From Desulfoluna limicola (GTDB lineage Bacteria > Desulfobacterota > Desulfobacteria > Desulfobacterales > Desulfolunaceae): a stretch of DNA of 64,000 nt. Shown piece by piece: positions 1 to 64,000 of this stretch. The position numbers and the translations under genes were made by a program. Where the stretch lies: NCBI RefSeq assembly GCF_021654575.1, contig NZ_AP024488.1, positions 1,984,001-2,048,000 on the forward strand, written 5' to 3'. The notes under the pieces are model-generated. The model did not search any database. It worked only from the letters and a program-made list of their open reading frames with translations, and was not told the origin of the DNA. How positions within the stretch are numbered: position 1 is the first letter of the stretch; every line of letters starts with the position of its first letter.

Positions 1-179
1 AACTGATCGAAGGCACCCTTGCCGGACGTTTTCTTGCTGTTCCCAACCTCGTGATGATCCTTGCGGCATCCGAGTACCAGGGCCTCGGTGATACGGCGGA
101 TGAGGCTCTTCAAGACTGCCTCACCAAAATTCAGGGGCTGGCGGTGGAGCAGATTTTCCCGTCACAACCCACAACATAG
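1..179 (+). CDS. 3' end of an unidentified protein (partial)
   Basis: An open frame enters from the left edge (codons in register with base 3) and stops at TAG 177-179, giving about 58 C-terminal residues. The peptide is mixed hydrophobic and acidic (contains RFLAVPNLVMILAASEYQGL and ends PSQPTT). I do not recognise the family. The next gene starts 84 bases downstream on the same strand, so co-transcription with prc is possible but not shown. Confidence 0.5.
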   Translation, partial: LIEGTLAGRFLAVPNLVMILAASEYQGLGDTADEALQDCLTKIQGLAVEQIFPSQPTT

Positions 180-263
180 CACACCCTTGCGCCACATTCG
201 TGTGGCGCCACCTTGTCTGCCCAACGGACCATCAGACCCTCAGACGAAGGATACCCTGCAACC

Positions 264-2366
264 ATGAAAAAATGTTTCCATGCGGTGATTTCCTGCATTG
301 CCCTGGCCCTTTTCCTCGTAACGCCGGCCCTCTCCCAGGAGATCAAGACGCCGGTGTCGTCAGAGGACTATGTCATCACCCTTGCACCGCAGCCGGAGTT
401 CAAAGAGACCTGCCTGAACATCGTCTCCAGTCTCAAAATGCACCACTACCGGGAGTTAAAATTAGATGACGAGCTGTCGAGCCGGATTTTCGACAACTAC
501 ATCGACGCCCTCGACAAGGGACGAGCCTACTTCACTGCCGGTGATATCGACAGCATGCAGCGCTACCGATACCTGATGGATGACGCCCTGAAAAGCGGCG
601 ACCTCCAGGTCCCCTTTGACATCTTCAACCTCTACCAGCAGCGGACGGTAGAACGGTTTGCCTATGTGGTCAACTTTCTCACCAGCAAGGTAGAGACCCT
701 GGACTTCACCACCGACGAGTACCTCCTGAAGGATCGCGAAGACGTTCCCTGGCCCGCAGACAAAAGAGCCCTGGACGACCTGTGGCGCCGACGGCTGAAA
801 AACGAAATCATCACAAGGCGGCTGTCCGACACCGACGCCGACAAGGTCACGGAAAACCTTCTCAAAAAATACAGCAACAGCCTCAGTCGTGCACGCCAGA
901 TGAAGAGCAGCGACGTCCACCGCATTTTCATCAACACCTTCACCGAGTTCTACGACCCACACACCCAGTACTTCCCCCCGAGGGTCTCTGAAGACTTCAA
1001 CATCCACATGAGCCTCTCCCTCGAGGGCATCGGCGCCCTGCTTCAAATGGAAGACGAGTACACAAAGGTGGTAAGCTTGGTTAAAGCGGGCCCAGCCGAA
1101 AAATCCGGCCTCCTCAAGCCCGGCGACCGCATCATCGGCGTCGGCCAGGAGAATGAAGAGATCGTCGACGTGGTGGGCTGGCGCCTGGATGACGTGGTTC
1201 AGCTGATAAGGGGGCCCAAGGGCACCGTGGTCCGACTGACCATCATTCCTGCCGACAGCGGTGACTCCTCCATGAGCAAGGTCATCCCCATCACCCGGAA
1301 TACCGTCAAACTGGAGGATCAGGCCGCCAAGAGCAAAATCATCACCATCCCCTTGAAAGACGGAACCTCCCACCGCATCGGCGTGGTGACCATCCCTGCC
1401 TTTTATGCGGACTTCAACGCCCTTCAAGCGGGTGCCAAGGACTACAAAAGCACCACACGGGATGTGCGCAACCTGCTTGAAGAGCTGAAAAAAGAGAAGA
1501 TTGACGGCCTGGTCATCGACCTGCGCGACAATGGTGGCGGTGCCCTCAAAGAAGCCGCAGCCCTCACCGGCCTCTTTATCAACAAGGGCCCAACGGTTCT
1601 GGTCCGCGGCCAGAAAAACCGAGTGGTCTCCTACCCCGACCCCGAGCCAGGAATCGTCTACGACGGCCCCATGGCCGTCCTGGTAAACCGCATGAGCGCC
1701 TCGGCCTCGGAAATTTTTGCTGGCGCCATCAAGGACTACCGTCGCGGTATCATCGTGGGCAGCCAGACCTTCGGCAAAGGGACCGTGCAATCGCTGCTGA
1801 ATCTCGACAGTGGACAGCTGAAACTCACCATCGCCAAATTCTACCGGATTTCAGGGGCCAGCACCCAGAACCGGGGCGTGCACCCCAATGTCACCTTCCC
1901 GTCGGAGTACAACCTGAAGGAGACCGGAGAGAGCTCCCTTCCGGAAGCCCTCCCCTGGGACACCATCCGACCGGTACGGTACAAGCCTTACCACCAGGAC
2001 AGCCTCACCATGGTGATGAAGCGACTTAACAGGCTCCACGACATCCGCTCCGAAGCCTCGGCGGAGTTCACCTACCTCAAGGCCTACAACGCCTATGTGG
2101 ATTCCCTGCGGCAAAAAGAGCGCATCGCCTTGAATGAAAAGGTCAGACAGGAAGAGAAAGCAGCCACCGAGGCCTTCTTCCTCAAGCTCGAAAACGACCT
2201 GCGCACCGCCAAGGGCGACAAGCCCTACAAAGATTACGAAGCCATGACCGCGGCGCGCAAAGCCGAAGATGACAAAAAGGACGACGACAATGAGAATGAC
2301 GACGACGACACCCTCCTTGAAGAGTGCGCGTACGTGGTCTCGGACTTTGTGAATCTTCAGATGTAA
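264..2366 (+). CDS. prc: Tail-specific (C-terminal processing) protease Prc
   Basis: Periplasmic S41A serine protease that degrades proteins from their C-terminus and trims cell-envelope proteins. The predicted protein has 700 residues, close to E. coli Prc. The start is taken at ATG 264 because it begins a typical signal peptide (MKKCFHAVISCIALALFLV, cleavage likely after ALS near residue 26); an upstream in-frame start at 213 would bury it. The order is an N-terminal helical Prc domain, a PDZ domain around residues 250-340 (GLLKPGDRIIGVG), then the protease domain with VIDLRDNGGG, the catalytic serine in RMSASASEIFAGAI and the lysine in TFGKGTVQ. The C-terminal Prc domain follows. The last 35 residues include an unusual run of Asp/Lys/Asn (DDKKDDDNENDDDD). 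Identification is secure; the substrate is unknown. Confidence 0.93.
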   Translation: MKKCFHAVISCIALALFLVTPALSQEIKTPVSSEDYVITLAPQPEFKETCLNIVSSLKMHHYRELKLDDELSSRIFDNYIDALDKGRAYFTAGDIDSMQRYRYLMDDALKSGDLQVPFDIFNLYQQRTVERFAYVVNFLTSKVETLDFTTDEYLLKDREDVPWPADKRALDDLWRRRLKNEIITRRLSDTDADKVTENLLKKYSNSLSRARQMKSSDVHRIFINTFTEFYDPHTQYFPPRVSEDFNIHMSLSLEGIGALLQMEDEYTKVVSLVKAGPAEKSGLLKPGDRIIGVGQENEEIVDVVGWRLDDVVQLIRGPKGTVVRLTIIPADSGDSSMSKVIPITRNTVKLEDQAAKSKIITIPLKDGTSHRIGVVTIPAFYADFNALQAGAKDYKSTTRDVRNLLEELKKEKIDGLVIDLRDNGGGALKEAAALTGLFINKGPTVLVRGQKNRVVSYPDPEPGIVYDGPMAVLVNRMSASASEIFAGAIKDYRRGIIVGSQTFGKGTVQSLLNLDSGQLKLTIAKFYRISGASTQNRGVHPNVTFPSEYNLKETGESSLPEALPWDTIRPVRYKPYHQDSLTMVMKRLNRLHDIRSEASAEFTYLKAYNAYVDSLRQKERIALNEKVRQEEKAATEAFFLKLENDLRTAKGDKPYKDYEAMTAARKAEDDKKDDDNENDDDDTLLEECAYVVSDFVNLQM

Positions 2367-2504
2367 TAAAAACGGTGAATGGTAAGTGGTGATTAGTGAG
2401 TAGTGGTGGAGTCGCAAGGCCCCACCATTCTCTTGTTTGGGGTTTGCCCCGCCTGCCATTCGCTAATCACTATTCACGACTCACCAACCTATCGGATACC
2501 CGCT
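2367..2504. repeat. Heptamer-type spacer repeat with inverted partner
   Basis: The short spacer between prc and the M48 gene carries degenerate GTGA(A/G)TAG-type words (2378-2412) and a roughly inverted counterpart (2458-2488, CGCTAATCACTATTCACGAC). The same words recur at 3763-3779, 11110-11135, 11474-11500, 16501-16528 and 40058-40078. No gene is seen here. Confidence 0.55.
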
Positions 2505-3779
2505 TTGAACTGGATTGCCTGGATTGTACTCATCGCCCTGCTGGCTGAAACCGTTGCCCACATCATCGCCGATGCCCTGAACCTCAAAGGCGCCGGGGCC
2601 ATTCCTGAGGAGTTGCGTGACCTTTACTCAGCCGACGAGGGCCGAAAGGCCACCGACTACCTGACAGCCCGAACCCACATGGACTGGATCGAAAGCAGCC
2701 TCTCCCTGGGCCTCTTCCTCCTCTTCTGGTTTTTCAAAGGTTTTCCCTTTGTAGACGGTTTCGTCAAAGGGATTGGGCTGGGGCCCGTCCTCACCGGGGT
2801 GGTGGCCATCTGCTTCCTGGGCGTCCTGAAATCCACCCTCCACCTCCCCTTTGCCCTTTACGGCACCTTTGTCATCGAGGAGCGGTTCGGGTTCAACCGA
2901 ACCACCCTTGCCACCTTTTTGATGGACCGCGTGAAAAGCATCCTGGTGGGCCTGGCCCTGGGCGTCCCCCTTATGGCGGGGGTCCTCGCCTTCTTCGAGC
3001 ACTTCGGCAGCAGCGCCTGGATGGCCTGCTGGGGGGTGGTCGTTGCCTTCATGCTGGGGGTGAACATCATCGTCCCCACCTGGATCATGCCCTTGTTCAA
3101 CACCTTCACCCCCCTTGAAGAGGGCCCCTTGAAAACCCGGATCATGGCGTATGCCAAAACCATCGGGTTCCCCTTAAGCAACATCTTTGTCATGGACGGC
3201 TCCAAGCGATCCACCAAGGCCAACGCCTTCTTCTCCGGTTTCGGAAAATCCCGGCGCATCGTGCTGTTCGACACCCTTGTCAACAACCAGTCACCCGATG
3301 AGGTCCTTGCCGTCCTCGCTCACGAAATGGGGCACTTCAAACTTCGCCACATACGAAACGGCCTTCTCATCGCCGTCGCCCACACAGGGGTCCTATTTTT
3401 CCTTCTCTCCCTGGCCCTCTCCTTTGAACCGCTCCACGCCGCGTTTTTCATGCGATCCACCGAGGTGTATACCGGGCTGATCTTTTTCTCCCTTCTCTAC
3501 ACCCCCGTGGAATTCCTGCTCGGCTTTCCCCTGCAGGCATGGTCCCGGGCCAATGAGTACCAGGCCGATGCCTATGCGATTCGGACCTCCGGCCTGGGAG
3601 ACGCCCTTGTCTCTTCCCTGAAGTCGCTTCACAAGACGAGCCTTGCCAACCTCAACCCGCACCCCTTCCACGTCGCCCTGAACAACTCCCACCCACCGTT
3701 GCTGCAACGGATTCGGGCGATTCAAAAGGGCATAAAAGCGGGCTTCGCCGGTGAAGAGAACGTAGTGAGTAGTGAGTAG
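2505..3779 (+). CDS. M48 family metalloprotease, Ste24/CAAX-protease-like membrane protein
   Basis: Integral membrane zinc protease of the M48A type, 424 residues from the TTG at 2505, similar in length to Ste24 (about 450). Several hydrophobic segments come first (the first right after the start, NWIAWIVLIALLAETVAH). The zinc motif is HEMGHFK (AHEMGHFKLRH), and the third-ligand segment is ANEYQADAYA. The frame stays open upstream to 2403, but that part reads through intergenic repeat sequence, so I prefer TTG 2505; no strong ribosome-binding site decides it. The stop codon TAG (3777-3779) lies inside a TAGTGAG heptamer repeat, so the last residues (NVVSSE) come from repeat sequence. It probably acts in membrane protein quality control; prenyl-peptide processing is not expected in bacteria. 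Confidence 0.82.
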   Translation: MNWIAWIVLIALLAETVAHIIADALNLKGAGAIPEELRDLYSADEGRKATDYLTARTHMDWIESSLSLGLFLLFWFFKGFPFVDGFVKGIGLGPVLTGVVAICFLGVLKSTLHLPFALYGTFVIEERFGFNRTTLATFLMDRVKSILVGLALGVPLMAGVLAFFEHFGSSAWMACWGVVVAFMLGVNIIVPTWIMPLFNTFTPLEEGPLKTRIMAYAKTIGFPLSNIFVMDGSKRSTKANAFFSGFGKSRRIVLFDTLVNNQSPDEVLAVLAHEMGHFKLRHIRNGLLIAVAHTGVLFFLLSLALSFEPLHAAFFMRSTEVYTGLIFFSLLYTPVEFLLGFPLQAWSRANEYQADAYAIRTSGLGDALVSSLKSLHKTSLANLNPHPFHVALNNSHPPLLQRIRAIQKGIKAGFAGEENVVSSE

Positions 3780-4300
3780 CGGTGGCGTCGCGATGCGCCA
3801 AAAGAATAGCGGAAACCCGTTCTTGGCTCTTTGCACGAGGGCTCGCGACACTCCATCCTTAAGAAAACAGCCAACACTTTTGCAAGGACCGCCCCCCGTA
3901 GGGTGCGGCCCCCGCACCAAAAATGGCGGCGTTAAGTACCGTAAGCCTGGTTATCAAATATCATCCACAGATTCATTTTATGGGTTTTATTTTTCTTGTG
4001 ACCAGGCCATTCGCACAGCGATTTCATTGAGCCAAGAACCAGGCACGCCCTTGCTTTTGTCCGGCATCAGCAAAAAAAGCCGCGACGGAGCACGGCGCAC
4101 CCAGACGGATGAGGTCATGCCATTTCTGATGTAATTGCAGTGGATTTAATTCCCCATACAATACCTACCATGAAGGAGACAGGGCGTCTCTGCTGAGCAC
4201 GATACCCTTTTGTTCATCTTGCTCTCCTTCGCGGCCTTTCTGCTTCGGAAAGCACGGTCCTTCAGCCTTCGCGTCAAACTGATTTTTCCTTACTCAGATA
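3780..4300. repeat. Spacer with family-E repeat, uninterrupted copy (empty site)
   Basis: No credible gene. From about 3885 to 4050 the spacer matches 9590-9685 joined to 9815-9880: GCACC(A)AAAATGGCGGCG, GTTAAGTACCGT, CAAATATC, then TTTTATTTTTCTT, ACCAGG, CATTCGC and CAGCGA. The 9.6-kb copy is split by a 128-bp insertion; this copy is continuous. A shorter relative lies at 17085-17150. The rest (4060-4300) shows no clear structure. Confidence 0.7.
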
Positions 4301-4308
4301 TATTTTTT

Positions 4309-4337
4309 TTGACAAACAGCAGCACAGCAGGTATATG
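4309..4337 (+). promoter_or_regulatory. Candidate sigma-70 promoter for fchA-folD
   Basis: TTGACA at 4309-4314 and TATATG at 4332-4337 are separated by exactly 17 bases in an AT-rich stretch. Transcription would start near 4344 and leave a leader of about 210 nt before fchA. The leader has a hairpin at 4399-4423 (AGGATAGAGGT paired with ACCTCTCATCCT, one bulged base). There is no T-tract after it, so it is not an obvious terminator. Confidence 0.5.
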
Positions 4338-4554
4338 AACAAAGGTATGTCCATGCAGAATTTTGCGAATGGCCTGACAATTGCTAACTCAGTAATTAAG
4401 GATAGAGGTTGACCTCTCATCCTGAAATCAGCCCAGCTCCCAATTTGCATGGTTATTTTTTGAGTAGTCACCAGAACAGTGTTTTTATATAAAAACCCAC
4501 TTTTCTTTCGTGATGGCACTCTCGCTGTCGCGCCCCAGGGAGGTAACCCGAGTT

Positions 4555-5187
4555 ATGTCCATGGCCGAGCTTTCATCCAAAGAATTTATCTCAAAGTTAG
4601 CATCCAAAGCCGCAGTACCCGGCGGCGGGGGTGCAGCTGCGCTGGGCGGTGCCATCGGCATGGCCCTGTCCAACATGGTGGGCAACCTGACCACTGGCAA
4701 AAAGAAGTATGAGGATGTGGAAGAGGAGGTACAAGGCCTCCTTAAAAAAGGTGAGACCGTCATCCGTGAACTTCTGGCCCTCATTGACGCCGATGCCGAC
4801 GTTTTCAAGCCCCTTGCCAAGGCCTACAGCCTGCCCAAGGCCACACCTGAAGAGGCAAAGATCAAGGCCGACACCATCGAAGAGTGCTGCAAAACCGCCT
4901 GCAGCGTCCCCATGCAGATCATGCGAAAATGCGTTGAAGGCATCGTCATCCATAAACGCATGGGCGAAATCGGCACCATCATGGCCATCTCCGACGTGGG
5001 GTGCGGCGTGGTGCTTCTCAAGGCGGCCCTCATCTCCGCCCAGCTCAATGTCATCATCAACCTGAACTCGATTTCCGACGAAGACTACGTTGCCAACACT
5101 CGCACCGAAATGGATTTCCTCTTGGAAAAAGGGACGATCGAAGCGGACGACACCCTTGAAATTGTCATGGAAAAACTCGATAAATAG
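4555..5187 (+). CDS. fchA: Methenyltetrahydrofolate cyclohydrolase, FchA type
   Basis: Small protein (210 residues) of the formiminotransferase-cyclodeaminase family. It interconverts 5,10-methenyl-THF and 10-formyl-THF in the methyl branch of the Wood-Ljungdahl pathway. The family hallmark is near the N-terminus: SKAAVPGGGGAAALGGAIG followed by MVGNLTTGKKKYEDV. ATG 4555 is chosen because GGGAGG (4538-4543) stands 11 bases upstream; the in-frame ATGs at 4510 and 4513 precede that site and look spurious. folD follows 113 bases downstream on the same strand, and that pairing (as in Acetobacterium) supports the assignment over FTCD cyclodeaminase proper. No histidine-degradation genes are nearby. 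Confidence 0.88.
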   Translation: MSMAELSSKEFISKLASKAAVPGGGGAAALGGAIGMALSNMVGNLTTGKKKYEDVEEEVQGLLKKGETVIRELLALIDADADVFKPLAKAYSLPKATPEEAKIKADTIEECCKTACSVPMQIMRKCVEGIVIHKRMGEIGTIMAISDVGCGVVLLKAALISAQLNVIINLNSISDEDYVANTRTEMDFLLEKGTIEADDTLEIVMEKLDK

Positions 5188-5300
5188 CGAAAACGACGTG
5201 AGGAAGCAAGATCACAGCATCTGACACAGATCATTCCATATTTTGACAGGTATCAATTTCTTATGGCCTCCACACCCGGAGACCGGAAAGGACGACAGAC

Positions 5301-6224
5301 ATGGCTGAACGTTTAACAGGCAAACCGGTGGCCGACGCCATCAAGGCCTCCCTGACGGATAAAGTGGACGCTCTGAAATCCAAAGGAACCACACCAAAGC
5401 TTGGTATTATCCGTGTGGGCGCACGCCCCGATGACCTCTTCTACGAAGGCGGCGCAAAAAAAACCTGCACCGCCGTTGGAATGGAGTTCGAGGTGTTTGA
5501 ACACCCCGAGGCCATCAGCGAGGCTGATCTTGAAAAGGCGGTCACCGAAGTGGGGGCCCGAGCCGACATCCACGGCATTCTCATGTTCGCTCCCCTCCCC
5601 TCTCACCTGGATGAGAACAAAATCAAGAGCCTTATTCCCGTGGAAAAAGATGTGGACTGCTTAAGCCCCGTCAGCGCGGAAAAACTTTTCCTCGGCAACG
5701 GCAGCGGATTCCCTCCCTGCACCCCCACCGCCTGCATGGACATGCTCGCCCACTACAATGTCCCCCTTAAAGGGGAAAAGTGTGTGGTTATCGGTCAGGG
5801 CGCCGTTGTCGGAAAGCCCGTCTCATACCTCCTCCTCAAAGCCGGAGCTGATGTCACCGCCGTCTACATGGACGAGACAGGCACCCTCTGCGTGGACCAG
5901 TTGGAGCTCAAAGAGGGCACCATGGGCCTTGCCAAGCGACTCGAAGGGGTCACGACCCCTGAGATCTGCAAACAGGCATCCGTGATCATCGCCGCTGCCG
6001 GCGTGCCCCGCCTCGTCAAGGCCGATGCCGCAAACGCCGGTCAGACCTTCATCGACGTCGGCATCAACGCAGACCCTGAAAACCCCGGCAAATATTGTGG
6101 CGATGTCGACTACGCCAACGTGGAGCCCATCGTGGCCCGCATTTCACCGGTTCCTGCAGGGGTCGGTTCGGTGACCACCTCGGTGCTGTGCAAGCACACG
6201 GTGGCGGCGTGTGAGAAAGGCTAA
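5301..6224 (+). CDS. folD: Methylenetetrahydrofolate dehydrogenase FolD, apparently without cyclohydrolase residues
   Basis: NAD(P)-dependent 5,10-methylene-THF dehydrogenase, 307 residues, preceded by AAGGAC at good spacing. The FolD fold is recognisable: [44 protein letters not shown], the nucleotide loop [18 protein letters not shown] and [12 protein letters not shown]. Aligned without gaps to E. coli FolD, the catalytic Tyr is kept (Tyr48) but the catalytic Lys of YxxxK (E. coli Lys54) is Ala52, and the active-site Gln of the ILVQLPLP motif is Phe. The Asp of DVDG is kept. Canonical GFHP is replaced by CLSP and there is an insertion after the dinucleotide loop. These changes predict a dehydrogenase-only enzyme with FchA supplying the cyclohydrolase step. 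The stop codon lies in a tandem AAAGGCT heptamer. Confidence 0.88.
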
Positions 6225-6263
6225 AGGCTAAGAAACGTTTGACATTGACGCCGCCTTAATAAA

Positions 6264-6304
6264 TGAAAAAAGCCGCTGGATTATCCAGCGGCTTTTTATT
6301 TTTT
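6264..6304. terminator. Rho-independent terminator shared by folD and trmJ
   Basis: Perfect stem AGCCGCTGGA/TCCAGCGGCT at 6271-6293, preceded by six A and followed by TTTTTATTTTTT. It works in both directions between the convergent folD and trmJ genes. Confidence 0.88.
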
Positions 6305-6425
6305 CCATACGCGAAGGAAGACTTGGAAAAGCTCTTTCTATAACTACCGGAGCGAAGCGACTCATTCACCCTTGCCTTCAGCCATTCGCCTTTCGCCTGT
6401 TTTTAATCCAAGCACGCTGTTGTTT

Positions 6426-7187
6426 TTACGCCATTCCCTTTTCCGCCATCGCCTTCCACTTCTTCCGCTCACTTTCCGTCCAGTCGATCCGGCTCCAAAG
6501 CCCCTGAAGCACGTTCACATCCCGCTCGGTGAGGCCGCTCTGGCCGAAGATGCGACGATAGGTGCGCAGGAGGTGATCGGGGCTCAAGGGGTCCAGGTAC
6601 TCGATATCGAGAAGGGTCTGCTGCATGTGGCGGAGCATCCGCTCCAGGGATTCGTTGGTGGCCGGGATCCGCTCCTCAATGCTCTGGGGTGAGGAACCTG
6701 TCAGGCGTTTTCGGACCTCGTACATGCACACCGTGGTGGCATGGGAGAGGTTCATGGAGGGGTAGGCCTCATCTGTGGGCAAGGTGATGAAGTACTGGCA
6801 GAGATCCAGCTCCTCGGTCTTCAGCCCCTTGTCTTCCCGCCCGAAGACCAGGGCCGCCTTCACATCCTCGCCCATGGGGTGGAGCTTTTCGGCGGTCTCC
6901 TCGGGGGAGAAAAAAACGTTCCGGTACTTGCCGAAACGACGGGTGGTGCCGAAGGCGCAGTGGACATCTTTCAGGGCGTCGGCAAGGGTGTCCACCACCA
7001 CGGCCTCTTCCAGGAGCCTTTTCGTCTTGACGGCCATGCGCAGGGCATCACCTGAGAGGTGATCGCACTGAGGGTTGACCAGCACCAGCTTCGAGAAGCC
7101 GAAGTTCATCATGGATCGGCACACCGACCCTATATTCAAAGGGCCCTGGGGCTCCACCAGCACAATAGAGATCTGTTCAGTTTTCAT
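6426..7187 (-). CDS. trmJ: tRNA (cytidine/uridine-2'-O-)methyltransferase TrmJ-like
   Basis: SPOUT-class RNA methyltransferase of the TrmH family, 253 residues, predicted to 2'-O-methylate position 32 of tRNA using S-adenosylmethionine. Motif 1 is VEPQGPLNIGSVCRSMMNFG. Motif 2 (FGREDKGL) and motif 3 (LPTDEAYPSMNLSHATTVCM) form the knotted SAM site. The C-terminal 90 residues form the TrmJ-type extension. CAGGAG lies just upstream of ATG 7187. It is convergent with folD and divergent from the radical SAM gene. TrmJ fits better than TrmL (shorter) or RlmB (different N-terminus), but the exact target nucleotide is inferred. Confidence 0.88.
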   Translation of the reverse strand: MKTEQISIVLVEPQGPLNIGSVCRSMMNFGFSKLVLVNPQCDHLSGDALRMAVKTKRLLEEAVVVDTLADALKDVHCAFGTTRRFGKYRNVFFSPEETAEKLHPMGEDVKAALVFGREDKGLKTEELDLCQYFITLPTDEAYPSMNLSHATTVCMYEVRKRLTGSSPQSIEERIPATNESLERMLRHMQQTLLDIEYLDPLSPDHLLRTYRRIFGQSGLTERDVNVLQGLWSRIDWTESERKKWKAMAEKGMA

Positions 7188-7305
7188 ACAACTCCTGATT
7201 CACGCGTCCATACATTGGGCAAAAAGGTTCTTTATAGCATCCCACGATTCTGATAGAAACCCCCACAGAAAGGCCGGTATTGAAATCCCCCTGAAAAGGG
7301 AATAA

Positions 7306-7590
7306 TTGTCACTATTAGCTTCCAAAAAGCAGCCTCCGGCGGCAAAGCCACTTAAGCGAAAAACCTTGAAAGCAGGTTCCGGCTGCGCCGCCAAAAGCAA
7401 CTCGTAACCACTCAGCATGCTCCGGTGGGTCGTTTTTTAAAAAAAAGGCCCTTACGGACTTAAGCAGGCTGAAAGTATGGGGTTGCCGAAAGAGCTCTCG
7501 TCACCTGCATGATTTTTCAAAACCTGTTTATCTAACGTTTCAAGAGTTTGACCCCCGGCAGGGCCGCCGGAGGCTTCTCCGTGCCCTGAC
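7306..7590. mobile_element. Degenerate member of the GTAAC-TIR MITE family
   Basis: In the divergent spacer between trmJ and the radical SAM gene. The left end (7306-7355: TTGTCACTATTAGC, then AAAAAGCAGCCTCCGGCGGC) resembles the ends of the intact elements at 9687 and 27194. The other end carries the inverted module with CCTGTTTATCTAACG and CCCCCGGCAGGGCCGCCGGA (7521-7573). The right terminal repeat is not clear and no target duplication was found, so this is an eroded copy. It must sit in or near the promoters of both flanking genes. Confidence 0.5.
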
Positions 7591-7618
7591 GGGTTCACCC
7601 ACATTTCAAGGACCTCCC

Positions 7619-9487
7619 ATGCCCTACACCCTACTTTTACAGCTTCCCGTTCCCAAGCACCAGGTTGGGGCCAAAAACGGAAACATCCCCCTGGGCTCGG
7701 CTTGCCTGAAACTGGCGGCAGACACCCATACCCAAGCCCGCGTGGAGCTGGTTCCCGAAGCGCTGGCCACCCATGGGGGCGATGCGGCCATCATCGAGTA
7801 CCTCTGCGAGAAGGGCCCCGAGATCCTGGGCATCAGCCTCACCTGCTGGAATGTGGAGCGTTCTCTTTATGTGGCAGGTGAAGTCAAGAAACGGTGCGGG
7901 TGCCGCATCATGGCCGGAGGTCCCGAGGTGACGCCGGACAACCCCATCACCCAAAGCCCGGTCATCGACTTTCGCGTGTACGGCGAAGGGGAAGAGATCT
8001 TTGTCAAGCTCCTGAACGATCCTGGTTTCTGGGAGGCGCAAGAGGCATCCGGCTGCTCCCCCAGCTTCTTTACTGGATCTGAAAACCCTTACATCAAGGG
8101 TATCCTCGATCCCGGCCCGGAAGAGATCATGCTCCTCGAAACCCAGAGGGGCTGCCCCTACGGGTGCAAATTCTGCTACTACAACAAGTCGCGCAAGGGG
8201 CTCACCTTTCTCTCCGATGAAAAGGTGCTGGAAGGAATTCAGTGGGCGGTTGACAACAAGGTCAGTGAGCTTTACCTCCTGGACCCCTCCCTCAACGCTC
8301 GCCCCGGGCTCAAGGACCTTTTAAAGGAGATCGCCAAGATCAACCGTCAGAAAGAGGTCTCGCTGCGGAGTGAAATCCGGGCCGAGTGGATCGACGCAGA
8401 AGCGGCGGAACTCTTTGCCGCGGCAGGCTTCACCGTCTTTGAAATCGGCCTTCAGTCTACCTGCCAGCAAGCCCAGAAGCTCATGGGCCGAAAGACCGAT
8501 TTGAAACGGTTCGTTGCCGGGGTAAACCACCTCAAGGCAAACGGCATCCTCTCCACGGTGGACCTCATCATCGGCCTGCCGGGGGATGACCTCACCAGCT
8601 TTTCACGATCCCTTGGTTTTGTGAAGGAAAACGAACTCGATGACGACATGCAGGTCTTCCCCCTGGCCCTGCTTCCCGGCACCGCCTTCAGAAAAGAGAG
8701 CCAGGAGCTGGGCCTCACCTTCCAGGAGAAGCCCCCCTACACCATTCTCGAGACCCCCGGTTTCAGCCGAGATGAGATCACCCTGGCCCTGGACTGGGCG
8801 GAGTCCCTCTTTGAGATGGACCTCATCACCCCACCCGAGGTGGATCTCTCCTGGAAAACATCGGGCTGCCCGGCCCACCGAAAAGTCTGCCTCGGATCCC
8901 ACGAACTCACCGCCACCTTTGTGGTAAACCAGGAGACCACCCTTGCTGAAGCACGGCGTGTGGCGACCCGCCTCTCACACCCTTACAAGGTCGTCATCAC
9001 ACCTGATGCGGAGGATGAAGAGTTGGCCTTCAACATCCTGTCGGAGTTTGTGAATCATAACCCCCAGACGCCCCTTGAGATCGTCTGGGTGGAACCTCAA
9101 TCGCTCCCCCAAGCGGCACGGTTGATCGACGAGTTGCCCCTGTCCCGCCCCCACTTTCTCGACAACGACCTGACCCTTCTGGACGATCGCCCCGGCAATC
9201 GGGCCATCCTCTGCACCCTCATCGGTCAGGACCCGGCCGCCCTGCCCGTCCCCTTGGGGCGCAGCCTGAAGAGCTATACCCTGGAAACCCTCCCCACACG
9301 AGAGGAACTGGAAAGCCTCGAAGACCTCGACGGGGCGGTGATCGACGCCGAGGACGGCGACACCCTTAAAGCCTGGCAGGAAACCATGGCCCCCCACGCC
9401 GACGAGATCTTCCCCGTGGCTTTTTCCGACCACGAGGCCATGGCCCGCTGGCGGAGGTTGACGGGGCCGGGGGATTGGGGATTGTAA
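7619..9487 (+). CDS. B12-binding domain radical SAM protein
   Basis: Predicted cobalamin-dependent radical SAM enzyme of 622 residues. The N-terminal Rossmann-like B12 domain spans about residues 1-150 (GISLTCWNVERS, MAGGPEVTPDNP, YGEGEEIF). The radical SAM domain follows (about 170-400), with the cluster motif RGCPYGCKFCYY (CxxxCxxC) and FEIGLQSTCQQAQKLMGR. A C-terminal region of about 200 residues (from about 420) has no family I recognise; a CPAHRKVCLG segment may hold two further cysteines. AAGGA precedes ATG 7619. The gene stands alone, so the substrate cannot be inferred from neighbours. Such proteins methylate or rearrange unactivated carbons in lipids, cofactors or peptides. Confidence 0.85.
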   Translation: MPYTLLLQLPVPKHQVGAKNGNIPLGSACLKLAADTHTQARVELVPEALATHGGDAAIIEYLCEKGPEILGISLTCWNVERSLYVAGEVKKRCGCRIMAGGPEVTPDNPITQSPVIDFRVYGEGEEIFVKLLNDPGFWEAQEASGCSPSFFTGSENPYIKGILDPGPEEIMLLETQRGCPYGCKFCYYNKSRKGLTFLSDEKVLEGIQWAVDNKVSELYLLDPSLNARPGLKDLLKEIAKINRQKEVSLRSEIRAEWIDAEAAELFAAAGFTVFEIGLQSTCQQAQKLMGRKTDLKRFVAGVNHLKANGILSTVDLIIGLPGDDLTSFSRSLGFVKENELDDDMQVFPLALLPGTAFRKESQELGLTFQEKPPYTILETPGFSRDEITLALDWAESLFEMDLITPPEVDLSWKTSGCPAHRKVCLGSHELTATFVVNQETTLAEARRVATRLSHPYKVVITPDAEDEELAFNILSEFVNHNPQTPLEIVWVEPQSLPQAARLIDELPLSRPHFLDNDLTLLDDRPGNRAILCTLIGQDPAALPVPLGRSLKSYTLETLPTREELESLEDLDGAVIDAEDGDTLKAWQETMAPHADEIFPVAFSDHEAMARWRRLTGPGDWGL

Positions 9488-9589
9488 AAGACAGGTGATA
9501 GGGCATAGGAAATGGGGAAAACCGTTCCTGGAGATAAATGCAGGCAAAGGGCGAATGGCGGAATGCTAAAGGCGTTGGAAGAACCGCAC

Positions 9590-9890
9590 CCCCTCTGGGT
9601 GCGTTCCACGCACCAAAATGGCGGCGTTAAGTACCGTGAGCATGTTCGGCAAATATCGCGCGCAGATTGATTTTTATGAGTTTTATTTGTAACCATTCAG
9701 CTTATGCCTCCGGCGGCCCTGCCGGGGGTCAGGCTTTGGAAAAATTTGACAAACAGGCCTTGAAAGGTGCCCACCTTGCCGCCGGAGGCTGCTTTTTCGA
9801 GCTGAATCGTTACGTTTATTTTTCTTATAACCAGGACATTCGCGCAGCGAATTCATTGAACCAGAAACTACAATCCAAGCACACCTTTCG
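9590..9890. repeat. Family-E repeat split by a MITE (filled site)
   Basis: Spacer between the convergent radical SAM and HtpX-like genes. 9590-9686 and 9815-9880 together match the continuous sequence at 3885-4050. The match breaks exactly at TTTAT, which is present once in the 4-kb copy and on both sides of the insertion here. Confidence 0.8.
9687..9814. mobile_element. MITE-like element, GTAAC-TIR family, copy 1 (128 bp)
   Basis: The ends are GTAACCATTCAGCT (9689-9702) and AGCTGAATCGTTAC (9800-9813), inverted repeats matching at 13 of 14 positions. The 5-bp direct duplication TTTAT lies on both sides (9682-9686, 9815-9819). Inside, GCCTCCGGCGGC near the left and GCCGCCGGAGGC near the right form a second inverted pair around a GACAAACAGG module. 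There is no reading frame, so any transposase must act in trans. Confidence 0.8.
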
Positions 9891-9913
9891 TTTTTCGCCC
9901 TTAGCCCTTCTTT

Positions 9914-10888
9914 TCACCGAGCCCCTCCCCTCCCCCTGTCCCGCTTTTCCACCGCGTAACGGCGGGTTCTCGAGCCCGAAAGCAGCATCTCCACCAACTC
10001 CTGCTCCGTCACAGGGGTGTAGGTTCTCTGCGGCTTTCCGTCGTCCTCCAGTTTTTTCAGGCGTGAAATCCGCTCATTAACCGGGGGGTGGGTGCGAAGC
10101 AGGGTATGGCCCTTTTGCTCGCGATGCCCTGTCACCCAGCGCTTGAAAAGGGACGTCGGTATCCCTTCGATCTTACCAAGGGCGCGGATCAAGGGCTTGG
10201 GGGAACCCATCAACTCGGCGGAGCCTGTGTCGGCTGCAAACTCACGGGTACGGAGGAGGGCCAGCTGCAGCAGCATGGCCAGCACGGGAGAAACCACCAC
10301 AACTGCCAGGAGCACCAGGGAAATGTCGCGCTGCCCTGCAAAAATGGCGGGCAGATTTATCAGTACCATCACCTGGCCGACAATGGAGAGAAGTTTCACC
10401 ATCTTCACGGTCACTTCAGAAAACCACATGATCCGGTTGTCATTATGGGCAATATGACTGAGTTCATGGGCCACCACACCCGCCAGCTCATCCACCTCAA
10501 GGGTGTTCAAAATGCCTTTGGAGAGAGCAAGGGCGGAGCTGTCACGATCCCCGGTGACAAAGGCGACGGGCCGAGAGCTCGGAAGCAGCCAGAGCCCCGG
10601 AACGTTTGTGATCCCCGCCCGGCTTGAAATATCCCGAACCATACGGTGCAGCCCCGGCATCTGATGGTCTGACACCTGAAGCCCTTTGTACAACCGAAGC
10701 ACCAGCAGCGGTGAAATCCGAGGCGTCAGATGGTAGGACAACAGCCCCCCCACTGCAGCCGGTATAGAGAGGAGAGCCCCCCCCAGAATATGAGCCAAAA
10801 AAAGCAGCAATGCAGTCAATGCCCAAGCCGCTGCCGATGATTTCACTAAACTGATGTTGTTCTGTCGCTCTATGACGCGATTGATCAT
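9914..10888 (-). CDS. HtpX-like M48B membrane metalloprotease
   Basis: Zinc-dependent inner-membrane protease, 324 residues. Two N-terminal hydrophobic segments (AWALTALLLFLAHILGG and an adjacent one), zinc motif AHELSHIAHND around residue 150, two further membrane segments (MVLINLPAIFA; LVLLAVVVVSPVLAML), then the third ligand in TREFAADTGSAEL. The C-terminus holds THPPVNERISRLKKLE, typical of HtpX. ATG 10888 is preferred over GTG 10894 because GGAAGG stands 5 bases upstream. A role in removing damaged membrane proteins is inferred from the family. It is a second M48 protease, distinct from the Ste24-like protein at 2505. Confidence 0.87.
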   Translation of the reverse strand: MINRVIERQNNISLVKSSAAAWALTALLLFLAHILGGALLSIPAAVGGLLSYHLTPRISPLLVLRLYKGLQVSDHQMPGLHRMVRDISSRAGITNVPGLWLLPSSRPVAFVTGDRDSSALALSKGILNTLEVDELAGVVAHELSHIAHNDNRIMWFSEVTVKMVKLLSIVGQVMVLINLPAIFAGQRDISLVLLAVVVVSPVLAMLLQLALLRTREFAADTGSAELMGSPKPLIRALGKIEGIPTSLFKRWVTGHREQKGHTLLRTHPPVNERISRLKKLEDDGKPQRTYTPVTEQELVEMLLSGSRTRRYAVEKRDRGRGGAR

Positions 10889-11504
10889 ACCCACCTTCCC
10901 TGTCTCAAACAGAGGCGGAACGGCTTTGAAAAAAGGGGGTGAGGTGATCCCCGAACCGCCACTGTCATCGTGTTTCTAAGCCCGGATACATCATAATAGA
11001 GAAGAACCACAGAAGAGCCGTGACACATCCGGGTAAAGGAAGATGGAAGATCTTCCATGTCCTAAATTATTCATGATTTGGGGGGATGCAAGAGGGGAAA
11101 AACAGGCTTCGCCAGTGAATAGTGAATAGCGGTGGAGTCGCTCTGTTCCAGAACAAAGCAGGATAAGGGCGACTGACTGAAGGTGGTGGGGTCATGACAC
11201 TCAGTTATTTTAAAACCGACACCGCAAGAGATACCGGCAATTCGAAGGGGCGTTCCACGCACCACAATGACGGCTTCAATCCCGCTAAATTTATAAATAA
11301 TACCAAAAACAGCTGGTTGCCCGCACATGGTGCGTAAACGCACCCTACGGGGGTGAGGGCCCATCAATAGCAACCATAGCTCTCACCGGCGGTGGGCTGG
11401 ACATATCCGGACAGCCCCATACCCTTGTGACACCAAGGCTGTCCGGTGGCTGATAAGCGGTTGGGACTTGCCCTATTCACCACTCACTACTCACCATTCA
11501 CAAG
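10889..11504. other. Gene-free spacer with repeats and an inverted repeat
   Basis: No convincing gene. It contains a heptamer-type GTGAATAG stretch (11113-11135) and a family-E-like fragment (about 11245-11355, CGTTCCACGCACCAC and CGCACCCTACGGGGG). A perfect 10-bp inverted repeat is present, CCGGACAGCC at 11407-11416 and GGCTGTCCGG at 11437-11446, without a T-tract. An inverted heptamer-type stretch (11474-11500) lies directly downstream of the YcgN-like stop codon. Confidence 0.55.
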
Positions 11505-11969
11505 CTAAACTTCATACTCAATAAAATGGTGAAGGTCATCCGGGTGGATCGATTCGCCGGAGATGGCCTGATCGCAAGCTGTGACACCGGCTTTTTTCAT
11601 CATCTTGGCGCTGCCGCAGAGAAGGGGGTGCCACTCCGGGAGAGGCCGGCCTTCGAGAACCCTCCGGTAGGCGCAGGTCTCCGGAAGCCAGCGGTACTTG
11701 GCCACGGCTTCCGGGGTCAACTCGATGCACACATCGTTGATATATGTCCGGGTCTCATAGACCCTGCACCTTGAGTTCGACAGGTCCAGGTACTGACAGG
11801 CCACAGAGGTCACATAAATCGCGCCGGTCTCTGCGTCCTCCAGTTTCTCCATGCAGCAGAGCCCGCATCCGTCACAAAGGGATTCCCACTGCTTGCGGGT
11901 CATTCGGGAAAGGGGCGCGCTCTCCCAGAACGGGGCATTGCCATCGCTCTCGTTTTTCTTACCGGTCAT
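11505..11969 (-). CDS. YcgN-family cysteine cluster protein
   Basis: 154-residue protein of the YcgN/UPF0260 family within the broader Fe-S/zinc cysteine-cluster (CxxCxxCC) group. The cluster CDGCGLCC lies near residue 35, with further conserved cysteines in SVACQYLD, RCRVYETR, DVCIELTP, PETCAYRR and PLLCGS. The W-P-E-T-C-A-Y-R and LPEWHPL segments are characteristic. The molecular function of the family is unknown to me. It lies 45 bases downstream of a small unknown gene on the same strand, so the two may be co-transcribed. Confidence 0.82.
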   Translation of the reverse strand: MTGKKNESDGNAPFWESAPLSRMTRKQWESLCDGCGLCCMEKLEDAETGAIYVTSVACQYLDLSNSRCRVYETRTYINDVCIELTPEAVAKYRWLPETCAYRRVLEGRPLPEWHPLLCGSAKMMKKAGVTACDQAISGESIHPDDLHHFIEYEV

Positions 11970-12014
11970 ATCTGGTGTCCGTCGAATCCTTAAAAGTGTA
12001 TTCGTTCACTATAT

Positions 12015-12323
12015 TTAAATGCCATGCTCGTGCATGAACGCAAGCCACGCAAGGGTCACCTGCTCAGCCCACTGATCTTCCGTCAGGCCCCACTGCTTCA
12101 TCTGCTCTTGATCAGCCGGCATCTTGGAGAGTGCCGTCAGCTCCATAAAGCTGTTGGTCTTCATCAGGGTATCGGCGAGGGACCCCTCTTCGATAAACTC
12201 ACTCGGGTATCGATCCGGGTTGGCATCTACCAGGGCATCCAGTTCCTCAGGGGTACGTGCAAATTCCATGTTCCACAACTCCATATCAAACAGTTCAACA
12301 CATGTCCGGAACGACGTGAACAC
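12015..12323 (-). CDS. Small hypothetical protein
   Basis: 102 residues if the GTG at 12323 is used, or 89 from the in-frame ATG at 12284; neither has a good ribosome-binding site. The sequence is acidic and protein-like (PEELDALVDANPDRYPSEFI; QEQMKQWGLTEDQWAEQVTL) with normal codon use, unlike the frames around it. It has no signal peptide or membrane segment. It lies just upstream of the YcgN-like gene. I recognise no family. Confidence 0.5.
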   Translation of the reverse strand: MFTSFRTCVELFDMELWNMEFARTPEELDALVDANPDRYPSEFIEEGSLADTLMKTNSFMELTALSKMPADQEQMKQWGLTEDQWAEQVTLAWLAFMHEHGI

Positions 12324-12931
12324 GACTTTTCCGGGGAATTCAAACCGACAGAAGAGGAATATAAGGCATCACCGCACGATTTTCAACAGCCCAGACGCCT
12401 CGTTCACGAAAGAGAAACCGGATGGTGGCCCCATCGGTCCTTTTCCGAAAAACACGGGCGCTAGCCTGGCATCAAGAAAGATCCCGCAACATCTCATGCC
12501 AGGCTCGTGGTACACGCCATCTGCCGAGTCGGTGCGTCATTCCAAGACGTGGAACCCCCCTGATGCTCGGTGGTGTCGGTGTTTTACGGCCCGCCCGGTT
12601 GAGATATTTCCCCTGGCAACATCGCCACTCCACACCGAATATTTTATTAGCCATCGCTTTTTCGGTTGTTTATATGGCAAAATATCAGTATGTGATGAGC
12701 CGCATTTGTCTGAATATCAGCAAATTCTCAAAAATCCCCGGATCTCGGATATGCCCCGAACAGGAACACACCCGATACCAGGAAAACCCAATGCCCAACA
12801 GCCGATTTCGGCTTGAAATATGATGGTTCCGTAACAAAACCCGAAGAGGTCTCCGACAGATTGCATCCGTCGGCGAAGCATCGTAACGTTGGCATAGTGA
12901 AGAACCATCAACAAAGAGGATAACCGAACAC
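12324..12931. other. Gene-free spacer upstream of typA
   Basis: About 600 bases with no credible gene in any frame and no member of the main repeat families. The typA promoter should lie in its right half (12640-12900 is AT-richer, with several TATA-like words), but no single -35/-10 pair stands out. GAGG about 10 bases before the ATG is the ribosome-binding site. Confidence 0.45.
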
Positions 12932-14755
12932 ATGACAGTCAGTGAATCCATCAGAAACATCGCCATCATTGCCCACGTTGACCACGGCAAGACCACCCTT
13001 GTAGACGCCATGTTCCGCCAGAGCGGCATGTTCCGTGATGACCAGGAAGTGGAAGACCGGCTCATGGACAGCATGGACCTTGAACGAGAGCGCGGGATCA
13101 CCATTTCCGCCAAAAACTGTTCCGTGAACTATGGCGATACCCGCATCAACATTCTCGATACCCCCGGCCACGCCGACTTCAGCGGCGAGGTGGAGCGTGC
13201 CCTCTCCATGGTGGACGGTGCGATTCTTCTGGTGGATGCCTCTGAAGGGCCCCTGCCCCAGACCCGGTTTGTTCTGAAAAAGACACTGGAAGCAGGCCTC
13301 AAGGTCATCGCGGTCATCAACAAAATTGACCGAAGCGATGCTCGCCCCGACGAAGTCCTCGACGAGATCTACGACCTCTTCATCGACCTCGACGCCACCG
13401 AAGAGCAGCTCGACTTCCCCGTTCTCTATGCCATCGGCCGTGACGGCATCGCCCAGAACACCCTGGAAGAGAAAGGCACGGACCTCACCCCCCTCTTCGA
13501 CAACATCGTAACCCAGCTTCCCGCTCCCAAGATCAACCCGGACAAGCCCCTCCAGATGCTCATCTCCGACCTCGGCTACTCCGACTACCTGGGACGCCTT
13601 GCCATCGGCAGGGTTTACAACCAGCCCCTCTCCACCAAAACACCCCTGGTGTACATCAACGAAGAGGGCAAGCCGGTCCGCATCAAGGTCACCAAAGTTC
13701 AGATCTACGACGGACTCTCCATTAAAGAGACAGAATTTGTCTCCGCAGGGGACATTGCTGTCATCTCCGGCGTCGAAGAGATCCAGATCGGGGACACGGT
13801 CTGTGAGCAGGAAAACGCCGTGGCCCTTCCCCGGGTCACCGTGGACGAGCCCACCGTTGGCATGCGCTTTACCATCAACACCTCGCCTCTGGCCGGCCAG
13901 GAAGGCAAAATCGTTCAGTCCAGCAAGATCATGGACCGCCTTAACAAAGAGGCGATGAAAAACGTGTCCATGAAGATTGAACTCACCGAGGACCGCGAAT
14001 GCTTCATGGTGAAAGGGCGTGGTGAGTTCCAGATGGCCATTCTCATCGAGACCATGCGCCGTGAAGGGTTCGAGCTCTGCGTGGGCCGCCCCGAAGTTAT
14101 CTTCAAAGAGGAGAACGGTGTCCGCACCGAGCCCATCGAAACAGTCTACGTGGACTGCGACGAAAACTTCATGGGCGTTATCACCGAGAAGCTCTCCCTC
14201 CGAAAAGGCAAACTCATCAACCTCACCAACAACGGTCGTGGCCGTGTGAACATGGAGTTCTCCATCCCCTCACGCTCCCTCATCGGCTACCGGGATGAGT
14301 TCCTCACCGACACCAAGGGTACCGGCATCATGAACTCCATCTTCCAGGGGTATGAGCCCCACAGAGGCGACTTCCCCACCCGCTACACAGGCTCCATCGT
14401 CTGCGACCGCAAAGGGCAGTCCGTCCCCTACGCTCTCTTCAACCTCGAACCCCGAGGCCGCATGATCATTCCTCCCGGGGTCCCCGTCTACGAAGGGATG
14501 ATCATCGGTGAGCACAACAAGGAAGGCGACATCAACGTCAACGCATGCAAAGAGAAAAAGCTCACCAACATGCGAGCCTCCGGCAAAGACGACAACGTCA
14601 CCTGTACCTCTGTTAAGCCCCTCAGTCTCGAGCAGGCCATCAACTTCATCCGTGAAGACGAAATGGTCGAGATCACGCCCATCTCCATCCGCCTGAGAAA
14701 GGCCATCCTCTCTCAGCAGAAACGCTACCAGATGCGCCCCAAGAAAGACGCATAG
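12932..14755 (+). CDS. typA: Ribosome-associated GTPase TypA/BipA
   Basis: Translational GTPase of 607 residues, the normal length for BipA. It binds the ribosome and supports 50S assembly and growth under stress. G1 is AHVDHGKTT (residues 13-21), followed by the switch I region RERGITISAKN, G3 DTPGHADFSGEV and G4 NKIDRSDARPDE. Domains III and V and the BipA-specific C-terminal domain follow (RVNMEFSIPSRSLIGYRDEF; ANMRASGKD-like NMRASGKDDNVTCTS). Monocistronic, with a strong terminator 30 bases downstream. Confidence 0.96.
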   Translation: MTVSESIRNIAIIAHVDHGKTTLVDAMFRQSGMFRDDQEVEDRLMDSMDLERERGITISAKNCSVNYGDTRINILDTPGHADFSGEVERALSMVDGAILLVDASEGPLPQTRFVLKKTLEAGLKVIAVINKIDRSDARPDEVLDEIYDLFIDLDATEEQLDFPVLYAIGRDGIAQNTLEEKGTDLTPLFDNIVTQLPAPKINPDKPLQMLISDLGYSDYLGRLAIGRVYNQPLSTKTPLVYINEEGKPVRIKVTKVQIYDGLSIKETEFVSAGDIAVISGVEEIQIGDTVCEQENAVALPRVTVDEPTVGMRFTINTSPLAGQEGKIVQSSKIMDRLNKEAMKNVSMKIELTEDRECFMVKGRGEFQMAILIETMRREGFELCVGRPEVIFKEENGVRTEPIETVYVDCDENFMGVITEKLSLRKGKLINLTNNGRGRVNMEFSIPSRSLIGYRDEFLTDTKGTGIMNSIFQGYEPHRGDFPTRYTGSIVCDRKGQSVPYALFNLEPRGRMIIPPGVPVYEGMIIGEHNKEGDINVNACKEKKLTNMRASGKDDNVTCTSVKPLSLEQAINFIREDEMVEITPISIRLRKAILSQQKRYQMRPKKDA

Positions 14756-14781
14756 ACAGCTTTCATATAAGTCAGTTACAG

Positions 14782-14820
14782 ACCGCCCTTCACGTTGAAC
14801 GTGAAGGGCGGTTTTTGTTT
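14782..14820 (+). terminator. Rho-independent terminator of typA
   Basis: Perfect 14-bp stem ACCGCCCTTCACGT/ACGTGAAGGGCGGT with loop TGA, followed by TTTTTGTTTGG. Confidence 0.93.
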
Positions 14821-15229
14821 GGCCACACAAAAGCGTTCCTGGCCCTTGGGTCTTCGTTCTTGGTTCAAGGAGCCGCGGCTCCATCATTAAGGCGTTGGCA
14901 GAGCCCCAAGCCTGTGGGGTGCATTAAAACCGCCCACGTGCAAAGCACGTTTGTCGAACGAAGAACCAAGACCGTTTTTTGCTTTTCCCACCTTTTCTGG
15001 AACGTCGTGATATGCGATACTATAAAATTTTATGGGCTCGGGTACCCATGCGAACATGCAAGGGGGGGGGAACGGTGACCACGTCTTTATTCATATATGC
15101 CGGAGGGTAGCGACTCCGCGCCTTTCGCCTTCAGCCATCTGCCTTTCGCCACGCTATTACCTGCCCTTTATGGCCACAAGCAACGAACCGGAAACGGGTT
15201 TTCCGCCCTCATAGATTTTGGATTGGTTT
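14821..15229. other. Spacer with family-E fragments and a poly-G run
   Basis: No gene. 14830-14990 carries family-E-like words (CGTTCTTGGTTCAAGG, GAACGAAGAACCAAGA). A run of nine G lies at 15062-15070, about 160 bases before bioA. CGCCTTTCGCCTTCAGCC-type text (15118-15150) resembles 6363-6400. Confidence 0.5.
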
Positions 15230-16507
15230 ATGGATTCTATTGAATTTGATCGCAGGCATATCTGGCACCCCTACACATCCATGAAAGACCCGCTTCCCGC
15301 CTACGAGGTGGCTTCCGCCGACGGCGTCAGACTGAAGCTTGAAGACGGCAGGGAACTCATTGACGGCATGTCGTCGTGGTGGGCGGTGATCCACGGGTAC
15401 AACAACCCGGTACTCAACCAGGTGCTTTCCGCCCAGGCCCAGAAGATGTCCCACGTGATGTTCGGCGGCATCACCCACAAACCCGCCGTGGAGCTCGCAA
15501 GGCTCCTCATCTCCATCACGCCTGCCCCCCTGGAACGGATCTTCTTCTGTGATTCCGGCTCCGTCTCCGTGGAGGTGGCCCTTAAGATGGCTTTTCAGTA
15601 CTGGATGGCACGGGGCATCAAGGGAAAAGACCGGATTTTAAGCTTCAGGAACGGCTACCACGGGGACACCTTCGGCGCCATGAGCGTCTGCGACCCGGTC
15701 AACGGCATGCACGAAATCTTTTCAGGGGTCCTGCCCAAGCACCTCTTCGCCGATGCACCCAAGGCACGCTTCGATGAGGAGCCCTCGGCCGAGGAGCTTC
15801 AAAACCTCGAAGCCCTCATGGAGAGCCACAAAGAGGAGATCGCCGCCGTCATTATCGAACCGGTGGTGCAAGGGGCCGGGGGCATGCGGATCTACTCTCC
15901 TCTTTTCCTCAAGAAACTCCGGGAGCTCTGCGACCGCTACGGCTTCCTCCTCATTTTTGACGAGATCGCCACCAACTTCGGGAGAACCGGCAAACTCTTC
16001 GCCCTTGAGCACCCCGAGGTCACCCCGGACATTCTCTGCCTGGGCAAAGCCCTCACCGGCGGGTACATGACCATGGCCGCCACCCTTGCCACCGGCGAGG
16101 TGGCCGATACCATAAGCGCTGGCAATCCCCCCAACTTCATGCACGGCCCCACCTTCATGGGCAACCCCCTGGCCTGCTCCGTGGCCCTGGCCAGCACCAT
16201 GATGCTGCTGGACTCCCCTTGGGAAGCCCGGGTTCAACGGATCGAGAAGGGCCTCAAAGCGGGCCTTACGCCCCTTGCCGACCTGCCCCAGGTGGCTGAC
16301 GTGCGAGTCCTGGGCGCCATCGGCGTGGTGGAACTCACCAACCCCGTGGACATGGCCGTCACCCAGGCCCGCTTCGTGGAACGCGGCGTCTGGGTCCGCC
16401 CCTTCGGAAAACTGGTCTACGTCATGCCTCCCTTCATCATGGAGCCGGAGGATTTGAAGACGGTGACGGATGTAATGGGGGACGTGATAAGGTTGGAAGG
16501 TGAATAG
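15230..16507 (+). CDS. bioA: Adenosylmethionine-8-amino-7-oxononanoate aminotransferase
   Basis: PLP enzyme of biotin synthesis that transfers the amino group of S-adenosylmethionine to KAPA to give DAPA; 425 residues, the family length. Diagnostic features are the N-terminal [15 protein letters not shown], the [15 protein letters not shown] substrate region, [30 protein letters not shown] with the PLP aspartate, and the lysine in [15 protein letters not shown] take ATG 15230 rather than the TTG 12 bases upstream; the ribosome-binding site is weak. No other bio gene is in the window. The stop codon (16505-16507) is inside the first unit of a TGAATAG tandem repeat. Confidence 0.95.
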
Positions 16508-16528
16508 TGAATAGTGAATAGTGAATAG
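16501..16528. repeat. Heptamer tandem repeat (TGAATAG) x4
   Basis: Four perfect tandem copies of TGAATAG; the first provides the bioA stop. Because the unit is 7 bases and contains TGA and TAG, the array puts stop codons in all three frames. Confidence 0.9.
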
Positions 16529-17172
16529 ACCGTGGACGGTCGCCCGAGTGCTGTCAACAACACGTTGGGCTGGGGGCGGGAAAACTAAAAGCGTGCTTGG
16601 TGCCCAAAAACAAAAGCGTTCTTCGTGCTTGGTTCTTTGTTCGTCGTTCGTGGGGTCGCTGTGCTCCGGCAGGTGAAAGAAGGGCTAAGGGCTAAGGGCT
16701 AAGGAACGATAAATATTTAAAGAGAACAATCAACATTTATCTTTAACAGCTTACATATATTCACTTTTACACCCACCAAACCTTGAAACTCCGGAGGACC
16801 TAAGATCGAAGAGCAAGGCCCCATTACACCCAAGTATGATGATTCATCAGATGGTGGGGACCGCTGATGCAGGATAGGCAAAGGTAATGCCGTGCCCATC
16901 AAGGGCGATGACGATCGACCGCTTTGAAAAGTGATGTGGGAGCTCCGATATTTTGATAGTGAGTTGCCGATGTTGGTTGATTCGCCAATGATGGGAACGC
17001 TTCGCGCTTTGCCCATCCTACAGGCCCATCAACACCTAAAGTCAACCATCAAGAGCTTTTTGTCACAATCCAAACAAACAGACTGTTTCTTTATTTTGCA
17101 CGAGCCATTCGCACAGCGAATCCCTTGAGCCAAAAAACGAAGAACCACGAACCCAGACCCCATCTAAAGCCT
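16529..17172. other. Gene-free spacer with short repeats
   Basis: Three copies of AAGGGCT at about 16680-16703, family-E words at 16605-16665 (TTCGTGCTTGGTTC) and a family-E tail at 17085-17155 (GAGCCATTCGCACAGCGAAT). No credible gene in the stretch between (16720-17080). Confidence 0.5.
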
Positions 17173-17937
17173 ATGACGACTAAGCAAACATGCCCCAAAT
17201 GCGATTTTGAGAACCCGAGCCAGAATCCGGAGTGCCTGCGGTGCGGTGTGATCTTTTCACGACTCAAACCGATGCAGGAGACGTCCCCAGAGCCCTCAAA
17301 AGGGCCGAAAAAGGCCCAAGGGCATGCTGCCTATGGGGAAGATACCCATATTACGTTTTACGAGCAGGAAGACGCTTCTTCGGGGATATTCTTTGCGGTG
17401 CTCAAGGGCGGTCTGCTGGTACTCCTCACGCTATGGGGCATCAAGCTGGCGGCCATCCCCCTCATCGAAGGGGGCGCAGGGAACTCGTTTCTTCACAACG
17501 TGAACCTCCCCTTCCACGAGGCCGGCCACCTGTTCTTCAGCCCCTTCGGCCGGGTGATCCACTCGTTGGGGGGCACCCTGGGCCAGCTTCTCATGCCGAT
17601 GATCTGCCTTCTCACCCTGCTTTTCAAACAGCGGGACCCCTTCGGGGCATCGGTCTGCCTCTGGTGGATCGGCGAGAACTTTCTCGACATCGCCCCCTAT
17701 GCCGATGACGCACGGCGCCTCTCGCTGCCCCTGCTCGGCGGCAACTTCGGCCACTCCTCCCCTTACGGGTTCCACGACTGGGAGTTTATCCTGACGGAAA
17801 CGGGTCTTCTGGCACAGGACCATGCCATTGCCGCGGGGTTCAAAGGGCTGGGCATCCTGCTGATGACGGCCGCCATTGCCTGGGGCGCCCACAGCATCTA
17901 CAAAAAGCACATCGAGCCACTAAAAGACAACTCGTAA
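17173..17937 (+). CDS. Zinc-ribbon membrane protein with HEAGH motif (possible M50-like peptidase)
   Basis: 254 residues from ATG 17173. The N-terminal zinc ribbon is CPKCDFENPSQNPECLRCGV (two CxxC pairs). A charged linker leads to several hydrophobic segments: FAVLKGGLLVLLTLWGIK around residue 75, then LGQLLMPMICLLTLLF, VCLWWIGENFLDIA and GLGILLMTAAIAWGA. Between the first two is NLPFHEAGHLFFSPFG; HEAGH fits the HExxH zinc site of M50 or related membrane proteases. A second ligand motif is not obvious, so catalytic activity is uncertain. ybaK follows 45 bases downstream, probably co-transcribed. Confidence 0.7.
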   Translation: MTTKQTCPKCDFENPSQNPECLRCGVIFSRLKPMQETSPEPSKGPKKAQGHAAYGEDTHITFYEQEDASSGIFFAVLKGGLLVLLTLWGIKLAAIPLIEGGAGNSFLHNVNLPFHEAGHLFFSPFGRVIHSLGGTLGQLLMPMICLLTLLFKQRDPFGASVCLWWIGENFLDIAPYADDARRLSLPLLGGNFGHSSPYGFHDWEFILTETGLLAQDHAIAAGFKGLGILLMTAAIAWGAHSIYKKHIEPLKDNS

Positions 17938-17982
17938 CACAATAAATCTAAGCACATTACAGAACAAACCTGGAGCAACACA

Positions 17983-18456
17983 TTGACACCTGCCATCAAC
18001 CTTCTGAAAAAGAAAAAAATCAAGCACAACGTACATAGCTTCAAACACGACCCCAACTTCGGCGCCTACGGCGATGAGGTGGTGGAAAAACTCGGTTTTG
18101 AGGCAGAGCGCGTCTTCAAAACCATCATCGTGGCCCTGGACGGCAATGGGAAGAACCTGTGCGGGGCCATCGTGCCCGTCACCGGCCTCACCGACCTCAA
18201 GCACGTGGCCAAAGCAGCAGGCGCGAAAAAAGCGGCCATGGCCGACCCCAAAGAGGCGGAACGGGCCACCGGCTACATCACCGGCGGCATCAGCCCCGTG
18301 GGCCATAAAAAGCGCATCCCCCTCCTCCTGGACGCCCAGGCCATGGACCACCCCACCATCATGGTGAGCGGAGGCAAGCGGGGCTTGGAACTCGAGCTCG
18401 CCCCCGAAGACCTCATCGCGGCCACCGGTGCCAAGGTGGCGAGCATTCACAAATAA
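17983..18456 (+). CDS. ybaK: YbaK/EbsC-type Cys-tRNA(Pro)/Cys-tRNA(Cys) deacylase
   Basis: Aminoacyl-tRNA editing enzyme that hydrolyses Cys mischarged on tRNA-Pro; 157 residues, the usual length. Family features are VFKTIIVALDG with the catalytic lysine, AIVPVTGLTDLKHVAKAAGA, ATGYITGGISPVGHKKRIP and MVSGGKRGLELELAPEDL. The start is a TTG at 17983 with CTGGAG 8-9 bases upstream; no ATG is available. It probably shares a transcript with the preceding membrane protein. The stop is followed at once by a short hairpin (CAAGGGCTGAGCCCCTGG) and a hairpin repeat. Confidence 0.9.
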   Translation: MTPAINLLKKKKIKHNVHSFKHDPNFGAYGDEVVEKLGFEAERVFKTIIVALDGNGKNLCGAIVPVTGLTDLKHVAKAAGAKKAAMADPKEAERATGYITGGISPVGHKKRIPLLLDAQAMDHPTIMVSGGKRGLELELAPEDLIAATGAKVASIHK

Positions 18457-18458
18457 CC

Positions 18459-18556
18459 AAGGGCTGAGCCCCTGGACCCCAGGTTCGCGAATGCTCACGG
18501 CCTTCGTTCCTCAGGCCGATCACATTCGCTGACGGGCTGCGCCCGTGGGGCACCGA
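18459..18556. repeat. Hairpin repeat module (loop TCGTTCCTC) at the ybaK 3' end
   Basis: 18460-18480 can form CAAGGGCTGAGCCCCTGG. Then GCGAATG at 18487 pairs with CATTCGC near 18525 around the conserved TTCGTTCCTCAGG loop. The final part, ACGGGCTGCGCCCGT, is a perfect 6-bp stem. The same three-part order occurs at 23500, 34950 and 37380. Confidence 0.75.
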
Positions 18557-18576
18557 CGCTGCTCTACATTATCGTC

Positions 18577-18827
18577 TAACCCGGATATTTCACGAGTTGA
18601 GTGCCCCCATATTCAAGGCATCAGAGCTGCAGATGTAGTTGTTTACCTCAATGCTCTGATAACGCAGAAGATGGGTGTACTCGGCTCGCCCGAAGGGTGA
18701 GAATAGCGAGCAGGAAACCGTGAATGACATGTTGTGTTTTAAAACACCTTAGTTTTTCACAACAACCATCAGTAATAACAGCCTGTTTTGTTGGTCTAAT
18801 TATTTTTTCATGAAATATCCGGGCTAA
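18577..18827. mobile_element. 251-bp element with 16-17-bp terminal inverted repeats
   Basis: Left end TAACCCGGATATTTCA (18577-18592); right end TGAAATATCCGGGCTAA (18811-18827), nearly exact inverse complements. The interior is AT-rich and non-coding. A further hairpin, CTAACCCTGCTG/CAGCGGGGTTAG, abuts the right end (18824-18855). No target duplication was identified. It looks like a non-autonomous transposable element or the joined ends of a deleted insertion sequence; I could not assign a family. Confidence 0.6.
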
Positions 18828-18953
18828 CCCTGCTGTTGAATACAGCGGGGTTAGACAGAAACCTCCGCTTTGCGATGCCTCACAGGGTTCACCTGCATAA
18901 CATGTTCATTGTAAACCCAACGGCACTCGATATTCTCAACCGGTGTCGGAATG

Positions 18954-19270
18954 CACACATGGCTCCCCGGTCATTCATGATTTGAAAGGTATCGAGCATA
19001 AAGGTTCGGCACCCACCCGACAGCAACGGCGCATCACGCAGCCGGGGAAGACGATATATCTAAAATCGTTGGTAAACACCACGGAACCACCACACATCGA
19101 TCCCGACAGCCCTTCCCCTTTTCAATCAGTAACGAAACCCACACATGGATCCCCCGGTCAGTCGTTATTCGAAAGGAGTCGAGCATAAAGGTTCGGCACC
19201 CACCCGACAGGAACGGCGCATCAGGCAGCCGGGGAAGACGATACAATTAAAGTCGTTATTAAACATGACG
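18954..19270. repeat. Family-C repeat, two tandem copies
   Basis: Two copies of about 130 bp (18954-19085 and 19141-19270) share ACACATGG(A/C)TCCCCCGG-like starts, TCGAGCATAAAGGTTCGGCA, CCCACCCGACAG, AACGGCGCATCA and GCAGCCGGGGAAGACGATA. The CCCCGG near the start is complementary to CCGGGG near the end. Single copies lie at about 24300-24405 and 37697-37800, with a partial copy at 26439-26475. Confidence 0.8.
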
Positions 19271-19457
19271 GGTTCAATCGCAATCACATTTCGAGTTGAT
19301 TTTCTCTGCAGTGTCTTCGCCATACTCGCAACCAAAAGCAACCAGATCAAAGCAGGCTTCATAAGAGTTATGATACCGTATCCTCAACACTAAGAAACGT
19401 GTGTAAGAATCTGGGTAATTACCAGCTATGGGGGGAGGCACAGCCCGCGGCGAACGC

Positions 19458-19545
19458 GATTGCACTTGGAGCCGAGGAACGAGGCTACAAGTGCAATCGC
19501 TATCAGCTTTCGAGGTGGCTCACCTCGCCGCCGGAGGCATGCTTT
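19458..19545. repeat. Hairpin repeat modules, inverted orientation, 3' of the FadB-like gene
   Basis: GCGATTGCACTTG (19458-19470) pairs perfectly with CAAGTGCAATCGC (19490-19502) around GCCGAGGAACGAGGC. The CGAGGTG/CACCTCG hairpin and GCCGCCGGAGGC follow. The repeat ends about 15 bases from the stop codon of the FadB-like gene. Confidence 0.8.
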
Positions 19546-19557
19546 CCCCACCATGAT

Positions 19558-21687
19558 TTAGTGATAAAAACCCACCCCAGATGCGGCCTTCTCACGCAAC
19601 AGGTCAGCCGGTTTGAAGCGGGGGCCATGCTGTTTTTCCAAGCTTTCCAATCGCTCCAGCATGGTGGACGGTCCCATGGCGTCGGCGTATCGAAAGGGCC
19701 CGCCGAGAAAGGGGGGAAAGCCAAGGCCGAGGATGGCCCCTAAGTCTCCGTCTTCTGGCGATGCGATAACGCCTTCCTGAAGGCAGAGAAACGCCTCGTT
19801 GATCATCATGAGGCTCACACGGTGCTGAAGCTCTTCCAGGTCCTCGTGTTTAGACGGCCTGGCGACGACGAGGTTTGCCAGATCTGAATTAAGCCGCCGT
19901 TGCCCCTTCTTCTTCCCTTTGGTGTAATCATAAAACCCTTTGCCGCTTTTCCGACCCAGGAAGCCTTTGGTATAGAGCCGGTCCAGGAGTGTTGCCCCCT
20001 GGATTTTCCGGTCCTCGCAATGGGGCCTCATCACCCCCGCCACATGCACCCCCACATCAATGCCCACCTCATCCACCAGGGTGACAGGCCCCACGGGAAA
20101 ACCGAACCGGGTCATGGCCTCATCCAGGACGTGGGGAGAAATACCTTCCTCCAGCAGAAGCATTACCTCGTTCATCATGATGGAGAAAATGCGGGTGGTG
20201 TAAAAACCGGGCCCGTCCTTTACCACAATGCAGGTCTTCCCCTGACGGATACCGACGTCAAAGGCCGTGGCGGTGACCCAGTCGGCGGTTTTGTCGGTGG
20301 TGATGATCTCCAGAAGCGGCATTTTGTGTACCGGGGAGAAGTAATGCATGCCGATGACGTTTTCAGGCCGACCGGCCCCTTGGGCAATGGCGGAGATTGG
20401 TAGCGAGGAGGTGTTGGAGGCAAAGATGGTCGTCTCGGAGGCGACCTCCTCCACATCCTTTAACATGGCCCGTTTCAGCTCCAGATCTTCAAACACGGCC
20501 TCCACCACCAAGTCGGTGTTTTTAAACGCCGCGTAATCGGTGCAGGGGATCACCCGCGCAAAGAAGGCATCCCGTTCAAAGGAGGTGATGGCCCCGGAGC
20601 GGCACCGCCTGTCCAACCCTCGCATCACCTCCTGGGCGCCCTTTGCCGCGGCCTCCAGGGTACGGTCCTTGAGAAGCGTCGTTTCTGCGATATCCGTCGA
20701 CACCCCGGCGATCCCGTGGCCCATGAGCCCTGCCCCGAGGATTCCCAGCTTCTTTACTGCCACAGGGGTTGCCTGGCAGGGGCTTTTCTTCCGGCTGTTC
20801 ATGGCGGAAAAAAGCGTGATGAGTGACCGGGATGAGGGCGTCACACCCAGTTGCCCGAATCGAACAACATCCTCCTGACCTCCCGACGCCACGCCGTGGG
20901 CATACCCATGCCGCACCGAGTCCAAAATCGCCAAAGGAGCCGGATAGTGGCCACGGGTCTGCTTCAACACCGCCTTCTCTGCCTGCTTGAAAACCAGAGA
21001 ACGCCCCAGGAAACCGGAGTCCAGCAGACGATTGACCAGAGTCCTCCGCCGTTTCTGAAGCTGGGTCATGCCGCCTTCCGCCAGCTTCAACGCCGCCTGA
21101 ACGGCGGCGTGCTTCAGGCTGTAACGGGCGACCACCGCATCCACGAGCCCTAGTTTCCTGGCTTTTTTGATGCGCACCGGCTTTCCGGTAAGCAGCAGGG
21201 GCAGAGCCTCGGGAAGGCCTATGAGACGAGTCAGCCGGTGAGTCCCACCGGCCCCGGGCATGAGACCCAGCGTTACCTCAGGAAAAGCAAAGATCGTGGC
21301 TGTTTCATCGGATGCCATCCGGTAACTGGCGGCCAAAGCCAGTTCAAGCCCGCCCCCCAGGCAATGCCCATGGATGGCACAGACAACGGGTTTCCCCAAA
21401 CCTGAAATACGTTTCAGCAAGGCGTTTCCGCGGGTAATAAAGGCCTGAAATTCAGGTTCATGGACCATGCTTTGAAGTTCCGCCAAGTCAGCTCCTGCCA
21501 CAAAGGACTTCTCCTTGGCGCTGATAATAACCAAGCCTTTTAAAGCGCCATCCGCCTCAAGCGTGTCCAGAAGCTGCTCCGCCTCGGCAAACAGGGCGGA
21601 GGACAAGGTGTTCACCGAGCTGTCGGCGCAGTCCATGGTGAGTACGGCGACCCCTTCGGGCCTTTTCTCCAGACTCAGGTGCTTCAT
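19558..21687 (-). CDS. 3-hydroxyacyl-CoA dehydrogenase/enoyl-CoA hydratase (FadB/FadJ-like)
   Basis: Bifunctional beta-oxidation enzyme, 709 residues, the size of FadJ/FadB alpha subunits. The N-terminal crotonase domain (about 1-200) has SFVAGADLAEL, the oxyanion loop HGHCLGGGLELALAASYR and FPEVTLGLMPGAGGTHRL with both catalytic glutamates. The NAD-binding domain starts around residue 305 (LGILGAGLMGHGIAG), followed by FASNTSSLPIS, the catalytic His in HYFSPVHKMPLLEII and VKDGPGFYTTRI. ATG 21687 is chosen over GTG 21693 because AGGAG is 7 bases away. The thiolase gene lies upstream on the same strand, separated by 430 bases that contain a MITE remnant. Expected substrates are fatty or aromatic acyl-CoAs. 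Confidence 0.92.
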   Translation of the reverse strand: MKHLSLEKRPEGVAVLTMDCADSSVNTLSSALFAEAEQLLDTLEADGALKGLVIISAKEKSFVAGADLAELQSMVHEPEFQAFITRGNALLKRISGLGKPVVCAIHGHCLGGGLELALAASYRMASDETATIFAFPEVTLGLMPGAGGTHRLTRLIGLPEALPLLLTGKPVRIKKARKLGLVDAVVARYSLKHAAVQAALKLAEGGMTQLQKRRRTLVNRLLDSGFLGRSLVFKQAEKAVLKQTRGHYPAPLAILDSVRHGYAHGVASGGQEDVVRFGQLGVTPSSRSLITLFSAMNSRKKSPCQATPVAVKKLGILGAGLMGHGIAGVSTDIAETTLLKDRTLEAAAKGAQEVMRGLDRRCRSGAITSFERDAFFARVIPCTDYAAFKNTDLVVEAVFEDLELKRAMLKDVEEVASETTIFASNTSSLPISAIAQGAGRPENVIGMHYFSPVHKMPLLEIITTDKTADWVTATAFDVGIRQGKTCIVVKDGPGFYTTRIFSIMMNEVMLLLEEGISPHVLDEAMTRFGFPVGPVTLVDEVGIDVGVHVAGVMRPHCEDRKIQGATLLDRLYTKGFLGRKSGKGFYDYTKGKKKGQRRLNSDLANLVVARPSKHEDLEELQHRVSLMMINEAFLCLQEGVIASPEDGDLGAILGLGFPPFLGGPFRYADAMGPSTMLERLESLEKQHGPRFKPADLLREKAASGVGFYH

Positions 21688-21831
21688 CCTCACTCTCCTG
21701 TTCCGTGCGGTTCAACAAACACATAAAATAATGAAATTTAACATATTGAAAACATGAGAAAACCATGCCAGACAAACGATACCTGAACTGCTTTGTTCTT
21801 AGGGTAAAAGCACTTTCAAAAGAGAGAATTG

Positions 21832-22078
21832 TTGTAACTATTCCGCTTGTGCCTCCGGCGGCCCTGCCGGGGGCCAAACTTTTGAAAAGTTTAACAAACA
21901 GGTTTTGAAAGCTATGTTGACAACTCAAGAGCGCCGATTGACTTAACAAATATCCATCTCCCTTCGCCTCATGCGCCCCTGCGGGGCGCATGAGGCGAAG
22001 GGAGATGGAACCGAAAAGTTTTTGCGGAGCTTTTTTCAAAAAGCGACCCGCCGGAGGCCAGCTCTTTGGAGTCACTTT
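21832..22078. mobile_element. MITE-family remnant carrying a long perfect palindrome
   Basis: The left end TTGTAACTATTCCGCTTG and the module GCCTCCGGCGGCCCTGCCGG, AAACTTTTGAAAAGTTT, ACAAACAGG (21832-21902) match the element at 27194. The right side ends in CCGCCGGAGG (22048-22058) without a recognisable terminal repeat. Between them lies the 57-bp palindrome at 21953-22009. The element separates the thiolase gene from the FadB-like gene. Confidence 0.6.
21953..22009. repeat. Perfect 27-bp inverted repeat with 3-base loop
   Basis: The left arm (21953-21979, starting TCCATCTCCC and ending TGCGCCCC) is the exact reverse complement of 21983-22009, with loop TGC. It has no T-tract, so it is not a standard terminator. 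It can extrude as a cruciform or form a very stable RNA hairpin. Confidence 0.95.
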
Positions 22079-22118
22079 GACCATAGAAGGCAATAGTAAG
22101 CTGAAGTCATAAAGCGCG

Positions 22119-23420
22119 TCAGGCCTGCTCAATCAGAATGGCGTTTCCCACCGCCCCGGCCGCACATCCCGCCACCAGACCAAAACGGCTGTTCTCCCGC
22201 ATCATGCGACGGCAGCAGGTACTCAGCAGCCGGCCACCGGTGGCTCCAAAGGGGTGCCCAAGGGAGAGCGACCCCCCGTGACGGTTGAGACGATCCATGG
22301 AGACCGCCCCCACGGCCTCATCATGCCCTAAATGCTCCCGGGCAAACGCTCTGGATTCAAGGCACTGGATGTTGGCCAGCATCTGCGCGGCAAAAGCCTC
22401 GTGGATCTCCAGAACCCCCACCTCACTCAAAGGGACCCCTGCCCTCTTGAGCACACCGGGAATGGCAAAGGCGGGTCCCAGGAGAAGCTCCTCCACAGGG
22501 TCCTGGGCGCTGTAGAAAAAATCCCGGATGTAGCCCATGGGGGTCAGCCCCATGGCCAGGGCCTTCTCCTCGCGCATCAGAAGGATCGCAGCCGCTCCGT
22601 CCGTCAAAAACGACGAGTTCCCGGCGGTGACGGTGCCGCATCCCTTTGCAAAGGCCGGCCGAAGCCCTGAGAGCTTTGCCGCATTGGCGTCCTTTCTCGG
22701 GCCGTTGTCACGACTCAGGACCGCCCCACTCTCGGGCACCACCACAGGGGTCACCTCTTCGTTCAGAACCCCCGTTTCCCATGCCGTTACCGCCCGACTG
22801 TGGGACATCTCGGCATAGAGGTCCTGATCTTCCCGGGAGATCCCCAGGCGGCTGGCCAGACGGTCGGCGTTCTGCCCCATAAGCATGCCGGTGGAATACT
22901 CGGCAATGGCCGGCGGTTCGGGCATGATAAAATCCAACGGGCGCATGGCCTTTAAGAGCCTCAGCTTGTCCATCAGCGTTTTTGGCCGTTTAAAAAGGGT
23001 CAGGTCCATGAGGAATTTCCGGTATTTCCTGGACACCCGGATGTCCGTATCGGAGAAGGTCTCCACCCCACCGGCGATAACCACATCAGCCTGCCCTGAG
23101 GCAATAAGAACCGCGCCATTTGTGATGGCCTGGTTGGAGGAGACACAGGCAAGGGTGCAGGTGTATGCCGGAACCGTCCGGGGGATACCCGCCCCCAAGG
23201 CAATCTCCCGTGCGACATTGGTGGTGGCGATGTCTGTTGCCACGCACCCCATGATCACCTGGTCCACATCTGCACCGGAGATCCCGGAACGGGCCACCAG
23301 ACCTTTTACGGCGAGCTGCCCCAAATGCCAGCCCATCAACGACGCATAGCCGGTCCCTGACCTCTGAAACGGAATACGGCAGCCCTCTACGATGGCCACC
23401 CGATTGCCCTGAATCGTCAT
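22119..23420 (-). CDS. Acetyl-CoA acyltransferase (thiolase), FadI-like
   Basis: Thiolase of 433 residues that cleaves 3-ketoacyl-CoA with CoA in beta-oxidation. The nucleophilic cysteine is in TCTLACVSSNQAI (about residue 95). The catalytic histidines are in EIHEAFAAQ and in NRHGGSLSLGHPFGATGGR. The last motif is VAGCAAGAVGNAILIE, the FadI-type form rather than the CxGGGxG of FadA. ATG 23420 is taken with GGAGG 11 bases upstream; GTG 23429 is too close to that site. It is upstream of the FadB-like gene, so the two should form one pathway unit. Confidence 0.92.
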   Translation of the reverse strand: MTIQGNRVAIVEGCRIPFQRSGTGYASLMGWHLGQLAVKGLVARSGISGADVDQVIMGCVATDIATTNVAREIALGAGIPRTVPAYTCTLACVSSNQAITNGAVLIASGQADVVIAGGVETFSDTDIRVSRKYRKFLMDLTLFKRPKTLMDKLRLLKAMRPLDFIMPEPPAIAEYSTGMLMGQNADRLASRLGISREDQDLYAEMSHSRAVTAWETGVLNEEVTPVVVPESGAVLSRDNGPRKDANAAKLSGLRPAFAKGCGTVTAGNSSFLTDGAAAILLMREEKALAMGLTPMGYIRDFFYSAQDPVEELLLGPAFAIPGVLKRAGVPLSEVGVLEIHEAFAAQMLANIQCLESRAFAREHLGHDEAVGAVSMDRLNRHGGSLSLGHPFGATGGRLLSTCCRRMMRENSRFGLVAGCAAGAVGNAILIEQA

Positions 23421-23463
23421 GGGGTTCACTGCCTCCTTCCATCAAAGCTGAGTGAAGAAACAT

Positions 23464-23565
23464 GCCTCCGGCGGCAAGGTGAGCCACCTTGAAAGCGGGT
23501 TGCGAATGCTTCGAGCCCTCGTTCCTCAGGCCCTCCACATTCGCTGACGGGCTGCGCCCGTGAAC
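23464..23565. repeat. Three-hairpin repeat just upstream of the thiolase gene
   Basis: GCCTCCGGCGGC, the hairpin AAGGTG-AGC-CACCTT and GAAAGCGGGTTGCGAATGC come first. The CCCTCGTTCCTCAGG loop hairpin closed by CATTCGC and the perfect ACGGGC-TGC-GCCCGT stem follow. It lies about 45 bases from the thiolase start codon, so any promoter must lie within or beyond it. Confidence 0.8.
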
Positions 23566-24965
23566 AACGGGTTAGGTAACATTCCCTTCTTCGTGGTTTT
23601 TCCCAACAATAGAGTCATAAAATCACAACGTTCATTGGAAAAGAGCCGCACAGGGGTGATGTAAATAAGCGATCAAGTGCTATGAATTCAAACTTCTTGG
23701 GTGCTTGAAGCCATCATTGGCCTGATTGATCTTATTGGTTCTCGGGGAAGCGATGGGCATTGTTACCCGTCGCGCTGGGGGCGAAAGGGTGTTTCCCGGG
23801 CGCGCCGTGCTCCGGCGCGGCTTTTTTTGCCAGGGCCATTTACAATCTGTGGCCGAAATGATGCGTGGTTTATACCTGATTCGAAGCCATTGCCCCTTAC
23901 ACTCTGGTGCACAAGTATCTCCGGGGGATAATGACTGACGCCGTAAGCTGGCATCTCTGATGCAAACAAAACTCGTGATACCTGAGGCTGAATAATGCCG
24001 ATAAAGCAAAAATGAAGGGTGGCGCTGCAGGCAGGGGAAGGATTCTTTCGAAGGGAGGAGCGCCACCAGATGGCTCGCAAAAACCTGTATAAAGGTCTCA
24101 TTTGCTGAGGCATTCCGGTTAACTCAGTAGGACATATTACCAGAGAAATGTCAACGAGATCGTCTCGTTGCCGAGGGGTATTGCATGCCGGTTATCAAGC
24201 AGCGAGGCGTTGATTTCTGTAATGAAAATTGGTGAACAAAAAGACACACAGAGTGATGGAAAAAACCGAAGAATAAGTCCCACACGACATGGTGTTGCCC
24301 ATATGGATCCCCGGTCACTCGAGTCCCGAATTGTGCCATGCATTCATCCGGCGGCATCTTCCCCGCAGTAACGGTTTACCAAGCAGCCGGGGAAGACGAT
24401 ACAGGGGATTAACCCGACGGTTGAATGCGTAACTCTCGAGGGGCACTATCGTCCTGCTGAATCAGTCATCTCCATAACCTGATGATTCATACAGTAAGTT
24501 GCCGGGTTAATATCTCCCCATTGCCATGCACCACGGCGCAGCCATGGAGCGAAAAGGTGGATGTGGCCCACTGAGGAGCAAAGGGCGGGAGCTTTCGCAA
24601 CACAGGCCCCAGAGGGTATACGCCACTGGGATATACTCCCCTGGCCATTGAAGGCCCCCAGATTTAAGCAAGAGCTATAGATGTTACGACACCGTATCCA
24701 CTGCCTCACAGAGTTTATGACAATGCCGGAGTAGCCCGATTCGAACGCCAATGCGATTTACCCTGAGGAACGAAGGGCGAAGCGCAATGGATCAGCTTTC
24801 AAGGTGGCTCACCTTGCCGCCGGAGGCCTTTTTTTAAGAACTGAATAGTTACCGTACTTATTTGCAACGTACGACGGATAACATTGCATTCAAGGCGAAT
24901 GCGGAAGCATCAGAGATGAAACAACGGCAGCCGAATCGCATTCGCAAAGCCGCTTTCAAGGTGGC
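23566..24965. other. 1.4-kb gene-free region with repeat copies
   Basis: No frame here looks like a protein. A family-C copy spans about 24300-24405 (ATGGATCCCCGGTCACTCG to CAGCCGGGGAAGACGATAC). Repeat hairpins appear at 24751-24850 (CCCTGAGGAACGAAGGG, then the AAGGTGGCTCACCTT hairpin, GCCGCCGGAGGC, and a MITE-type end CTGAATAGTTAC). The final hairpin (24951-24975) runs into the next gene. The section 23700-24290 shows no structure I can name. Confidence 0.55.
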
Positions 24966-26057
24966 TCACCTTGCCAGAGCAGAGAGGGCGGCGTCGTAGG
25001 TGGGGATGAGGTTTTTCCAGTCGTGAGCGTTCATGAGGCGTGCCAGCTCAACTGCGGATCCCGCCTTCTCACGGCAGGTCCCCAGAAGGCCTTCGAGCTT
25101 GACGATGCAGTCACGCCGACTGGTGTAGAGGTGGGCATCATGGAACGCCTCGGGAAGAATCTCCGGGTAGGCAAGACGTTTGGGCAGCAAGGGCAGGCAG
25201 CCGTGGGCCATGGCCTCCACCACGGAGATGCCGAAGTTCTCCTGAATGGCGGAGCTCACCACGATGGCCCCTCGCGCCAGCCAGGCGCGGTAGGCTTCGG
25301 CGCTCTCGCAGTAACCGAAATGAACCACCCTCTTCCCCAGCACCTTACGGGCTTCATGGAAGGGCGCTTCGGCTTTGCCGCCGGCCGTCTCCCCCAGGAG
25401 GGCCACGTTAAATGGAATCCCTTTGTCGGCAAGGACTCTCAAGGCATGGAGCGTGGCCGGAAAGTTCTTGTCGTAACTCCAGCGGTGATTCCAGACAACT
25501 AAGGGCGGATCCAGCTGCTTGGCCTCCGTATCCGGCATGACCGCAGGAAGGCTGCACCCTGGATGAATCACCATGGATTTCCCGGAAATGACGGTTTCAA
25601 GACCTGTGGGGCGGTAATCCGGAAACCGATTAAAAAAAGGGGTCAGGTTTTCAAGGAAGAGATCCCGATGATGGCAGGAGTTGAACACGACCCGGTCGGC
25701 GGCAAAGGCCGTGGTGACCTCCTGCATGACCAGACCCACATCCAGCGCCTGCCCTTTGGGCTGCGGATAGGTGAGCTGGCTTTCGTGCATGTAGACAAGT
25801 GCCGGAGGAAGGTTCGGTACCAACCCTTTAAGGCGGGCAAGATCCACCATGTTGGAGACGAGAATACCGTCAACGCCGGAGAGATCGGGCAGCGCTCCGG
25901 CATAGTGCAGCGCAGCCCCCCGCATGCGCCACTTCCAGTGCACCCCGGGCAGGGTGATCAGCTCGATGTCATGACGGCTGTGGGCCTTGAGCCCCTGGGC
26001 AAAGGCCTTGTGTGATCCGCTGAAATGGGGTTCTAAAAAGAGGAAACGACGGGGCAT
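24966..26057 (-). CDS. DUF3524/GT-B glycosyltransferase, homologue of tRNA-queuosine mannosyltransferase (QTMAN/GTDC1)
   Basis: 363-residue GT-B glycosyltransferase. The N-terminal half matches the DUF3524 domain of eukaryotic GTDC1: LEPHFSGSHKAFAQGL (human form EAFYGGSHKQL), LPGVHWKWRMRGAALHYA, LVYMHESQLTYPQP, ADRVVFNSCHHRDLFL and PDYRPTGLE. The C-terminal half is a GT4-like domain with VVWNHRWSYDKNF, HFGYCESAEAY and the nucleotide-sugar motif SSAIQENFGISVVEAMAHGCLPLLP. Eukaryotic GTDC1 adds mannose to queuosine in tRNA-Asp; by homology this enzyme may glycosylate Q34, but donor and acceptor are inferred. No queuosine biosynthesis gene is in the window. Its stop codon (TGA in AAGGTGAGCC) is provided by a hairpin repeat. 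Confidence 0.82.
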   Translation of the reverse strand: MPRRFLFLEPHFSGSHKAFAQGLKAHSRHDIELITLPGVHWKWRMRGAALHYAGALPDLSGVDGILVSNMVDLARLKGLVPNLPPALVYMHESQLTYPQPKGQALDVGLVMQEVTTAFAADRVVFNSCHHRDLFLENLTPFFNRFPDYRPTGLETVISGKSMVIHPGCSLPAVMPDTEAKQLDPPLVVWNHRWSYDKNFPATLHALRVLADKGIPFNVALLGETAGGKAEAPFHEARKVLGKRVVHFGYCESAEAYRAWLARGAIVVSSAIQENFGISVVEAMAHGCLPLLPKRLAYPEILPEAFHDAHLYTSRRDCIVKLEGLLGTCREKAGSAVELARLMNAHDWKNLIPTYDAALSALAR

Positions 26058-26616
26058 GGTAGGTACTTTCTCAGAAAATCATTAGCCTCCGGCAGCGAGG
26101 TGGGGGCACCTCGAAACCCTATGGCGGATGCATGAAGGGTATCGTGCTATAAACGACGTTGGGGCATTCGCGCCAAGGGTAATGCCCTACAGCCACGTCT
26201 GCAGGAGAGACCGACTTCATGCTTCTCGTTACAATTCAGTGGTTTTCACCGGAATACTCCGGCATCAAGGTGTGCCACATTCAAAGCTGGTAGCGGATGC
26301 GCTTTGCCCCCCGTGCCTCAGGTCAAACCACACCCACCTTTAAAACAGAATTCGTTCACGGGCTATTTTTTAAGACCTTTGTAAAAAGGTCAGTTAGCCA
26401 AACAGGTGTGGGTGACCTCAATAAATTTGTGTTTAAAGTGGTGTCGGAATAGACACATGGATCCCCGGTCATCCGGCCCTTCGCAGGCCGATGAAACCCA
26501 CGGGCGAAGCCCGTCAGCGAATGTGACAACCCGAGGCACGAGGGTTGGAGCATTCCCGAACCTGGGGTGCCGGGGATTTATCCCCTGCCCGCCGGAGGCA
26601 TGTTTTTGCGAACCCA
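26058..26616. other. Gene-free spacer with repeats
   Basis: 26084-26120 is a hairpin module with the GAGGTGGGGGCACCTC form. 26285-26335 is a degenerate CCCGTGCCTCAGG copy. 26439-26475 holds the start of a family-C repeat. 26500-26605 carries the inverted hairpin modules and GGGGATTTATCCCC, ending just beside the MerR stop codon. No gene. Confidence 0.6.
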
Positions 26617-27021
26617 TCACTCGTCTGAGGTCAGCTCCTTGAGGCGGGCATCCATCTTCGCCTGAAACGACACAAGCTCTTCTTCCAGAAGCTTCAGGTC
26701 GTTGATCCGCTCCCGCACATCGGTGATCTTCTTTTGCCCCATGGCAAGGGTCTTGCGGATCTGCTCAACCTCGTCGAGGTCAAAGTCGGTGAGGCCGATG
26801 ATTTCTGAAATCTCTTCCAGGGAGTAGCCGAATCGCTTCCCGCGCAGGATCAGCTTCAAACGGACATGATCCCTGCGACTGTAGATGCGTTGGTTGCCGT
26901 CGGTACGTCGGGGGGAGATGAGGTTCTTCTCTTCGTAAAAACGGATGGATCGGGTGCTGATGTCAAACTCGCTGGCCAGGTCCGAGATGGTATAGAATAT
27001 TTCTTTGCCTTGTCGCTTCAA
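26617..27021 (-). CDS. MerR-family transcriptional regulator (LiuR-like)
   Basis: 134-residue regulator. The N-terminal winged helix-turn-helix (FYTISDLASEFDISTRSIRFYEEKNLISPRRTDGNQRIYS, given here as family evidence in two parts: ISDLASEFDISTRSIRFYEE and RRTDGNQRIYSRRD) is typical MerR. A long coiled-coil dimerisation helix follows (about 70-130). There is no C-terminal metal-binding cysteine motif, which fits MerR proteins that regulate acyl-CoA metabolism rather than metal resistance. The start is placed at TTG 27021 because AAGGAG lies 9 bases upstream; the TTG at 27042 precedes that site. It is divergent from the acyl-CoA synthetase gene, whose promoter carries a perfect palindrome, so it is the obvious candidate regulator. 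Confidence 0.82.
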   Translation of the reverse strand: MKRQGKEIFYTISDLASEFDISTRSIRFYEEKNLISPRRTDGNQRIYSRRDHVRLKLILRGKRFGYSLEEISEIIGLTDFDLDEVEQIRKTLAMGQKKITDVRERINDLKLLEEELVSFQAKMDARLKELTSDE

Positions 27022-27193
27022 TGCGAGGTTCTCCTTGGTCAATCAAAATGGGATGCGCTTGTCAAAAATTTACCATACATAAGCGCCCCGCTGCACTGTG
27101 TCATTTTGCAGCCCAGGCTGGTCCCGGCCCGTTCCTGCCCTCTGAAGGGCTTGTCCGACGTTTTGTCAGGCCATCAACTATACAGTAAAATCT

Positions 27194-27411
27194 TTGTAAC
27201 TATTCAGCTTGAGCCTCCGGCGGCCCTGCCGGGGGCCAAACTTTTTGAAAAGTTTGACAAACAGGTCTTAACAATTGCCCTTGAACGGATTCCGTTTTAA
27301 AGGCGGATGTGATTTGACCCGAGGAACGAGGGTTAAAGCGCATCCGCTTCCTGCTTTCAAGGGGGCACACCTTGCCGCCGGAGGCAGCTTTTTGACCGCT
27401 GAATAGTTGCA
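27194..27411. mobile_element. MITE-like element, GTAAC-TIR family, copy 2 (218 bp)
   Basis: Ends GTAACTATTCAGC (27196-27208) and GCTGAATAGTTGC (27398-27410) match at 12 of 13 positions. The 5-bp flanking duplication is AATCT (27189-27193 and 27412-27416). Modules in order: GCCTCCGGCGGCCCTGCCGG; the palindrome AAACTTTTTGAAAAGTTT; ACAAACAGG; GCGGATG paired with CATCCGC around CCCGAGGAACGAGGG; the AAGGGGGCACACCTT hairpin; GCCGCCGGAGGC; TTTTT. It inserts between the MerR regulator and the acyl-CoA synthetase. Confidence 0.82.
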
Positions 27412-27526
27412 AATCTTTTTCCGTACATATGCCCTGTACATTCTCTTGTCAAGAACTGCATAGGAAGCCTTCAGATCAGCAGCACACACGATAAATCGTA
27501 TTTTTACAGGTGTCTGTTTCTTGACC

Positions 27527-27572
27527 TTGACACAGAAAAAGCGATCGTCTATAAAGTTTACGTTAACGTAAA
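27527..27572 (+). promoter_or_regulatory. Promoter and palindromic operator of the acyl-CoA synthetase gene
   Basis: TTGACA (27527-27532), a 17-base spacer and TATAAA (27550-27555) make a near-consensus sigma-70 promoter. Immediately downstream, over the expected start site, is the perfect 16-bp palindrome TTTACGTTAACGTAAA (27557-27572). Its form resembles sites described for LiuR-type MerR repressors. An operator in this position suggests repression; the divergent MerR gene is the likely regulator. Confidence 0.75.
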
Positions 27573-27655
27573 GAAGAAACCTCAGCCCCAATCGCTGAAC
27601 ATTGTATTTTATACACAACATGCATCGCACAAAAAGACACGGACTGCGGAGGACC

Positions 27656-29755
27656 ATGAAAAAGATTTTCTATCCCGAATCCATTGCCATCTGGGGACTT
27701 TCCAATCGAGACAACAACATCCCCAGGCTGATGCTTGAAAACCTCATCCGCTGGGGCTACGAAGGCCGCCTGTTCGGTATTCACCCCAAGGGGAAAGAAA
27801 AACATGTGGACGGGGTCAAGATGTACCAAAACATTAAAGACCTCCCACAAGTACCTGATCTGGCAGTTTTTCTTCTCCCGGCACGCCTGATTCCGGGTAC
27901 CCTTCGGGAAGCGGGTGAAGCCGGGGTTCGTCGTGCCGCCATCCTCTCCGGCGGATTTAATGAAACCGGCCCGGAAGGAGAAAAACTGGCCGAAGAGCTC
28001 ATGGCCGTTGCCGATGAGTTCGGGATCCGCTTCGTGGGCCCCAACGGCCTCACCGTGGCCAACACGGCCAACGGCCTCTGCCTCCCCTTTACCCCGGCCT
28101 TTAAAACACCCAGCGGCGGCATGAGCATGATCACCCAGAGCGGGGGCATGGGCCTCTTCCTCTGGCACCTCATGGCCGACGAGAACATCGGCCTGGCCAA
28201 ATTCGCCAGCATCGGCAACAAGCTCAACGTCAGTGAAGTGGACTGCATCCGGTACTTCGGGGAAGACCCCGAGACCAAGGTGATCTGCCTCTACCTCGAG
28301 AGCATTACCAACGGCCGGGAGCTGATGCAGGCGGCCTCGGAAATCGACAAACCGGTGATCATCTTCAAGTCCAACACCACAAACGCCGGAAACAAAGCGG
28401 CCATGAGCCACACCGCGGCCATCAGCAACGACGAAGATATCATCGATGCTGCGTTCGAGCGCGCCGGGATCCTGCGCATCGAAGAGTTCTACGACTTCAT
28501 CAGCGCCGCCAAGGCCTTTGAGCTGCCCCCCATGATGGGCAACCGCATCATGGTCATGAGCCCTGCCGGCGGCTTCACCGTCCTCATGGCCGACCTCTGT
28601 GAAAAAGCAGGGTTCGAGTTTGCCGACCCCGGCGAAGAGTTCTACAAGGAGATCGCTGAGTTCACCAACGCAGGGGTCATCCAACTCTCCAACCCCCTGG
28701 ACCTCGGCGACATCTACGACCCGGCATCCACGGCCAGCGTCATCAACCTTGTCCTGCACAACGAGAACGTGGACGGGGCCGTCTACGTCACCCAGAACCC
28801 CCAGATGCCCCGAAACGACGATGTCTTCAACAAAATGTTCAAGACGGACATCTCCAAAGAGGTCACCGGCGCCATTCGCTCCTCCGGCAAACCCATGGCC
28901 GCCTGCCTCTACGGCCCCTCAAGAACCATCAACCGCGTCAAGAAAAACGTCAACGTGCCCATCTTCAACTCTCCGGAGTCCATGATCCGCATCATGAAAC
29001 TCCAGCAGAGCTACTACGCCAAACGCAAAAAACCGGCCTTCACCACCGCCCTCCCCGACGGCATTGACATGGATGTGGCCAACGCATGGGTGGCCTCCCA
29101 CCCCGGCACCCACGGGGAAGAGACCCTGGAGCTGCTCGAAGCCTTTGGCATCCCCGTGGCTGCCAACCAAACCGCCGCAACCCTGGATGAGGCGATCCGT
29201 GCAGCCCAGACCATCGGCTACCCCGTGGTGATGAAGGTGATGAGCCCCGACGCCGTCCACAAATCCGAAGCCGGCGGCGTTCTCGTGGGCCTTAAAGATG
29301 AGGAGGCCGTCAAAACAGCCTTTGCCACCATCCAGGCCAACCTCGAAGCCTACAAAGCAGGCGCCCAATTCGACGGCGTGCGCATCATGGCAATGGCTGG
29401 CGACGGCCACGACATGTTCGTGGGCGGAAATGTCGACGATTCCTTCGGTCCCGTCGCCCTCTTCGGCTACGGCGGCATCTACATCGAAGTCTTCAAAGAC
29501 GCCCAGACCGTCCTGTGTCCCTCCAACTCCGAGGAGATCACCACCAAAATCAATCGTCTCAAAGCCGCCCAGATCTTAGAGGGAGCCAGGGGCAAGGCCC
29601 GCGCCGACATCGAAGGCTACGTCGACCTCATCCACCGCGTCAGCCACCTTTTGGCAGAGTTTCCCCAGATCAAAGAGCTCGACCTCAACCCGGTGCGGCT
29701 GCTGGAAGATGGATCAGGGGTGCTTGCGCTGGATGCAAGGTGCAGGATTGAGTAG
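27656..29755 (+). CDS. ADP-forming acetate/acyl-CoA ligase, fused alpha-beta type
   Basis: 699-residue NDP-forming acyl-CoA synthetase. It interconverts acyl-CoA, ADP and phosphate with acid, ATP and CoA. ATG 27656 follows GCGGAGG. Domain order: CoA-binding Rossmann domain (IAIWGLSNRDNNIPRLMLEN), the succinyl-CoA-ligase-like domain with the phosphorylated histidine in AAMSHTAAISNDED, a linking domain (ELPPMMGNRIMVMSPAGGFT), and a C-terminal ATP-grasp domain (IGYPVVMKVMSPDAVHKSEAGGV, shown in parts IGYPVVMKVM and HKSEAGGVLVGL; ELDLNPVRLL). Its palindrome-controlled promoter and MerR neighbour suggest control by an acyl-CoA. In a sulfate reducer it may activate organic acids or make ATP from acetyl-CoA. 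Confidence 0.92.
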   Translation: MKKIFYPESIAIWGLSNRDNNIPRLMLENLIRWGYEGRLFGIHPKGKEKHVDGVKMYQNIKDLPQVPDLAVFLLPARLIPGTLREAGEAGVRRAAILSGGFNETGPEGEKLAEELMAVADEFGIRFVGPNGLTVANTANGLCLPFTPAFKTPSGGMSMITQSGGMGLFLWHLMADENIGLAKFASIGNKLNVSEVDCIRYFGEDPETKVICLYLESITNGRELMQAASEIDKPVIIFKSNTTNAGNKAAMSHTAAISNDEDIIDAAFERAGILRIEEFYDFISAAKAFELPPMMGNRIMVMSPAGGFTVLMADLCEKAGFEFADPGEEFYKEIAEFTNAGVIQLSNPLDLGDIYDPASTASVINLVLHNENVDGAVYVTQNPQMPRNDDVFNKMFKTDISKEVTGAIRSSGKPMAACLYGPSRTINRVKKNVNVPIFNSPESMIRIMKLQQSYYAKRKKPAFTTALPDGIDMDVANAWVASHPGTHGEETLELLEAFGIPVAANQTAATLDEAIRAAQTIGYPVVMKVMSPDAVHKSEAGGVLVGLKDEEAVKTAFATIQANLEAYKAGAQFDGVRIMAMAGDGHDMFVGGNVDDSFGPVALFGYGGIYIEVFKDAQTVLCPSNSEEITTKINRLKAAQILEGARGKARADIEGYVDLIHRVSHLLAEFPQIKELDLNPVRLLEDGSGVLALDARCRIE

Positions 29756-30265
29756 GGGAGTGAGGGGTGATTGGTGAAAAGAAAGGGCGTGCCTCCGGCG
29801 GCAAGGTGAGCCACCTCGAAAGCTGGTTTGCGAATGCGATTCGGGTGATATATTTCAATCCCTGTCGCATTCGCATTCGCGCGACCAGTGAGGATATGCA
29901 TGGGGTTCCACAAGCGCAGAAGGTGTGGGTGATCCGATTTCACAATAGCCTGCCTCACAACTTTTTGTGAGTGGAATTCAATCGACGGACTCGGCATCAT
30001 ACACTTTGGTGGTGGGCCCACCGGTTACGACCTTCACGTGTCATGGGTTCCCCCCCCAGGGGAAACCACCCAACGCAAAACGGGCCGTGGATGATCTTCC
30101 CGATCATCCACGGCCCGTTTATTTTTTAATAACCTAAGCTCCCACCAAGCAACTTAAACCATGCTTCAGCCTCAACCACGGGCGCAGCCCGTCAGCGAAT
30201 GTGATCGACCTGAGGAACGAAGGTCGGGAGCATTCGCATAATGGGGTGCAGGGGATCATCCCCTG
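29756..30265. other. Spacer between convergent genes: repeats and terminator
   Basis: 29791-29830 is a hairpin module (GCCTCCGGCGGCAAGGTGAG, with the G-T form of the stem). 29835-29880 has GCGAATGCGATT...CGCATTCGC. 30175-30245 is an inverted loop-hairpin copy (ACGGGCGCAGCCCGT, GACCTGAGGAACGAAGGTC). 30248-30267 can form GCAGGGGATGATCCCCTGC, directly at the Hsp70 stop codon. No gene. Confidence 0.65.
30077..30128. terminator. Strong bidirectional terminator
   Basis: Perfect stem of at least 16 bp (CGGGCCGTGGATGATC with GATCATCCACGGCCCG), flanked by AAAA and TTTATTTTTT, between the convergent acyl-CoA synthetase and Hsp70 genes. Confidence 0.9.
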
Positions 30266-33040
30266 CTAATCATGCAGCACAATCCCTGTGGGCAATGCCT
30301 CGCCGAAGATCACTTTTTCGTCTCCGGCGGAGATGGGCACCACCTCAAGAAGAGGTTTCAGGTTTTTTTTGCCGGCGCCGAGGTCGCGGGCATGTGTGAT
30401 GACCTTTTCGAGCTGCTCATCGGAGAGGTCGCGTATGCGGTCACCGGTTTTGCGACCCATGATGACCAGGGCATTGATAACGGCTTTGGGATCGTTCCAT
30501 TTGCCGTTCAGGAGCTTTTCGATCCACTTCCAGGCGTCGGCGGGGGCCACCACACGATCCACGGAGCCGTAGAGGGGCTCGCGCTGGCCGATGCGGGAGA
30601 GGGCCCAGATCATCTGGGAGGGCGACTTTTTGGGCGAGAGCTCTTTGACGAGCTGGTTGCCCAAGCGCACCTTGTCTTTGGTGATGAGGCGCTCCATGTT
30701 GGCCAGGGCCATCCAGAGTTCCACCTGCTCCTGGGGCGTCATCTTCACGCCATTTCCGCGGGTCGGAAAAACCAGGGGCGAGATCTCCTGGAAGAACTGG
30801 CGCTGCTGTCCGGGGTTGAGGCCTGCGGCGAGGCGTCGCCAGAGGATCCACCACTCGCTGCGCACCTGGTTGTTCTTGTCAAAGGTGGGGCCGCCTCGAA
30901 AGAGTTTCCACACCTTTTTGATGCGCTGCTCGTCCATGCCGTGGCCGCTGCCGGGACGCAGGCAGTAACCGGTAAGGTTAAGCCACCGAGCTTCGAATTC
31001 TGCGGCGCGTTCGCGGGCTTTTTTCTCGTCAAGCAGGGTATCGGAGAGGTCCCGGATAAACGAGAGGGGCCATTTGTTCTTCTGGGTGTCCACCGCGGTG
31101 GAGAGGGCTTTCACCACCCCGGAGAGCCCAGCCTTGTCACCGGCAAAGGTCTCTTTTACCACGGTGCGGGCAGCCTCGGTGAGGGTGTCGTCCAGCACCT
31201 CGCCTTCGGACACGGCCATGGAGTCGACCTCACGCCTGAGCTGAAAGTTAAGGCGCCAGGTGTGATCACTGATAAGGGACCGGCATCCGATGACGAGGGT
31301 TCCCACCTCCGTGTATTCCGCCTGAAGGTGAACGGGAATGGTCTCTGCGTTGCCCTTCTTGCCGTATTTGATGACCGAGGCCATGGGGGGCAGTTCGGTC
31401 AAGGTGTCATCAATGGTAATCACATCCCCTGCCCTGTCGCCGGAACGAAAGCTGGAGCTGTAGACGGGAAACTCCGCAGGCCGGTTGGCGATGACGGAAA
31501 AATCCTTCTGCGTCAGCTCAATGCGCGCGCCTTCGTCCAGGCCGCGCTCCACGATGCAGACAGCCTTCTTCGCGTCCCCGTTGGTGGACCCCACGCCAAG
31601 GTAATAGCTTCGAGGGCTGCCACTGCCCACACGCACGCCTTTGCCGATCTTGGCCAGGCCGTAATAGGAAGCACCAAGGGCCACGGCAAGATCTGGGTCG
31701 GGGTTGTCCATCTCCCTCGGAAACGAGGCGTCGGGTTCGTTAAACCAGTGCCGGACGGCCCCTTTGATCTTGCGGCGAATCACGGTGGGCTTTAAGGAGC
31801 CACCGTTGAACAGGATATGGTCGGGGGCGTGGTTTGTGCCGAGAAGGGTGGCGATGGTCTCTTTGTGATGTTCGAGAAACCAGCCGATGTGGCGGGTAAT
31901 GGCAGGCTCCTGCTCGTAGGGGAGCCCAAATTCACTGATGCCCTTGCGCCGTGATTTCTCCCGGGTCTCTTCTTTGGTAACGTCGGGAAAAAAGCCGTCC
32001 AGGACGATTTCCGCCACCATCTCTTTGGTGAGATTGGCAGAAAGGGTGCCGCCGATGAGGCTGCTCCCGGAGCCGGTCATGATGATCCGCTCCAGCTCCT
32101 GGCCTTCCCCCAGGATCTTCTCCTTGGCTTTCCGGGACAGGTGGCAGAGGGTCTTCCACTTGTCCGCGGAGAGGGTCTCGCTCTTGCCTTTAAAGAGAGA
32201 CTCCGCTTTGCGGGCCAGGGCCAGGTCGATGTTGTCCCCGCCGAGGATGAGATGGTCCCCAACAGCAAGACGCTCGAACCGGGGCGTTCCGTCACTCTCC
32301 CGAAGGGAGATGAGGGTGAAGTCGGTGGTGCCGCCACCAACGTCGCAGACGAGAATCAACTCACCGGGTTTTACGTGCTCTTCCCAGCTCTTCTCATGGC
32401 GGATCAGCCAGCTGTAGAAAGCGGCCAGGGGCTCTTCCAAAAGGGTGACGTTCTTGAGGCCTGCAAGGGCTGCGGCCTCCACAGTGAGGTCACGGGCCAC
32501 CTCGTCAAAGGAGGCAGGGACCGTGACCACCACGAACTGGTTTTCCAGGAAGGCGCCCTCGTCGTCGCCGCCCATCTCTTTGTTCCACGCTTTCTTGAGG
32601 TGCTCAAGATAGAAAGCAGTGGCCTCCACGGGGGAGACCTTGCCCACATCGGCACCGGACCCCCAGGGCAATATCTTGGCTTTCCGGTCCGCCTTGTCGT
32701 GGCAGAGCCAGCTCTTGGCCGAGACCACCAGGCGCGAGGGGACCTTGCTCCCGTGTTCCCGGGCGAAGATGCCGGCAAAGCGTTTTTCCATGGGATTCCA
32801 CGGCTGAATCACCGACTCATCGGGAATGTCATAGGCCCCCGGAATGTAGAGAAAGGAAGGGAGCACCGACATGGGCGACACCTCCCCTTCTCGGGTAAGC
32901 TGGGGCACGCGGAACAATTGAATGTTCTTGCGCCCCTTCGCCGTCTCGGGGTTTTCAAGATCCACGTAAGAGATCGCTGAGTTGGTTGTCCCCAGGTCGA
33001 TCCCGATGATGTATCGCAGTGCTTCAGTATCCCGCATCAT
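30266..33040 (-). CDS. Long Hsp70-family protein with C-terminal extension (DUF3731-like)
   Basis: 924 residues, far longer than DnaK (about 640). The ATPase domain is intact: phosphate-1 GIDLGTTNSAISYVD, phosphate-2 LVCDVGGGTTDFTLIS and adenosine motif ILFNGGSLKPTVIRR. LLEEPLAAFYSW replaces the DnaK hinge text. After about residue 590 there is no normal DnaK substrate-binding lid; instead a region of about 330 residues (GYCLRPGSGHGMDEQRIKKV; WILWRRLAAGLNPGQQRQFF; MIWALSRIGQREPLYGSVDR) that I match to DUF3731. The start is put at ATG 33040, overlapping the end of the upstream Hsp70 gene by 17 bases. No J-protein or GrpE is nearby. Confidence 0.87.
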   Translation of the reverse strand: MMRDTEALRYIIGIDLGTTNSAISYVDLENPETAKGRKNIQLFRVPQLTREGEVSPMSVLPSFLYIPGAYDIPDESVIQPWNPMEKRFAGIFAREHGSKVPSRLVVSAKSWLCHDKADRKAKILPWGSGADVGKVSPVEATAFYLEHLKKAWNKEMGGDDEGAFLENQFVVVTVPASFDEVARDLTVEAAALAGLKNVTLLEEPLAAFYSWLIRHEKSWEEHVKPGELILVCDVGGGTTDFTLISLRESDGTPRFERLAVGDHLILGGDNIDLALARKAESLFKGKSETLSADKWKTLCHLSRKAKEKILGEGQELERIIMTGSGSSLIGGTLSANLTKEMVAEIVLDGFFPDVTKEETREKSRRKGISEFGLPYEQEPAITRHIGWFLEHHKETIATLLGTNHAPDHILFNGGSLKPTVIRRKIKGAVRHWFNEPDASFPREMDNPDPDLAVALGASYYGLAKIGKGVRVGSGSPRSYYLGVGSTNGDAKKAVCIVERGLDEGARIELTQKDFSVIANRPAEFPVYSSSFRSGDRAGDVITIDDTLTELPPMASVIKYGKKGNAETIPVHLQAEYTEVGTLVIGCRSLISDHTWRLNFQLRREVDSMAVSEGEVLDDTLTEAARTVVKETFAGDKAGLSGVVKALSTAVDTQKNKWPLSFIRDLSDTLLDEKKARERAAEFEARWLNLTGYCLRPGSGHGMDEQRIKKVWKLFRGGPTFDKNNQVRSEWWILWRRLAAGLNPGQQRQFFQEISPLVFPTRGNGVKMTPQEQVELWMALANMERLITKDKVRLGNQLVKELSPKKSPSQMIWALSRIGQREPLYGSVDRVVAPADAWKWIEKLLNGKWNDPKAVINALVIMGRKTGDRIRDLSDEQLEKVITHARDLGAGKKNLKPLLEVVPISAGDEKVIFGEALPTGIVLHD

Positions 33041-34844
33041 CCCTCTCGCGTACGTTAAATTCGAGTTTCCATCGCTTGTCGCCCTCGGTGGCGACACACC
33101 AGAACTCCAAGGTGCCGATCTCCGTCACCTTGATCTCAAACTGAACCGGAATGGCGGTGCCCCACTCCCCTTCCAGGGTGGTCTCGATGGAGGTCAAATC
33201 CTCCATCTCATCTTCGCTCCAGGTATCGATGACATCACCGGATTCGTCATCCCGGCGCGACGGTGAGGCCATGATGTCAAAGGCCACCGGCTCGCCCACG
33301 TAGAGAACGAACTCTTCGGAGGCCACACGCTTTTCTGTGCCCTCTTCCATGCCCATGGGAGCCACACAAAGGGCCTTCATGGGAGCCGGCATGCCCGGAA
33401 TGGCCGGCATGGCCGCCTCCACCGAGACGTAGTAGGAGCGGGAAAGGCCGCCGCGGATGCGGATGCCCTTGCCCAGGCGCGCCAGGCCATAGTAGGCGGC
33501 ACCGCGGGCCACCGAAAGATCGTAATCGCCGGCTTCCACTTCGCGGACCGGGGAATCATTGCCCACCTCTTCCCGGAAATAGTCGACCACCCCCAGGATC
33601 CGTTCCCTCACGGACTCGGACTTCATGATGCCGCCGTTAAACAGAACCGCATCGGGAATGCAGGCATTCTGCCAACCATCTCCGCCCTGACGGGCCAGGA
33701 ACCATGCCATGTGCTTGGAGATGGAAGGGTCCTGCTCGTAAACAAGACCCACCTCGCGCAGACCGCTGCGGCGCCTTCGCGCCGGACGGTCTCCCACGGA
33801 ACAGAGGGGCAAAAAGCCCTCCAGGATCACCTGGTCCACCTCGGCAGCGTCAACCTCGCTCTTGAGGGTGCCGCCGATAAGCCCGGAACCGCGCCCCAGG
33901 ATGGTGACAGGCTCTGGCCCGGTTGCGTCTCCGGACAACACCTTCTCTTTCACACTTCGAATGGAGTGCCCGAGCCCTCGCATCTGCCAGTCGTCGAGCT
34001 TCTGGCCCTTGGCGTCCATCTTGGACTTCACATACCAGGCCAGGGCCAGGTCCATGTTGTCCCCGCCCACCAGAAGGTGATCGCCAACGGCAATACGCTC
34101 CAGGGCCAGCTCGCCCCCCTCTTCGGAGATGCCGATGAGGCTGAAGTCGGAGGTTCCGCCCCCGATATCGCAGACCAGCAGGGTCTCGCCCTTCTTGACC
34201 TTGGTGCGCCAGTCATCCCCCATGGACTCAATCCATGCGTACAGGGCGGCCTGGGGCTCTTCCAGAAGGGTCACGTGAAGAAGACCGGCCAACGCCGCCG
34301 CCTGAACCGTAAGCTCCCGTGCCACCGCGTCAAAGGAGGCGGGGACGGTGAGGTAAATTTCCTGATTCTCAAGGCGCTTTTCCGGATCATCGCCGGCCAT
34401 CTCGTGATTCCAGGCGTCACGCATGTGCTTCAAAATGGCAGCCGAGGCCGTCACCGAGGACATCTTCGAGACCTCATCCGGGCCTTTCCAGGGAAGGTTC
34501 TCCGCCTTTCGGTCCACCATGGTGTTGCAGAGCCAGCTCTTGGCCGAGGCAATCAGGCGCTGGGGCAGCTCCCCACCCCTCTTGCGGGCAAACTCCCCCA
34601 CCACCGACGAAGGCTCAGGATCCCAGGGAAGCGCCGTGGCCCCACGCCCCACATCGTGGGCCTCGGGCAGAAAGATAAAGGAAGGAAGCATCTCACGCTT
34701 CTCCACCACACCGGCATCCACCAGCTGGGGAATGCGGAAGAGACGTATATCCGAGGCCTCACTGGCCCCGTCTGCTGGCTTCTCGGTATAGGCCACCACA
34801 CTGTTTGTGGTGCCAAGGTCAATACCGACAATATATGAACTCAT
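33024..34844 (-). CDS. Hsp70-family protein (second divergent copy)
   Basis: 606 residues with an Hsp70 ATPase domain: GIDLGTTNSVVAYTEKP, LLVCDIGGGTSDFSLIGI and LFNGGIMKSESVRERI. It resembles the ATPase half of the long Hsp70 downstream far more than DnaK (both share AKSWLCN or AKSWLCH and VTLLEEP), so the two arose by duplication. A short beta-rich C-terminus follows (VGEPVAFDIMASPSRRD; FEIKVTEIGTLEFWCVATEG) without the DnaK lid. ATG 34844 is chosen because GGAG lies 7-8 bases upstream. It is translationally coupled to the long Hsp70 by overlap and lies 400 bases after the DUF2760 gene on the same strand. Confidence 0.88.
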   Translation of the reverse strand: MSSYIVGIDLGTTNSVVAYTEKPADGASEASDIRLFRIPQLVDAGVVEKREMLPSFIFLPEAHDVGRGATALPWDPEPSSVVGEFARKRGGELPQRLIASAKSWLCNTMVDRKAENLPWKGPDEVSKMSSVTASAAILKHMRDAWNHEMAGDDPEKRLENQEIYLTVPASFDAVARELTVQAAALAGLLHVTLLEEPQAALYAWIESMGDDWRTKVKKGETLLVCDIGGGTSDFSLIGISEEGGELALERIAVGDHLLVGGDNMDLALAWYVKSKMDAKGQKLDDWQMRGLGHSIRSVKEKVLSGDATGPEPVTILGRGSGLIGGTLKSEVDAAEVDQVILEGFLPLCSVGDRPARRRRSGLREVGLVYEQDPSISKHMAWFLARQGGDGWQNACIPDAVLFNGGIMKSESVRERILGVVDYFREEVGNDSPVREVEAGDYDLSVARGAAYYGLARLGKGIRIRGGLSRSYYVSVEAAMPAIPGMPAPMKALCVAPMGMEEGTEKRVASEEFVLYVGEPVAFDIMASPSRRDDESGDVIDTWSEDEMEDLTSIETTLEGEWGTAIPVQFEIKVTEIGTLEFWCVATEGDKRWKLEFNVRERDDAGY

Positions 34845-35244
34845 AGTTTGCTCCATATTCTTAAAAGCTGCTTTCTAAGAAAAAGCCAAAAGCGTTGCCT
34901 CCGGCGGCGAGGGTGGCGAAGCCACTGTAGCAAAATCACCTCGAAAGCAGGTTGCGAATGCTCCGAACCCTCGTTCCTCGGGTACGTCACATTCGCTGAC
35001 GGGCTGCGCCCGTGAATAACAACGTTGATTGTGCAATTTTCTCCGGCACCTTCAATGTGTAAAAACAATATCGACCTTTGGGTGGACATTGAAGCACCCA
35101 CATTGCAAGCACTTGTGACGATCCACGCGCCTCATCACCCATTGTGCGAATGCGGACGCAACAGGCTCGGCATACGACACCCCTGTCGCGTTCGCCATAT
35201 GGGGTCCAGGGGATTATCCCCTGGCCGCCGGAGGCAAAAGTCCC
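34845..35244. repeat. Composite of hairpin repeats between DUF2760 and hsp70 genes
   Basis: The block starts with GCCTCCGGCGGCGAGG (34898) and ends with GCCGCCGGAGGC (35225-35236). Inside: a GGTGGCGAAGCCAC hairpin, GCGAATG...CCCTCGTTCCTCGGG...CATTCGC (34953-34995), ACGGGCTGCGCCCGT, a GCGAATGCGGACGC... stem near 35148-35190, and GGGTCCAGGGGATTATCCCC just after the DUF2760 stop. Confidence 0.7.
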
Positions 35245-35970
35245 CTAACCCAGCTCCACCTCTGCCGGAGCCAGCACGTCGGGGTTGGACTCTTCGGAGA
35301 GGGTTGGCACTTCGGTGTTGCTGGCTTTCCAGCCTTTGTGGCGGACGGTCCCGGTGAAGGGGGGTTCGCCTGAGACGTTGCCGGTGAGGCGGATCTCTTC
35401 GGGATTGAAGCCGGCTTCGATGGTGATGGTCTCGCCTTCGGCGGTATCGACCACGGGGCCGCAGGTGACGTACTTGCCGAGGGTTTTTACGCAGTTTTCG
35501 TGGATCCCGCGTACGGCGGCGCCGATCTGGTCGTCGCTGTAGAGGGAGAGGTCTTCGTTAAAGAAGTCGATGAGGCGTCCCTCTTTCTGGAGAGCGGAAA
35601 CGAGGTGAAGAAAGGTGCGCCTTGTGTTGCGTTTCTCCACTTCCGGGTCCACCTTGGGCTCCTCTGTTTTGGGGGCGGATTCGATTGCAGGAGCCCCTGC
35701 TTTGACGTAGGTGCCTTTGATGATCATCCAGAGAAGCAAGGTAAAGAGAAGAGCCGCGCCGATGGAGGCGGGAACCACCTTGGTGGAAAAGTTATCAAAG
35801 ACAAAGGAGAAGGCTTTGATGGCCTCGGGATCTGCGGCGTCGTGAACGGCTTTCATGGCCGCCACGTTGGCACCGAAGTAAATGGCCACATCCACGACAA
35901 GAGTAAACAGCGCCATCACCAGAAAAATCCAGACAAATGACTGCTTTGAGAATGTTTTCGCGGAATCCAT
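35245..35970 (-). CDS. DUF2760 membrane protein of the Hsp70 unit
   Basis: 241 residues from ATG 35970, which has GGAGA 8 bases upstream. Two N-terminal membrane segments, FVWIFLVMALFTLVVDVAIY (about residues 10-30) and SIGAALLFTLLLWMIIKG (about 70-87), are followed by a charged linker. The cytoplasmic domain is probably DUF2760 (RRTFLHLVSALQKEGRLIDF; EDLSLYSDDQIGAAVRGIHE; YVTCGPVVDTAEGETITIEA). The same-strand arrangement with two Hsp70-family genes suggests a membrane-anchored partner of these chaperones. That link is inferred from position. No molecular function is known to me. Confidence 0.78.
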   Translation of the reverse strand: MDSAKTFSKQSFVWIFLVMALFTLVVDVAIYFGANVAAMKAVHDAADPEAIKAFSFVFDNFSTKVVPASIGAALLFTLLLWMIIKGTYVKAGAPAIESAPKTEEPKVDPEVEKRNTRRTFLHLVSALQKEGRLIDFFNEDLSLYSDDQIGAAVRGIHENCVKTLGKYVTCGPVVDTAEGETITIEAGFNPEEIRLTGNVSGEPPFTGTVRHKGWKASNTEVPTLSEESNPDVLAPAEVELG

Positions 35971-36231
35971 AGTTGTCTCTCCTTTGTTCAATATATGCGT
36001 AGCAAATCAGTTCGATATCTTCGTAAGGGTGACACAAAAGCCCCCTTGTACAGTCGCTTCGTACCCGTAACTCGAATGAAGATAATGCAGAATACCGCGT
36101 CATTCAAGGCACGACGAGTGGATTTATTGAATATTACGGGGAGGGTGTCAAGAGGGAAACCCCCACGCCTTATATAAGAGGTGGCGCAAGGGTCAAGCTC
36201 TCCGGGGCTTCGGCAACAAAGGAACAATCAT

Positions 36232-37230
36232 TCAAACCACACGGTTTCGGAGCGTTCCGATCCCTTGGGCAGTGAGTTCAACGGTATCGCCGGGAGAAAG
36301 AAAGCGCCCCATCTCGAGGCCACACCCTTTGCCCTCTTTACCGGAACAGGTGCCGGATCCGATGAACTCACCCGGGTAGAGGGTTTCGTCCCGTGAAATC
36401 GCCTCGATAATCTCTTCAAACCCCCAATGCATATCCGCTGTGGATCCGATGGACCACACCTCGCCGTTGACCGTCGCCTCCATGCGAATATTCAAGGGGT
36501 CGGGCACTTCATCCCGGGTGACGAGGATCGGCCCCATGGCGTTGCCGCCGTCAAAGTCCTTCCCCTTGGCAGGCCCCAGGCGCCCCTTCATCTCCCGCAT
36601 CTGCTCATCCCGGGCGGAAAAGTCATTGAACAGCGTGTAGCCGAAAATATGCTCCCCTGCCCTGCTTGCCGGAATGTTGGTGCCTGTTTTCCCGATGACG
36701 ATGCCCAGCTCCAGCTCGTAGTCGAAGGTCCGGCAGTAGGAGGGAATGGTCACCTCCGCGTCCGGTCCCACCACGGAAAAGCGGTTGCTCTTGTAGTAGA
36801 CCGGCCTGTCATACCAGGCTCGGTTGATGAACCGGGCAAGGGTCGCCCTTCGCCCCCACTTCTTCTCCACCCATTCATCAACACGACCCAGTTTTTTCAG
36901 CCCCATCACGCGAATGCAGTTGATGATGTGATCTTCAAAGGCCATGGCATCCCGCACCGATTCGGGAACCGGCAGGGGTGCAAGGAGCGTGGCGGCCGCT
37001 AAGGGTGTGCACAGGCTCTTCTCCCCGCCTTCGGCCACCCGCAGCATCAGGTGACGGGCCGCATCAAGGGCCACCTCTCCATGCTGAATCAGGGAGAGCA
37101 TGGACTCAAAGGGTTCATCCGCTTTCTCAAAAAGAACGGCTGCGGCCTTCAGGTCCACAATCTCGTCGTCCCCGGTCAATGCGCCCACAGCAGCTTCGTC
37201 CCCGCTCTTCAACCATGTCACCAGCTTCAT
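36232..37230 (-). CDS. Fumarylacetoacetate hydrolase (FAH) family protein
   Basis: 332 residues with the FAH fold. The metal-binding region is YELELGIVIGKTGTNIPASR, then GYTLFNDFSARDEQMREMKG, KGKDFDGGNAMGPILVTRDE, and the C-terminal EFIGSGTCSGKEGKGCGLEM. GGGAG precedes ATG 37230. FAH-family enzymes hydrolyse or decarboxylate C-C bonds in diketo acids. The family is too broad to name a substrate, and no aromatic-degradation genes are adjacent. It is followed at 260 bases by the DUF2760-Hsp70 genes on the same strand, without an obvious terminator between. Confidence 0.87.
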   Translation of the reverse strand: MKLVTWLKSGDEAAVGALTGDDEIVDLKAAAVLFEKADEPFESMLSLIQHGEVALDAARHLMLRVAEGGEKSLCTPLAAATLLAPLPVPESVRDAMAFEDHIINCIRVMGLKKLGRVDEWVEKKWGRRATLARFINRAWYDRPVYYKSNRFSVVGPDAEVTIPSYCRTFDYELELGIVIGKTGTNIPASRAGEHIFGYTLFNDFSARDEQMREMKGRLGPAKGKDFDGGNAMGPILVTRDEVPDPLNIRMEATVNGEVWSIGSTADMHWGFEEIIEAISRDETLYPGEFIGSGTCSGKEGKGCGLEMGRFLSPGDTVELTAQGIGTLRNRVV

Positions 37231-38081
37231 ACCCGGCTCCCTGCGTGATGATTTTCATTACAAACCCAGCCAACAACCCATAACCATTGAACATACACGA
37301 AATATTTTCCTGCCTAAAGAAAAAACAAAAAGCCTGCCTCCGGCGGCAAGGTGGGGGCACCTTGAAACCCCATGGCGCATGCTCCAACCCTCGTTCCTCG
37401 GGTTGTCACATTCGCTGACGGGCTGCGCCCGTGAACAAGGGGTGCTATGGTTCACCCTCCTTCGTGCAGCCCAAAGGGCACTTCGTGTTCTTCGAGGCTT
37501 TGAGCGGAAATCAAATAATGGGTACCTGCAGGCATCTAACAAATTTTCGGGTAGCTATTCAGCTTGTGCCTCCGGCGGCCCTGCCGGGGGCCAAACTTTT
37601 GCCAATTTTATGAGCTGGGTTTGATAAACAGGCTTTGAGGTCGATTTCGATTCATTCTAAGGCGTTGGTTTACCTACTGTGTTCGACTTAACGAGCAAGC
37701 ATGGCTCCCCGGTCACTCGATTCGCCAACACAACCATGAAACGGACCATCATGTTTTTTTCTGAAGCTTCCGACACCCCTGGCAGCCGGGGAAGACGAAA
37801 ACGGGAAGACGTCCTTACACACTCACTGAAACAGGCCTCTTCTCAAGAACGGTAGCATTGCCTCAGCCTCCGAACGAATGCTCCGAAAATACCTGCAACA
37901 CGATAACCTTCACGCATTCGCCATCAGGTTTCAAGGTGCCCCCACCTTGGCCGTCGGAGGCTTTGCTTTTAGCAACGAACGGTTTACTCCATCCACCTTC
38001 GCGATATTGACAAATCGTCGACACCCATATAGAAAAATGAGACAGATGTTCACTTAAACTAACCTCAATCACAGGCTTCCC
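37231..38081. other. 850-bp repeat-filled divergent spacer
   Basis: 37336-37434 is a three-hairpin repeat (AAGGTGGGGGCACCTT form; loop CCCTCGTTCCTCGGG; ACGGGCTGCGCCCGT). 37552-37635 is a MITE left-half module (TAGCTATTCAGCTTG, GCCTCCGGCGGCCCTGCCGG). 37697-37800 is a family-C copy. 37928-37965 is an inverted AAGGTGCCCCCACCTT hairpin. No gene; promoters for both flanking genes should lie at the edges. Confidence 0.65.
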
Positions 38082-39686
38082 ATGACTCGTGTCGCTCTTA
38101 TCGCAGCACCCTACCCCCTTGACGAATTTCCCTCCCCCCCCTTAGGACTCTGTTACGCGGCCGCAGCCTTTGAGGCCGCCGGAGCAGAGGTGGTTCTTCT
38201 CGATTACATTGTCCGGGAGTACACCCCTGAAAAGCTGAAACGTGAGCTCACGGCGTTTTCGCCCGATATCATCGGCACCTCATGCGTCACCATGAACTTC
38301 AAGGGAGCTGCCGCGATTCTCAGCGAGGCCAAAACGGCCTGCCCCACAGCCCACACCTTGATGGGCGGTCCCCACGCATCCTTTGACATCGAAAACACCC
38401 TTGCCGCTTACCCTGCCATTGACGGCATTGTGATTGGTGAAGCCGAAGAGACCCTCAAAGAATTCACGGCGGTTTTTAAGAATAAGGAGTCGTGGAACGG
38501 AATTGCCGGCATGGCGTTTCGAAATGGGAACACCATCGTTAGGACCTCTCAAAGGCATTTTATTCAGGATCTGGACACCTTGCCCCTGCCCTCCCGGCAC
38601 CTGCTTCCCCTGGCACGGTACAAGGCCCTGGGGTTTCCGGTGAGCATCATCACGGGACGGGGTTGCCCGAACCGCTGCATCTTCTGCCTGGGGCGCAAGA
38701 TGGTGGGATTTCAGGTGCGCCACAGGTCGCCTGAGCGCGTGGCCGATGAAATTGAGTCCCTTCTGGCCTTAGGCTTTACAATCATCAACATTGCAGACGA
38801 TCTCTTTACGGCCAGCAAGAAGCGAGTCATGGCCCTCTGCCATGAAATAAAAAAACGAGGTCTCATTTTCAGCTGGAGCGTCTTTTCAAGGGTCAACACC
38901 GTGGACGAGGAGCTGCTCCTCACCATGATGGATGCAGGATGCACCTCGGTAAGCTTCGGCATCGAATCGGGAAACACCGAGATGCTCAAACGGGTGAGAA
39001 AGGGCATCACCATTTCCCAGGTTGAAAAAGCGGCGGCCCTCTGCCACAAGGTGGGAATCCGGGCCCATGCATCCTTCATCGCCGGACTCCCCGGGGAGAG
39101 CCGGGAGACCCTTGAAGAGAGTGTCGCCCTGAAAAATCGCATCAAGATCGAATACGGATTCCACTACCTGGCGCCTTTCCCCGGCACCACCGTCCGTGAA
39201 GAGATCGCCAACTACGATCTCACCATCCACTCCGACGATTGGGATCTCTACGATGCGGATCGTGCCATTGTCTCCACCTCGCACCTCACCCCTTCTGAAA
39301 TCGAAGCCTTTGTGGAAGCGGACTTAAAGCCCATTCATGACAATTGGGCTGCCATTCAAAAAAAGTGCCGCAAGGGAACAGCCACAGAAGACGAACAGCT
39401 CATGGTCCTCGGCAACCGACGCATGAACTTCATCTTCAAGCTCCTGAACCAGGACCTCCTGGACAAACTCCCGCCCATGCCCTCCGATGTACAAAAAGCA
39501 CGCACGACAGCCGTCACGACCCTGGCCGGCCAGACCGAAGAGACCCTTGATTTTACCGAGTTCACCTTAAAAGACCTTCTCAAAAAAGAGTGGGTTGTGT
39601 TTCATCAGACAGGCGAGACAGGCAGGTACGCATGGGCCGGAGAGGCTCCCCGAACTGACACCAGCGAAAAACAAAAGGCGGGTTAA
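38082..39686 (+). CDS. B12-binding domain radical SAM protein
   Basis: 534 residues. N-terminal cobalamin-binding domain (about 1-150: PSPPLGLCYAAAAFEAAGAE, GTSCVTMNFKGAA, LMGGPHASFD, VIGEAEETLKEF). The radical SAM domain follows with GRGCPNRCIFCLGRKMVG (CxxxCxxC), VSFGIESGNTEMLKRVRKGI and ASFIAGLPGESRETLEES. The C-terminal 130 residues are helical and unassigned. The arrangement is that of the BchE/HpnP-like B12 radical SAM class. It is not closely similar to the other such protein at 7619. The gene is isolated, so the substrate is unknown. The hairpin repeat begins about 10 bases after the stop. Confidence 0.87.
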   Translation: MTRVALIAAPYPLDEFPSPPLGLCYAAAAFEAAGAEVVLLDYIVREYTPEKLKRELTAFSPDIIGTSCVTMNFKGAAAILSEAKTACPTAHTLMGGPHASFDIENTLAAYPAIDGIVIGEAEETLKEFTAVFKNKESWNGIAGMAFRNGNTIVRTSQRHFIQDLDTLPLPSRHLLPLARYKALGFPVSIITGRGCPNRCIFCLGRKMVGFQVRHRSPERVADEIESLLALGFTIINIADDLFTASKKRVMALCHEIKKRGLIFSWSVFSRVNTVDEELLLTMMDAGCTSVSFGIESGNTEMLKRVRKGITISQVEKAAALCHKVGIRAHASFIAGLPGESRETLEESVALKNRIKIEYGFHYLAPFPGTTVREEIANYDLTIHSDDWDLYDADRAIVSTSHLTPSEIEAFVEADLKPIHDNWAAIQKKCRKGTATEDEQLMVLGNRRMNFIFKLLNQDLLDKLPPMPSDVQKARTTAVTTLAGQTEETLDFTEFTLKDLLKKEWVVFHQTGETGRYAWAGEAPRTDTSEKQKAG

Positions 39687-40127
39687 AAAGAAAGCCTCCG
39701 TCGGCGAGGTGAGCCACCTCGAAAGCTGGTTGCCGCTGCGCTTTACCCCTCGTTCCTCGGGGCAAAGCGCAGCGGCATTCAAGCTAATGGGAAATGGGAA
39801 ATAATGAACACAGCTGATTTGGCGGATGATGTGAACCCGGAGATGGAACACCGGCCAAACGGCGCACCGAATGGATAGGGTAATAGACGGGTGAGAGCGC
39901 GCTTCGCTTCTTCGAAAAAACCAGAGATGATGAAACGGACGAGTGACAACCAAGTGGCTCCCCCCAAAAAACACTCTTGACCCTTGGTGCGGGGTTCAAT
40001 GAATTCGATTCGATCATCGCTTTTTCTATATTGATGGAGCGCAGCGACTCCTCCACTATTCACCACTCACTACTCACTGACGCATCCCCACCCATGACCT
40101 ATTACCTATCCAACATCACCTGCTTTT
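39687..40127. other. Spacer with hairpin and heptamer repeats
   Basis: 39693-39725 hairpin (CGAGGTG-AGC-CACCTCG). 39730-39775 hairpin with arms GCCGCTGCGCTTT/AAAGCGCAGCGGC and loop CCCCTCGTTCCTCGGGG. 40058-40078 heptamer-type CACTATTCACCACTCAC. No gene seen in 39780-40050. Confidence 0.65.
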
Positions 40128-41198
40128 TTACACCTTAAACCGAATATTCAAAATATCCCCGTCCTCAACGATGTAATCCTTGCCGTTGAGGTACATCTTC
40201 CCCACCTTTTTAAGGGCCGCCTCGTCGCCGTGTTCCATGAGTTCGTCGTATTTCATCACCTCGGCCCGGATAAACCCGCGCTGGAGGTCGGAGTGGATGA
40301 CACCGGCGGCCACGGGTGCCGGGGAATGCCGTCGCACCAGCCACTGACGCACCTCGTCCGTTCCAACGGTAAAGAATGAGACAAGGCCCAGGGCTTCCAG
40401 GCAAAGGCGAGTGAGGGTCTCAAGGGCCATTTCGGTAATCCCAAGCTCCTCCATAAACTCGTTTTTCTCTTCCTCGGTATCAAGCATGGCGATTTCGGCC
40501 TCAACCTTGGCGGAGACCTGCATGGCCTTCATGCTCTGGCTTTCACATCGCTGAATCACCTCACCTGTGATGTGATTGGAGTCGATGTCGTCCTCACCGA
40601 TATTCAGGGCAAGGATCATCTCCTTTCGTGTGATGAAGGGGTAGCTACGGATCAGGGCCTCTTCGTCGTCATCGATCTCCATCAGGCGCAGGGGCTTCTC
40701 CCCTTCGAGATGAGCCTGCATGCGGAGCATCAGATCCAGCTCTTTCTGCTGCGCCTCGTCCTTGATTTTCCTGATCGCTTTTTCAAGACGCTCAATACGT
40801 TTCTCCACAAAGATCTGGTCGTGGATAAGCAGCTCGGAAGTCACCATGTCGATATCCCGGAGTGCATCCACGGAGCCGTCCACATGATAGACGGCCTCAT
40901 CTTCAAAGGCCCTCACCACGTGACAGATGGCGTCCACATCGGCGATATCCCGGAAGATGTCCCCTTTGGCGATGTTCTCCTGCTCCATCTTGGGCAAAAG
41001 CATCAGATCGATGCGGGCTCGGGCCTCTTTCTTGGGCCCGTACATCGACACCAGGGCATCGAACCGGGTGTCCAGAATATCGGCGGATCCGGGGGTGGCT
41101 TTGGTGACGGGCAAGCCGTCTTTTCTCTGGTTGCCGGTCAGAATCTCAAAAAGGGTCATTTTGCCGCTCTGGGGCAGGCCAATAATACCAACTTTCAT
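40128..41198 (-). CDS. YchF/Obg-like GTPase paralogue
   Basis: 356-residue P-loop NTPase of the YchF/OLA1 type, close to the family length. The P-loop is IIGLPQSGKMTLFEIL. The G3-like region is RIDLMLLPKM, where the usual DxxG is not evident. The G4 position reads LALNIGEDD, the NxxE form of YchF (linked to ATP preference) rather than NKxD. A helical arm follows and the TGS domain closes the protein (FFTVGTDEVRQWLVRRHSPA; LQRGFIRAEVMKYDELMEHG; YIVEDGDILNIRFKV). It differs from canonical YchF in the P-loop and switch text, so it is probably a paralogue; I leave the symbol blank. AGGAAACG precedes the ATG. Confidence 0.8.
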   Translation of the reverse strand: MKVGIIGLPQSGKMTLFEILTGNQRKDGLPVTKATPGSADILDTRFDALVSMYGPKKEARARIDLMLLPKMEQENIAKGDIFRDIADVDAICHVVRAFEDEAVYHVDGSVDALRDIDMVTSELLIHDQIFVEKRIERLEKAIRKIKDEAQQKELDLMLRMQAHLEGEKPLRLMEIDDDEEALIRSYPFITRKEMILALNIGEDDIDSNHITGEVIQRCESQSMKAMQVSAKVEAEIAMLDTEEEKNEFMEELGITEMALETLTRLCLEALGLVSFFTVGTDEVRQWLVRRHSPAPVAAGVIHSDLQRGFIRAEVMKYDELMEHGDEAALKKVGKMYLNGKDYIVEDGDILNIRFKV

Positions 41199-41289
41199 GG
41201 TCGTTTCCTGTGGCTCCGGGTTGAAGACGTATCGGCATGTATACCGGGTAGGTGATCACAATGAGCTGTAGCACTCTTTCATCACAGGG

Positions 41290-42027
41290 TCAATCACTTG
41301 TAATAATGGAGGTCTCGGGTATTTTATCCGCCCAGCCAAGCCGTTCAAAGAGGGCTCTTTCCTCTTTTCCAAGCCCGACCCGAATGGTGATCGCCCTTCC
41401 GTCCACCGGGTGCGTAAAGGCAAGGGAGACGGAAAAAAGAAGAAGGCGCCTGCAGGCGAGGTGCTCCCGAAAGAGACGGTTGTGGCGGCCATCCCCGTAG
41501 ACAGTGTCCCCTGCGATGGGGTGAGAGATGTGGTGAAAGTGCTGCCGGATCTGATGATACCGACCTGTTTGGGGCTTGACCCGAACCAGGCTGTAACGGG
41601 CCGTTTCGTAACGCCCGACCGGGATGGGCAGCTCCACCTCGGCCACCTTTTCATAGAGGCTTACCGCATCCTTGGGGTTCCCACGGCTGTTCTTCACCGG
41701 ATGATCGATCTTCGTCCCCTGCTCCGTATACCCCCGAACGACTGCAAGGTACTCTTTCTCCACGCGGTGGTGCCGGAAATCATCGTTGAGTACCGCCGCC
41801 AGGTCATTGCTGAAGGTCATGAGCAGCATCCCGGAGGTGGGACGGTCCAGGCGGTGAACCGGCCACACCATCTTTCCGGTGAGCCCCCTCAGTTCCCGTA
41901 AAACGGTGGGGGAGTGCCTGTCCAGATGGCTTCGATGCACCAGCATCCCGGGAGGCTTGTTCACCGCCACCACGGCCTCGTCCATATAAAGGATGTCCTC
42001 TGGTTTCAAAATGATCTGCTCATCCAC
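41290..42027 (-). CDS. truC: tRNA pseudouridine(65) synthase TruC-like
   Basis: RluA-family pseudouridine synthase, 245 residues (E. coli TruC 260). The N-terminus ILYMDEAVVAVNKPPGMLVH and the TruC-type VHRSHLDRH are followed by the catalytic motif VHRLDRPTSGMLLM with its aspartate. YETARYSLVRVKPQTGRYHQIR and HPIAGDTVYGDGRHNR complete the fold. The start is put at GTG 42027, with GGAGGG 8-9 bases upstream; the open frame upstream belongs to no recognisable domain. The GTG overlaps the stop of the preceding small gene, indicating translational coupling. Confidence 0.88.
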   Translation of the reverse strand: MDEQIILKPEDILYMDEAVVAVNKPPGMLVHRSHLDRHSPTVLRELRGLTGKMVWPVHRLDRPTSGMLLMTFSNDLAAVLNDDFRHHRVEKEYLAVVRGYTEQGTKIDHPVKNSRGNPKDAVSLYEKVAEVELPIPVGRYETARYSLVRVKPQTGRYHQIRQHFHHISHPIAGDTVYGDGRHNRLFREHLACRRLLLFSVSLAFTHPVDGRAITIRVGLGKEERALFERLGWADKIPETSIITSD

Positions 42028-42271
42028 GGGGCACGCCCTCCATAAACGGGGCGTGGGGAAGCAGGCCCTGAAGCAACCCGTGGCAAGGAACGGGAAAACA
42101 GTACCGGCCAACAAACTCAAACCGTTTTGAAAGAAGCGCCCCACATGCGTCACGCCCTTGCCGGCGGGCACCATCCACAAGAGCCCGCAGCTCTACCAGA
42201 TAGGGGCCCGCATAGAGCCCGGGTGCGTTTTGAAATAGGTTTCGTATCAACTGAGCGTTATCGGCGTCCAT
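42020..42271 (-). CDS. Small hypothetical protein coupled to truC
   Basis: 83 residues from ATG 42271 (starts MDADNAQLIRNLFQNAPGLY, ends EGVPRG). The stop TGA lies within the first bases of truC (GTGGATGA), an 8-base overlap typical of coupled genes. The frame extends further upstream but crosses a terminator hairpin at 42317-42358, so the true start is probably 42271. I recognise no domain; it does not resemble YqcC, the usual TruC neighbour in enterobacteria. Confidence 0.5.
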   Translation of the reverse strand: MDADNAQLIRNLFQNAPGLYAGPYLVELRALVDGARRQGRDACGALLSKRFEFVGRYCFPVPCHGLLQGLLPHAPFMEGVPRG

Positions 42272-42316
42272 GACCGATTCATACCCAAGCCGCCAAACAG
42301 GGTCAATGGGTCCGGC

Positions 42317-42358
42317 AAAAAAAAATGGCGCGCAGCCCAAAAAGCCACGCGCCATTAT
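42317..42358 (-). terminator. Terminator downstream of the wHTH gene
   Basis: On the minus strand AATGGCGCG pairs with CGCGCCATT, followed by eight or nine T. It lies 64 bases beyond the stop of the gene ending at 42422. Confidence 0.85.
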
Positions 42359-42421
42359 CAACAGTGTACCCGGACGAAATCAATCAGATCACAGACCGTG
42401 AGTCTTTCGGCCCCATAGGCC

Positions 42422-42922
42422 CTATTCCATTTCCACTGCCACTTCTTCATTCAGAAGTTCCTGGGGAAAGGCCTTTTCATCGGTAGACGCCATCACCGAT
42501 TTTCCGGCTTTGTAGACCCCTCTTCGGATTACCTGGACATATCCGAATTTATCACGGCTGTAGATAAAGACCATGTTGCGAACCTTTTTCTCATTGAAGC
42601 CGGTCCCGTCAATCAGCTCTTTCAGGGTAAATTCCTTATCAGGGTTGCTTTGCAGCAATTCCATCATCTTAAGATAATCTGCCCTGTACGTCCTCTTTGT
42701 CGGCCCGCCTTTTCCTTTGGGTACGGAAGAAACGCGTCGTTTCCCCCCCCCGGGAAGTTTCTTATCCATGCGGGCCAGCTGACGACTTAAAATCCTCACC
42801 TGGTCTTCGAGCCTGTCCATCTGCCGTTGAAGTTTGTTGTAGTGAACCCTCGGAACAAAATCAGTTCGCATGGTTTCAATCACATGCGAAAAAGCGCTTT
42901 CAAGATCGTATCCTGCTGCCAT
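42422..42922 (-). CDS. Hypothetical protein with coiled coil and winged-helix-like domain
   Basis: 166 residues, GGAG 9 bases before ATG 42922. Residues about 25-55 form a heptad-rich coiled coil (LQRQMDRLEDQVRILSRQLA). A basic, glycine-rich linker follows (GGGKRRVSSVPKGKGGPTKR), then a domain resembling a winged helix (YLKMMELLQSNPDKEFTLKE; TGFNEKKVRNMVFIYSRDKF; YVQVIRRGVYKAG) and an acidic tail. This suggests a dimeric DNA-binding protein. I do not know the family. It stands alone between a terminator and an AT-rich spacer. Confidence 0.65.
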   Translation of the reverse strand: MAAGYDLESAFSHVIETMRTDFVPRVHYNKLQRQMDRLEDQVRILSRQLARMDKKLPGGGKRRVSSVPKGKGGPTKRTYRADYLKMMELLQSNPDKEFTLKELIDGTGFNEKKVRNMVFIYSRDKFGYVQVIRRGVYKAGKSVMASTDEKAFPQELLNEEVAVEME

Positions 42923-43559
42923 TGACGAATCTCCAAACCTTTCCCGTTAATATTTTAACAACCCACAGGCAAAGATGATAATTAGAAATCCTAACACGGT
43001 CAAGTATTTTATTGCCTAATTCATTTCTACAAAAACATTGAATACATCTTTTGACAATTGTTTAAACGTCGTTTTTATTGAATATGAAAACACCAGCCAC
43101 AATGCCTAACATAAAATCAATTTCCAATTAAAGATGCCTCTTCCGACTCAATAAGCCAGTATTTGAACCCTTTGAATTTGTGATATTTGATACATTTACA
43201 CGTGATAAATTGACGAAAATAGCGATATTAGCAGCGCACCTGTTCGTTGCTTGGAATCCCGAAGAAAAGGTACCGCCCTACCAACAGGCAAGAACCTGAA
43301 AAATTTGACAAACAGATCGTAACCGCAGAATTCAACACGCGTATTTCGCAAACAAGGCACCGCATCAAGACAGGCCAGCCGTGTGCACCACCCTCGCTAT
43401 CCCACCACACAACCCGCATGGGCCCCATCGCCGCCAAGGTGAAAGCAAAGGGTACACAAAAAAAACAGGCTCCCGTTTTTCATCGAAAACCGGGGGCCAA
43501 ACCAATGCGGCAACAACCATCGGATGTAAAGTGCCCCACCCATCGCACCCTTAAGACAC
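42923..43559. other. AT-rich gene-free spacer
   Basis: 42950-43240 is much AT-richer than the surroundings and should contain the promoter of the coiled-coil/wHTH gene. 43285-43335 carries part of a MITE module (TTTGACAAACAGATCGTAAC, close to the TTGACAAACAGG word). A long open frame through 43247-44476 on the plus strand is antisense to nadC and not credible. Confidence 0.5.
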
Positions 43560-43597
43560 AAAAAGCCCCTTCGGCAATCCAAAGGGGCTTTTTCTCA
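43560..43597 (-). terminator. Terminator of nadC
   Basis: Stem AAGCCCCTT/AAGGGGCTT with loop CGGCAATCCA and T-runs on both sides, 25 bases beyond the nadC stop. Confidence 0.9.
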
Positions 43598-43621
43598 GAG
43601 CAACAACCATGTTCGGCAGAG

Positions 43622-44446
43622 CTACATCCGCATGCTGATATCCACGGAACGAGCCTGGTGTGTCAAGGCTCCGGAGGAGATCACATCCACCCCCGAGTCG
43701 GCATAGATCCGAAGGTTTTCATCGGTGATATTCCCCGAGACCTCCGTCATGGCGCGACCGGCCACAATACCCACCGCTTTCTTCACATCCTCCATGGACA
43801 TGTTGTCCAGCATGATGACATCTGCTCCGGATTCCAGGGCCTCGTCCAGTTCTTCAAAATTACTGACCTCGACCTCCACCTTCACCAGGTGCGAGATGAA
43901 CTTGCGAACCGTCTCAACGGCCGGCTTAATCCCTCCGGAGACGGCAATATGATTGTCCTTGATCATCACGCCGTCGTAGAGGGCCATGCGGTGATTGAAC
44001 GCGCCACCGGTCCGCACAGCCTGCTTTTCAAGCACCCGCCACCCGGGGGTGGTCTTACGGGTGTCCACAAGCCTGACAGGAAGGCCCTTGACCATCTCGG
44101 CATACCGGCTCACATGGGTGGCAATGCCGGAGAGTCGCTGAAGAAAATTAAGGGCCGTACGCTCCCCTTTGAGAAGAGCCCTCAAGCTCCCCTCTACCTT
44201 CAAAATAACGTCCCCCGCCTGCACACGTACGCCATCAGGGGCCATCACCTCAACCCGGCAGTTCGGATCCAGGAATGTAAAGCAGGCCGCTGCCGTTGCC
44301 GTTCCGGCCACCATCAGCGCCTCTTTGGCCACGAGGACCCCATCCCCGGTCTCTCCTTCCGGGATCAGAAAATCGGTGGTGATGTCCCCGGTCCCGATAT
44401 CCTCGGCAAGGGCGAGGCGAATCAACTGTTCAGTTATGGCATCCAT
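43622..44446 (-). CDS. nadC: Nicotinate-nucleotide pyrophosphorylase (carboxylating)
   Basis: Quinolinate phosphoribosyltransferase of de novo NAD synthesis, 274 residues (family 270-300). Type II PRTase motifs: AEDIGTGDITTDFL, ERTALNFLQRLSGIAT, the substrate-binding VDTRKTTPGWRVLEKQAV and GGAFNHRMALYDGVMIKDNH, EVEVSNFEELDEAL, ADVIMLDNMS and EVSGNITDENLRIYADSGVD with ISSGALTH. No nadA or nadB is in the window. It lies downstream of valS on the same strand, separated by a repeat-filled spacer, so it probably has its own promoter; the ribosome-binding site is weak. Confidence 0.95.
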   Translation of the reverse strand: MDAITEQLIRLALAEDIGTGDITTDFLIPEGETGDGVLVAKEALMVAGTATAAACFTFLDPNCRVEVMAPDGVRVQAGDVILKVEGSLRALLKGERTALNFLQRLSGIATHVSRYAEMVKGLPVRLVDTRKTTPGWRVLEKQAVRTGGAFNHRMALYDGVMIKDNHIAVSGGIKPAVETVRKFISHLVKVEVEVSNFEELDEALESGADVIMLDNMSMEDVKKAVGIVAGRAMTEVSGNITDENLRIYADSGVDVISSGALTHQARSVDISMRM

Positions 44447-44479
44447 CGTATCGTTCTACACCTCAATTCCAAATAAAAG

Positions 44480-44655
44480 CCTCCGGCAGCAAGGTGTGCC
44501 ACCTTGAAAGCTGGTTGCCGTTGCCCTTTACCCCTCGTCCCTCGGGGCAAAGGGCAACGGCTTTTATCTAAAAAATGCGCATTTAGTTGCAAGTATGACG
44601 TATTAAACAATGGCTCCCCAGGCGACCCTGCCGGAGCCAATCTTTTGCCTTTTCT
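44480..44655. repeat. Hairpin repeats at the valS 3' end
   Basis: 44480-44513 is the AAGGTG-TGC-CACCTT hairpin. 44517-44561 is a long hairpin with arms GCCGTTGCCCTTT/AAAGGGCAACGGC around CCCCTCGTCCCTCGGGG, followed by TTTTATC. 44612-44650 is a CGACCCTGCCGGAGCC module fragment. Confidence 0.8.
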
Positions 44656-44672
44656 CACCGAAGGGCTTGAAC

Positions 44673-47336
44673 TTACCCTACCTGAACCTCTTTGAGTTTC
44701 TCGAGGTTCATGGTCAGCTTGTCGAGCTTGTCTTTGGCCTCGTCGTGCTGGGCGCGAACCTTGGCCACCACCTCTTCGGGGGCCTTGGACATAAAGCCCT
44801 GGTTGTTCAGCTTGCCTTCGATGCCCTTGACTTCCTTCTCGCTCTTGGCAATGGCTTTTTCAAGGCGGGTGATTTCTTTATCAAAATCAATAACGCCTTC
44901 AAGGAAGACGTAAACAGCCGCGCCTTCCACGATGGCTGTGGCAACCCCTTTGGGTCGCTCACCCACCCCCTTCACCTCGCAAGCGCCGAGGCGAGCCAGC
45001 CCCATGATGGTGCTCTTTTCGCGTTCCACAATGGCGGCCACCTCTTCGGTCTCGGCCTGGACTTCCACGGAGAGTTCCATGGAAGGGGCGATGTTCATCT
45101 CGGAACGGATGTTTCGGAGACCGGAAATCACCTGAATAACAATATCCATCTCTTTTTCGGCGGTGGCATCGGCACCATGGGCGGCGAACTCACCGCACTC
45201 GGGCCAGGAGGCCTTCATGATGGAACCTTCGGTGCCGGGAAGCTTGCTGTAGATCTCCTCGGAAACAAAGGGAACGATGGGGTGAAGCAGGACCAGGGTG
45301 TCGCGAAGCACGCGGTAAAGCACAGAACGCGTCGCGTCCATGGCCTCATCCCCCATCTTGCCGTAAAGGGCGGCTTTGGAGGATTCCAGATACCAGTCGC
45401 AGAAGCTGTGCCATACAAAGGTGTAGAGGGTGCTTGCCGCTTCGTTGAACTTGTAGGTATCAATGGCCTCTTCCACTTTGGCCGTGGTCTCGGCTAGGCG
45501 CGCGAGAATCCAGCGATCGGAAAGGCTGATGTTGGCGTAATCGATCTCGGTGTAGGGCTTCTCCAGATGCATAAAGGAGAAACGCGCCGCGTTCCAGATC
45601 TTGTTGATAAAGTGGCGATAGCCTTCCACACGGGCAAGGGACATCTTCACATCACGCCCCTGGGCCGCAAAAGCGGTGAGGGTGAAACGGAAGGCGTCGG
45701 TGCCGTACTCATCGCTGACGGTGAGGGGGTCGATGACGTTGCCCTTGGACTTGCTCATCTTCTTGCCCTCTTCATCACGGACAAGGGCATGGATATAAAC
45801 ATCCTTGAAGGGGACTTCATCCATGACGTAGATGCCCATCATCATCATGCGGGCCACCCAGAAAAAGAGGATATCAAAACCGGTCACCAGTGTCGCAGTG
45901 GGGTAGAAGGTTTTGAGAAGCTCTGTCTTCTCAGGCCATCCCATGGTGGAGAACGGCCAGAGGGCGGAGCTGAACCAGGTGTCGAGGACGTCGGAGTCCT
46001 GGGTCAGGTTGGTGCTGCCGCAACCGGGACAGGTCGTGGGGTCTGCCTCTTCCACAATGTCCATGCCGCAGTCGTCACAGATCCAGACGGGAATGCGGTG
46101 TCCCCACCAGATCTGACGGGAAATACACCAGTCACGAATGTTGTACATCCACTCGTAATACGTCTTGGTCCAATGCTCGGGGATAATTCTGGTTTTCCCC
46201 TCTTCCACGGCAGCAATGGCTTTATCCGCCAAGGGCTTGACCTTGACAAACCACTGCTGGGAGAGGTTGGGCTCAATGACGGTCTTGCAGCGGTAGCAGT
46301 GCCCGACGCTGTGGGGATGCTCGTCGATCTTCACGAGGACACCCTGCTCTTCCAGGGCTTTCACGGCGGCTTCACGGCACGCTTCACGGGTAAGCCCCTC
46401 AAAGGTGCCTGCGACTTCGTTCATGATCCCTTCATCGGTCATGACCTTGAGGGTCTCGAGATCGTGCTTTTTGCCCAGCTCAAAGTCATTGGGATCATGG
46501 GCAGGGGTCACCTTGAGGGCCCCGGTGCCGAACTCCATCTCCACATACTCGTCCCGGATAATCGGAATCTCACGATCGGTGAGGGGAAGCTTTACGTGGG
46601 TGGCTGTGATATTTTTGTAGCGTTCATCGTCAGGGTGGACGGCCACGGCGGTGTCCCCGAACATCGTCTCGGGACGGGTGGTGGCAACCACAAAGTGACC
46701 GGACCCATCGGCAAAGGGGTATTTCAGGTGATAGAGCTTGCCCGGCTTGTCTTCATGCTCCACCTCGAGGTCCGCAAGGGCGGTGTTGCAGCGGGGGCAC
46801 CAGTTGATGATGTAGTTGCCGCGATAAATCAGCCCCTTTTTGTAGAGATCCACGAACACCTTGCGGACGGCTTCGGAGAGCCCCTCGTCCATGGTGAAAC
46901 GCTCACGATCCCAGTCACAGGAAGCTCCCATGCGTTTGAGCTGGTTGATGATGGCGCTTCCGGACTCTTCCTTCCACTTCCAGACCTCGTCGATAAAGGC
47001 ATCCCGGCCCACTTCGTGACGGGTCTTGCCTTCGGCTGCCAGCTTTTTTTCCACCACGTTCTGGGTGGCGATGCCCGCGTGGTCGGTGCCGGGCATCCAG
47101 AGGACATTGTCCCCTTTCAGGCGCCGGTAGCGACAGAGAAGGTCCTGAAGGGTGTTGTTCAGCGCGTGGCCCATGTGGAGCACACCGGTGACGTTGGGAG
47201 GAGGGATCACAATGGAGTAGGCTTTTTTGTCGCTTTTGTCCTCTGCTGAAAAGAGGCCCTCTTCGGTCCAGTACGCATAGCAGCGTTTTTCTACTTCATG
47301 GGGCTCATACCCCTTTGCCAGCAATTCTCCACTCAT
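44673..47336 (-). CDS. valS: Valyl-tRNA synthetase
   Basis: Class I aminoacyl-tRNA synthetase, 887 residues, the usual length of the short bacterial type. HIGH motif PPNVTGVLHMGHALN, KMSKS motif EEGKKMSKSKGNVIDP, CP1 editing domain (ATTRPETMFGDTAVAVHPDD, in part TTRPETMFGDTAVAV), zinc-ribbon cysteines in WICDDCGMDIVEEADPTTCP, and the C-terminal coiled-coil tRNA-binding arm (LEKAIAKSEKEVKGIEGKLN; KDKLDKLTMNLEKLKEV). GAGG precedes ATG 47336. No T-box-type leader is seen upstream. Confidence 0.97.
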   Translation of the reverse strand: MSGELLAKGYEPHEVEKRCYAYWTEEGLFSAEDKSDKKAYSIVIPPPNVTGVLHMGHALNNTLQDLLCRYRRLKGDNVLWMPGTDHAGIATQNVVEKKLAAEGKTRHEVGRDAFIDEVWKWKEESGSAIINQLKRMGASCDWDRERFTMDEGLSEAVRKVFVDLYKKGLIYRGNYIINWCPRCNTALADLEVEHEDKPGKLYHLKYPFADGSGHFVVATTRPETMFGDTAVAVHPDDERYKNITATHVKLPLTDREIPIIRDEYVEMEFGTGALKVTPAHDPNDFELGKKHDLETLKVMTDEGIMNEVAGTFEGLTREACREAAVKALEEQGVLVKIDEHPHSVGHCYRCKTVIEPNLSQQWFVKVKPLADKAIAAVEEGKTRIIPEHWTKTYYEWMYNIRDWCISRQIWWGHRIPVWICDDCGMDIVEEADPTTCPGCGSTNLTQDSDVLDTWFSSALWPFSTMGWPEKTELLKTFYPTATLVTGFDILFFWVARMMMMGIYVMDEVPFKDVYIHALVRDEEGKKMSKSKGNVIDPLTVSDEYGTDAFRFTLTAFAAQGRDVKMSLARVEGYRHFINKIWNAARFSFMHLEKPYTEIDYANISLSDRWILARLAETTAKVEEAIDTYKFNEAASTLYTFVWHSFCDWYLESSKAALYGKMGDEAMDATRSVLYRVLRDTLVLLHPIVPFVSEEIYSKLPGTEGSIMKASWPECGEFAAHGADATAEKEMDIVIQVISGLRNIRSEMNIAPSMELSVEVQAETEEVAAIVEREKSTIMGLARLGACEVKGVGERPKGVATAIVEGAAVYVFLEGVIDFDKEITRLEKAIAKSEKEVKGIEGKLNNQGFMSKAPEEVVAKVRAQHDEAKDKLDKLTMNLEKLKEVQVG

Positions 47337-47509
47337 AATCTAACCTCAGTATGTTCATGGGCGCGCCCCCTTCTGTTGTTCACGGGAACAAAGGCGCCGC
47401 ACCTGTCTGTTCAGGGTTCAGGCACCCGGGATAAATGCCCGAAGGTGCCGGTACCACGTTATAATCCGAATCCGGGTTCCGCCAGCCCCGCGGAGCCCGC
47501 GAAACCAGC

Positions 47510-47550
47510 TGAAAAAGAAAAACTGGAAATTATTAAATAATCTCCAGTCT
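47510..47550 (-). terminator. Terminator downstream of the acidic repeat protein gene
   Basis: On the minus strand ACTGGAGATTAT pairs with ATAATTTCCAGT (one mismatch), followed by TTTTCTTTTTC. It lies about 160 bases beyond the stop at 47710 and before valS. Confidence 0.75.
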
Positions 47551-47709
47551 TCTTGCAACCCTTATATTAGCGATGGCCCCTCAAAATATTAAGCGAGTCA
47601 TGCTGCGATGCACATTCTTGTCTTTTTCACCCCAGGGAGATCATCGGATGCGGCAATGCGGGCTCACACTCAACCGCTTGCAATCCCATCGTATTGACCC
47701 CGCCTTGAA

Positions 47710-49665
47710 TCAGGAAAAGTTATCCTGAATCATCTTTTTCATCTTTTCAATATCTTCCGAAAGATTCTTTCCGATGGCATCAACGATCATCTCTTCGATG
47801 CGCTCCTTGAACATCGTACGCACCACGCGTTCAACCACCCGCTCAAGCTGTTCATCGGATATCTCGGGCAACCCCTCCAGTGATACAGACTCCCGAACCT
47901 CCTCGGCTGAAAGGGCGGCAGGTTCGTCATTGATCCCGGAGAGATCAAAAGTCCCGGCCGGAAAGCCCGGAGGGCGTCGTTCGGGTTTTGAAGGCTCTTC
48001 CAAAGCAGCCCCGTCACCGGCCCCCTGCCCATCCACGAGATCAGAAAGATCCAGCACCCCGGAGTCTTCTTCGTCCGATACCAGGTCGACCTCAGGCAGA
48101 CCTGAAAGATCTTCGTTGTCACCTGACAGGACCAGGGTATCCCCCATCAAATCATCCAGAACCCCTTCATCAGGGGCTTCGTCGGAATCCGACACCGATT
48201 CGTCATCCAAGGGAGCTCCGAGGTCAAGCAGGGAATCCTCATCATCCGACAACATCAGGGTCTCATCTGGAAAACCGTCCAGGAGCCCTTCACCACTCTC
48301 TGCCCCAGGCTCCAGAGCCGGGCCTTCATCCAGGGGAGCGCCAAGGTCTAGCAGATAGTCATCATCCTCCGACAACATCAGGGTTTCATCGGGAAGTTCC
48401 TCCAGGAGGCCCTCTTCCATTATGGATGCAGAGTAACCTTCTTCGTCATCGCTGCCCGCAAGAAGGAGATCAATATCCACCAGCCCATCATCGGCTCGGT
48501 CCGTCGCCACATCCAATGGGGTATCATCGGTTATGACCTCGGCCCTCTCCTGAAAGCCCAGGTCATCCAGACCGACGGACAGCTCCAGGGTTTCCTCACC
48601 GAGATCAAGGACATCCTCTTCATCAGAAACAAGTTCCTCCTCCAGAAGAGAAGAAATTTCCGTTAAATCGAGGGGCGCATCCCCCAAACCATCCTGATCA
48701 GCCTGGGCAACCTCATTCAGAAGGTCATCCATCTCGTCCATGGAGGGAAGCTCGGTCAGGTCGATGGTCTCATTACCAATGCCTTCCAAGTCCAACCCCA
48801 TATCCCCTGACCCTTCCTCAAGCACCTCGGCCATATCCGAAAGATCAATGGTCTCATCGCCCAGGGGATCGATGCCAGACGCCTCGTCTTCCGGGGTCTC
48901 GTCAATCAGCTCGGCCATGTCCGACAGGTCGATGGTCTCATCGCCCAGGGAATCCGTGCCAGACGCCTCGTCTTCCGGGGCCTCGTCAATCAGCCCGGCC
49001 ATGTCCGACAGGTCGATGGTCTCATCGCCCAGGGGATCGATGCCTGGCGCCCCCTCTTCCGGGGCCTCGTCAATCAGCTCGGCCATGTCCGACAGGTCGA
49101 TGGTCTCATCGCCCAGGGGATCCGTGCCTCGCGCCCCCTCTTCCGGGGCCTCGTCAATCAGCTCGGCCATGTCCGACAGGTCGATGGTCTCATCGCCCAG
49201 GGGATCGATGCCAGGCGCCCCCTCTTCCGGGGCCTCGTCAATCAGCTCGGCCATGTCCGACAGGTCGATGGTCTCATCGCCCAGGGGATCGATGCCTGGC
49301 GCCTCGTCTTCCGGGGCCTCGTCAATCAGCTCGACCATGTCCGACAGGTCGATGAGTTCATCGTCAAAGGCATCCCCTTCATCACCATCCCCTTCAGAGG
49401 CGTCACCCACCAAGAGAGCTTCAGACAGTTCGACAATCTCGTCATCCTCTTCATCTGCATCAGGGGCCTCCCCAACGGGAGGGAGCTTCGATGAACCAGA
49501 GGTCTCTTCACCTAATCCCAGCTCCAGACCATCCCCATCCAGAAAATCGGCACCCCCGTCAGCCATCTCCGTCAGATCAATAAGCTCGTCATCGTCAAGC
49601 CGTTCGTCACCGGGTGCATCAGGAGGGGTTTCATCCATAGTAGCTTTCCTAGTGGGTTCGGTCAT
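47710..49665 (-). CDS. Very acidic repeat protein with IDLSD-type motifs
   Basis: 651 residues from ATG 49665 (AGGAG 9 bases upstream). Almost the whole protein is low-complexity and rich in Asp, Glu and Leu, with no signal peptide or membrane segment. About residues 105-300 are seven 28-residue tandem repeats built on DETIDLSDMAELIDEAPEEG followed by GIDPLG-type links. Degenerate versions lie on both sides (DELIDLTEMA, DEIVELSEAL, NETIDLTELP, APLDLTEISS, DETLMLSEDDDYLLDLGAP). The last 55 residues are different: a helical segment, EISDEQLERVVERVVRTMFK and ERIEEMIVDAIGKNLSEDIE. The pattern suggests a disordered scaffold displaying many short binding motifs, anchored by a C-terminal helix. I recognise no family. 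It is divergent from the 49988 gene. Confidence 0.8.
   Translation of the reverse strand: MTEPTRKATMDETPPDAPGDERLDDDELIDLTEMADGGADFLDGDGLELGLGEETSGSSKLPPVGEAPDADEEDDEIVELSEALLVGDASEGDGDEGDAFDDELIDLSDMVELIDEAPEDEAPGIDPLGDETIDLSDMAELIDEAPEEGAPGIDPLGDETIDLSDMAELIDEAPEEGARGTDPLGDETIDLSDMAELIDEAPEEGAPGIDPLGDETIDLSDMAGLIDEAPEDEASGTDSLGDETIDLSDMAELIDETPEDEASGIDPLGDETIDLSDMAEVLEEGSGDMGLDLEGIGNETIDLTELPSMDEMDDLLNEVAQADQDGLGDAPLDLTEISSLLEEELVSDEEDVLDLGEETLELSVGLDDLGFQERAEVITDDTPLDVATDRADDGLVDIDLLLAGSDDEEGYSASIMEEGLLEELPDETLMLSEDDDYLLDLGAPLDEGPALEPGAESGEGLLDGFPDETLMLSDDEDSLLDLGAPLDDESVSDSDEAPDEGVLDDLMGDTLVLSGDNEDLSGLPEVDLVSDEEDSGVLDLSDLVDGQGAGDGAALEEPSKPERRPPGFPAGTFDLSGINDEPAALSAEEVRESVSLEGLPEISDEQLERVVERVVRTMFKERIEEMIVDAIGKNLSEDIEKMKKMIQDNFS
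48826..49360. repeat. 84-bp in-frame tandem repeat
   Basis: Six to seven copies of an 84-bp unit, read on the plus strand as TCGTCAATCAGCTCGGCCAT then GTCCGACAGGTCGATGGTCT then CATCGCCCAGGGGATC. The central copies are almost identical at DNA level, including synonymous sites, so the array expanded recently or is kept uniform by recombination. Confidence 0.9.
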
Positions 49666-49987
49666 AGATTGCATCTCCTGGAAGTAAGTAAGCAAGGAAT
49701 TGTTTATTGCAACACCATGATATTATTGATAAATAGTTTAGTCTTATCACGTTACCACACAGAAAATACCGTGTCAAGCGCCTTGTGATGACCCCAGAGT
49801 CACCAATCGCAGTCCTTTCAAGCGTTGGGGAGGAGTCATCAAAATACGACCCACCGCCCCTGTTGACCTCACAGCAATGTGTGGTAAACTGAAAGGATTA
49901 AAGCATACCAGATTATCACAACGGGCCCCTTGCCTCCCCTCAACCATCCCCCTTCCCGCCCGCCTAACCCCCCAGTCGGGAGAGACC
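49666..49987. promoter_or_regulatory. Divergent spacer with a candidate promoter for the acidic protein gene
   Basis: On the minus strand TTGACA (49777-49772) and TAACGT (49754-49749) are 17 bases apart, about 85 bases before the acidic protein start; the -10 match is weak. 49685-49760 is AT-rich. No repeat-family member is seen. The ribosome-binding site GGGAGAG precedes the 49988 gene. Confidence 0.4.
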
Positions 49988-50416
49988 ATGAAAGAGTCAA
50001 GCAATCGTCACCTGAAAGTTCAGGAACTCTGCGACTGCTATGCAGAGACCGATCCGTTAAAAGAGATGTCAACCGTCGCACGTGAGCCGTCAACCGAAGA
50101 GGCAGCCCTCAAGTGGGTCGCCCTGGCCGTTCTCCACGGCGTCAACAGCAATGCAGAGAAGATCACCATTTCAAAGGGTACATCCGGAAAAGTAGAGGTC
50201 ACGGCAAAATACAGAACCACCCGACTCCCTTCCCCGGGTGAAGAGACAGGCAGCAAGATTCTCGAGGCCATCAGGGCCATTACCCACATGGAGGACGACG
50301 AGGGCAAAATAGACCTTGCCCTTGGGTTCCGGGAAAACAGCATGGACCTGAAGGTGAAGGTCCAGAAAAACAAGGATCGGGAAAAGGTCTCTTTCACCTT
50401 TCCTGGTGACAATTAA
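49988..50416 (+). CDS. Hypothetical protein
   Basis: 142 residues from ATG 49988, which follows GGGAGAG. The protein is charged, without signal peptide or membrane segment. It has an alpha-helical N-terminus (HLKVQELCDCYAETDPLKEM; EEAALKWVALAVLHGVNSNA) and a beta-rich C-terminal half (KITISKGTSGKVEVTAKYRT; MDLKVKVQKNKDREKVSFTF). Codon use looks genuine and a clear terminator follows. I recognise no family. It is divergent from the acidic repeat protein. Confidence 0.65.
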   Translation: MKESSNRHLKVQELCDCYAETDPLKEMSTVAREPSTEEAALKWVALAVLHGVNSNAEKITISKGTSGKVEVTAKYRTTRLPSPGEETGSKILEAIRAITHMEDDEGKIDLALGFRENSMDLKVKVQKNKDREKVSFTFPGDN

Positions 50417-50419
50417 AAA

Positions 50420-50464
50420 CAAAAAGGGGACCTCAGCAGCACTGAGCATCCCCTTAATTTTTTC
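50420..50464 (+). terminator. Terminator of the 49988 gene
   Basis: AAGGGGA...TCCCCTT enclosing a second stem CTCAG-CAGCA-CTGAG, followed by AATTTTTT, directly after the stop codon. Confidence 0.88.
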
Positions 50465-50576
50465 AGGGTGAAAGCATTCTTTCATCCCTCGCTGTAATCC
50501 GCTTTTTCCAAGTACTTCATGGCGGAAACAAGACAGGGAGCCGGAAGCGCTCGAGCACCCACCCGGCCCTGAGGAA

Positions 50577-51659
50577 TCAGGCGTAACGGGAGTAATCCAC
50601 CCCTCGGGCCTCGGCCCGCTTGGCGTACCAGTCCGCCTCATTTTTCGGTGGGGCCTCCAAGGCCTCTTCCGCCTTACGGACAATGCTCACCGCATCGGCC
50701 GGACAGGTGGAAACACAGAGACCACAACCGATGCACCTGTCGGCGATGACCCGGTACGTGTCGTCAACCTCTTCGATGGCATCAAGCTGGCACCTCTCAT
50801 CAGCGCAGAGCCCGCAACTGACACATGCCTCTTCGTCGATCACAGCCAGGTAGTTGGAGTGAATGGCAGTGCCCACCCCCAACTCTTTGGCATTTCGAAG
50901 GACACCGCAACAGCACCCGCAACAGTTGCAGATATAATAATGACCTTTTTCAAAGTTGTTGGTCATGTGGACCAGCCCCGCCTCTTCAGACGCCTTTAGT
51001 ACCTCGTAGGCCTTTTCCTTGGTAATGGGGCGAATTGCCAGCGGGTGGTCATCAAAGAAACCCGGTACCGGCGCAATGGAGAGGCACACCTCGGTGGGCT
51101 TGGTACAAGGATTGTCCAAAAGCCCATGCTCGACCTTACAGATGCACTCCGCCAGCCCGAAAGAGTGCCCTTTTTCTATAATAGAGGAGACCTGGTCAAA
51201 GGGAAGGGGTTCGCCTTCCCCCCCCAACTGCTCTTCCACTGGAACCACATGCATCAAGGGGGGAGAAACAGTGAAAAACTCATGGGCATAGCGTTCCTCA
51301 TACGTCTTGCACAGTTCAGCAAACTCCCGGTCCATGAACTTCAGCTGAAATTCGTAGATACCAAACACCCAGGCCGCCATGCGGAACACATAAACACCAC
51401 CAAAATCGACGCCGAAGATCTGCCCCTTTTTCCACATACGTATCAGGTGCTCGTTAAGCCCTTCAAGGGACCGCCCCGAGCGCTCTGAAATTTGTTCTGG
51501 CGTTTCATACGTCAGGCGAAGATCACAAAAAATTTCGGCCTCTTCCTCGGTGAAGATGCGCTTCAAAATCTTGATATCCACCCCATCTTCCGCCTCGGGA
51601 AACCCGTTGGGCAGGGTGTCCAGTACCTGCTGAAGCCGTCTATAAATCGTCTCCGCCAT
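50577..51659 (-). CDS. 4Fe-4S ferredoxin-domain protein with N-terminal winged-helix-like region
   Basis: 360 residues, GGGAG before ATG 51659. Residues about 45-95 resemble a helix-turn-helix (YETPEQISERSGRSLEGLNE, HLIRMWKKGQIFGVDF). Middle cysteines occur in AECICKVEHGLLDNPC and STEVCLS-like text, then a cluster CNCCGCCCGVLRNAKELG. Two 4Fe-4S motifs close the protein (CVSCGLCADERCQLDAIEE, and CIGCGLCVSTCPADAVSI). It looks like a soluble cytoplasmic iron-sulfur protein of a kind common in sulfate reducers. The electron-transfer partner is unknown and no redox gene is adjacent. Confidence 0.83.
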   Translation of the reverse strand: MAETIYRRLQQVLDTLPNGFPEAEDGVDIKILKRIFTEEEAEIFCDLRLTYETPEQISERSGRSLEGLNEHLIRMWKKGQIFGVDFGGVYVFRMAAWVFGIYEFQLKFMDREFAELCKTYEERYAHEFFTVSPPLMHVVPVEEQLGGEGEPLPFDQVSSIIEKGHSFGLAECICKVEHGLLDNPCTKPTEVCLSIAPVPGFFDDHPLAIRPITKEKAYEVLKASEEAGLVHMTNNFEKGHYYICNCCGCCCGVLRNAKELGVGTAIHSNYLAVIDEEACVSCGLCADERCQLDAIEEVDDTYRVIADRCIGCGLCVSTCPADAVSIVRKAEEALEAPPKNEADWYAKRAEARGVDYSRYA

Positions 51660-51740
51660 CTTCTTCTCCCTTTGTGAAATTGATGTTGTGACAAGCCTTA
51701 TATAGTGCGTCTTAATCGACCTGATGTGTAGCCCCAGGAA

Positions 51741-52409
51741 TCATGCGTTTCCTGCCGGGGGCTGAATTCCGCCTGGCCCGTTTTTCCCACGAATCCCTGC
51801 GTACAATGAATAAAGAAGCCCACGCTTCATGGATTCCAGGGAACCGGCATCGAGGGCCTCCCCTTGCAGATGCCCGTCAATGACAAGCAGCGAAAAACCA
51901 TGAACGAGGGACCATGCCGAAATGGCGATACGATAAGGGTTCTCCCCTCGAAGAATCCCCAGGTTCCAGCACTCGGTAATCACCTCGATGAACATCTGAA
52001 AAACAGGGGACGATTCGGGTTTCAAGTCCTCCGGAACAGCCACCCCCTTTTGAGGTGAGGCATACATCACCCGAAAATGGGCCGGATGGTGAATGGCAAA
52101 ATCGATATAAGCCAACCCGCAAACCGAAAACCGCGCCAGGGCATCCCCCTTTGCGCGTTCAAGGCGGGCACTGATCTCAGAAAGCATCAGGGAAACCCCC
52201 TCCCGTGCAACGGCAGCAAGAAGCGCTTCTTTGTCCGGAAAGTGCCGGTACGGAGCCGTATGGCTAACCCCCGCTCGCTTGGCAATCCCCCGAAGGGTCA
52301 ACCCTGCCGCCCCTGATTCGTCAATCATCTCCAGGGCGGATTCGATCAACCGGTGCCTGAGGTTTCCATGGTGATACGTTGTGGTGTCATCTTCGGTCGT
52401 CTTTATCAT
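51741..52409 (-). CDS. TetR/AcrR-family transcriptional regulator
   Basis: 222 residues from ATG 52409. N-terminal TetR DNA-binding domain: YHHGNLRHRLIESALEMIDE, LTLRGIAKRAGVSHTAPYRH and FPDKEALLAAVAREG. The C-terminal domain is of the WHG/TetR_C_13 type (FAIHHPAHFRVMYASPQ; AISAWSLVHGFSLLVIDG). The open frame extends 66 codons upstream but that part reads through the promoter region. Neighbours are a ferredoxin-like gene downstream and a MITE upstream; the ligand is unknown. A palindrome over the -35 suggests autoregulation. Confidence 0.88.
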   Translation of the reverse strand: MIKTTEDDTTTYHHGNLRHRLIESALEMIDESGAAGLTLRGIAKRAGVSHTAPYRHFPDKEALLAAVAREGVSLMLSEISARLERAKGDALARFSVCGLAYIDFAIHHPAHFRVMYASPQKGVAVPEDLKPESSPVFQMFIEVITECWNLGILRGENPYRIAISAWSLVHGFSLLVIDGHLQGEALDAGSLESMKRGLLYSLYAGIRGKNGPGGIQPPAGNA

Positions 52410-52415
52410 GGCAAA

Positions 52416-52445
52416 ACCATACCCAGCGATGTTTACACTGTCAAC
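52416..52445 (-). promoter_or_regulatory. Candidate tetR promoter and operator
   Basis: On the minus strand TTGACA (52444-52439), 17-base spacer, TATGGT (52421-52416). The -35 is inside an imperfect palindrome GTTGACAGTGTAAAC (52445-52431), the usual size of a TetR half-site pair. The ATG begins 7 bases after the -10, so the transcript may be leaderless. Confidence 0.45.
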
Positions 52446-52600
52446 TTTAAAATATACCCACAACGTCTCCCGTGGCTGGGAGCACCACCTTAACTGGCAT
52501 CCACATCCACGCACCGAGGCCTTGAATACTCCCCGTGCGAGGCGGTTTTTCCCGATGAGCTCCCGTTTTGACGGGCGGAAGCCTTCGTTGCCCAAGACAC

Positions 52601-52832
52601 GTTGCAACGATTCAGCTCGAGGTGGCCTCCGGCGGACCTGCCGGAGGGGGCAACCTTATGGAAGGTATGACAAACAGGCATTGGGTTGCAGCCAGCCCTC
52701 GCCTTGAGCAACAAGCATCGCCTTATGCCGTTCAGGCCCCCACGGAGCTTGGCGGTACAAGGCGATACAACATCAAGATTTTGCTGAGCTTTTTTTAAAA
52801 GCGGTTCACCGGAAGCCTCACTGAATGATTAC
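52601..52832. mobile_element. MITE-like element, GTAAC-TIR family, copy 3 (232 bp, diverged)
   Basis: Ends GCAACGATTCAG (52604-52615) and CTGAATGATTAC (52821-52832) are imperfect inverses (9 of 12). The flanking 5-bp duplication is GACAC (52596-52600 and 52833-52837). The interior keeps CCTCCGGCGGACCTGCCGG, the stem ACCTT-ATGG-AAGGT in place of AAACTTTT-TG-AAAAGTTT, and ATGACAAACAGGC. It lies upstream of tetR. Confidence 0.72.
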
Positions 52833-52837
52833 GACAC

Positions 52838-53052
52838 TTTGACATTTCCTTTTTTTTAATTTACTCATACCCATAAACAGTATCACCACACAAGAAACAT
52901 CGATAACTTATCAAACCAAAGATGCGACCCACGCCGACACACTGACCTGTCAAACCCATACGCCTTCCCCCCATCCCCCCGTGAAGGCAGCATGCCCACG
53001 CCGCCATAGCGGCATACGTCACCCCCCGGACAGGGTAAGCCAAGGAGACGCC
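52838..53052. other. Spacer upstream of the gnnB-gnnA-lpxB operon
   Basis: AT-rich to about 52930, then GC-rich. No gene and no clear -10/-35 pair. AAGGAG at 53042-53047 is the ribosome-binding site of the next gene. Confidence 0.4.
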
Positions 53053-54135
53053 ATGCATTTTATCGACCTCAAATCCCAGTATCGACACATTGAAACCGAT
53101 GTATCGGAACGAATCCAGGCCGTCCTGGAACACGGTCAGTACATCAACGGACCAGAGGTCCGTGAGCTGGAAACATGCCTTGCCGAATTCACAGGCTCCG
53201 CATGCTGCATCGGTGCCTCCAGCGGCACGGACGCTCTCCTTATGGCCATGATGGCCTTGGGAATCCGGGCCGGCGATGAGGTCATCACAACCCCCTTCAC
53301 CTTCATCGCCACGGCTGAGACCATTGCTCTTCTGGGCGCGCTGCCTGTGTTTGTGGATATTGAACCCGACACCTGCAACATTGACCCTGCCCTGATTGAA
53401 GCGGCCATTACCGAAAAAACAAAGGCCATCATGCCCGTGAGCCTTTATGGCCAGTGTGCCGACTACGATGCCATCAATGCCATTGCGGAAAAGCACGGCC
53501 TGCCGGTGATCGAGGACGGTGCCCAGAGTTTCGGGGCGACCTACAAGGGCAAAAAGTCCTGCAACCTGACCACCATCGGGTGCACCTCCTTTTTCCCCTC
53601 AAAACCCCTGGGGGGATACGGGGACGGCGGTGCCTGCTTTACCAATGACGCCCCCCTTGCAAAGCGCATGCGGGAAACCCGGGACCATGGCCAAAACCGT
53701 CGGTACCACCACCCCCGCCTTGGGATTAACGGACGCCTCGACGGCATCCAGGCCGCGGTGCTTCTCTCCAAAATGGCTCTGTTCCCGGGTGAGGTAAAAA
53801 AACGGGGGGACATCGGCAAAAAATACATGGAGGCCTTGGACGACACGCGCATCACCCTGCCCGTTATCCGTCCCCACAACACCTCTGTTTTTGCCCAGTT
53901 CACCATCCGCATCGCAGACCGCGACGCCCTTCATAAAAACCTTCAGGAGAAGGGCATCCCCACCGCCGTCCACTACCCGGTCCCCCTGCACAGACAACCG
54001 GTCTTTAACCAGCCTGATGCCCGGTTGCCCGTCAGTGACGAGGTGGCAAAGTGCGTCCTCAGCCTGCCCATGCACCCGTACCTGACCCATGACGAGATTA
54101 AGCGTATCGCAACCGCTGTCAAGGAGGCCCTATGA
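53053..54135 (+). CDS. gnnB: DegT/DnrJ-type aminotransferase, probable GnnB (UDP-GlcNAc3N synthesis)
   Basis: PLP-dependent sugar aminotransferase, 360 residues, AAGGAG before ATG 53053. Family motifs: GPEVRELETCLAEFTGSACC, GASSGTDALLMAMMALGI, DEVITTPFTFIATAETIA, VPVIEDGAQSFGATYKG-like (LPVIEDGAQSFGATYKGKK) with the PLP aspartate, the Schiff-base lysine in SFFPSKPLGGYGDGG, and LDGIQAAVLLSKM. The next genes are a Gfo/Idh oxidoreductase (ATGA overlap) and lpxB. That set matches GnnA/GnnB, which convert UDP-GlcNAc to its 3-amino form before lipid A synthesis. WbpE-type activity on UDP-GlcNAcA is the alternative; the lipid A neighbour favours GnnB. Confidence 0.82.
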   Translation: MHFIDLKSQYRHIETDVSERIQAVLEHGQYINGPEVRELETCLAEFTGSACCIGASSGTDALLMAMMALGIRAGDEVITTPFTFIATAETIALLGALPVFVDIEPDTCNIDPALIEAAITEKTKAIMPVSLYGQCADYDAINAIAEKHGLPVIEDGAQSFGATYKGKKSCNLTTIGCTSFFPSKPLGGYGDGGACFTNDAPLAKRMRETRDHGQNRRYHHPRLGINGRLDGIQAAVLLSKMALFPGEVKKRGDIGKKYMEALDDTRITLPVIRPHNTSVFAQFTIRIADRDALHKNLQEKGIPTAVHYPVPLHRQPVFNQPDARLPVSDEVAKCVLSLPMHPYLTHDEIKRIATAVKEAL

Positions 54136-55061
54136 AAGCAGGAGTGATCGGCGTTGGCAAACTGGGAAAGATCCATGCACGTATCTACGGAGAGCTGGAT
54201 GAGTTCGAGCTGGTGGGGGTGTCCGACCCGATCAGGCCGGATGATGAGCACCTCCATGGTGCCCGGTGGACGGACGATTACAGGGAGCTCCTCACCATGG
54301 GCATCCAGGCGGTGAGCATCGCCACCCCCACCGTAAACCACCATGAGGTGGCAAAATTCTTCCTTGAAAACGGCGTCCACTGCCTCATCGAAAAGCCCAT
54401 CGCCGTCAGCATGGCGGAGGCCTCCGATCTTCTTGAGGTCGCAGCCAGAAACCAGGCCTTTCTCATGGTGGGCATGGTGGAGCGGTTCAACAAAGCCTAC
54501 GGCGAAGCCCGTAAAATGATCACCGGCCCCATGTTTATCGAATCCCACAGGCTTGGCCCCTTCCCCAACCGATCCCTGGATATCAGCGTGGTCCTCGACC
54601 TGATGATCCACGACCTCGACATCATCCTCGACCTCGTGGATGACGAGGTGGCCTCCGTTGAGGGGGTAGGAATCAAGGCCTTGACTGACAAGGCGGACAT
54701 CGCCAACGCCCGGATCCACTTTCAAGGGGGGTGCATCGCCAACGTCACGGCGTCGCGTATCTCCGAAGAGAAGATGCGGCGCACGCGTGTCTTCTTCAAC
54801 CACAACTACGTCTCCCTCGATTTTGCCGGCCACAAAATCAAGGCCTTCAGAAACACGCAAAGCGGCATCGAGAAAAGAGAGATCGACATTGAAATGGAAG
54901 AGCCCCTCAAGCGAGAGATCCTCCACTTCCACACCGGGATCACGGCGGAACCGCGCGACTACACCATGGCAAAAAATGCGGCCATGGCCCTTGACCTTGC
55001 CCTGAAAATCGACGAAGATCTGACCAACCGTCAGAACCAGCTCCGGAGCGCCCCCAATTGA
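54132..55061 (+). CDS. gnnA: Gfo/Idh/MocA oxidoreductase, probable GnnA
   Basis: NAD-dependent sugar-nucleotide dehydrogenase, 309 residues. N-terminal Rossmann fold GVIGVGKLGKIHARIYGELD, ATPTVNHHEVAKFFLENGVH, then the catalytic EKPIAVSMAEA with the lysine. The C-terminal domain has VERFNKAYGEARK and the conserved DLMIHDLDIILDLV. It would oxidise the 3-OH of UDP-GlcNAc for the aminotransferase encoded upstream (start overlaps the gnnB stop, ATGA). Its stop overlaps the TTG start codon of a possible lpxB extension. The assignment rests on family plus neighbours. Confidence 0.82.
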   Translation: MKAGVIGVGKLGKIHARIYGELDEFELVGVSDPIRPDDEHLHGARWTDDYRELLTMGIQAVSIATPTVNHHEVAKFFLENGVHCLIEKPIAVSMAEASDLLEVAARNQAFLMVGMVERFNKAYGEARKMITGPMFIESHRLGPFPNRSLDISVVLDLMIHDLDIILDLVDDEVASVEGVGIKALTDKADIANARIHFQGGCIANVTASRISEEKMRRTRVFFNHNYVSLDFAGHKIKAFRNTQSGIEKREIDIEMEEPLKREILHFHTGITAEPRDYTMAKNAAMALDLALKIDEDLTNRQNQLRSAPN

Positions 55062-55126
55062 AAAAGGGCTCCGGTTACCCGATACCCTGGAGAGGGGCCC
55101 TCGCCGGCCCCCGCAAAGGCAAGGTT

Positions 55127-56218
55127 GTGAAACTTTTTATCGTTGCAGGCGAACCCTCCGGTGACATGCATGCCACCGAACTGGTCCACGCCCTGAAAGC
55201 CAAGTCCCCCGACATCGATGTCTACTCCGCAGGCGGCCCCGAACTGGCGGCCTGCTCCACCCAGGTGGCGGATCTTGCCAGTCTCGCCGTCACCGGTTTC
55301 TTAGAGGTCATCAGCTACCTCCCCACCATCATCCGCATGTTCAACCACATCGTGGCTGAGGTGGAAAAAATCGACCCCGACGTGGTGGTCTTCACCGACT
55401 ACCCCGACTTCAACTTCCGGCTGGCCAAGCGCCTTGCCAAACCGGGACGCAAACTCGTCTACTTCATCAGCCCCCAGCTCTGGGCCTGGCGCAAGGGGCG
55501 CCTGAAGCTGGTGAAGAAATTCATCGACAAGATGCTGGTCATCTTTCCTTTTGAAGAGGCCTTCTATAGGGAAAATGGTGTGGAAGCCGCCTTTGTGGGC
55601 AACCCCCTGGTCAACACCATCCCCGCGATGAAAGAGATATCAGCCGGAGACGCCCCCCGTCGCATCCTCCTTCTGCCCGGCTCCCGCACCAAAGAGGTGA
55701 AGTCAAACCTTCCCACCATGTGCGACGCCAAGCTGCGGATGGAGGGGCGAATTGACGCCGAGTTCTCCGTGCTGAAACACCCAAGTCTCGACCCCGCCCT
55801 CTTTGAATGCGCCCACGAGGCAGGGATCCGCGTCTTTGAAGGCAATCCCCACCAGGAGTTCCAGAGCACCGACCTGGCCATCGCCTGCTCGGGTACCGTC
55901 ACCTTTGAGCTGGCCCTGTCAGGGGTCCCCACAGTGGTGCTCTACCGCATGAGCCCCGTCACCTACCACATCGCCAAGACCCTTGTGAGGGTGGACGCCA
56001 TCTCCATCCCCAACCTCATCTTAAAACACCACGTCTTCCCGGAACTCATCCAGGACGCCGCCTCACCCGAGGGCATCGCCGAGGAAGCCCTCTCCATCCT
56101 GAACAACCCCGAGCGCCTCGCCGAAATCCGCCAGGAGTTGGCCCGATTCCGGACACTGGTCAAGGCCTTTGACGCGGACTACGCGGCCCGGGAAGTTTTT
56201 TCATTGGTGGAGACGTAA
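55127..56218 (+). CDS. lpxB: Lipid-A-disaccharide synthase
   Basis: GT19 glycosyltransferase that joins UDP-2,3-diacylglucosamine (here possibly its 3-amino analogue) and lipid X at the inner membrane. 363 residues from GTG 55127, where the typical start KLFIVAGEPSGDMHATELV begins. A TTG at 55058 overlapping gnnA would add 23 residues without family similarity. Motifs: FTDYPDFNFRLAKRL, YFISPQLWAWRKGRLKLVKK, FPFEEAFYRENGVEAAFVGN, LLLPGSRTKEVKSNLP, ACSGTVTFELALSGVPTVVL. Third gene of the gnnB-gnnA-lpxB operon. Confidence 0.94.
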   Translation: MKLFIVAGEPSGDMHATELVHALKAKSPDIDVYSAGGPELAACSTQVADLASLAVTGFLEVISYLPTIIRMFNHIVAEVEKIDPDVVVFTDYPDFNFRLAKRLAKPGRKLVYFISPQLWAWRKGRLKLVKKFIDKMLVIFPFEEAFYRENGVEAAFVGNPLVNTIPAMKEISAGDAPRRILLLPGSRTKEVKSNLPTMCDAKLRMEGRIDAEFSVLKHPSLDPALFECAHEAGIRVFEGNPHQEFQSTDLAIACSGTVTFELALSGVPTVVLYRMSPVTYHIAKTLVRVDAISIPNLILKHHVFPELIQDAASPEGIAEEALSILNNPERLAEIRQELARFRTLVKAFDADYAAREVFSLVET

Positions 56219-56300
56219 AAAAAGCAAACGTCCGGCGACAAGGAGGGGCACCTTGAAACCTTGAGGCGGATGGGTAAAATTCTCCCAGGCCTCATCACGT
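56219..56300. repeat. Eroded hairpin repeat after lpxB
   Basis: GTCCGGCGACAAGGAGGGGC followed by ACCTTGAAACCTTGAGGCGG resembles the GCCTCCGGCGGCAAGGTGGG form seen at 37336, with several changes. Confidence 0.45.
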
Positions 56301-56301
56301 A

Positions 56302-56502
56302 TTGACCATTTTGATAGATACTGCCGAACAACAAGTAAACTTAAAAGCTCAAGTTTCGGAGTTGATATTTGAGTCAACGTCCGACCGGCCAGAGTTTATC
56401 ATCTGTAGATATTTGGAAGAGCAATTGCATGCTCTGTTCAAAAATCTCAATCAAAAGGGTCCGGGGATGACGGCCCTCAATCTTAACTATAGTGATTATT
56501 GA
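56302..56502 (+). CDS. Possible small protein, AT-rich
   Basis: 66 codons from TTG 56302 (LIDTAEQQVNLKAQVSELIF, ending LNLNYSDY). No ribosome-binding site is visible. Base composition is clearly more AT-rich than the flanking operon. It could be the remnant of an acquired gene. Low confidence that it is translated. Confidence 0.3.
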   Translation: MTILIDTAEQQVNLKAQVSELIFESTSDRPEFIICRYLEEQLHALFKNLNQKGPGMTALNLNYSDY

Positions 56503-56539
56503 CTGAGTCAAGACAGGGATAATTCAAGCGGGGACACTA

Positions 56540-56770
56540 TTGAGTATTTTTAGTTTAACACCCATCGTTGCTCCTAAAGGGGAGCCTGGGCTGTTCCATT
56601 CAGACAATATCTTTGAAGCCTATTACATCGGTGAAATATACGGTTACGTCGTTTTTTTTGTTGTTGTAGTCGTGTTATTGGTGCTTGTTGCTTTGAGCGC
56701 CAAGGTGGTTCAATTGTACAGGTACTGTCGTGACAAAGTGACGGGACCAGGTAAAAAATATCCATCCTAG
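56540..56770 (+). CDS. Possible small single-span membrane protein
   Basis: 76 codons from TTG 56540, with GCGGGGA 7 bases upstream. One strong hydrophobic segment (YVVFFVVVVVLLVLVALSAK, about residues 35-54) is followed by a basic tail (YRYCRDKVTGPGKKYPS), an N-out/C-in arrangement. AT-rich like the preceding ORF and followed by a terminator. No family recognised. Confidence 0.42.
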   Translation: MSIFSLTPIVAPKGEPGLFHSDNIFEAYYIGEIYGYVVFFVVVVVLLVLVALSAKVVQLYRYCRDKVTGPGKKYPS

Positions 56771-56810
56771 TGGCCATTAATTTAATTCAGGGAAAAAGTG
56801 AAAAAACCAC

Positions 56811-56846
56811 AAAAAAAGCCTGTGCACGCATGCACAGGCTTTTTGT
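56811..56846. terminator. Bidirectional terminator between the small ORFs and panB
   Basis: AAAAAGCCTGTGCA-CGCA-TGCACAGGCTTTTT, a perfect stem with A and T runs. Confidence 0.93.
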
Positions 56847-56899
56847 ATTGATTCAGCGAGCCCCGCGTCCCCTGGTCTCAAAGGAACGCAACCACCCAT

Positions 56900-57691
56900 C
56901 TACTTGTTGTAGCAGTGCTCCGGAGCGGGGAAATCACCGCCCTTGACCTCATCGATGAACCCCTGGATGCCTTTCCTGGCTTCGTCACCCAGGTTGCAAT
57001 ACTTCTTCACGAACTTGGGAATGTGGCCGGAGTTGATGCCCAGCATGTCGTGCATCACGAGGATCTGACCGTCGCAGTCGGGACCGGCACCGATGCCGAT
57101 GGTGGGAATGGTCAGTTTTTCGGTGATGGCTTTGGCAATGTGGTTGGGAATCCCCTCAAGAACCACGGAAAAAGCCCCGGCTTCCTGAACGGCCAAGGCG
57201 TCTGCCATGAGTCGGTCTTCGTCACGCTGGACTTTGAAGCCACCCATCTGGTGAACAGACTGGGGGGTGAGGCCGATGTGGGCCTGCACGGGAATGCCTG
57301 CCGTGGAAATGGCCTTGATTACATCGCAAACCGAGGCGCCGCCCTCGAGCTTTACAGCTGACGCGTCGGTCTCCTTGAGAAAGCGTCCGGCATTTCTCAC
57401 GGCATCTTCCACGCTGGTCTGGTAGGCCATAAAGGGCATGTCCCCGACCACCATGGTGCGTTTGCATGCCCGGGCAACAATGCGGGTGTGGTAGATCATC
57501 TCGTCCATGGTCACATGAAGGGTGCTGTTGCCCCCTTGAATCACCATGCCGAGGGAATCCCCCACGAGAATCATATCCACACCGGTCTCGTCCATCAGGG
57601 TGGCAAAGGGGAAGTCATAGGCGGTCATGGCCGTGATCTTCTCACCTTCCTTCTTCTTGTTGTAAAGCGTTGTGACGGTAACTTTTTTCAT
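56900..57691 (-). CDS. panB: 3-methyl-2-oxobutanoate hydroxymethyltransferase
   Basis: First committed enzyme of pantothenate synthesis: transfers a hydroxymethyl group from 5,10-methylene-THF to ketoisovalerate. 263 residues, family length. Motifs: [40 protein letters not shown] with the metal-binding Asp, [75 protein letters not shown] precedes ATG 57691. It lies 19 bases after thyX on the same strand, so one transcript; both use methylene-THF. Confidence 0.96.
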
Positions 57692-57710
57692 GACACCTTT
57701 CCTTATTTTG

Positions 57711-59123
57711 TTACATATTGGAAAAAAGTTGTTTCATTTCAACCTGTTTACCGCAACTCATCGTGCCTTCAGGGCACGTACCTTCCATAAAGCATCCCGG
57801 CCCAACCTTTCCAAAGAGAACCGGAGAGATATCCCGCACAGCGGCGAGCATGCCCACAGCATAGTTCCTGATTTCCCACTGGGCGCGATCACAGCAACGC
57901 AGCTTCAGAAAGTGGTAGAGCTCCCGGCCATTCATGGTGGTCACCACATCCATGACGTTGCCACTGAGGTAGAGATAGACCAGGTCCTCTTCCACGATGC
58001 CTTCATCGCAGAGCTCCATGTAGAGTTCCATGCTCTTTTCAAAGCAACGCATGTAAATCTCTTTGGCGGCCTCATTTTCGGTAACCGTTTCAGGGAGTAC
58101 ACAGGTTCGGCTCTTGCCAAACTCGGTAAAGGAGGGCACCACCAGGGACTGCATGCGGTGACGCGCCAGGTGGGTCAGGCATGAGAGGCTCATGTCATTC
58201 AGGCGGAAGGTGACGTTCACCTGCTCCAACTCGCGCTTGCGGCGGTCGGTGGTGACGATATCGATAACCTGGGAGACCAGCTCGTTGCTGTCACGAAGGA
58301 GCTCCAGGGCATCGGAGGACGAGCATCCGGTATTACCGGCCAGGGCCGAGACGGCCACCATGTAGTCCGGCTCTCCGGAGTGCGTGAGAAGCTCCACAAG
58401 GGCGCTGTCCTCATCGGATCTACGCTCAAGCCCCTTGCCGGCAACCAGTGAGCGAAGCAGGTCCTCTTTGTTCTCGCTTCCTTGTTCCACCCTCTCCAGC
58501 TCACCGAACACATCCGGAAGGATCTCTTTGGCCTGGGCCAGCAGGCTCTCACCAATCTGCTTGATTTCGGGGTAGGCAGCGCCGCGACCGTACAGAGAGG
58601 AGTAGAGAATGTGGAGCAGCTCGCGGGCATTCACCGTACAATAGATGTGGCTTCTCAAAGAGTAAGGAAGCACGAATCGAGCGTCTTCCTTGGGAACCCC
58701 GGCTTCGAGGAGGGTGTTGTAATCGTTGAACAAATCCTTGGACATCTCTTCGAATCGGCGTGCAACGGAGCCATCCACAGCCGAGCCGTCTTTCATTCGA
58801 AACCCGGGAAGCAGCCCGCCCATCTCGGAGTAGTCCACATACCGGCGAGACTTGATGGTGTACGCCGCAAGACGGAACTCAATGAGGAACTCTTCATAAA
58901 AAGCAGAGACATTTTCAAAGGCGAGGTTAAACACGGCATGTTCGGTGATGGTCACATGACCCAGAGCCACGACTTTTTGAATCAGCGAGCCGATGTTGGT
59001 GCGATCCGTGTTTTCATAGATTTCCGTAGCGGCCCCTTTGGTGGATGAAATGCGCGCTGCAGAAGCACAAATACGCTCAGGTTCCGGTGTGCAGGCAAGT
59101 ATGACGGCTCTCGCTTTTTCCAT
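57711..59123 (-). CDS. thyX: FAD-dependent thymidylate synthase, tandem ThyX
   Basis: 470 residues, about twice the usual ThyX length, made of two ThyX domains. Domain 1 (about 40-250) has [20 protein letters not shown], but the signature RHRxxSxxxxSxRY reads [14 protein letters not shown], and the C-terminal motif is [20 protein letters not shown]. Domain 2 (about 260-470) has [20 protein letters not shown] with RHR intact and [20 protein letters not shown] plus IRNYA complete. ThyX active sites form between subunits, so one chain could form a pseudo-dimer with fewer working sites. It makes dTMP from dUMP with methylene-THF and FAD. GAGGAG precedes ATG 59123. panB follows 19 bases downstream. 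Confidence 0.88.
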
Positions 59124-59529
59124 ATGGTTATTCTGCTCCTCGATCGCTGATATTGAAGTAGATTAAGGGAGCCCCCCTGTAAACAGGACCATTTTGGTCA
59201 AGTTTATTCCCACAATCCGGCAAGGGTGATTTTGACCTTTGCCCAGCAGGCAGTCCCTCGGCCTGCATGGTCACCCAACGTATTGCGTTTTTCCTCAACT
59301 GAAAACCGCTGTTTTGTTGCAAAATGCTGTGAACGATAACTTTTCTCAGGAACGGATCATTCATCACATATAATAAAGAGGGAAGCAAGGGCAAGAGGTA
59401 AAAAACGGGATGCTGTCAACATCCCGTTTTCATGGTTTATCTCAATAAATCATCTTGCCGGCCCCGCCCTCCCCGCCCAAGACAGGGTTCCGGCGCAGGC
59501 AACGCACCTGCTCAGGCATGACCGGGTTG
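59124..59529. other. Spacer between cooC and thyX
   Basis: Contains the cooC-side terminator (59401-59430). 59160-59395 must hold the thyX promoter; no convincing -35/-10 pair was found. No repeat-family member is seen. Confidence 0.4.
59399..59434 (-). terminator. Terminator of the fhs-raco-cooC cluster
   Basis: AAAACGGGATG/CATCCCGTTTT with a 7-base loop; on the minus strand it is followed by TTTTTT, about 100 bases beyond the cooC stop. Confidence 0.88.
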
Positions 59530-60294
59530 TCAGGCCACCGTGGCCAGAACCTTCTCCATGACACCGTTCAGGGCCAGGGCCGACGGGGCATCACCGGGTA
59601 GTTCCATCATGGATCGCTTCTCCATGTCCAGAACACCAAGCTCGGGATCATCGGGAACGGTCCCCACAATTTCCACGCCGATCTCTTTTACTTCGTCAAG
59701 GAAGGTGCCGTTCAGGATTTCCGGTGCCCGTGTCACCACCAGCCCTTTGTGGTGAACATCAAGCTTGAGGTCGTCCAGCATGTCGTGGATCCGTTTGACC
59801 GCACGCAGGCCCCTTAGGGAGTAATCGGTGATGAGAAGCAGGTAATCCACCCGGCCGCTGGTGCGCCTGCTCAAATGCTCCATCCCGGCCTCGTTGTCCA
59901 CCACCATGTACTTATACGTAGAGGCCAACTCCTCGGTGAACTTGTTCAGGATATTGTTTACCATGCAGTAGCACCCCTGCCCTTCCTGGCGGCCCATCAC
60001 AAGCAGGTCGAAGTCCTTCCTCTCAATGATCACCTGGTTCATGAGAAGTTCCAGGTAATTCACCTTGTCCATACCCGACGGCACCCCTTGCGGGTCTTTC
60101 ATAAAGCCTTCGCGGATATCACCCACGGTTTTTTCGACCTCAATGCCAAGGGTCTCCCCCAGGTTGCTGTTGGGGTCTGCATCCACAGCCAGCACCGGTG
60201 AAACACCGTTGGCCGCAAGGTACCGCACCACCTGAGATGCCGTGGTGGTTTTTCCGGTACCGCCTTTACCTGCTACTGCAATGACTTTTCCCAT
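59530..60294 (-). CDS. cooC: CooC-type nickel-insertion ATPase (CO dehydrogenase/acetyl-CoA synthase maturation)
   Basis: MinD-type P-loop ATPase of 254 residues that supports nickel insertion into CO dehydrogenase/acetyl-CoA synthase. Deviant Walker A VAGKGGTGKTTTAS at the N-terminus, LAVDADPNSNLGETLGI, the metal-binding CxC in EGQGCYCMVN, and VVDNEAGMEHLSRRT. GAGG lies before ATG 60294; the frame upstream passes through a hairpin repeat and is not coding. It is downstream of the RACo-type gene on the same strand, in line with a Wood-Ljungdahl cluster. AcsF is the close alternative. Confidence 0.9.
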   Translation of the reverse strand: MGKVIAVAGKGGTGKTTTASQVVRYLAANGVSPVLAVDADPNSNLGETLGIEVEKTVGDIREGFMKDPQGVPSGMDKVNYLELLMNQVIIERKDFDLLVMGRQEGQGCYCMVNNILNKFTEELASTYKYMVVDNEAGMEHLSRRTSGRVDYLLLITDYSLRGLRAVKRIHDMLDDLKLDVHHKGLVVTRAPEILNGTFLDEVKEIGVEIVGTVPDDPELGVLDMEKRSMMELPGDAPSALALNGVMEKVLATVA

Positions 60295-60339
60295 GGTATT
60301 CCTCAATAAGGGTCCAAAGTGAAATTGCCTTCTGCGGGC

Positions 60340-60432
60340 AGAGGATGATCCCCTGCACCCCAGGCTCGCGGATAGTCCATCCCACGTACCCGGGGTTGCC
60401 ACATTCGGTGACGGGCCTGGCCCGTAAATGAA
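60340..60432. repeat. Diverged hairpin repeat between raco and cooC
   Basis: GGGATGATCCCC-type text (GAGGATGATCCCCTGCACCC, 60342-60361), then a degraded loop hairpin (CCCACGTACCCGGGG), CACATTCGGTGACGG and GGGCCTGGCCCGT. The order matches 18460-18552 in module content. Confidence 0.6.
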
Positions 60433-60544
60433 TGTCACCCTAGTTCATTAGCGATTGACCGACAGCGACCATACCGCCGGTGTCGTGTTCACACAGAGGC
60501 TTGCCGAACGCGTGACAACGCCACCTCGACAGGCCCCGGAAACA

Positions 60545-62479
60545 TCAGGCCCCGGACAGCCTCGCCTTAAGTCTTGGAAACAGGTTGAGGTCGGTGTGGG
60601 GCAGAAAAAGAGCCGCAATATAGTGGTCCATGTAGGATGGGGTCTCGGAAAGCTCAAAATTGGTCATCATGCGCACCACCTGCACCACATCCTGGCGCAA
60701 CGTGTTGGTCAGGGCGCTCATCTTGGCTCCCATCAAAGAGCCGTTCCCGATGAAGACGACCTTGTCTGTTGCGATCTCCGGAAGAAAACCGATGGTAAAG
60801 GCACGATCCAGGTCGATGTAGCTTCCGAACCCGCCGGCCAGAATGATCTGCTCAATCTCTCCGATGGAGAGCCCCACTTCGTTCAGCAGGGTTTCGCAGC
60901 CGCTGTAAACAGCCCCCTTGGCCCGAATAAGGTTGTCAATATCGGGTTCCGTCAAGGTAATGTCCCGGCCGATATCGGTGTCGTCTGCCCAGACCAGAAC
61001 ATACTCGACAATGCCTTCGCTCTCCCTGAGCCTTGGCGTGTGAAGATCGGTGTTGAATTTTCCCCGGCTGTCCACAAGCTTGTTCTCAAAGAGGACCGCC
61101 ACGGCAGTAATCAGACCCGACCCGCAGATCCCCCGTGGCCGGACTCCGCCCACGGTGCGCAGCATCGGCTCCCAGGTCACCGGATCAATGGAGAAATCCT
61201 CGATGGCGCCTGGGGCTGCTCGCATACCGAACTTGATCCCGCCGCCCTCGAAGGCGGGGCCTGCGGAACAGGCGGTGCAGGCGAGCCACTCCTTGTTGCC
61301 CACCACAATCTCCGCGTTGGTGCCGATATCGATGAAAAGTGTCAGCTTCTCGCTCCGATAAAGACCGCTTCCCATGACCCCTGCAACAATATCCCCCCCG
61401 ACATAACTGGAGATAAGGGGGTAGATCAGGGCTGTGGTGTGCTCGGCAAGATAGATCCCGAGACTCCGGGCAGATAGAGGGGGGTAGACGTTGGCAGCCG
61501 GGACGTAGGGCGCCCGGCGGATATTCCGGGGATCTACCCCCAGCAGAAGTTGGGTCATGGTGGTGTTGCCGGCAATGGCCACCGTGGACACCTCCTCCAT
61601 GTCCACCCCGCTTCTACTTAAAAGGCGGCCCACAACGTCGTTGATGCTCTCGACGACCACCTGGCGAAGCCGCTCGAGCCCCCCTTCCTTTTCCGCGTAA
61701 ATGATCCGGGAGATCACGTCTTCGCCATAGCTCACCTGGCCGTTGACTTTTCCGTACTGCCCAAGAACCGATGCGTCCTTTAAGTCAAAGAGCTGCCCGT
61801 AAATGGTGGTGGTGCCGATATCCAGAGCGATGGCATAGTTAAAATCCGTTCGGTCTCCCGACTGAATATTGATGATTCGGGACTTGTTGCCATCCTTCAC
61901 CGGACGCTCCAGGGTCACGGTTGCCTTGAAGTCACCGTCACGAAGCACCTTGGGCATCTTCCGGATAACAGAGAAATCGATATCCAGGCCTTCTTCACCT
62001 TTCACATTTTTCAAGTGCTGAAACAGGCGGGTCACATCGGCGCTGTGGTCCGATGCGTCAGGGGGGGGCAGTTCCACATAAACCTTTTCCATGGGGGGGA
62101 TGAACAGCCCCTCTTCCTTCAGGGCCTCAAAGTCCATCTTACGAATGCGGGCTGTGGTCCTCGGCATCACCGGGGGCAGCTCCCCCCCCTTCAGTGCCGA
62201 TGATTCCATGGGAATACGCACCGTCAGGTTATCCCGCACTTCCGTTTTGCAGGCAAGGCGCCAGCCGCCGTCATACTCCTCCTGCGTCAACTTGTCGGCT
62301 TGTTCACAGACCGACTCGCCCTTTTCCACCACCACGCGGCACTTTCCACACACACCGCCTCCGCCGCAGGAGGCATTGATGTGCACGCCAGCATCCATGG
62401 CCGCCTCGATAAGAGACTCACCGGCACTGACCTCGATGGAGGTATCATAAGGAATGAACTGCACCGTGAATTTTTCCAT
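60545..62479 (-). CDS. ASKHA-domain protein, reductive activator of corrinoid protein (RACo-type)
   Basis: 644 residues. The N-terminal [2Fe-2S] ferredoxin domain has CGGGGVCGKCRVVVEKGES and a fourth cysteine in RLACKTEV. A linker and middle domain follow, then a C-terminal ATPase of the RACo/ASKHA type (YAIALDIGTTTIYGQLFDLK, AIAGNTTMTQLLLGVDP, LFIDIGTNAEIVVGNKEW, CSAGPAFEGGGIKFGMRA, ILAGGFGSYIDLDRAFTIGF). RACo proteins use ATP to reactivate the corrinoid iron-sulfur protein, or methyltransferase corrinoid proteins, when cobalt becomes oxidised. Placement between fhs and cooC supports the acetyl-CoA pathway role. ATG 62479 with GGGAGAG is preferred to an upstream ATG at 62503. Confidence 0.9.
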   Translation of the reverse strand: MEKFTVQFIPYDTSIEVSAGESLIEAAMDAGVHINASCGGGGVCGKCRVVVEKGESVCEQADKLTQEEYDGGWRLACKTEVRDNLTVRIPMESSALKGGELPPVMPRTTARIRKMDFEALKEEGLFIPPMEKVYVELPPPDASDHSADVTRLFQHLKNVKGEEGLDIDFSVIRKMPKVLRDGDFKATVTLERPVKDGNKSRIINIQSGDRTDFNYAIALDIGTTTIYGQLFDLKDASVLGQYGKVNGQVSYGEDVISRIIYAEKEGGLERLRQVVVESINDVVGRLLSRSGVDMEEVSTVAIAGNTTMTQLLLGVDPRNIRRAPYVPAANVYPPLSARSLGIYLAEHTTALIYPLISSYVGGDIVAGVMGSGLYRSEKLTLFIDIGTNAEIVVGNKEWLACTACSAGPAFEGGGIKFGMRAAPGAIEDFSIDPVTWEPMLRTVGGVRPRGICGSGLITAVAVLFENKLVDSRGKFNTDLHTPRLRESEGIVEYVLVWADDTDIGRDITLTEPDIDNLIRAKGAVYSGCETLLNEVGLSIGEIEQIILAGGFGSYIDLDRAFTIGFLPEIATDKVVFIGNGSLMGAKMSALTNTLRQDVVQVVRMMTNFELSETPSYMDHYIAALFLPHTDLNLFPRLKARLSGA

Positions 62480-62615
62480 ACTCTCTCCCGAATGGGTTTC
62501 CACCAGATCCGATCCAACAAGCCGGTGCGAACAGCAAGAAGCAGGACATGAAAATCTTGTGCGATAGCTATCTTAACGCACAAATCACAAGCAATCCAGC
62601 ATTTGCTCTTACAAG

Positions 62616-62647
62616 ACAAAAAAAGGCCGGCAAGCCGGCCTTTTTGA
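62616..62647 (-). terminator. Terminator of fhs
   Basis: AAAAAAGGCCGGC-AA-GCCGGCCTTTTT, 30 bases beyond the fhs stop. The raco gene downstream may still be reached by readthrough. Confidence 0.9.
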
Positions 62648-62675
62648 GTTCATGTCAAAGAATCGCAACACGACG

Positions 62676-64000
62676 TTAGAAGATACCCTGAACCTTTCCG
62701 GTCTCCACGTCCACATCCACCCTGCGGAAGGAGGGATTGGACGCCGTGCCCGGCATCAGGCTGATGGTACCGGCAACAGGGACGATAAACCCGGCGCCAC
62801 CGTAAGTAAGCACCTCACGGATCTGAAGGCGCCACCCCGTGGGGACCCCTTTGAGGGCAGGGTTGTCAGACAGGGAGAGGTGGGTCTTTACCATGCAGAG
62901 CCCAAGCTTGGAGAGCTCGGGGTCGGCCTGGATACGGTCCAGGGCAACCATGGCATCGGCGGAGAAGTCAACACCATCGGCGCCGTACACTTCCGTGGCG
63001 ATAAGCTCGATGCGTTCTTTAACCGGCATCTCAAGGTCGTAGAGAAATTTAAAGTCGGTCTTCTCTTCACAGGCTGCGATAACAGCATCCGCAAGGGCAA
63101 CAGCGCCGTCACCGCCCTTTTCCCAGTGCTCGGAGACAGCAAATTTCGCGCCCTCGGCCTCAACCAGCTCCTGCACCTTGGCGAGCTCGGCCGGGGTGTC
63201 GGTAACAAAGGCATTGAGGCAGACAACGGGGCTGATCCCGGCCTTGCGAACGTTGCGGATATGGTGAATGAGGTTGGCGCACCCCTTCTCAACCCACTCA
63301 ACGCTCTCTTCACTGTACTCCTTGGGCATGGCCTTTCCGGGAACAGGGACAGGTGCGCCGCCGTGGCATTTCAGGGCACGGATGGTGGCCACAACCACAG
63401 CCGCATCGGGAACGAGACCGCTGAAGCGGCACTTTAAGTTCCAGAACTTCTCAAATCCGATATCGGCGCCGAAGCCGGATTCGGTCACGTGATACTCGGC
63501 AAGCTTGAGGCCCACCTGGTCGGCAATGATAGAGCTCTGTCCAATGGCGATGTTGGCGAAGGGGCCGGCATGTACAATGACGGGCTGCCCTTCAAGGGTC
63601 TGCATCAGGTTGGGGTTCAGCGCTTCAACCATCCAGGCGGTCATGGCACCGGCCACCTCGAGATCTTCCGTGGTGATGGGGTTGCCCTTTTTATCATACG
63701 CCACAACAATCTTGCCCATGCGCTCTCGCATGTCCTTGAGGTTTGTGGCCACAGAGAGAATCGCCATGACTTCGGAGGAGACGGCAATGCCGAACTTGGA
63801 GCGCATCATAAAGCCGTCACGCTTGCCGTTCACCCCGTCCATGCCGATGATGATGTTACGAAGAGACTGACAGCAGTAATCGATGACCCAGCCCATCTCC
63901 ACGTTGGTGGGATCCACGTCGAGGCGACGCATCTTGGTGAGGCGGTCAAGCTGCTCATCGCTGTAGTTCCTCTCGTGCTGCATACGGGAGGTCAAGGCTA
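62676..64000 (-). CDS. fhs: Formate-tetrahydrofolate ligase, C-terminal part (runs off window)
   Basis: Fhs activates formate with ATP to form 10-formyl-THF, the entry or exit of the methyl branch. About 440 residues are present; the N-terminal part (about 120-150 residues, with the P-loop) lies beyond base 64000. Recognisable text: [20 protein letters not shown], the [20 protein letters not shown] region, [104 protein letters not shown]-like ([20 protein letters not shown]) and [16 protein letters not shown]. The frame stays open to the edge; an apparent TTG near the edge is not the start. Confidence 0.95.

Follow-up and report, generated by a model that had tools for sequence, protein, structure and literature searches.

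Bacterial Hsp70 machines are grouped into three types, DnaK, HscA and HscC, in a 2021 review (PMC8215388). In DnaK, residue R167 is a contact of the HPD motif of the J protein (PMC8215388). HscC of Escherichia coli is a divergent, non-DnaK Hsp70 that keeps the linker and the lid and has the J proteins DjlB and DjlC as its partners; the proximity of the HscC gene to the genes of these membrane-anchored partners suggests that HscC acts at the plasma membrane (PMC8215388). The locus of Desulfoluna limicola described here likewise encodes divergent non-DnaK Hsp70s, H1 and H2, near the gene of a membrane-anchored partner. Unlike HscC, H1 and H2 have neither linker nor lid, and their partner is a DUF2760 protein without a J domain.

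The window, a stretch of 64,000 nucleotides of the D. limicola genome, carries the genes on its minus strand in the order DUF2760, H1, H2. The initial annotation had described two Hsp70 genes of 606 and 924 residues with a 17-base overlap, on the same strand as DUF2760, and the open reading frames match this description exactly. The features are as follows, in window coordinates.

35245..35970, minus strand: DUF2760 protein, 241 residues from its ATG, with an N-terminal membrane hairpin and a soluble C-terminal domain
35881..35937, minus strand: DUF2760 hydrophobic span 1, residues 12-30
35719..35775, minus strand: DUF2760 hydrophobic span 2, residues 66-84
35254..35619, minus strand: DUF2760 conserved domain, residues 118-239, predicted cytoplasmic, AlphaFold2 pLDDT mostly >90
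34845..35244, no strand: gap of 400 bp between DUF2760 and H1, with inverted repeat copies and a terminator-like hairpin
35218-35237 (minus strand) and 34895-34914 (plus strand): inverted copies of a genome-wide repeat in this gap
34905-34885, minus strand: terminator-like hairpin in this gap
33024..34844, minus strand: H1, Hsp70-like, 606 residues, NBD and SBD-beta only
33468..34844, minus strand: H1 nucleotide-binding domain (NBD), approximately residues 1-459
33051..33443, minus strand: H1 SBD-beta-like domain, approximately residues 468-598, by homology to H2
30266..33040, minus strand: H2, Hsp70-like, 924 residues, with NBD, SBD-beta and a helical DUF3731 region
31640..33019, minus strand: H2 nucleotide-binding domain, residues 8-467
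31235..31609, minus strand: H2 SBD-beta, residues 478-602, docked against the NBD in the model, as in DnaK with ATP bound
30305..31189, minus strand: H2 all-helical C-terminal domain, residues 618-912, approximately 16 helices, replacing the Hsp70 lid

Pfam assigns residues 118-239 of the membrane protein to DUF2760 (PF10816; 2.7e-49, 166.5 bits against a cut-off of 25) and H2 residues 680-922 to DUF3731 (PF12531; 2.8e-82, 276.7 bits against a cut-off of 25). The HSP70 family PF00012 matches H1 and H2 with 8e-17 and 2.5e-18, respectively, and in NCBIfam the locus shows resemblance to HscA, DnaK and MreB, all below threshold. An Rfam search of the region gave no match. The repeat in the gap occurs in about 388 copies in the D. 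limicola genome (control, 0). Because the gap holds inverted repeats and a terminator-like hairpin, H1 and H2 may be transcribed separately from DUF2760 in this organism; in many other genomes the genes abut or overlap.

H1 aligns over its full length with residues 4-608 of H2, with 42% identity over 596 residues. The catalytic DnaK residues K70, E171, D194 and T199, in an alignment with the DnaK of D. limicola itself, correspond to K102, E196, D226 and T231 in H1 and to K109, E203, D233 and T238 in H2, and are invariant in all 20 H1 and all 46 H2 sequences. The complete ATPase motifs ascribed to both Hsp70s at the outset are thus present. The position of N170 is occupied by glutamate in all 66 H1 and H2 sequences, while that of R167 is threonine or histidine in 20/20 H1 proteins and variable in H2, where arginine occurs in just 6 of the 46. 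The VLLLD linker is absent and is replaced by a sequence resembling G-x-(V/I)-R-(V/I)-x-x-G-x-x-R-(S/A)-Y-Y.

The AlphaFold2 model of H2, built from 46 sequences (mean pLDDT 88, pTM 0.86), consists of an NBD, an SBD-beta and an all-helical region comprising residues 618-912. In Foldseek and VIA-align comparisons, residues 8-603 match DnaK and BiP with Z-scores of 33-37. These matches are mostly to docked or ATP-bound states and end before the lid; the model is a single chain drawn docked, which is no proof of ATP-state behaviour. SBD-beta is recognized in H2 from the model and in H1 from its homology to H2. The absence of the DnaK lid, as proposed in the initial annotation, is borne out for both proteins: the structural match of H2 stops at residue 603, and H1, which aligns with the lidless part of H2, stops after SBD-beta. 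A PDB sequence search with H2 residues 612-924 returned no relative. At the level of sequence and model, both H1 and H2 appear competent as ATPases and appear to have lost the J-protein contact site.

In a tree of 88 sequences, including 48 other Hsp70s that were not typed one by one, a branch with SH-aLRT support of 99 separates H1 and H2 from these 48. They form a clade of their own and do not fall within the DnaK clade. H1 is itself a clade (SH-aLRT 99), to which H2 is either sister or paraphyletic. From this topology it follows that the duplication is older than the spread of the genes over phyla.

The conserved part of the DUF2760 protein is limited to the C-terminal 120 residues, with Q128, R132, D135, F136, D146, G150, E178, G197, G207, H211, G213, W214 and E237 invariant. 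The two-span membrane protein of the initial annotation is found in D. limicola, with spans at the listed positions, but the description cannot be extended to the family: by a hydropathy test on 46 DUF2760 proteins, 27 have two spans, ten have one, one has three and eight have none. Two spans are found in Desulfobacterota and a single span in gammaproteobacteria, and most DUF2760 proteins of Burkholderiaceae, Acidobacteria and Verrucomicrobia have no span but only a short N-terminal amphipathic segment, as judged by a heuristic. Since span counts vary and most spanless proteins start with such a segment, membrane proximity is likely in general, and the two-span anchor is not general. The lack of a clear span in some family members counts against DUF2760 as an anchor. 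A Foldseek search with the whole DUF2760 model gave no match at E < 0.4, and the VIA-align matches are mainly to the helical hairpin, so that neither search with the whole model points clearly to a relative of solved structure. A relationship to GrpE, considered on account of motif likeness (FDPxx..., PAxVxV), was rejected, as the hhalign profile comparison gave a probability of just 0.2%.

A scan of the genomes of 84,980 species shows that relatives, among the matches listed, occur in Desulfobacterota, Planctomycetota (Kuenenia), Burkholderiaceae, Lentisphaerae, Acidobacteria, Verrucomicrobia, Riflebacteria and Cloacimonadota, and in the gammaproteobacterial Chromatiaceae, Methylococcales, Vibrio and Photobacterium. 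Also among the matches listed, 19 of 31 named loci, from about ten phyla, contain DUF2760, H1 and H2 at one locus in identical order. The flanking genes differ from locus to locus and are unrelated to each other, and a third universal partner gene was rejected, since the genes next to the module in diverse loci have no family in common. A HEAT-repeat protein directly follows H1 at three loci, L079, L087 and L108. J and GrpE families are absent from the tallied flanking genes of diverse loci, and no neighbouring J protein of the DjlB/DjlC kind was found in module loci. Within the window no J domain is encoded; the five J-domain proteins of the genome are encoded elsewhere, and the GrpE gene adjoins canonical DnaK at 5.819 Mb. 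The earlier observation that neither DnaJ nor GrpE accompanies the Hsp70s therefore applies here and to the other loci tallied. A complete module is present on a conjugative Bradyrhizobium plasmid, and on the Thiodictyon plasmid pTs485 DUF2760 and H1 adjoin anti-phage genes and a TIR gene.

The composition of the module was examined by co-occurrence. Among 170 genomes of the class with a completeness of at least 95%, 117 contain both DUF2760 and H2, four DUF2760 alone, one H2 alone and 48 neither; in several of the four DUF2760-only genomes the gene lies at a contig end. A sample of 247 genomes spread across the phylum gives the corresponding numbers 28, 2, 1 and 216, and both DUF2760-only assemblies in it are just 62-67% complete. 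Independent occurrence of the DUF2760 and Hsp70 genes in most genomes, which had been set beforehand as grounds for abandoning the proposal, was looked for in this census and was not found. H1 occurs in 79 of the 170 class genomes, always with DUF2760 and in all but one case, at a contig edge, with H2. It is missing, by a strict calling threshold that counts truncated copies as absent, from 39 of the 117 genomes with DUF2760 and H2. Fisher p-values on these counts ignore kinship and serve as description only.

DUF2760 and H2 are also retained together where they are not adjacent, at distances on the same contig or chromosome of 250 kb (G161), 218 kb (G315), 170 kb (G316), 160 kb (G300) and 1.84 Mb (G340). 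Both types of split occur, with DUF2760 and H1 away from H2, or DUF2760 away from H1 and H2. Given separations of 0.16-1.84 Mb, hitch-hiking by linkage cannot explain the co-occurrence, which reflects a joint need and is not proof of physical contact. It is near-certain that DUF2760, H1 and H2 are one functional unit, as had been proposed, since their co-occurrence holds both with and without linkage. The core of this unit is DUF2760 plus H2; H1 is an optional add-on, because 39/117 genomes with the core lack it. For the same reason, the hetero-oligomer of two related Hsp70s suggested at the outset cannot be the module's essential form.

The module probably corresponds, by analogy of layout, to VC1375-VC1374-VC1373 of Vibrio cholerae, in which two DnaK-related genes lie behind VC1375. 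VC1375 is read as DUF2760 because of the layout in another Vibrio locus (L105), which is the source of this reading rather than the V. cholerae genome itself. Four data sets, in which the genes go by the name of DnaK-related proteins, report activation of the VC1375 promoter by HapR, in vivo as well as in vitro (PMC10328515), repression of VC1374 in biofilm (PMC9201469), a lowered VC1374 transcript in a table of a polymyxin B study (PMC5636140) and an entry for VC1373 in a table on riboflavin and iron (PMC5816637). These reports concern regulation only and assign no function. No HapR-like site was found in L105, and in L107 the pattern matches solely away from the DUF2760 promoter. A candidate H1 of Burkholderia pseudomallei is the 'Hsp70 family protein' WP_004524146, a 65-kDa protein that an SDO mutant loses (PMC7085900): its forward primer codes for GEHILL, which is also found in Burkholderia H1. 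No placement was found for the reverse primer, and the identity stays a lead.

On this evidence we favour a reading, with a probability of about 0.5, in which a chaperone machine has DUF2760 and H2 as its obligate core and H1 as an optional third subunit. We infer a chaperone that is driven by ATP, needs no J protein and acts on the inner side of the membrane, where DUF2760 anchors it and serves as its adaptor. In H2, and in H1 where present, SBD-beta would be docked on the NBD in the ATP-bound state, and after hydrolysis the protein would clasp exposed stretches of its clients. A hairpin, single span or amphipathic segment would tether the DUF2760 domain to the cytoplasmic membrane at its inner face; there the domain would stand in for a J protein by localizing the Hsp70, coupling it to clients and probably stimulating it. 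The helical DUF3731 domain may substitute for the lid and offer a second surface for binding a client or partner. Clients would probably be membrane or membrane-proximal proteins.

H1 and H2 share with the DnaK-DnaJ-GrpE system the NBD and SBD-beta folds and the ATPase residues, but lack the lid and VLLLD, have altered J-contact residues and no linked J or GrpE gene, and in H2 carry an additional helical domain. They could nevertheless be specialized Hsp70s of ordinary mechanism, with a J protein supplied in trans and DUF2760 as a dedicated client or adaptor. The genome does encode five J-domain proteins, HscC works with the membrane-anchored J proteins DjlB and DjlC (PMC8215388), and the loss of R167 is compatible with a J protein docking in another way. 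However, glutamate replaces N170 in all H1 and H2 proteins, H1 and most H2 have lost R167, the HPD contact (PMC8215388), the conserved linker is missing and no J gene recurs nearby, and we regard this explanation as rather doubtful. A different use of the two paralogues is suggested by eukaryotic Hsp110/Grp170, with which H2 shares its large size, its extra C-terminal part and its place beside a shorter Hsp70. One of the pair would then act as chaperone, with the other as its nucleotide-exchange factor, making GrpE unneeded, and DUF2760 would merely be an anchor. The sister relationship of H1 and H2 (42% identity over 596 residues), the large C-terminal domain of H2 and the unlinked GrpE gene agree with such a pair. 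Yet H2, a bacterial protein whose C-terminal domain is DUF3731, is widespread without the short partner; an obligate pairing of the Hsp110 type with the short Hsp70 of its own unit is not found, and the 39/117 core genomes without H1 preclude exchange between the two as the general mechanism. With the ATPase residues invariant in H1 and H2 alike, the explanation is unlikely.

The absence of both canonical linker and lid would also suit actin-fold ATPases that are not chaperones but ATP-switched membrane scaffolds or regulators, with SBD-beta as a protein-docking module, and the presumed V. cholerae operon is reported to be regulated by quorum sensing and in biofilms. The model, however, keeps the SBD-beta fold and the NBD-SBD docking, which makes such a role distinctly improbable. 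A defence system or mobile-element cargo, to which the plasmid copies in Thiodictyon and Bradyrhizobium might point, is very improbable: PADLOC matches are weak and limited to the NBD, none is to a full system protein, and the chromosomal flanks are not defence genes.

The favoured reading of a DUF2760-H2 core admits, as a tentative possibility, a bacterial Hsp70 machine of a fourth class, operating without J protein, GrpE, lid and canonical linker, the J role (ATPase stimulation and localization) being taken by DUF2760 and the lid role by DUF3731. In the open-access literature searched, neither DUF2760 nor DUF3731 is mentioned by name, in agreement with the initial annotation, which knew of no experimental function for the set. 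The module is a further bacterial Hsp70 type, apparently ancient; it occurs in many phyla, has an anatomy of its own and is served by a dedicated partner that is not a J protein. It offers a natural way to ask which elements of the Hsp70 system, among J protein, exchange factor, linker and lid, an ATP-driven chaperone can spare, and it shifts the focus to DUF2760 and the DUF3731-bearing Hsp70 as the first pair to study.

Two sequence elements accompany the module genes in the window. A strong hairpin with a stem of 19 base pairs, followed by a T run, lies just downstream of H2, the 924-residue Hsp70-like protein with a C-terminal DUF3731. Because its stem ends in AAA/TTT, the sequence suggests that transcription may be terminated here from both sides. 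The other element, TTGCCTCCGGCGGCCAGGGG and its variants, is a short interspersed repeat, present in 8 copies in the window against 0.02 expected. Its 17-base core occurs at approximately 388 places in the whole genome (at most one mismatch), and its reversed control at none genome-wide.

Window 30078-30120, read on the plus strand: hairpin and T run
Window 35218-35237 and 34895-34914: two repeat copies (six more sites elsewhere in the window)

Full H1, the 606-residue lidless Hsp70-like protein, is absent from the surveyed genomes G204, G155, G228 and G134 and from 39 near-complete genomes of the source organism's class, and all of these keep DUF2760 (PF10816) and H2; in some lineages without full H1, DUF2760 directly precedes H2. 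Near detached H2 genes, a DUF3592 gene is recurrent, with relatives of the L080 gene in loci L084, L086, L088 and L090.

L080:16293-16757: DUF3592 protein gene, overlapping the H2 stop codon

On the Thiodictyon plasmid pTs485 (L175:1-14360), DUF2760 and H1 occur with no H2 adjacent; the genes around them code for VapC and a TIR protein and include anti-phage genes of the DUF1156 and phospholipase-D-like types. A short-chain dehydrogenase mutant of Burkholderia pseudomallei has lost a protein of 65 kDa named 'Hsp70 family protein' (WP_004524146; PMC7085900). This protein may be an H1 orthologue, since its forward qPCR primer from that study encodes the H1 motif GEHILL; the reverse primer gave no fit.

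In three further loci, H1 is directly followed by a HEAT-repeat protein gene and H2 is not adjacent.

L079:5587-6465: HEAT-repeat protein gene
L087:6523-7407: HEAT-repeat protein gene
L108:4783-5661: HEAT-repeat protein gene

Within this set, genomes G205 and G029 carry H2 elsewhere. The HEAT-repeat protein is a possible fourth component of the module.
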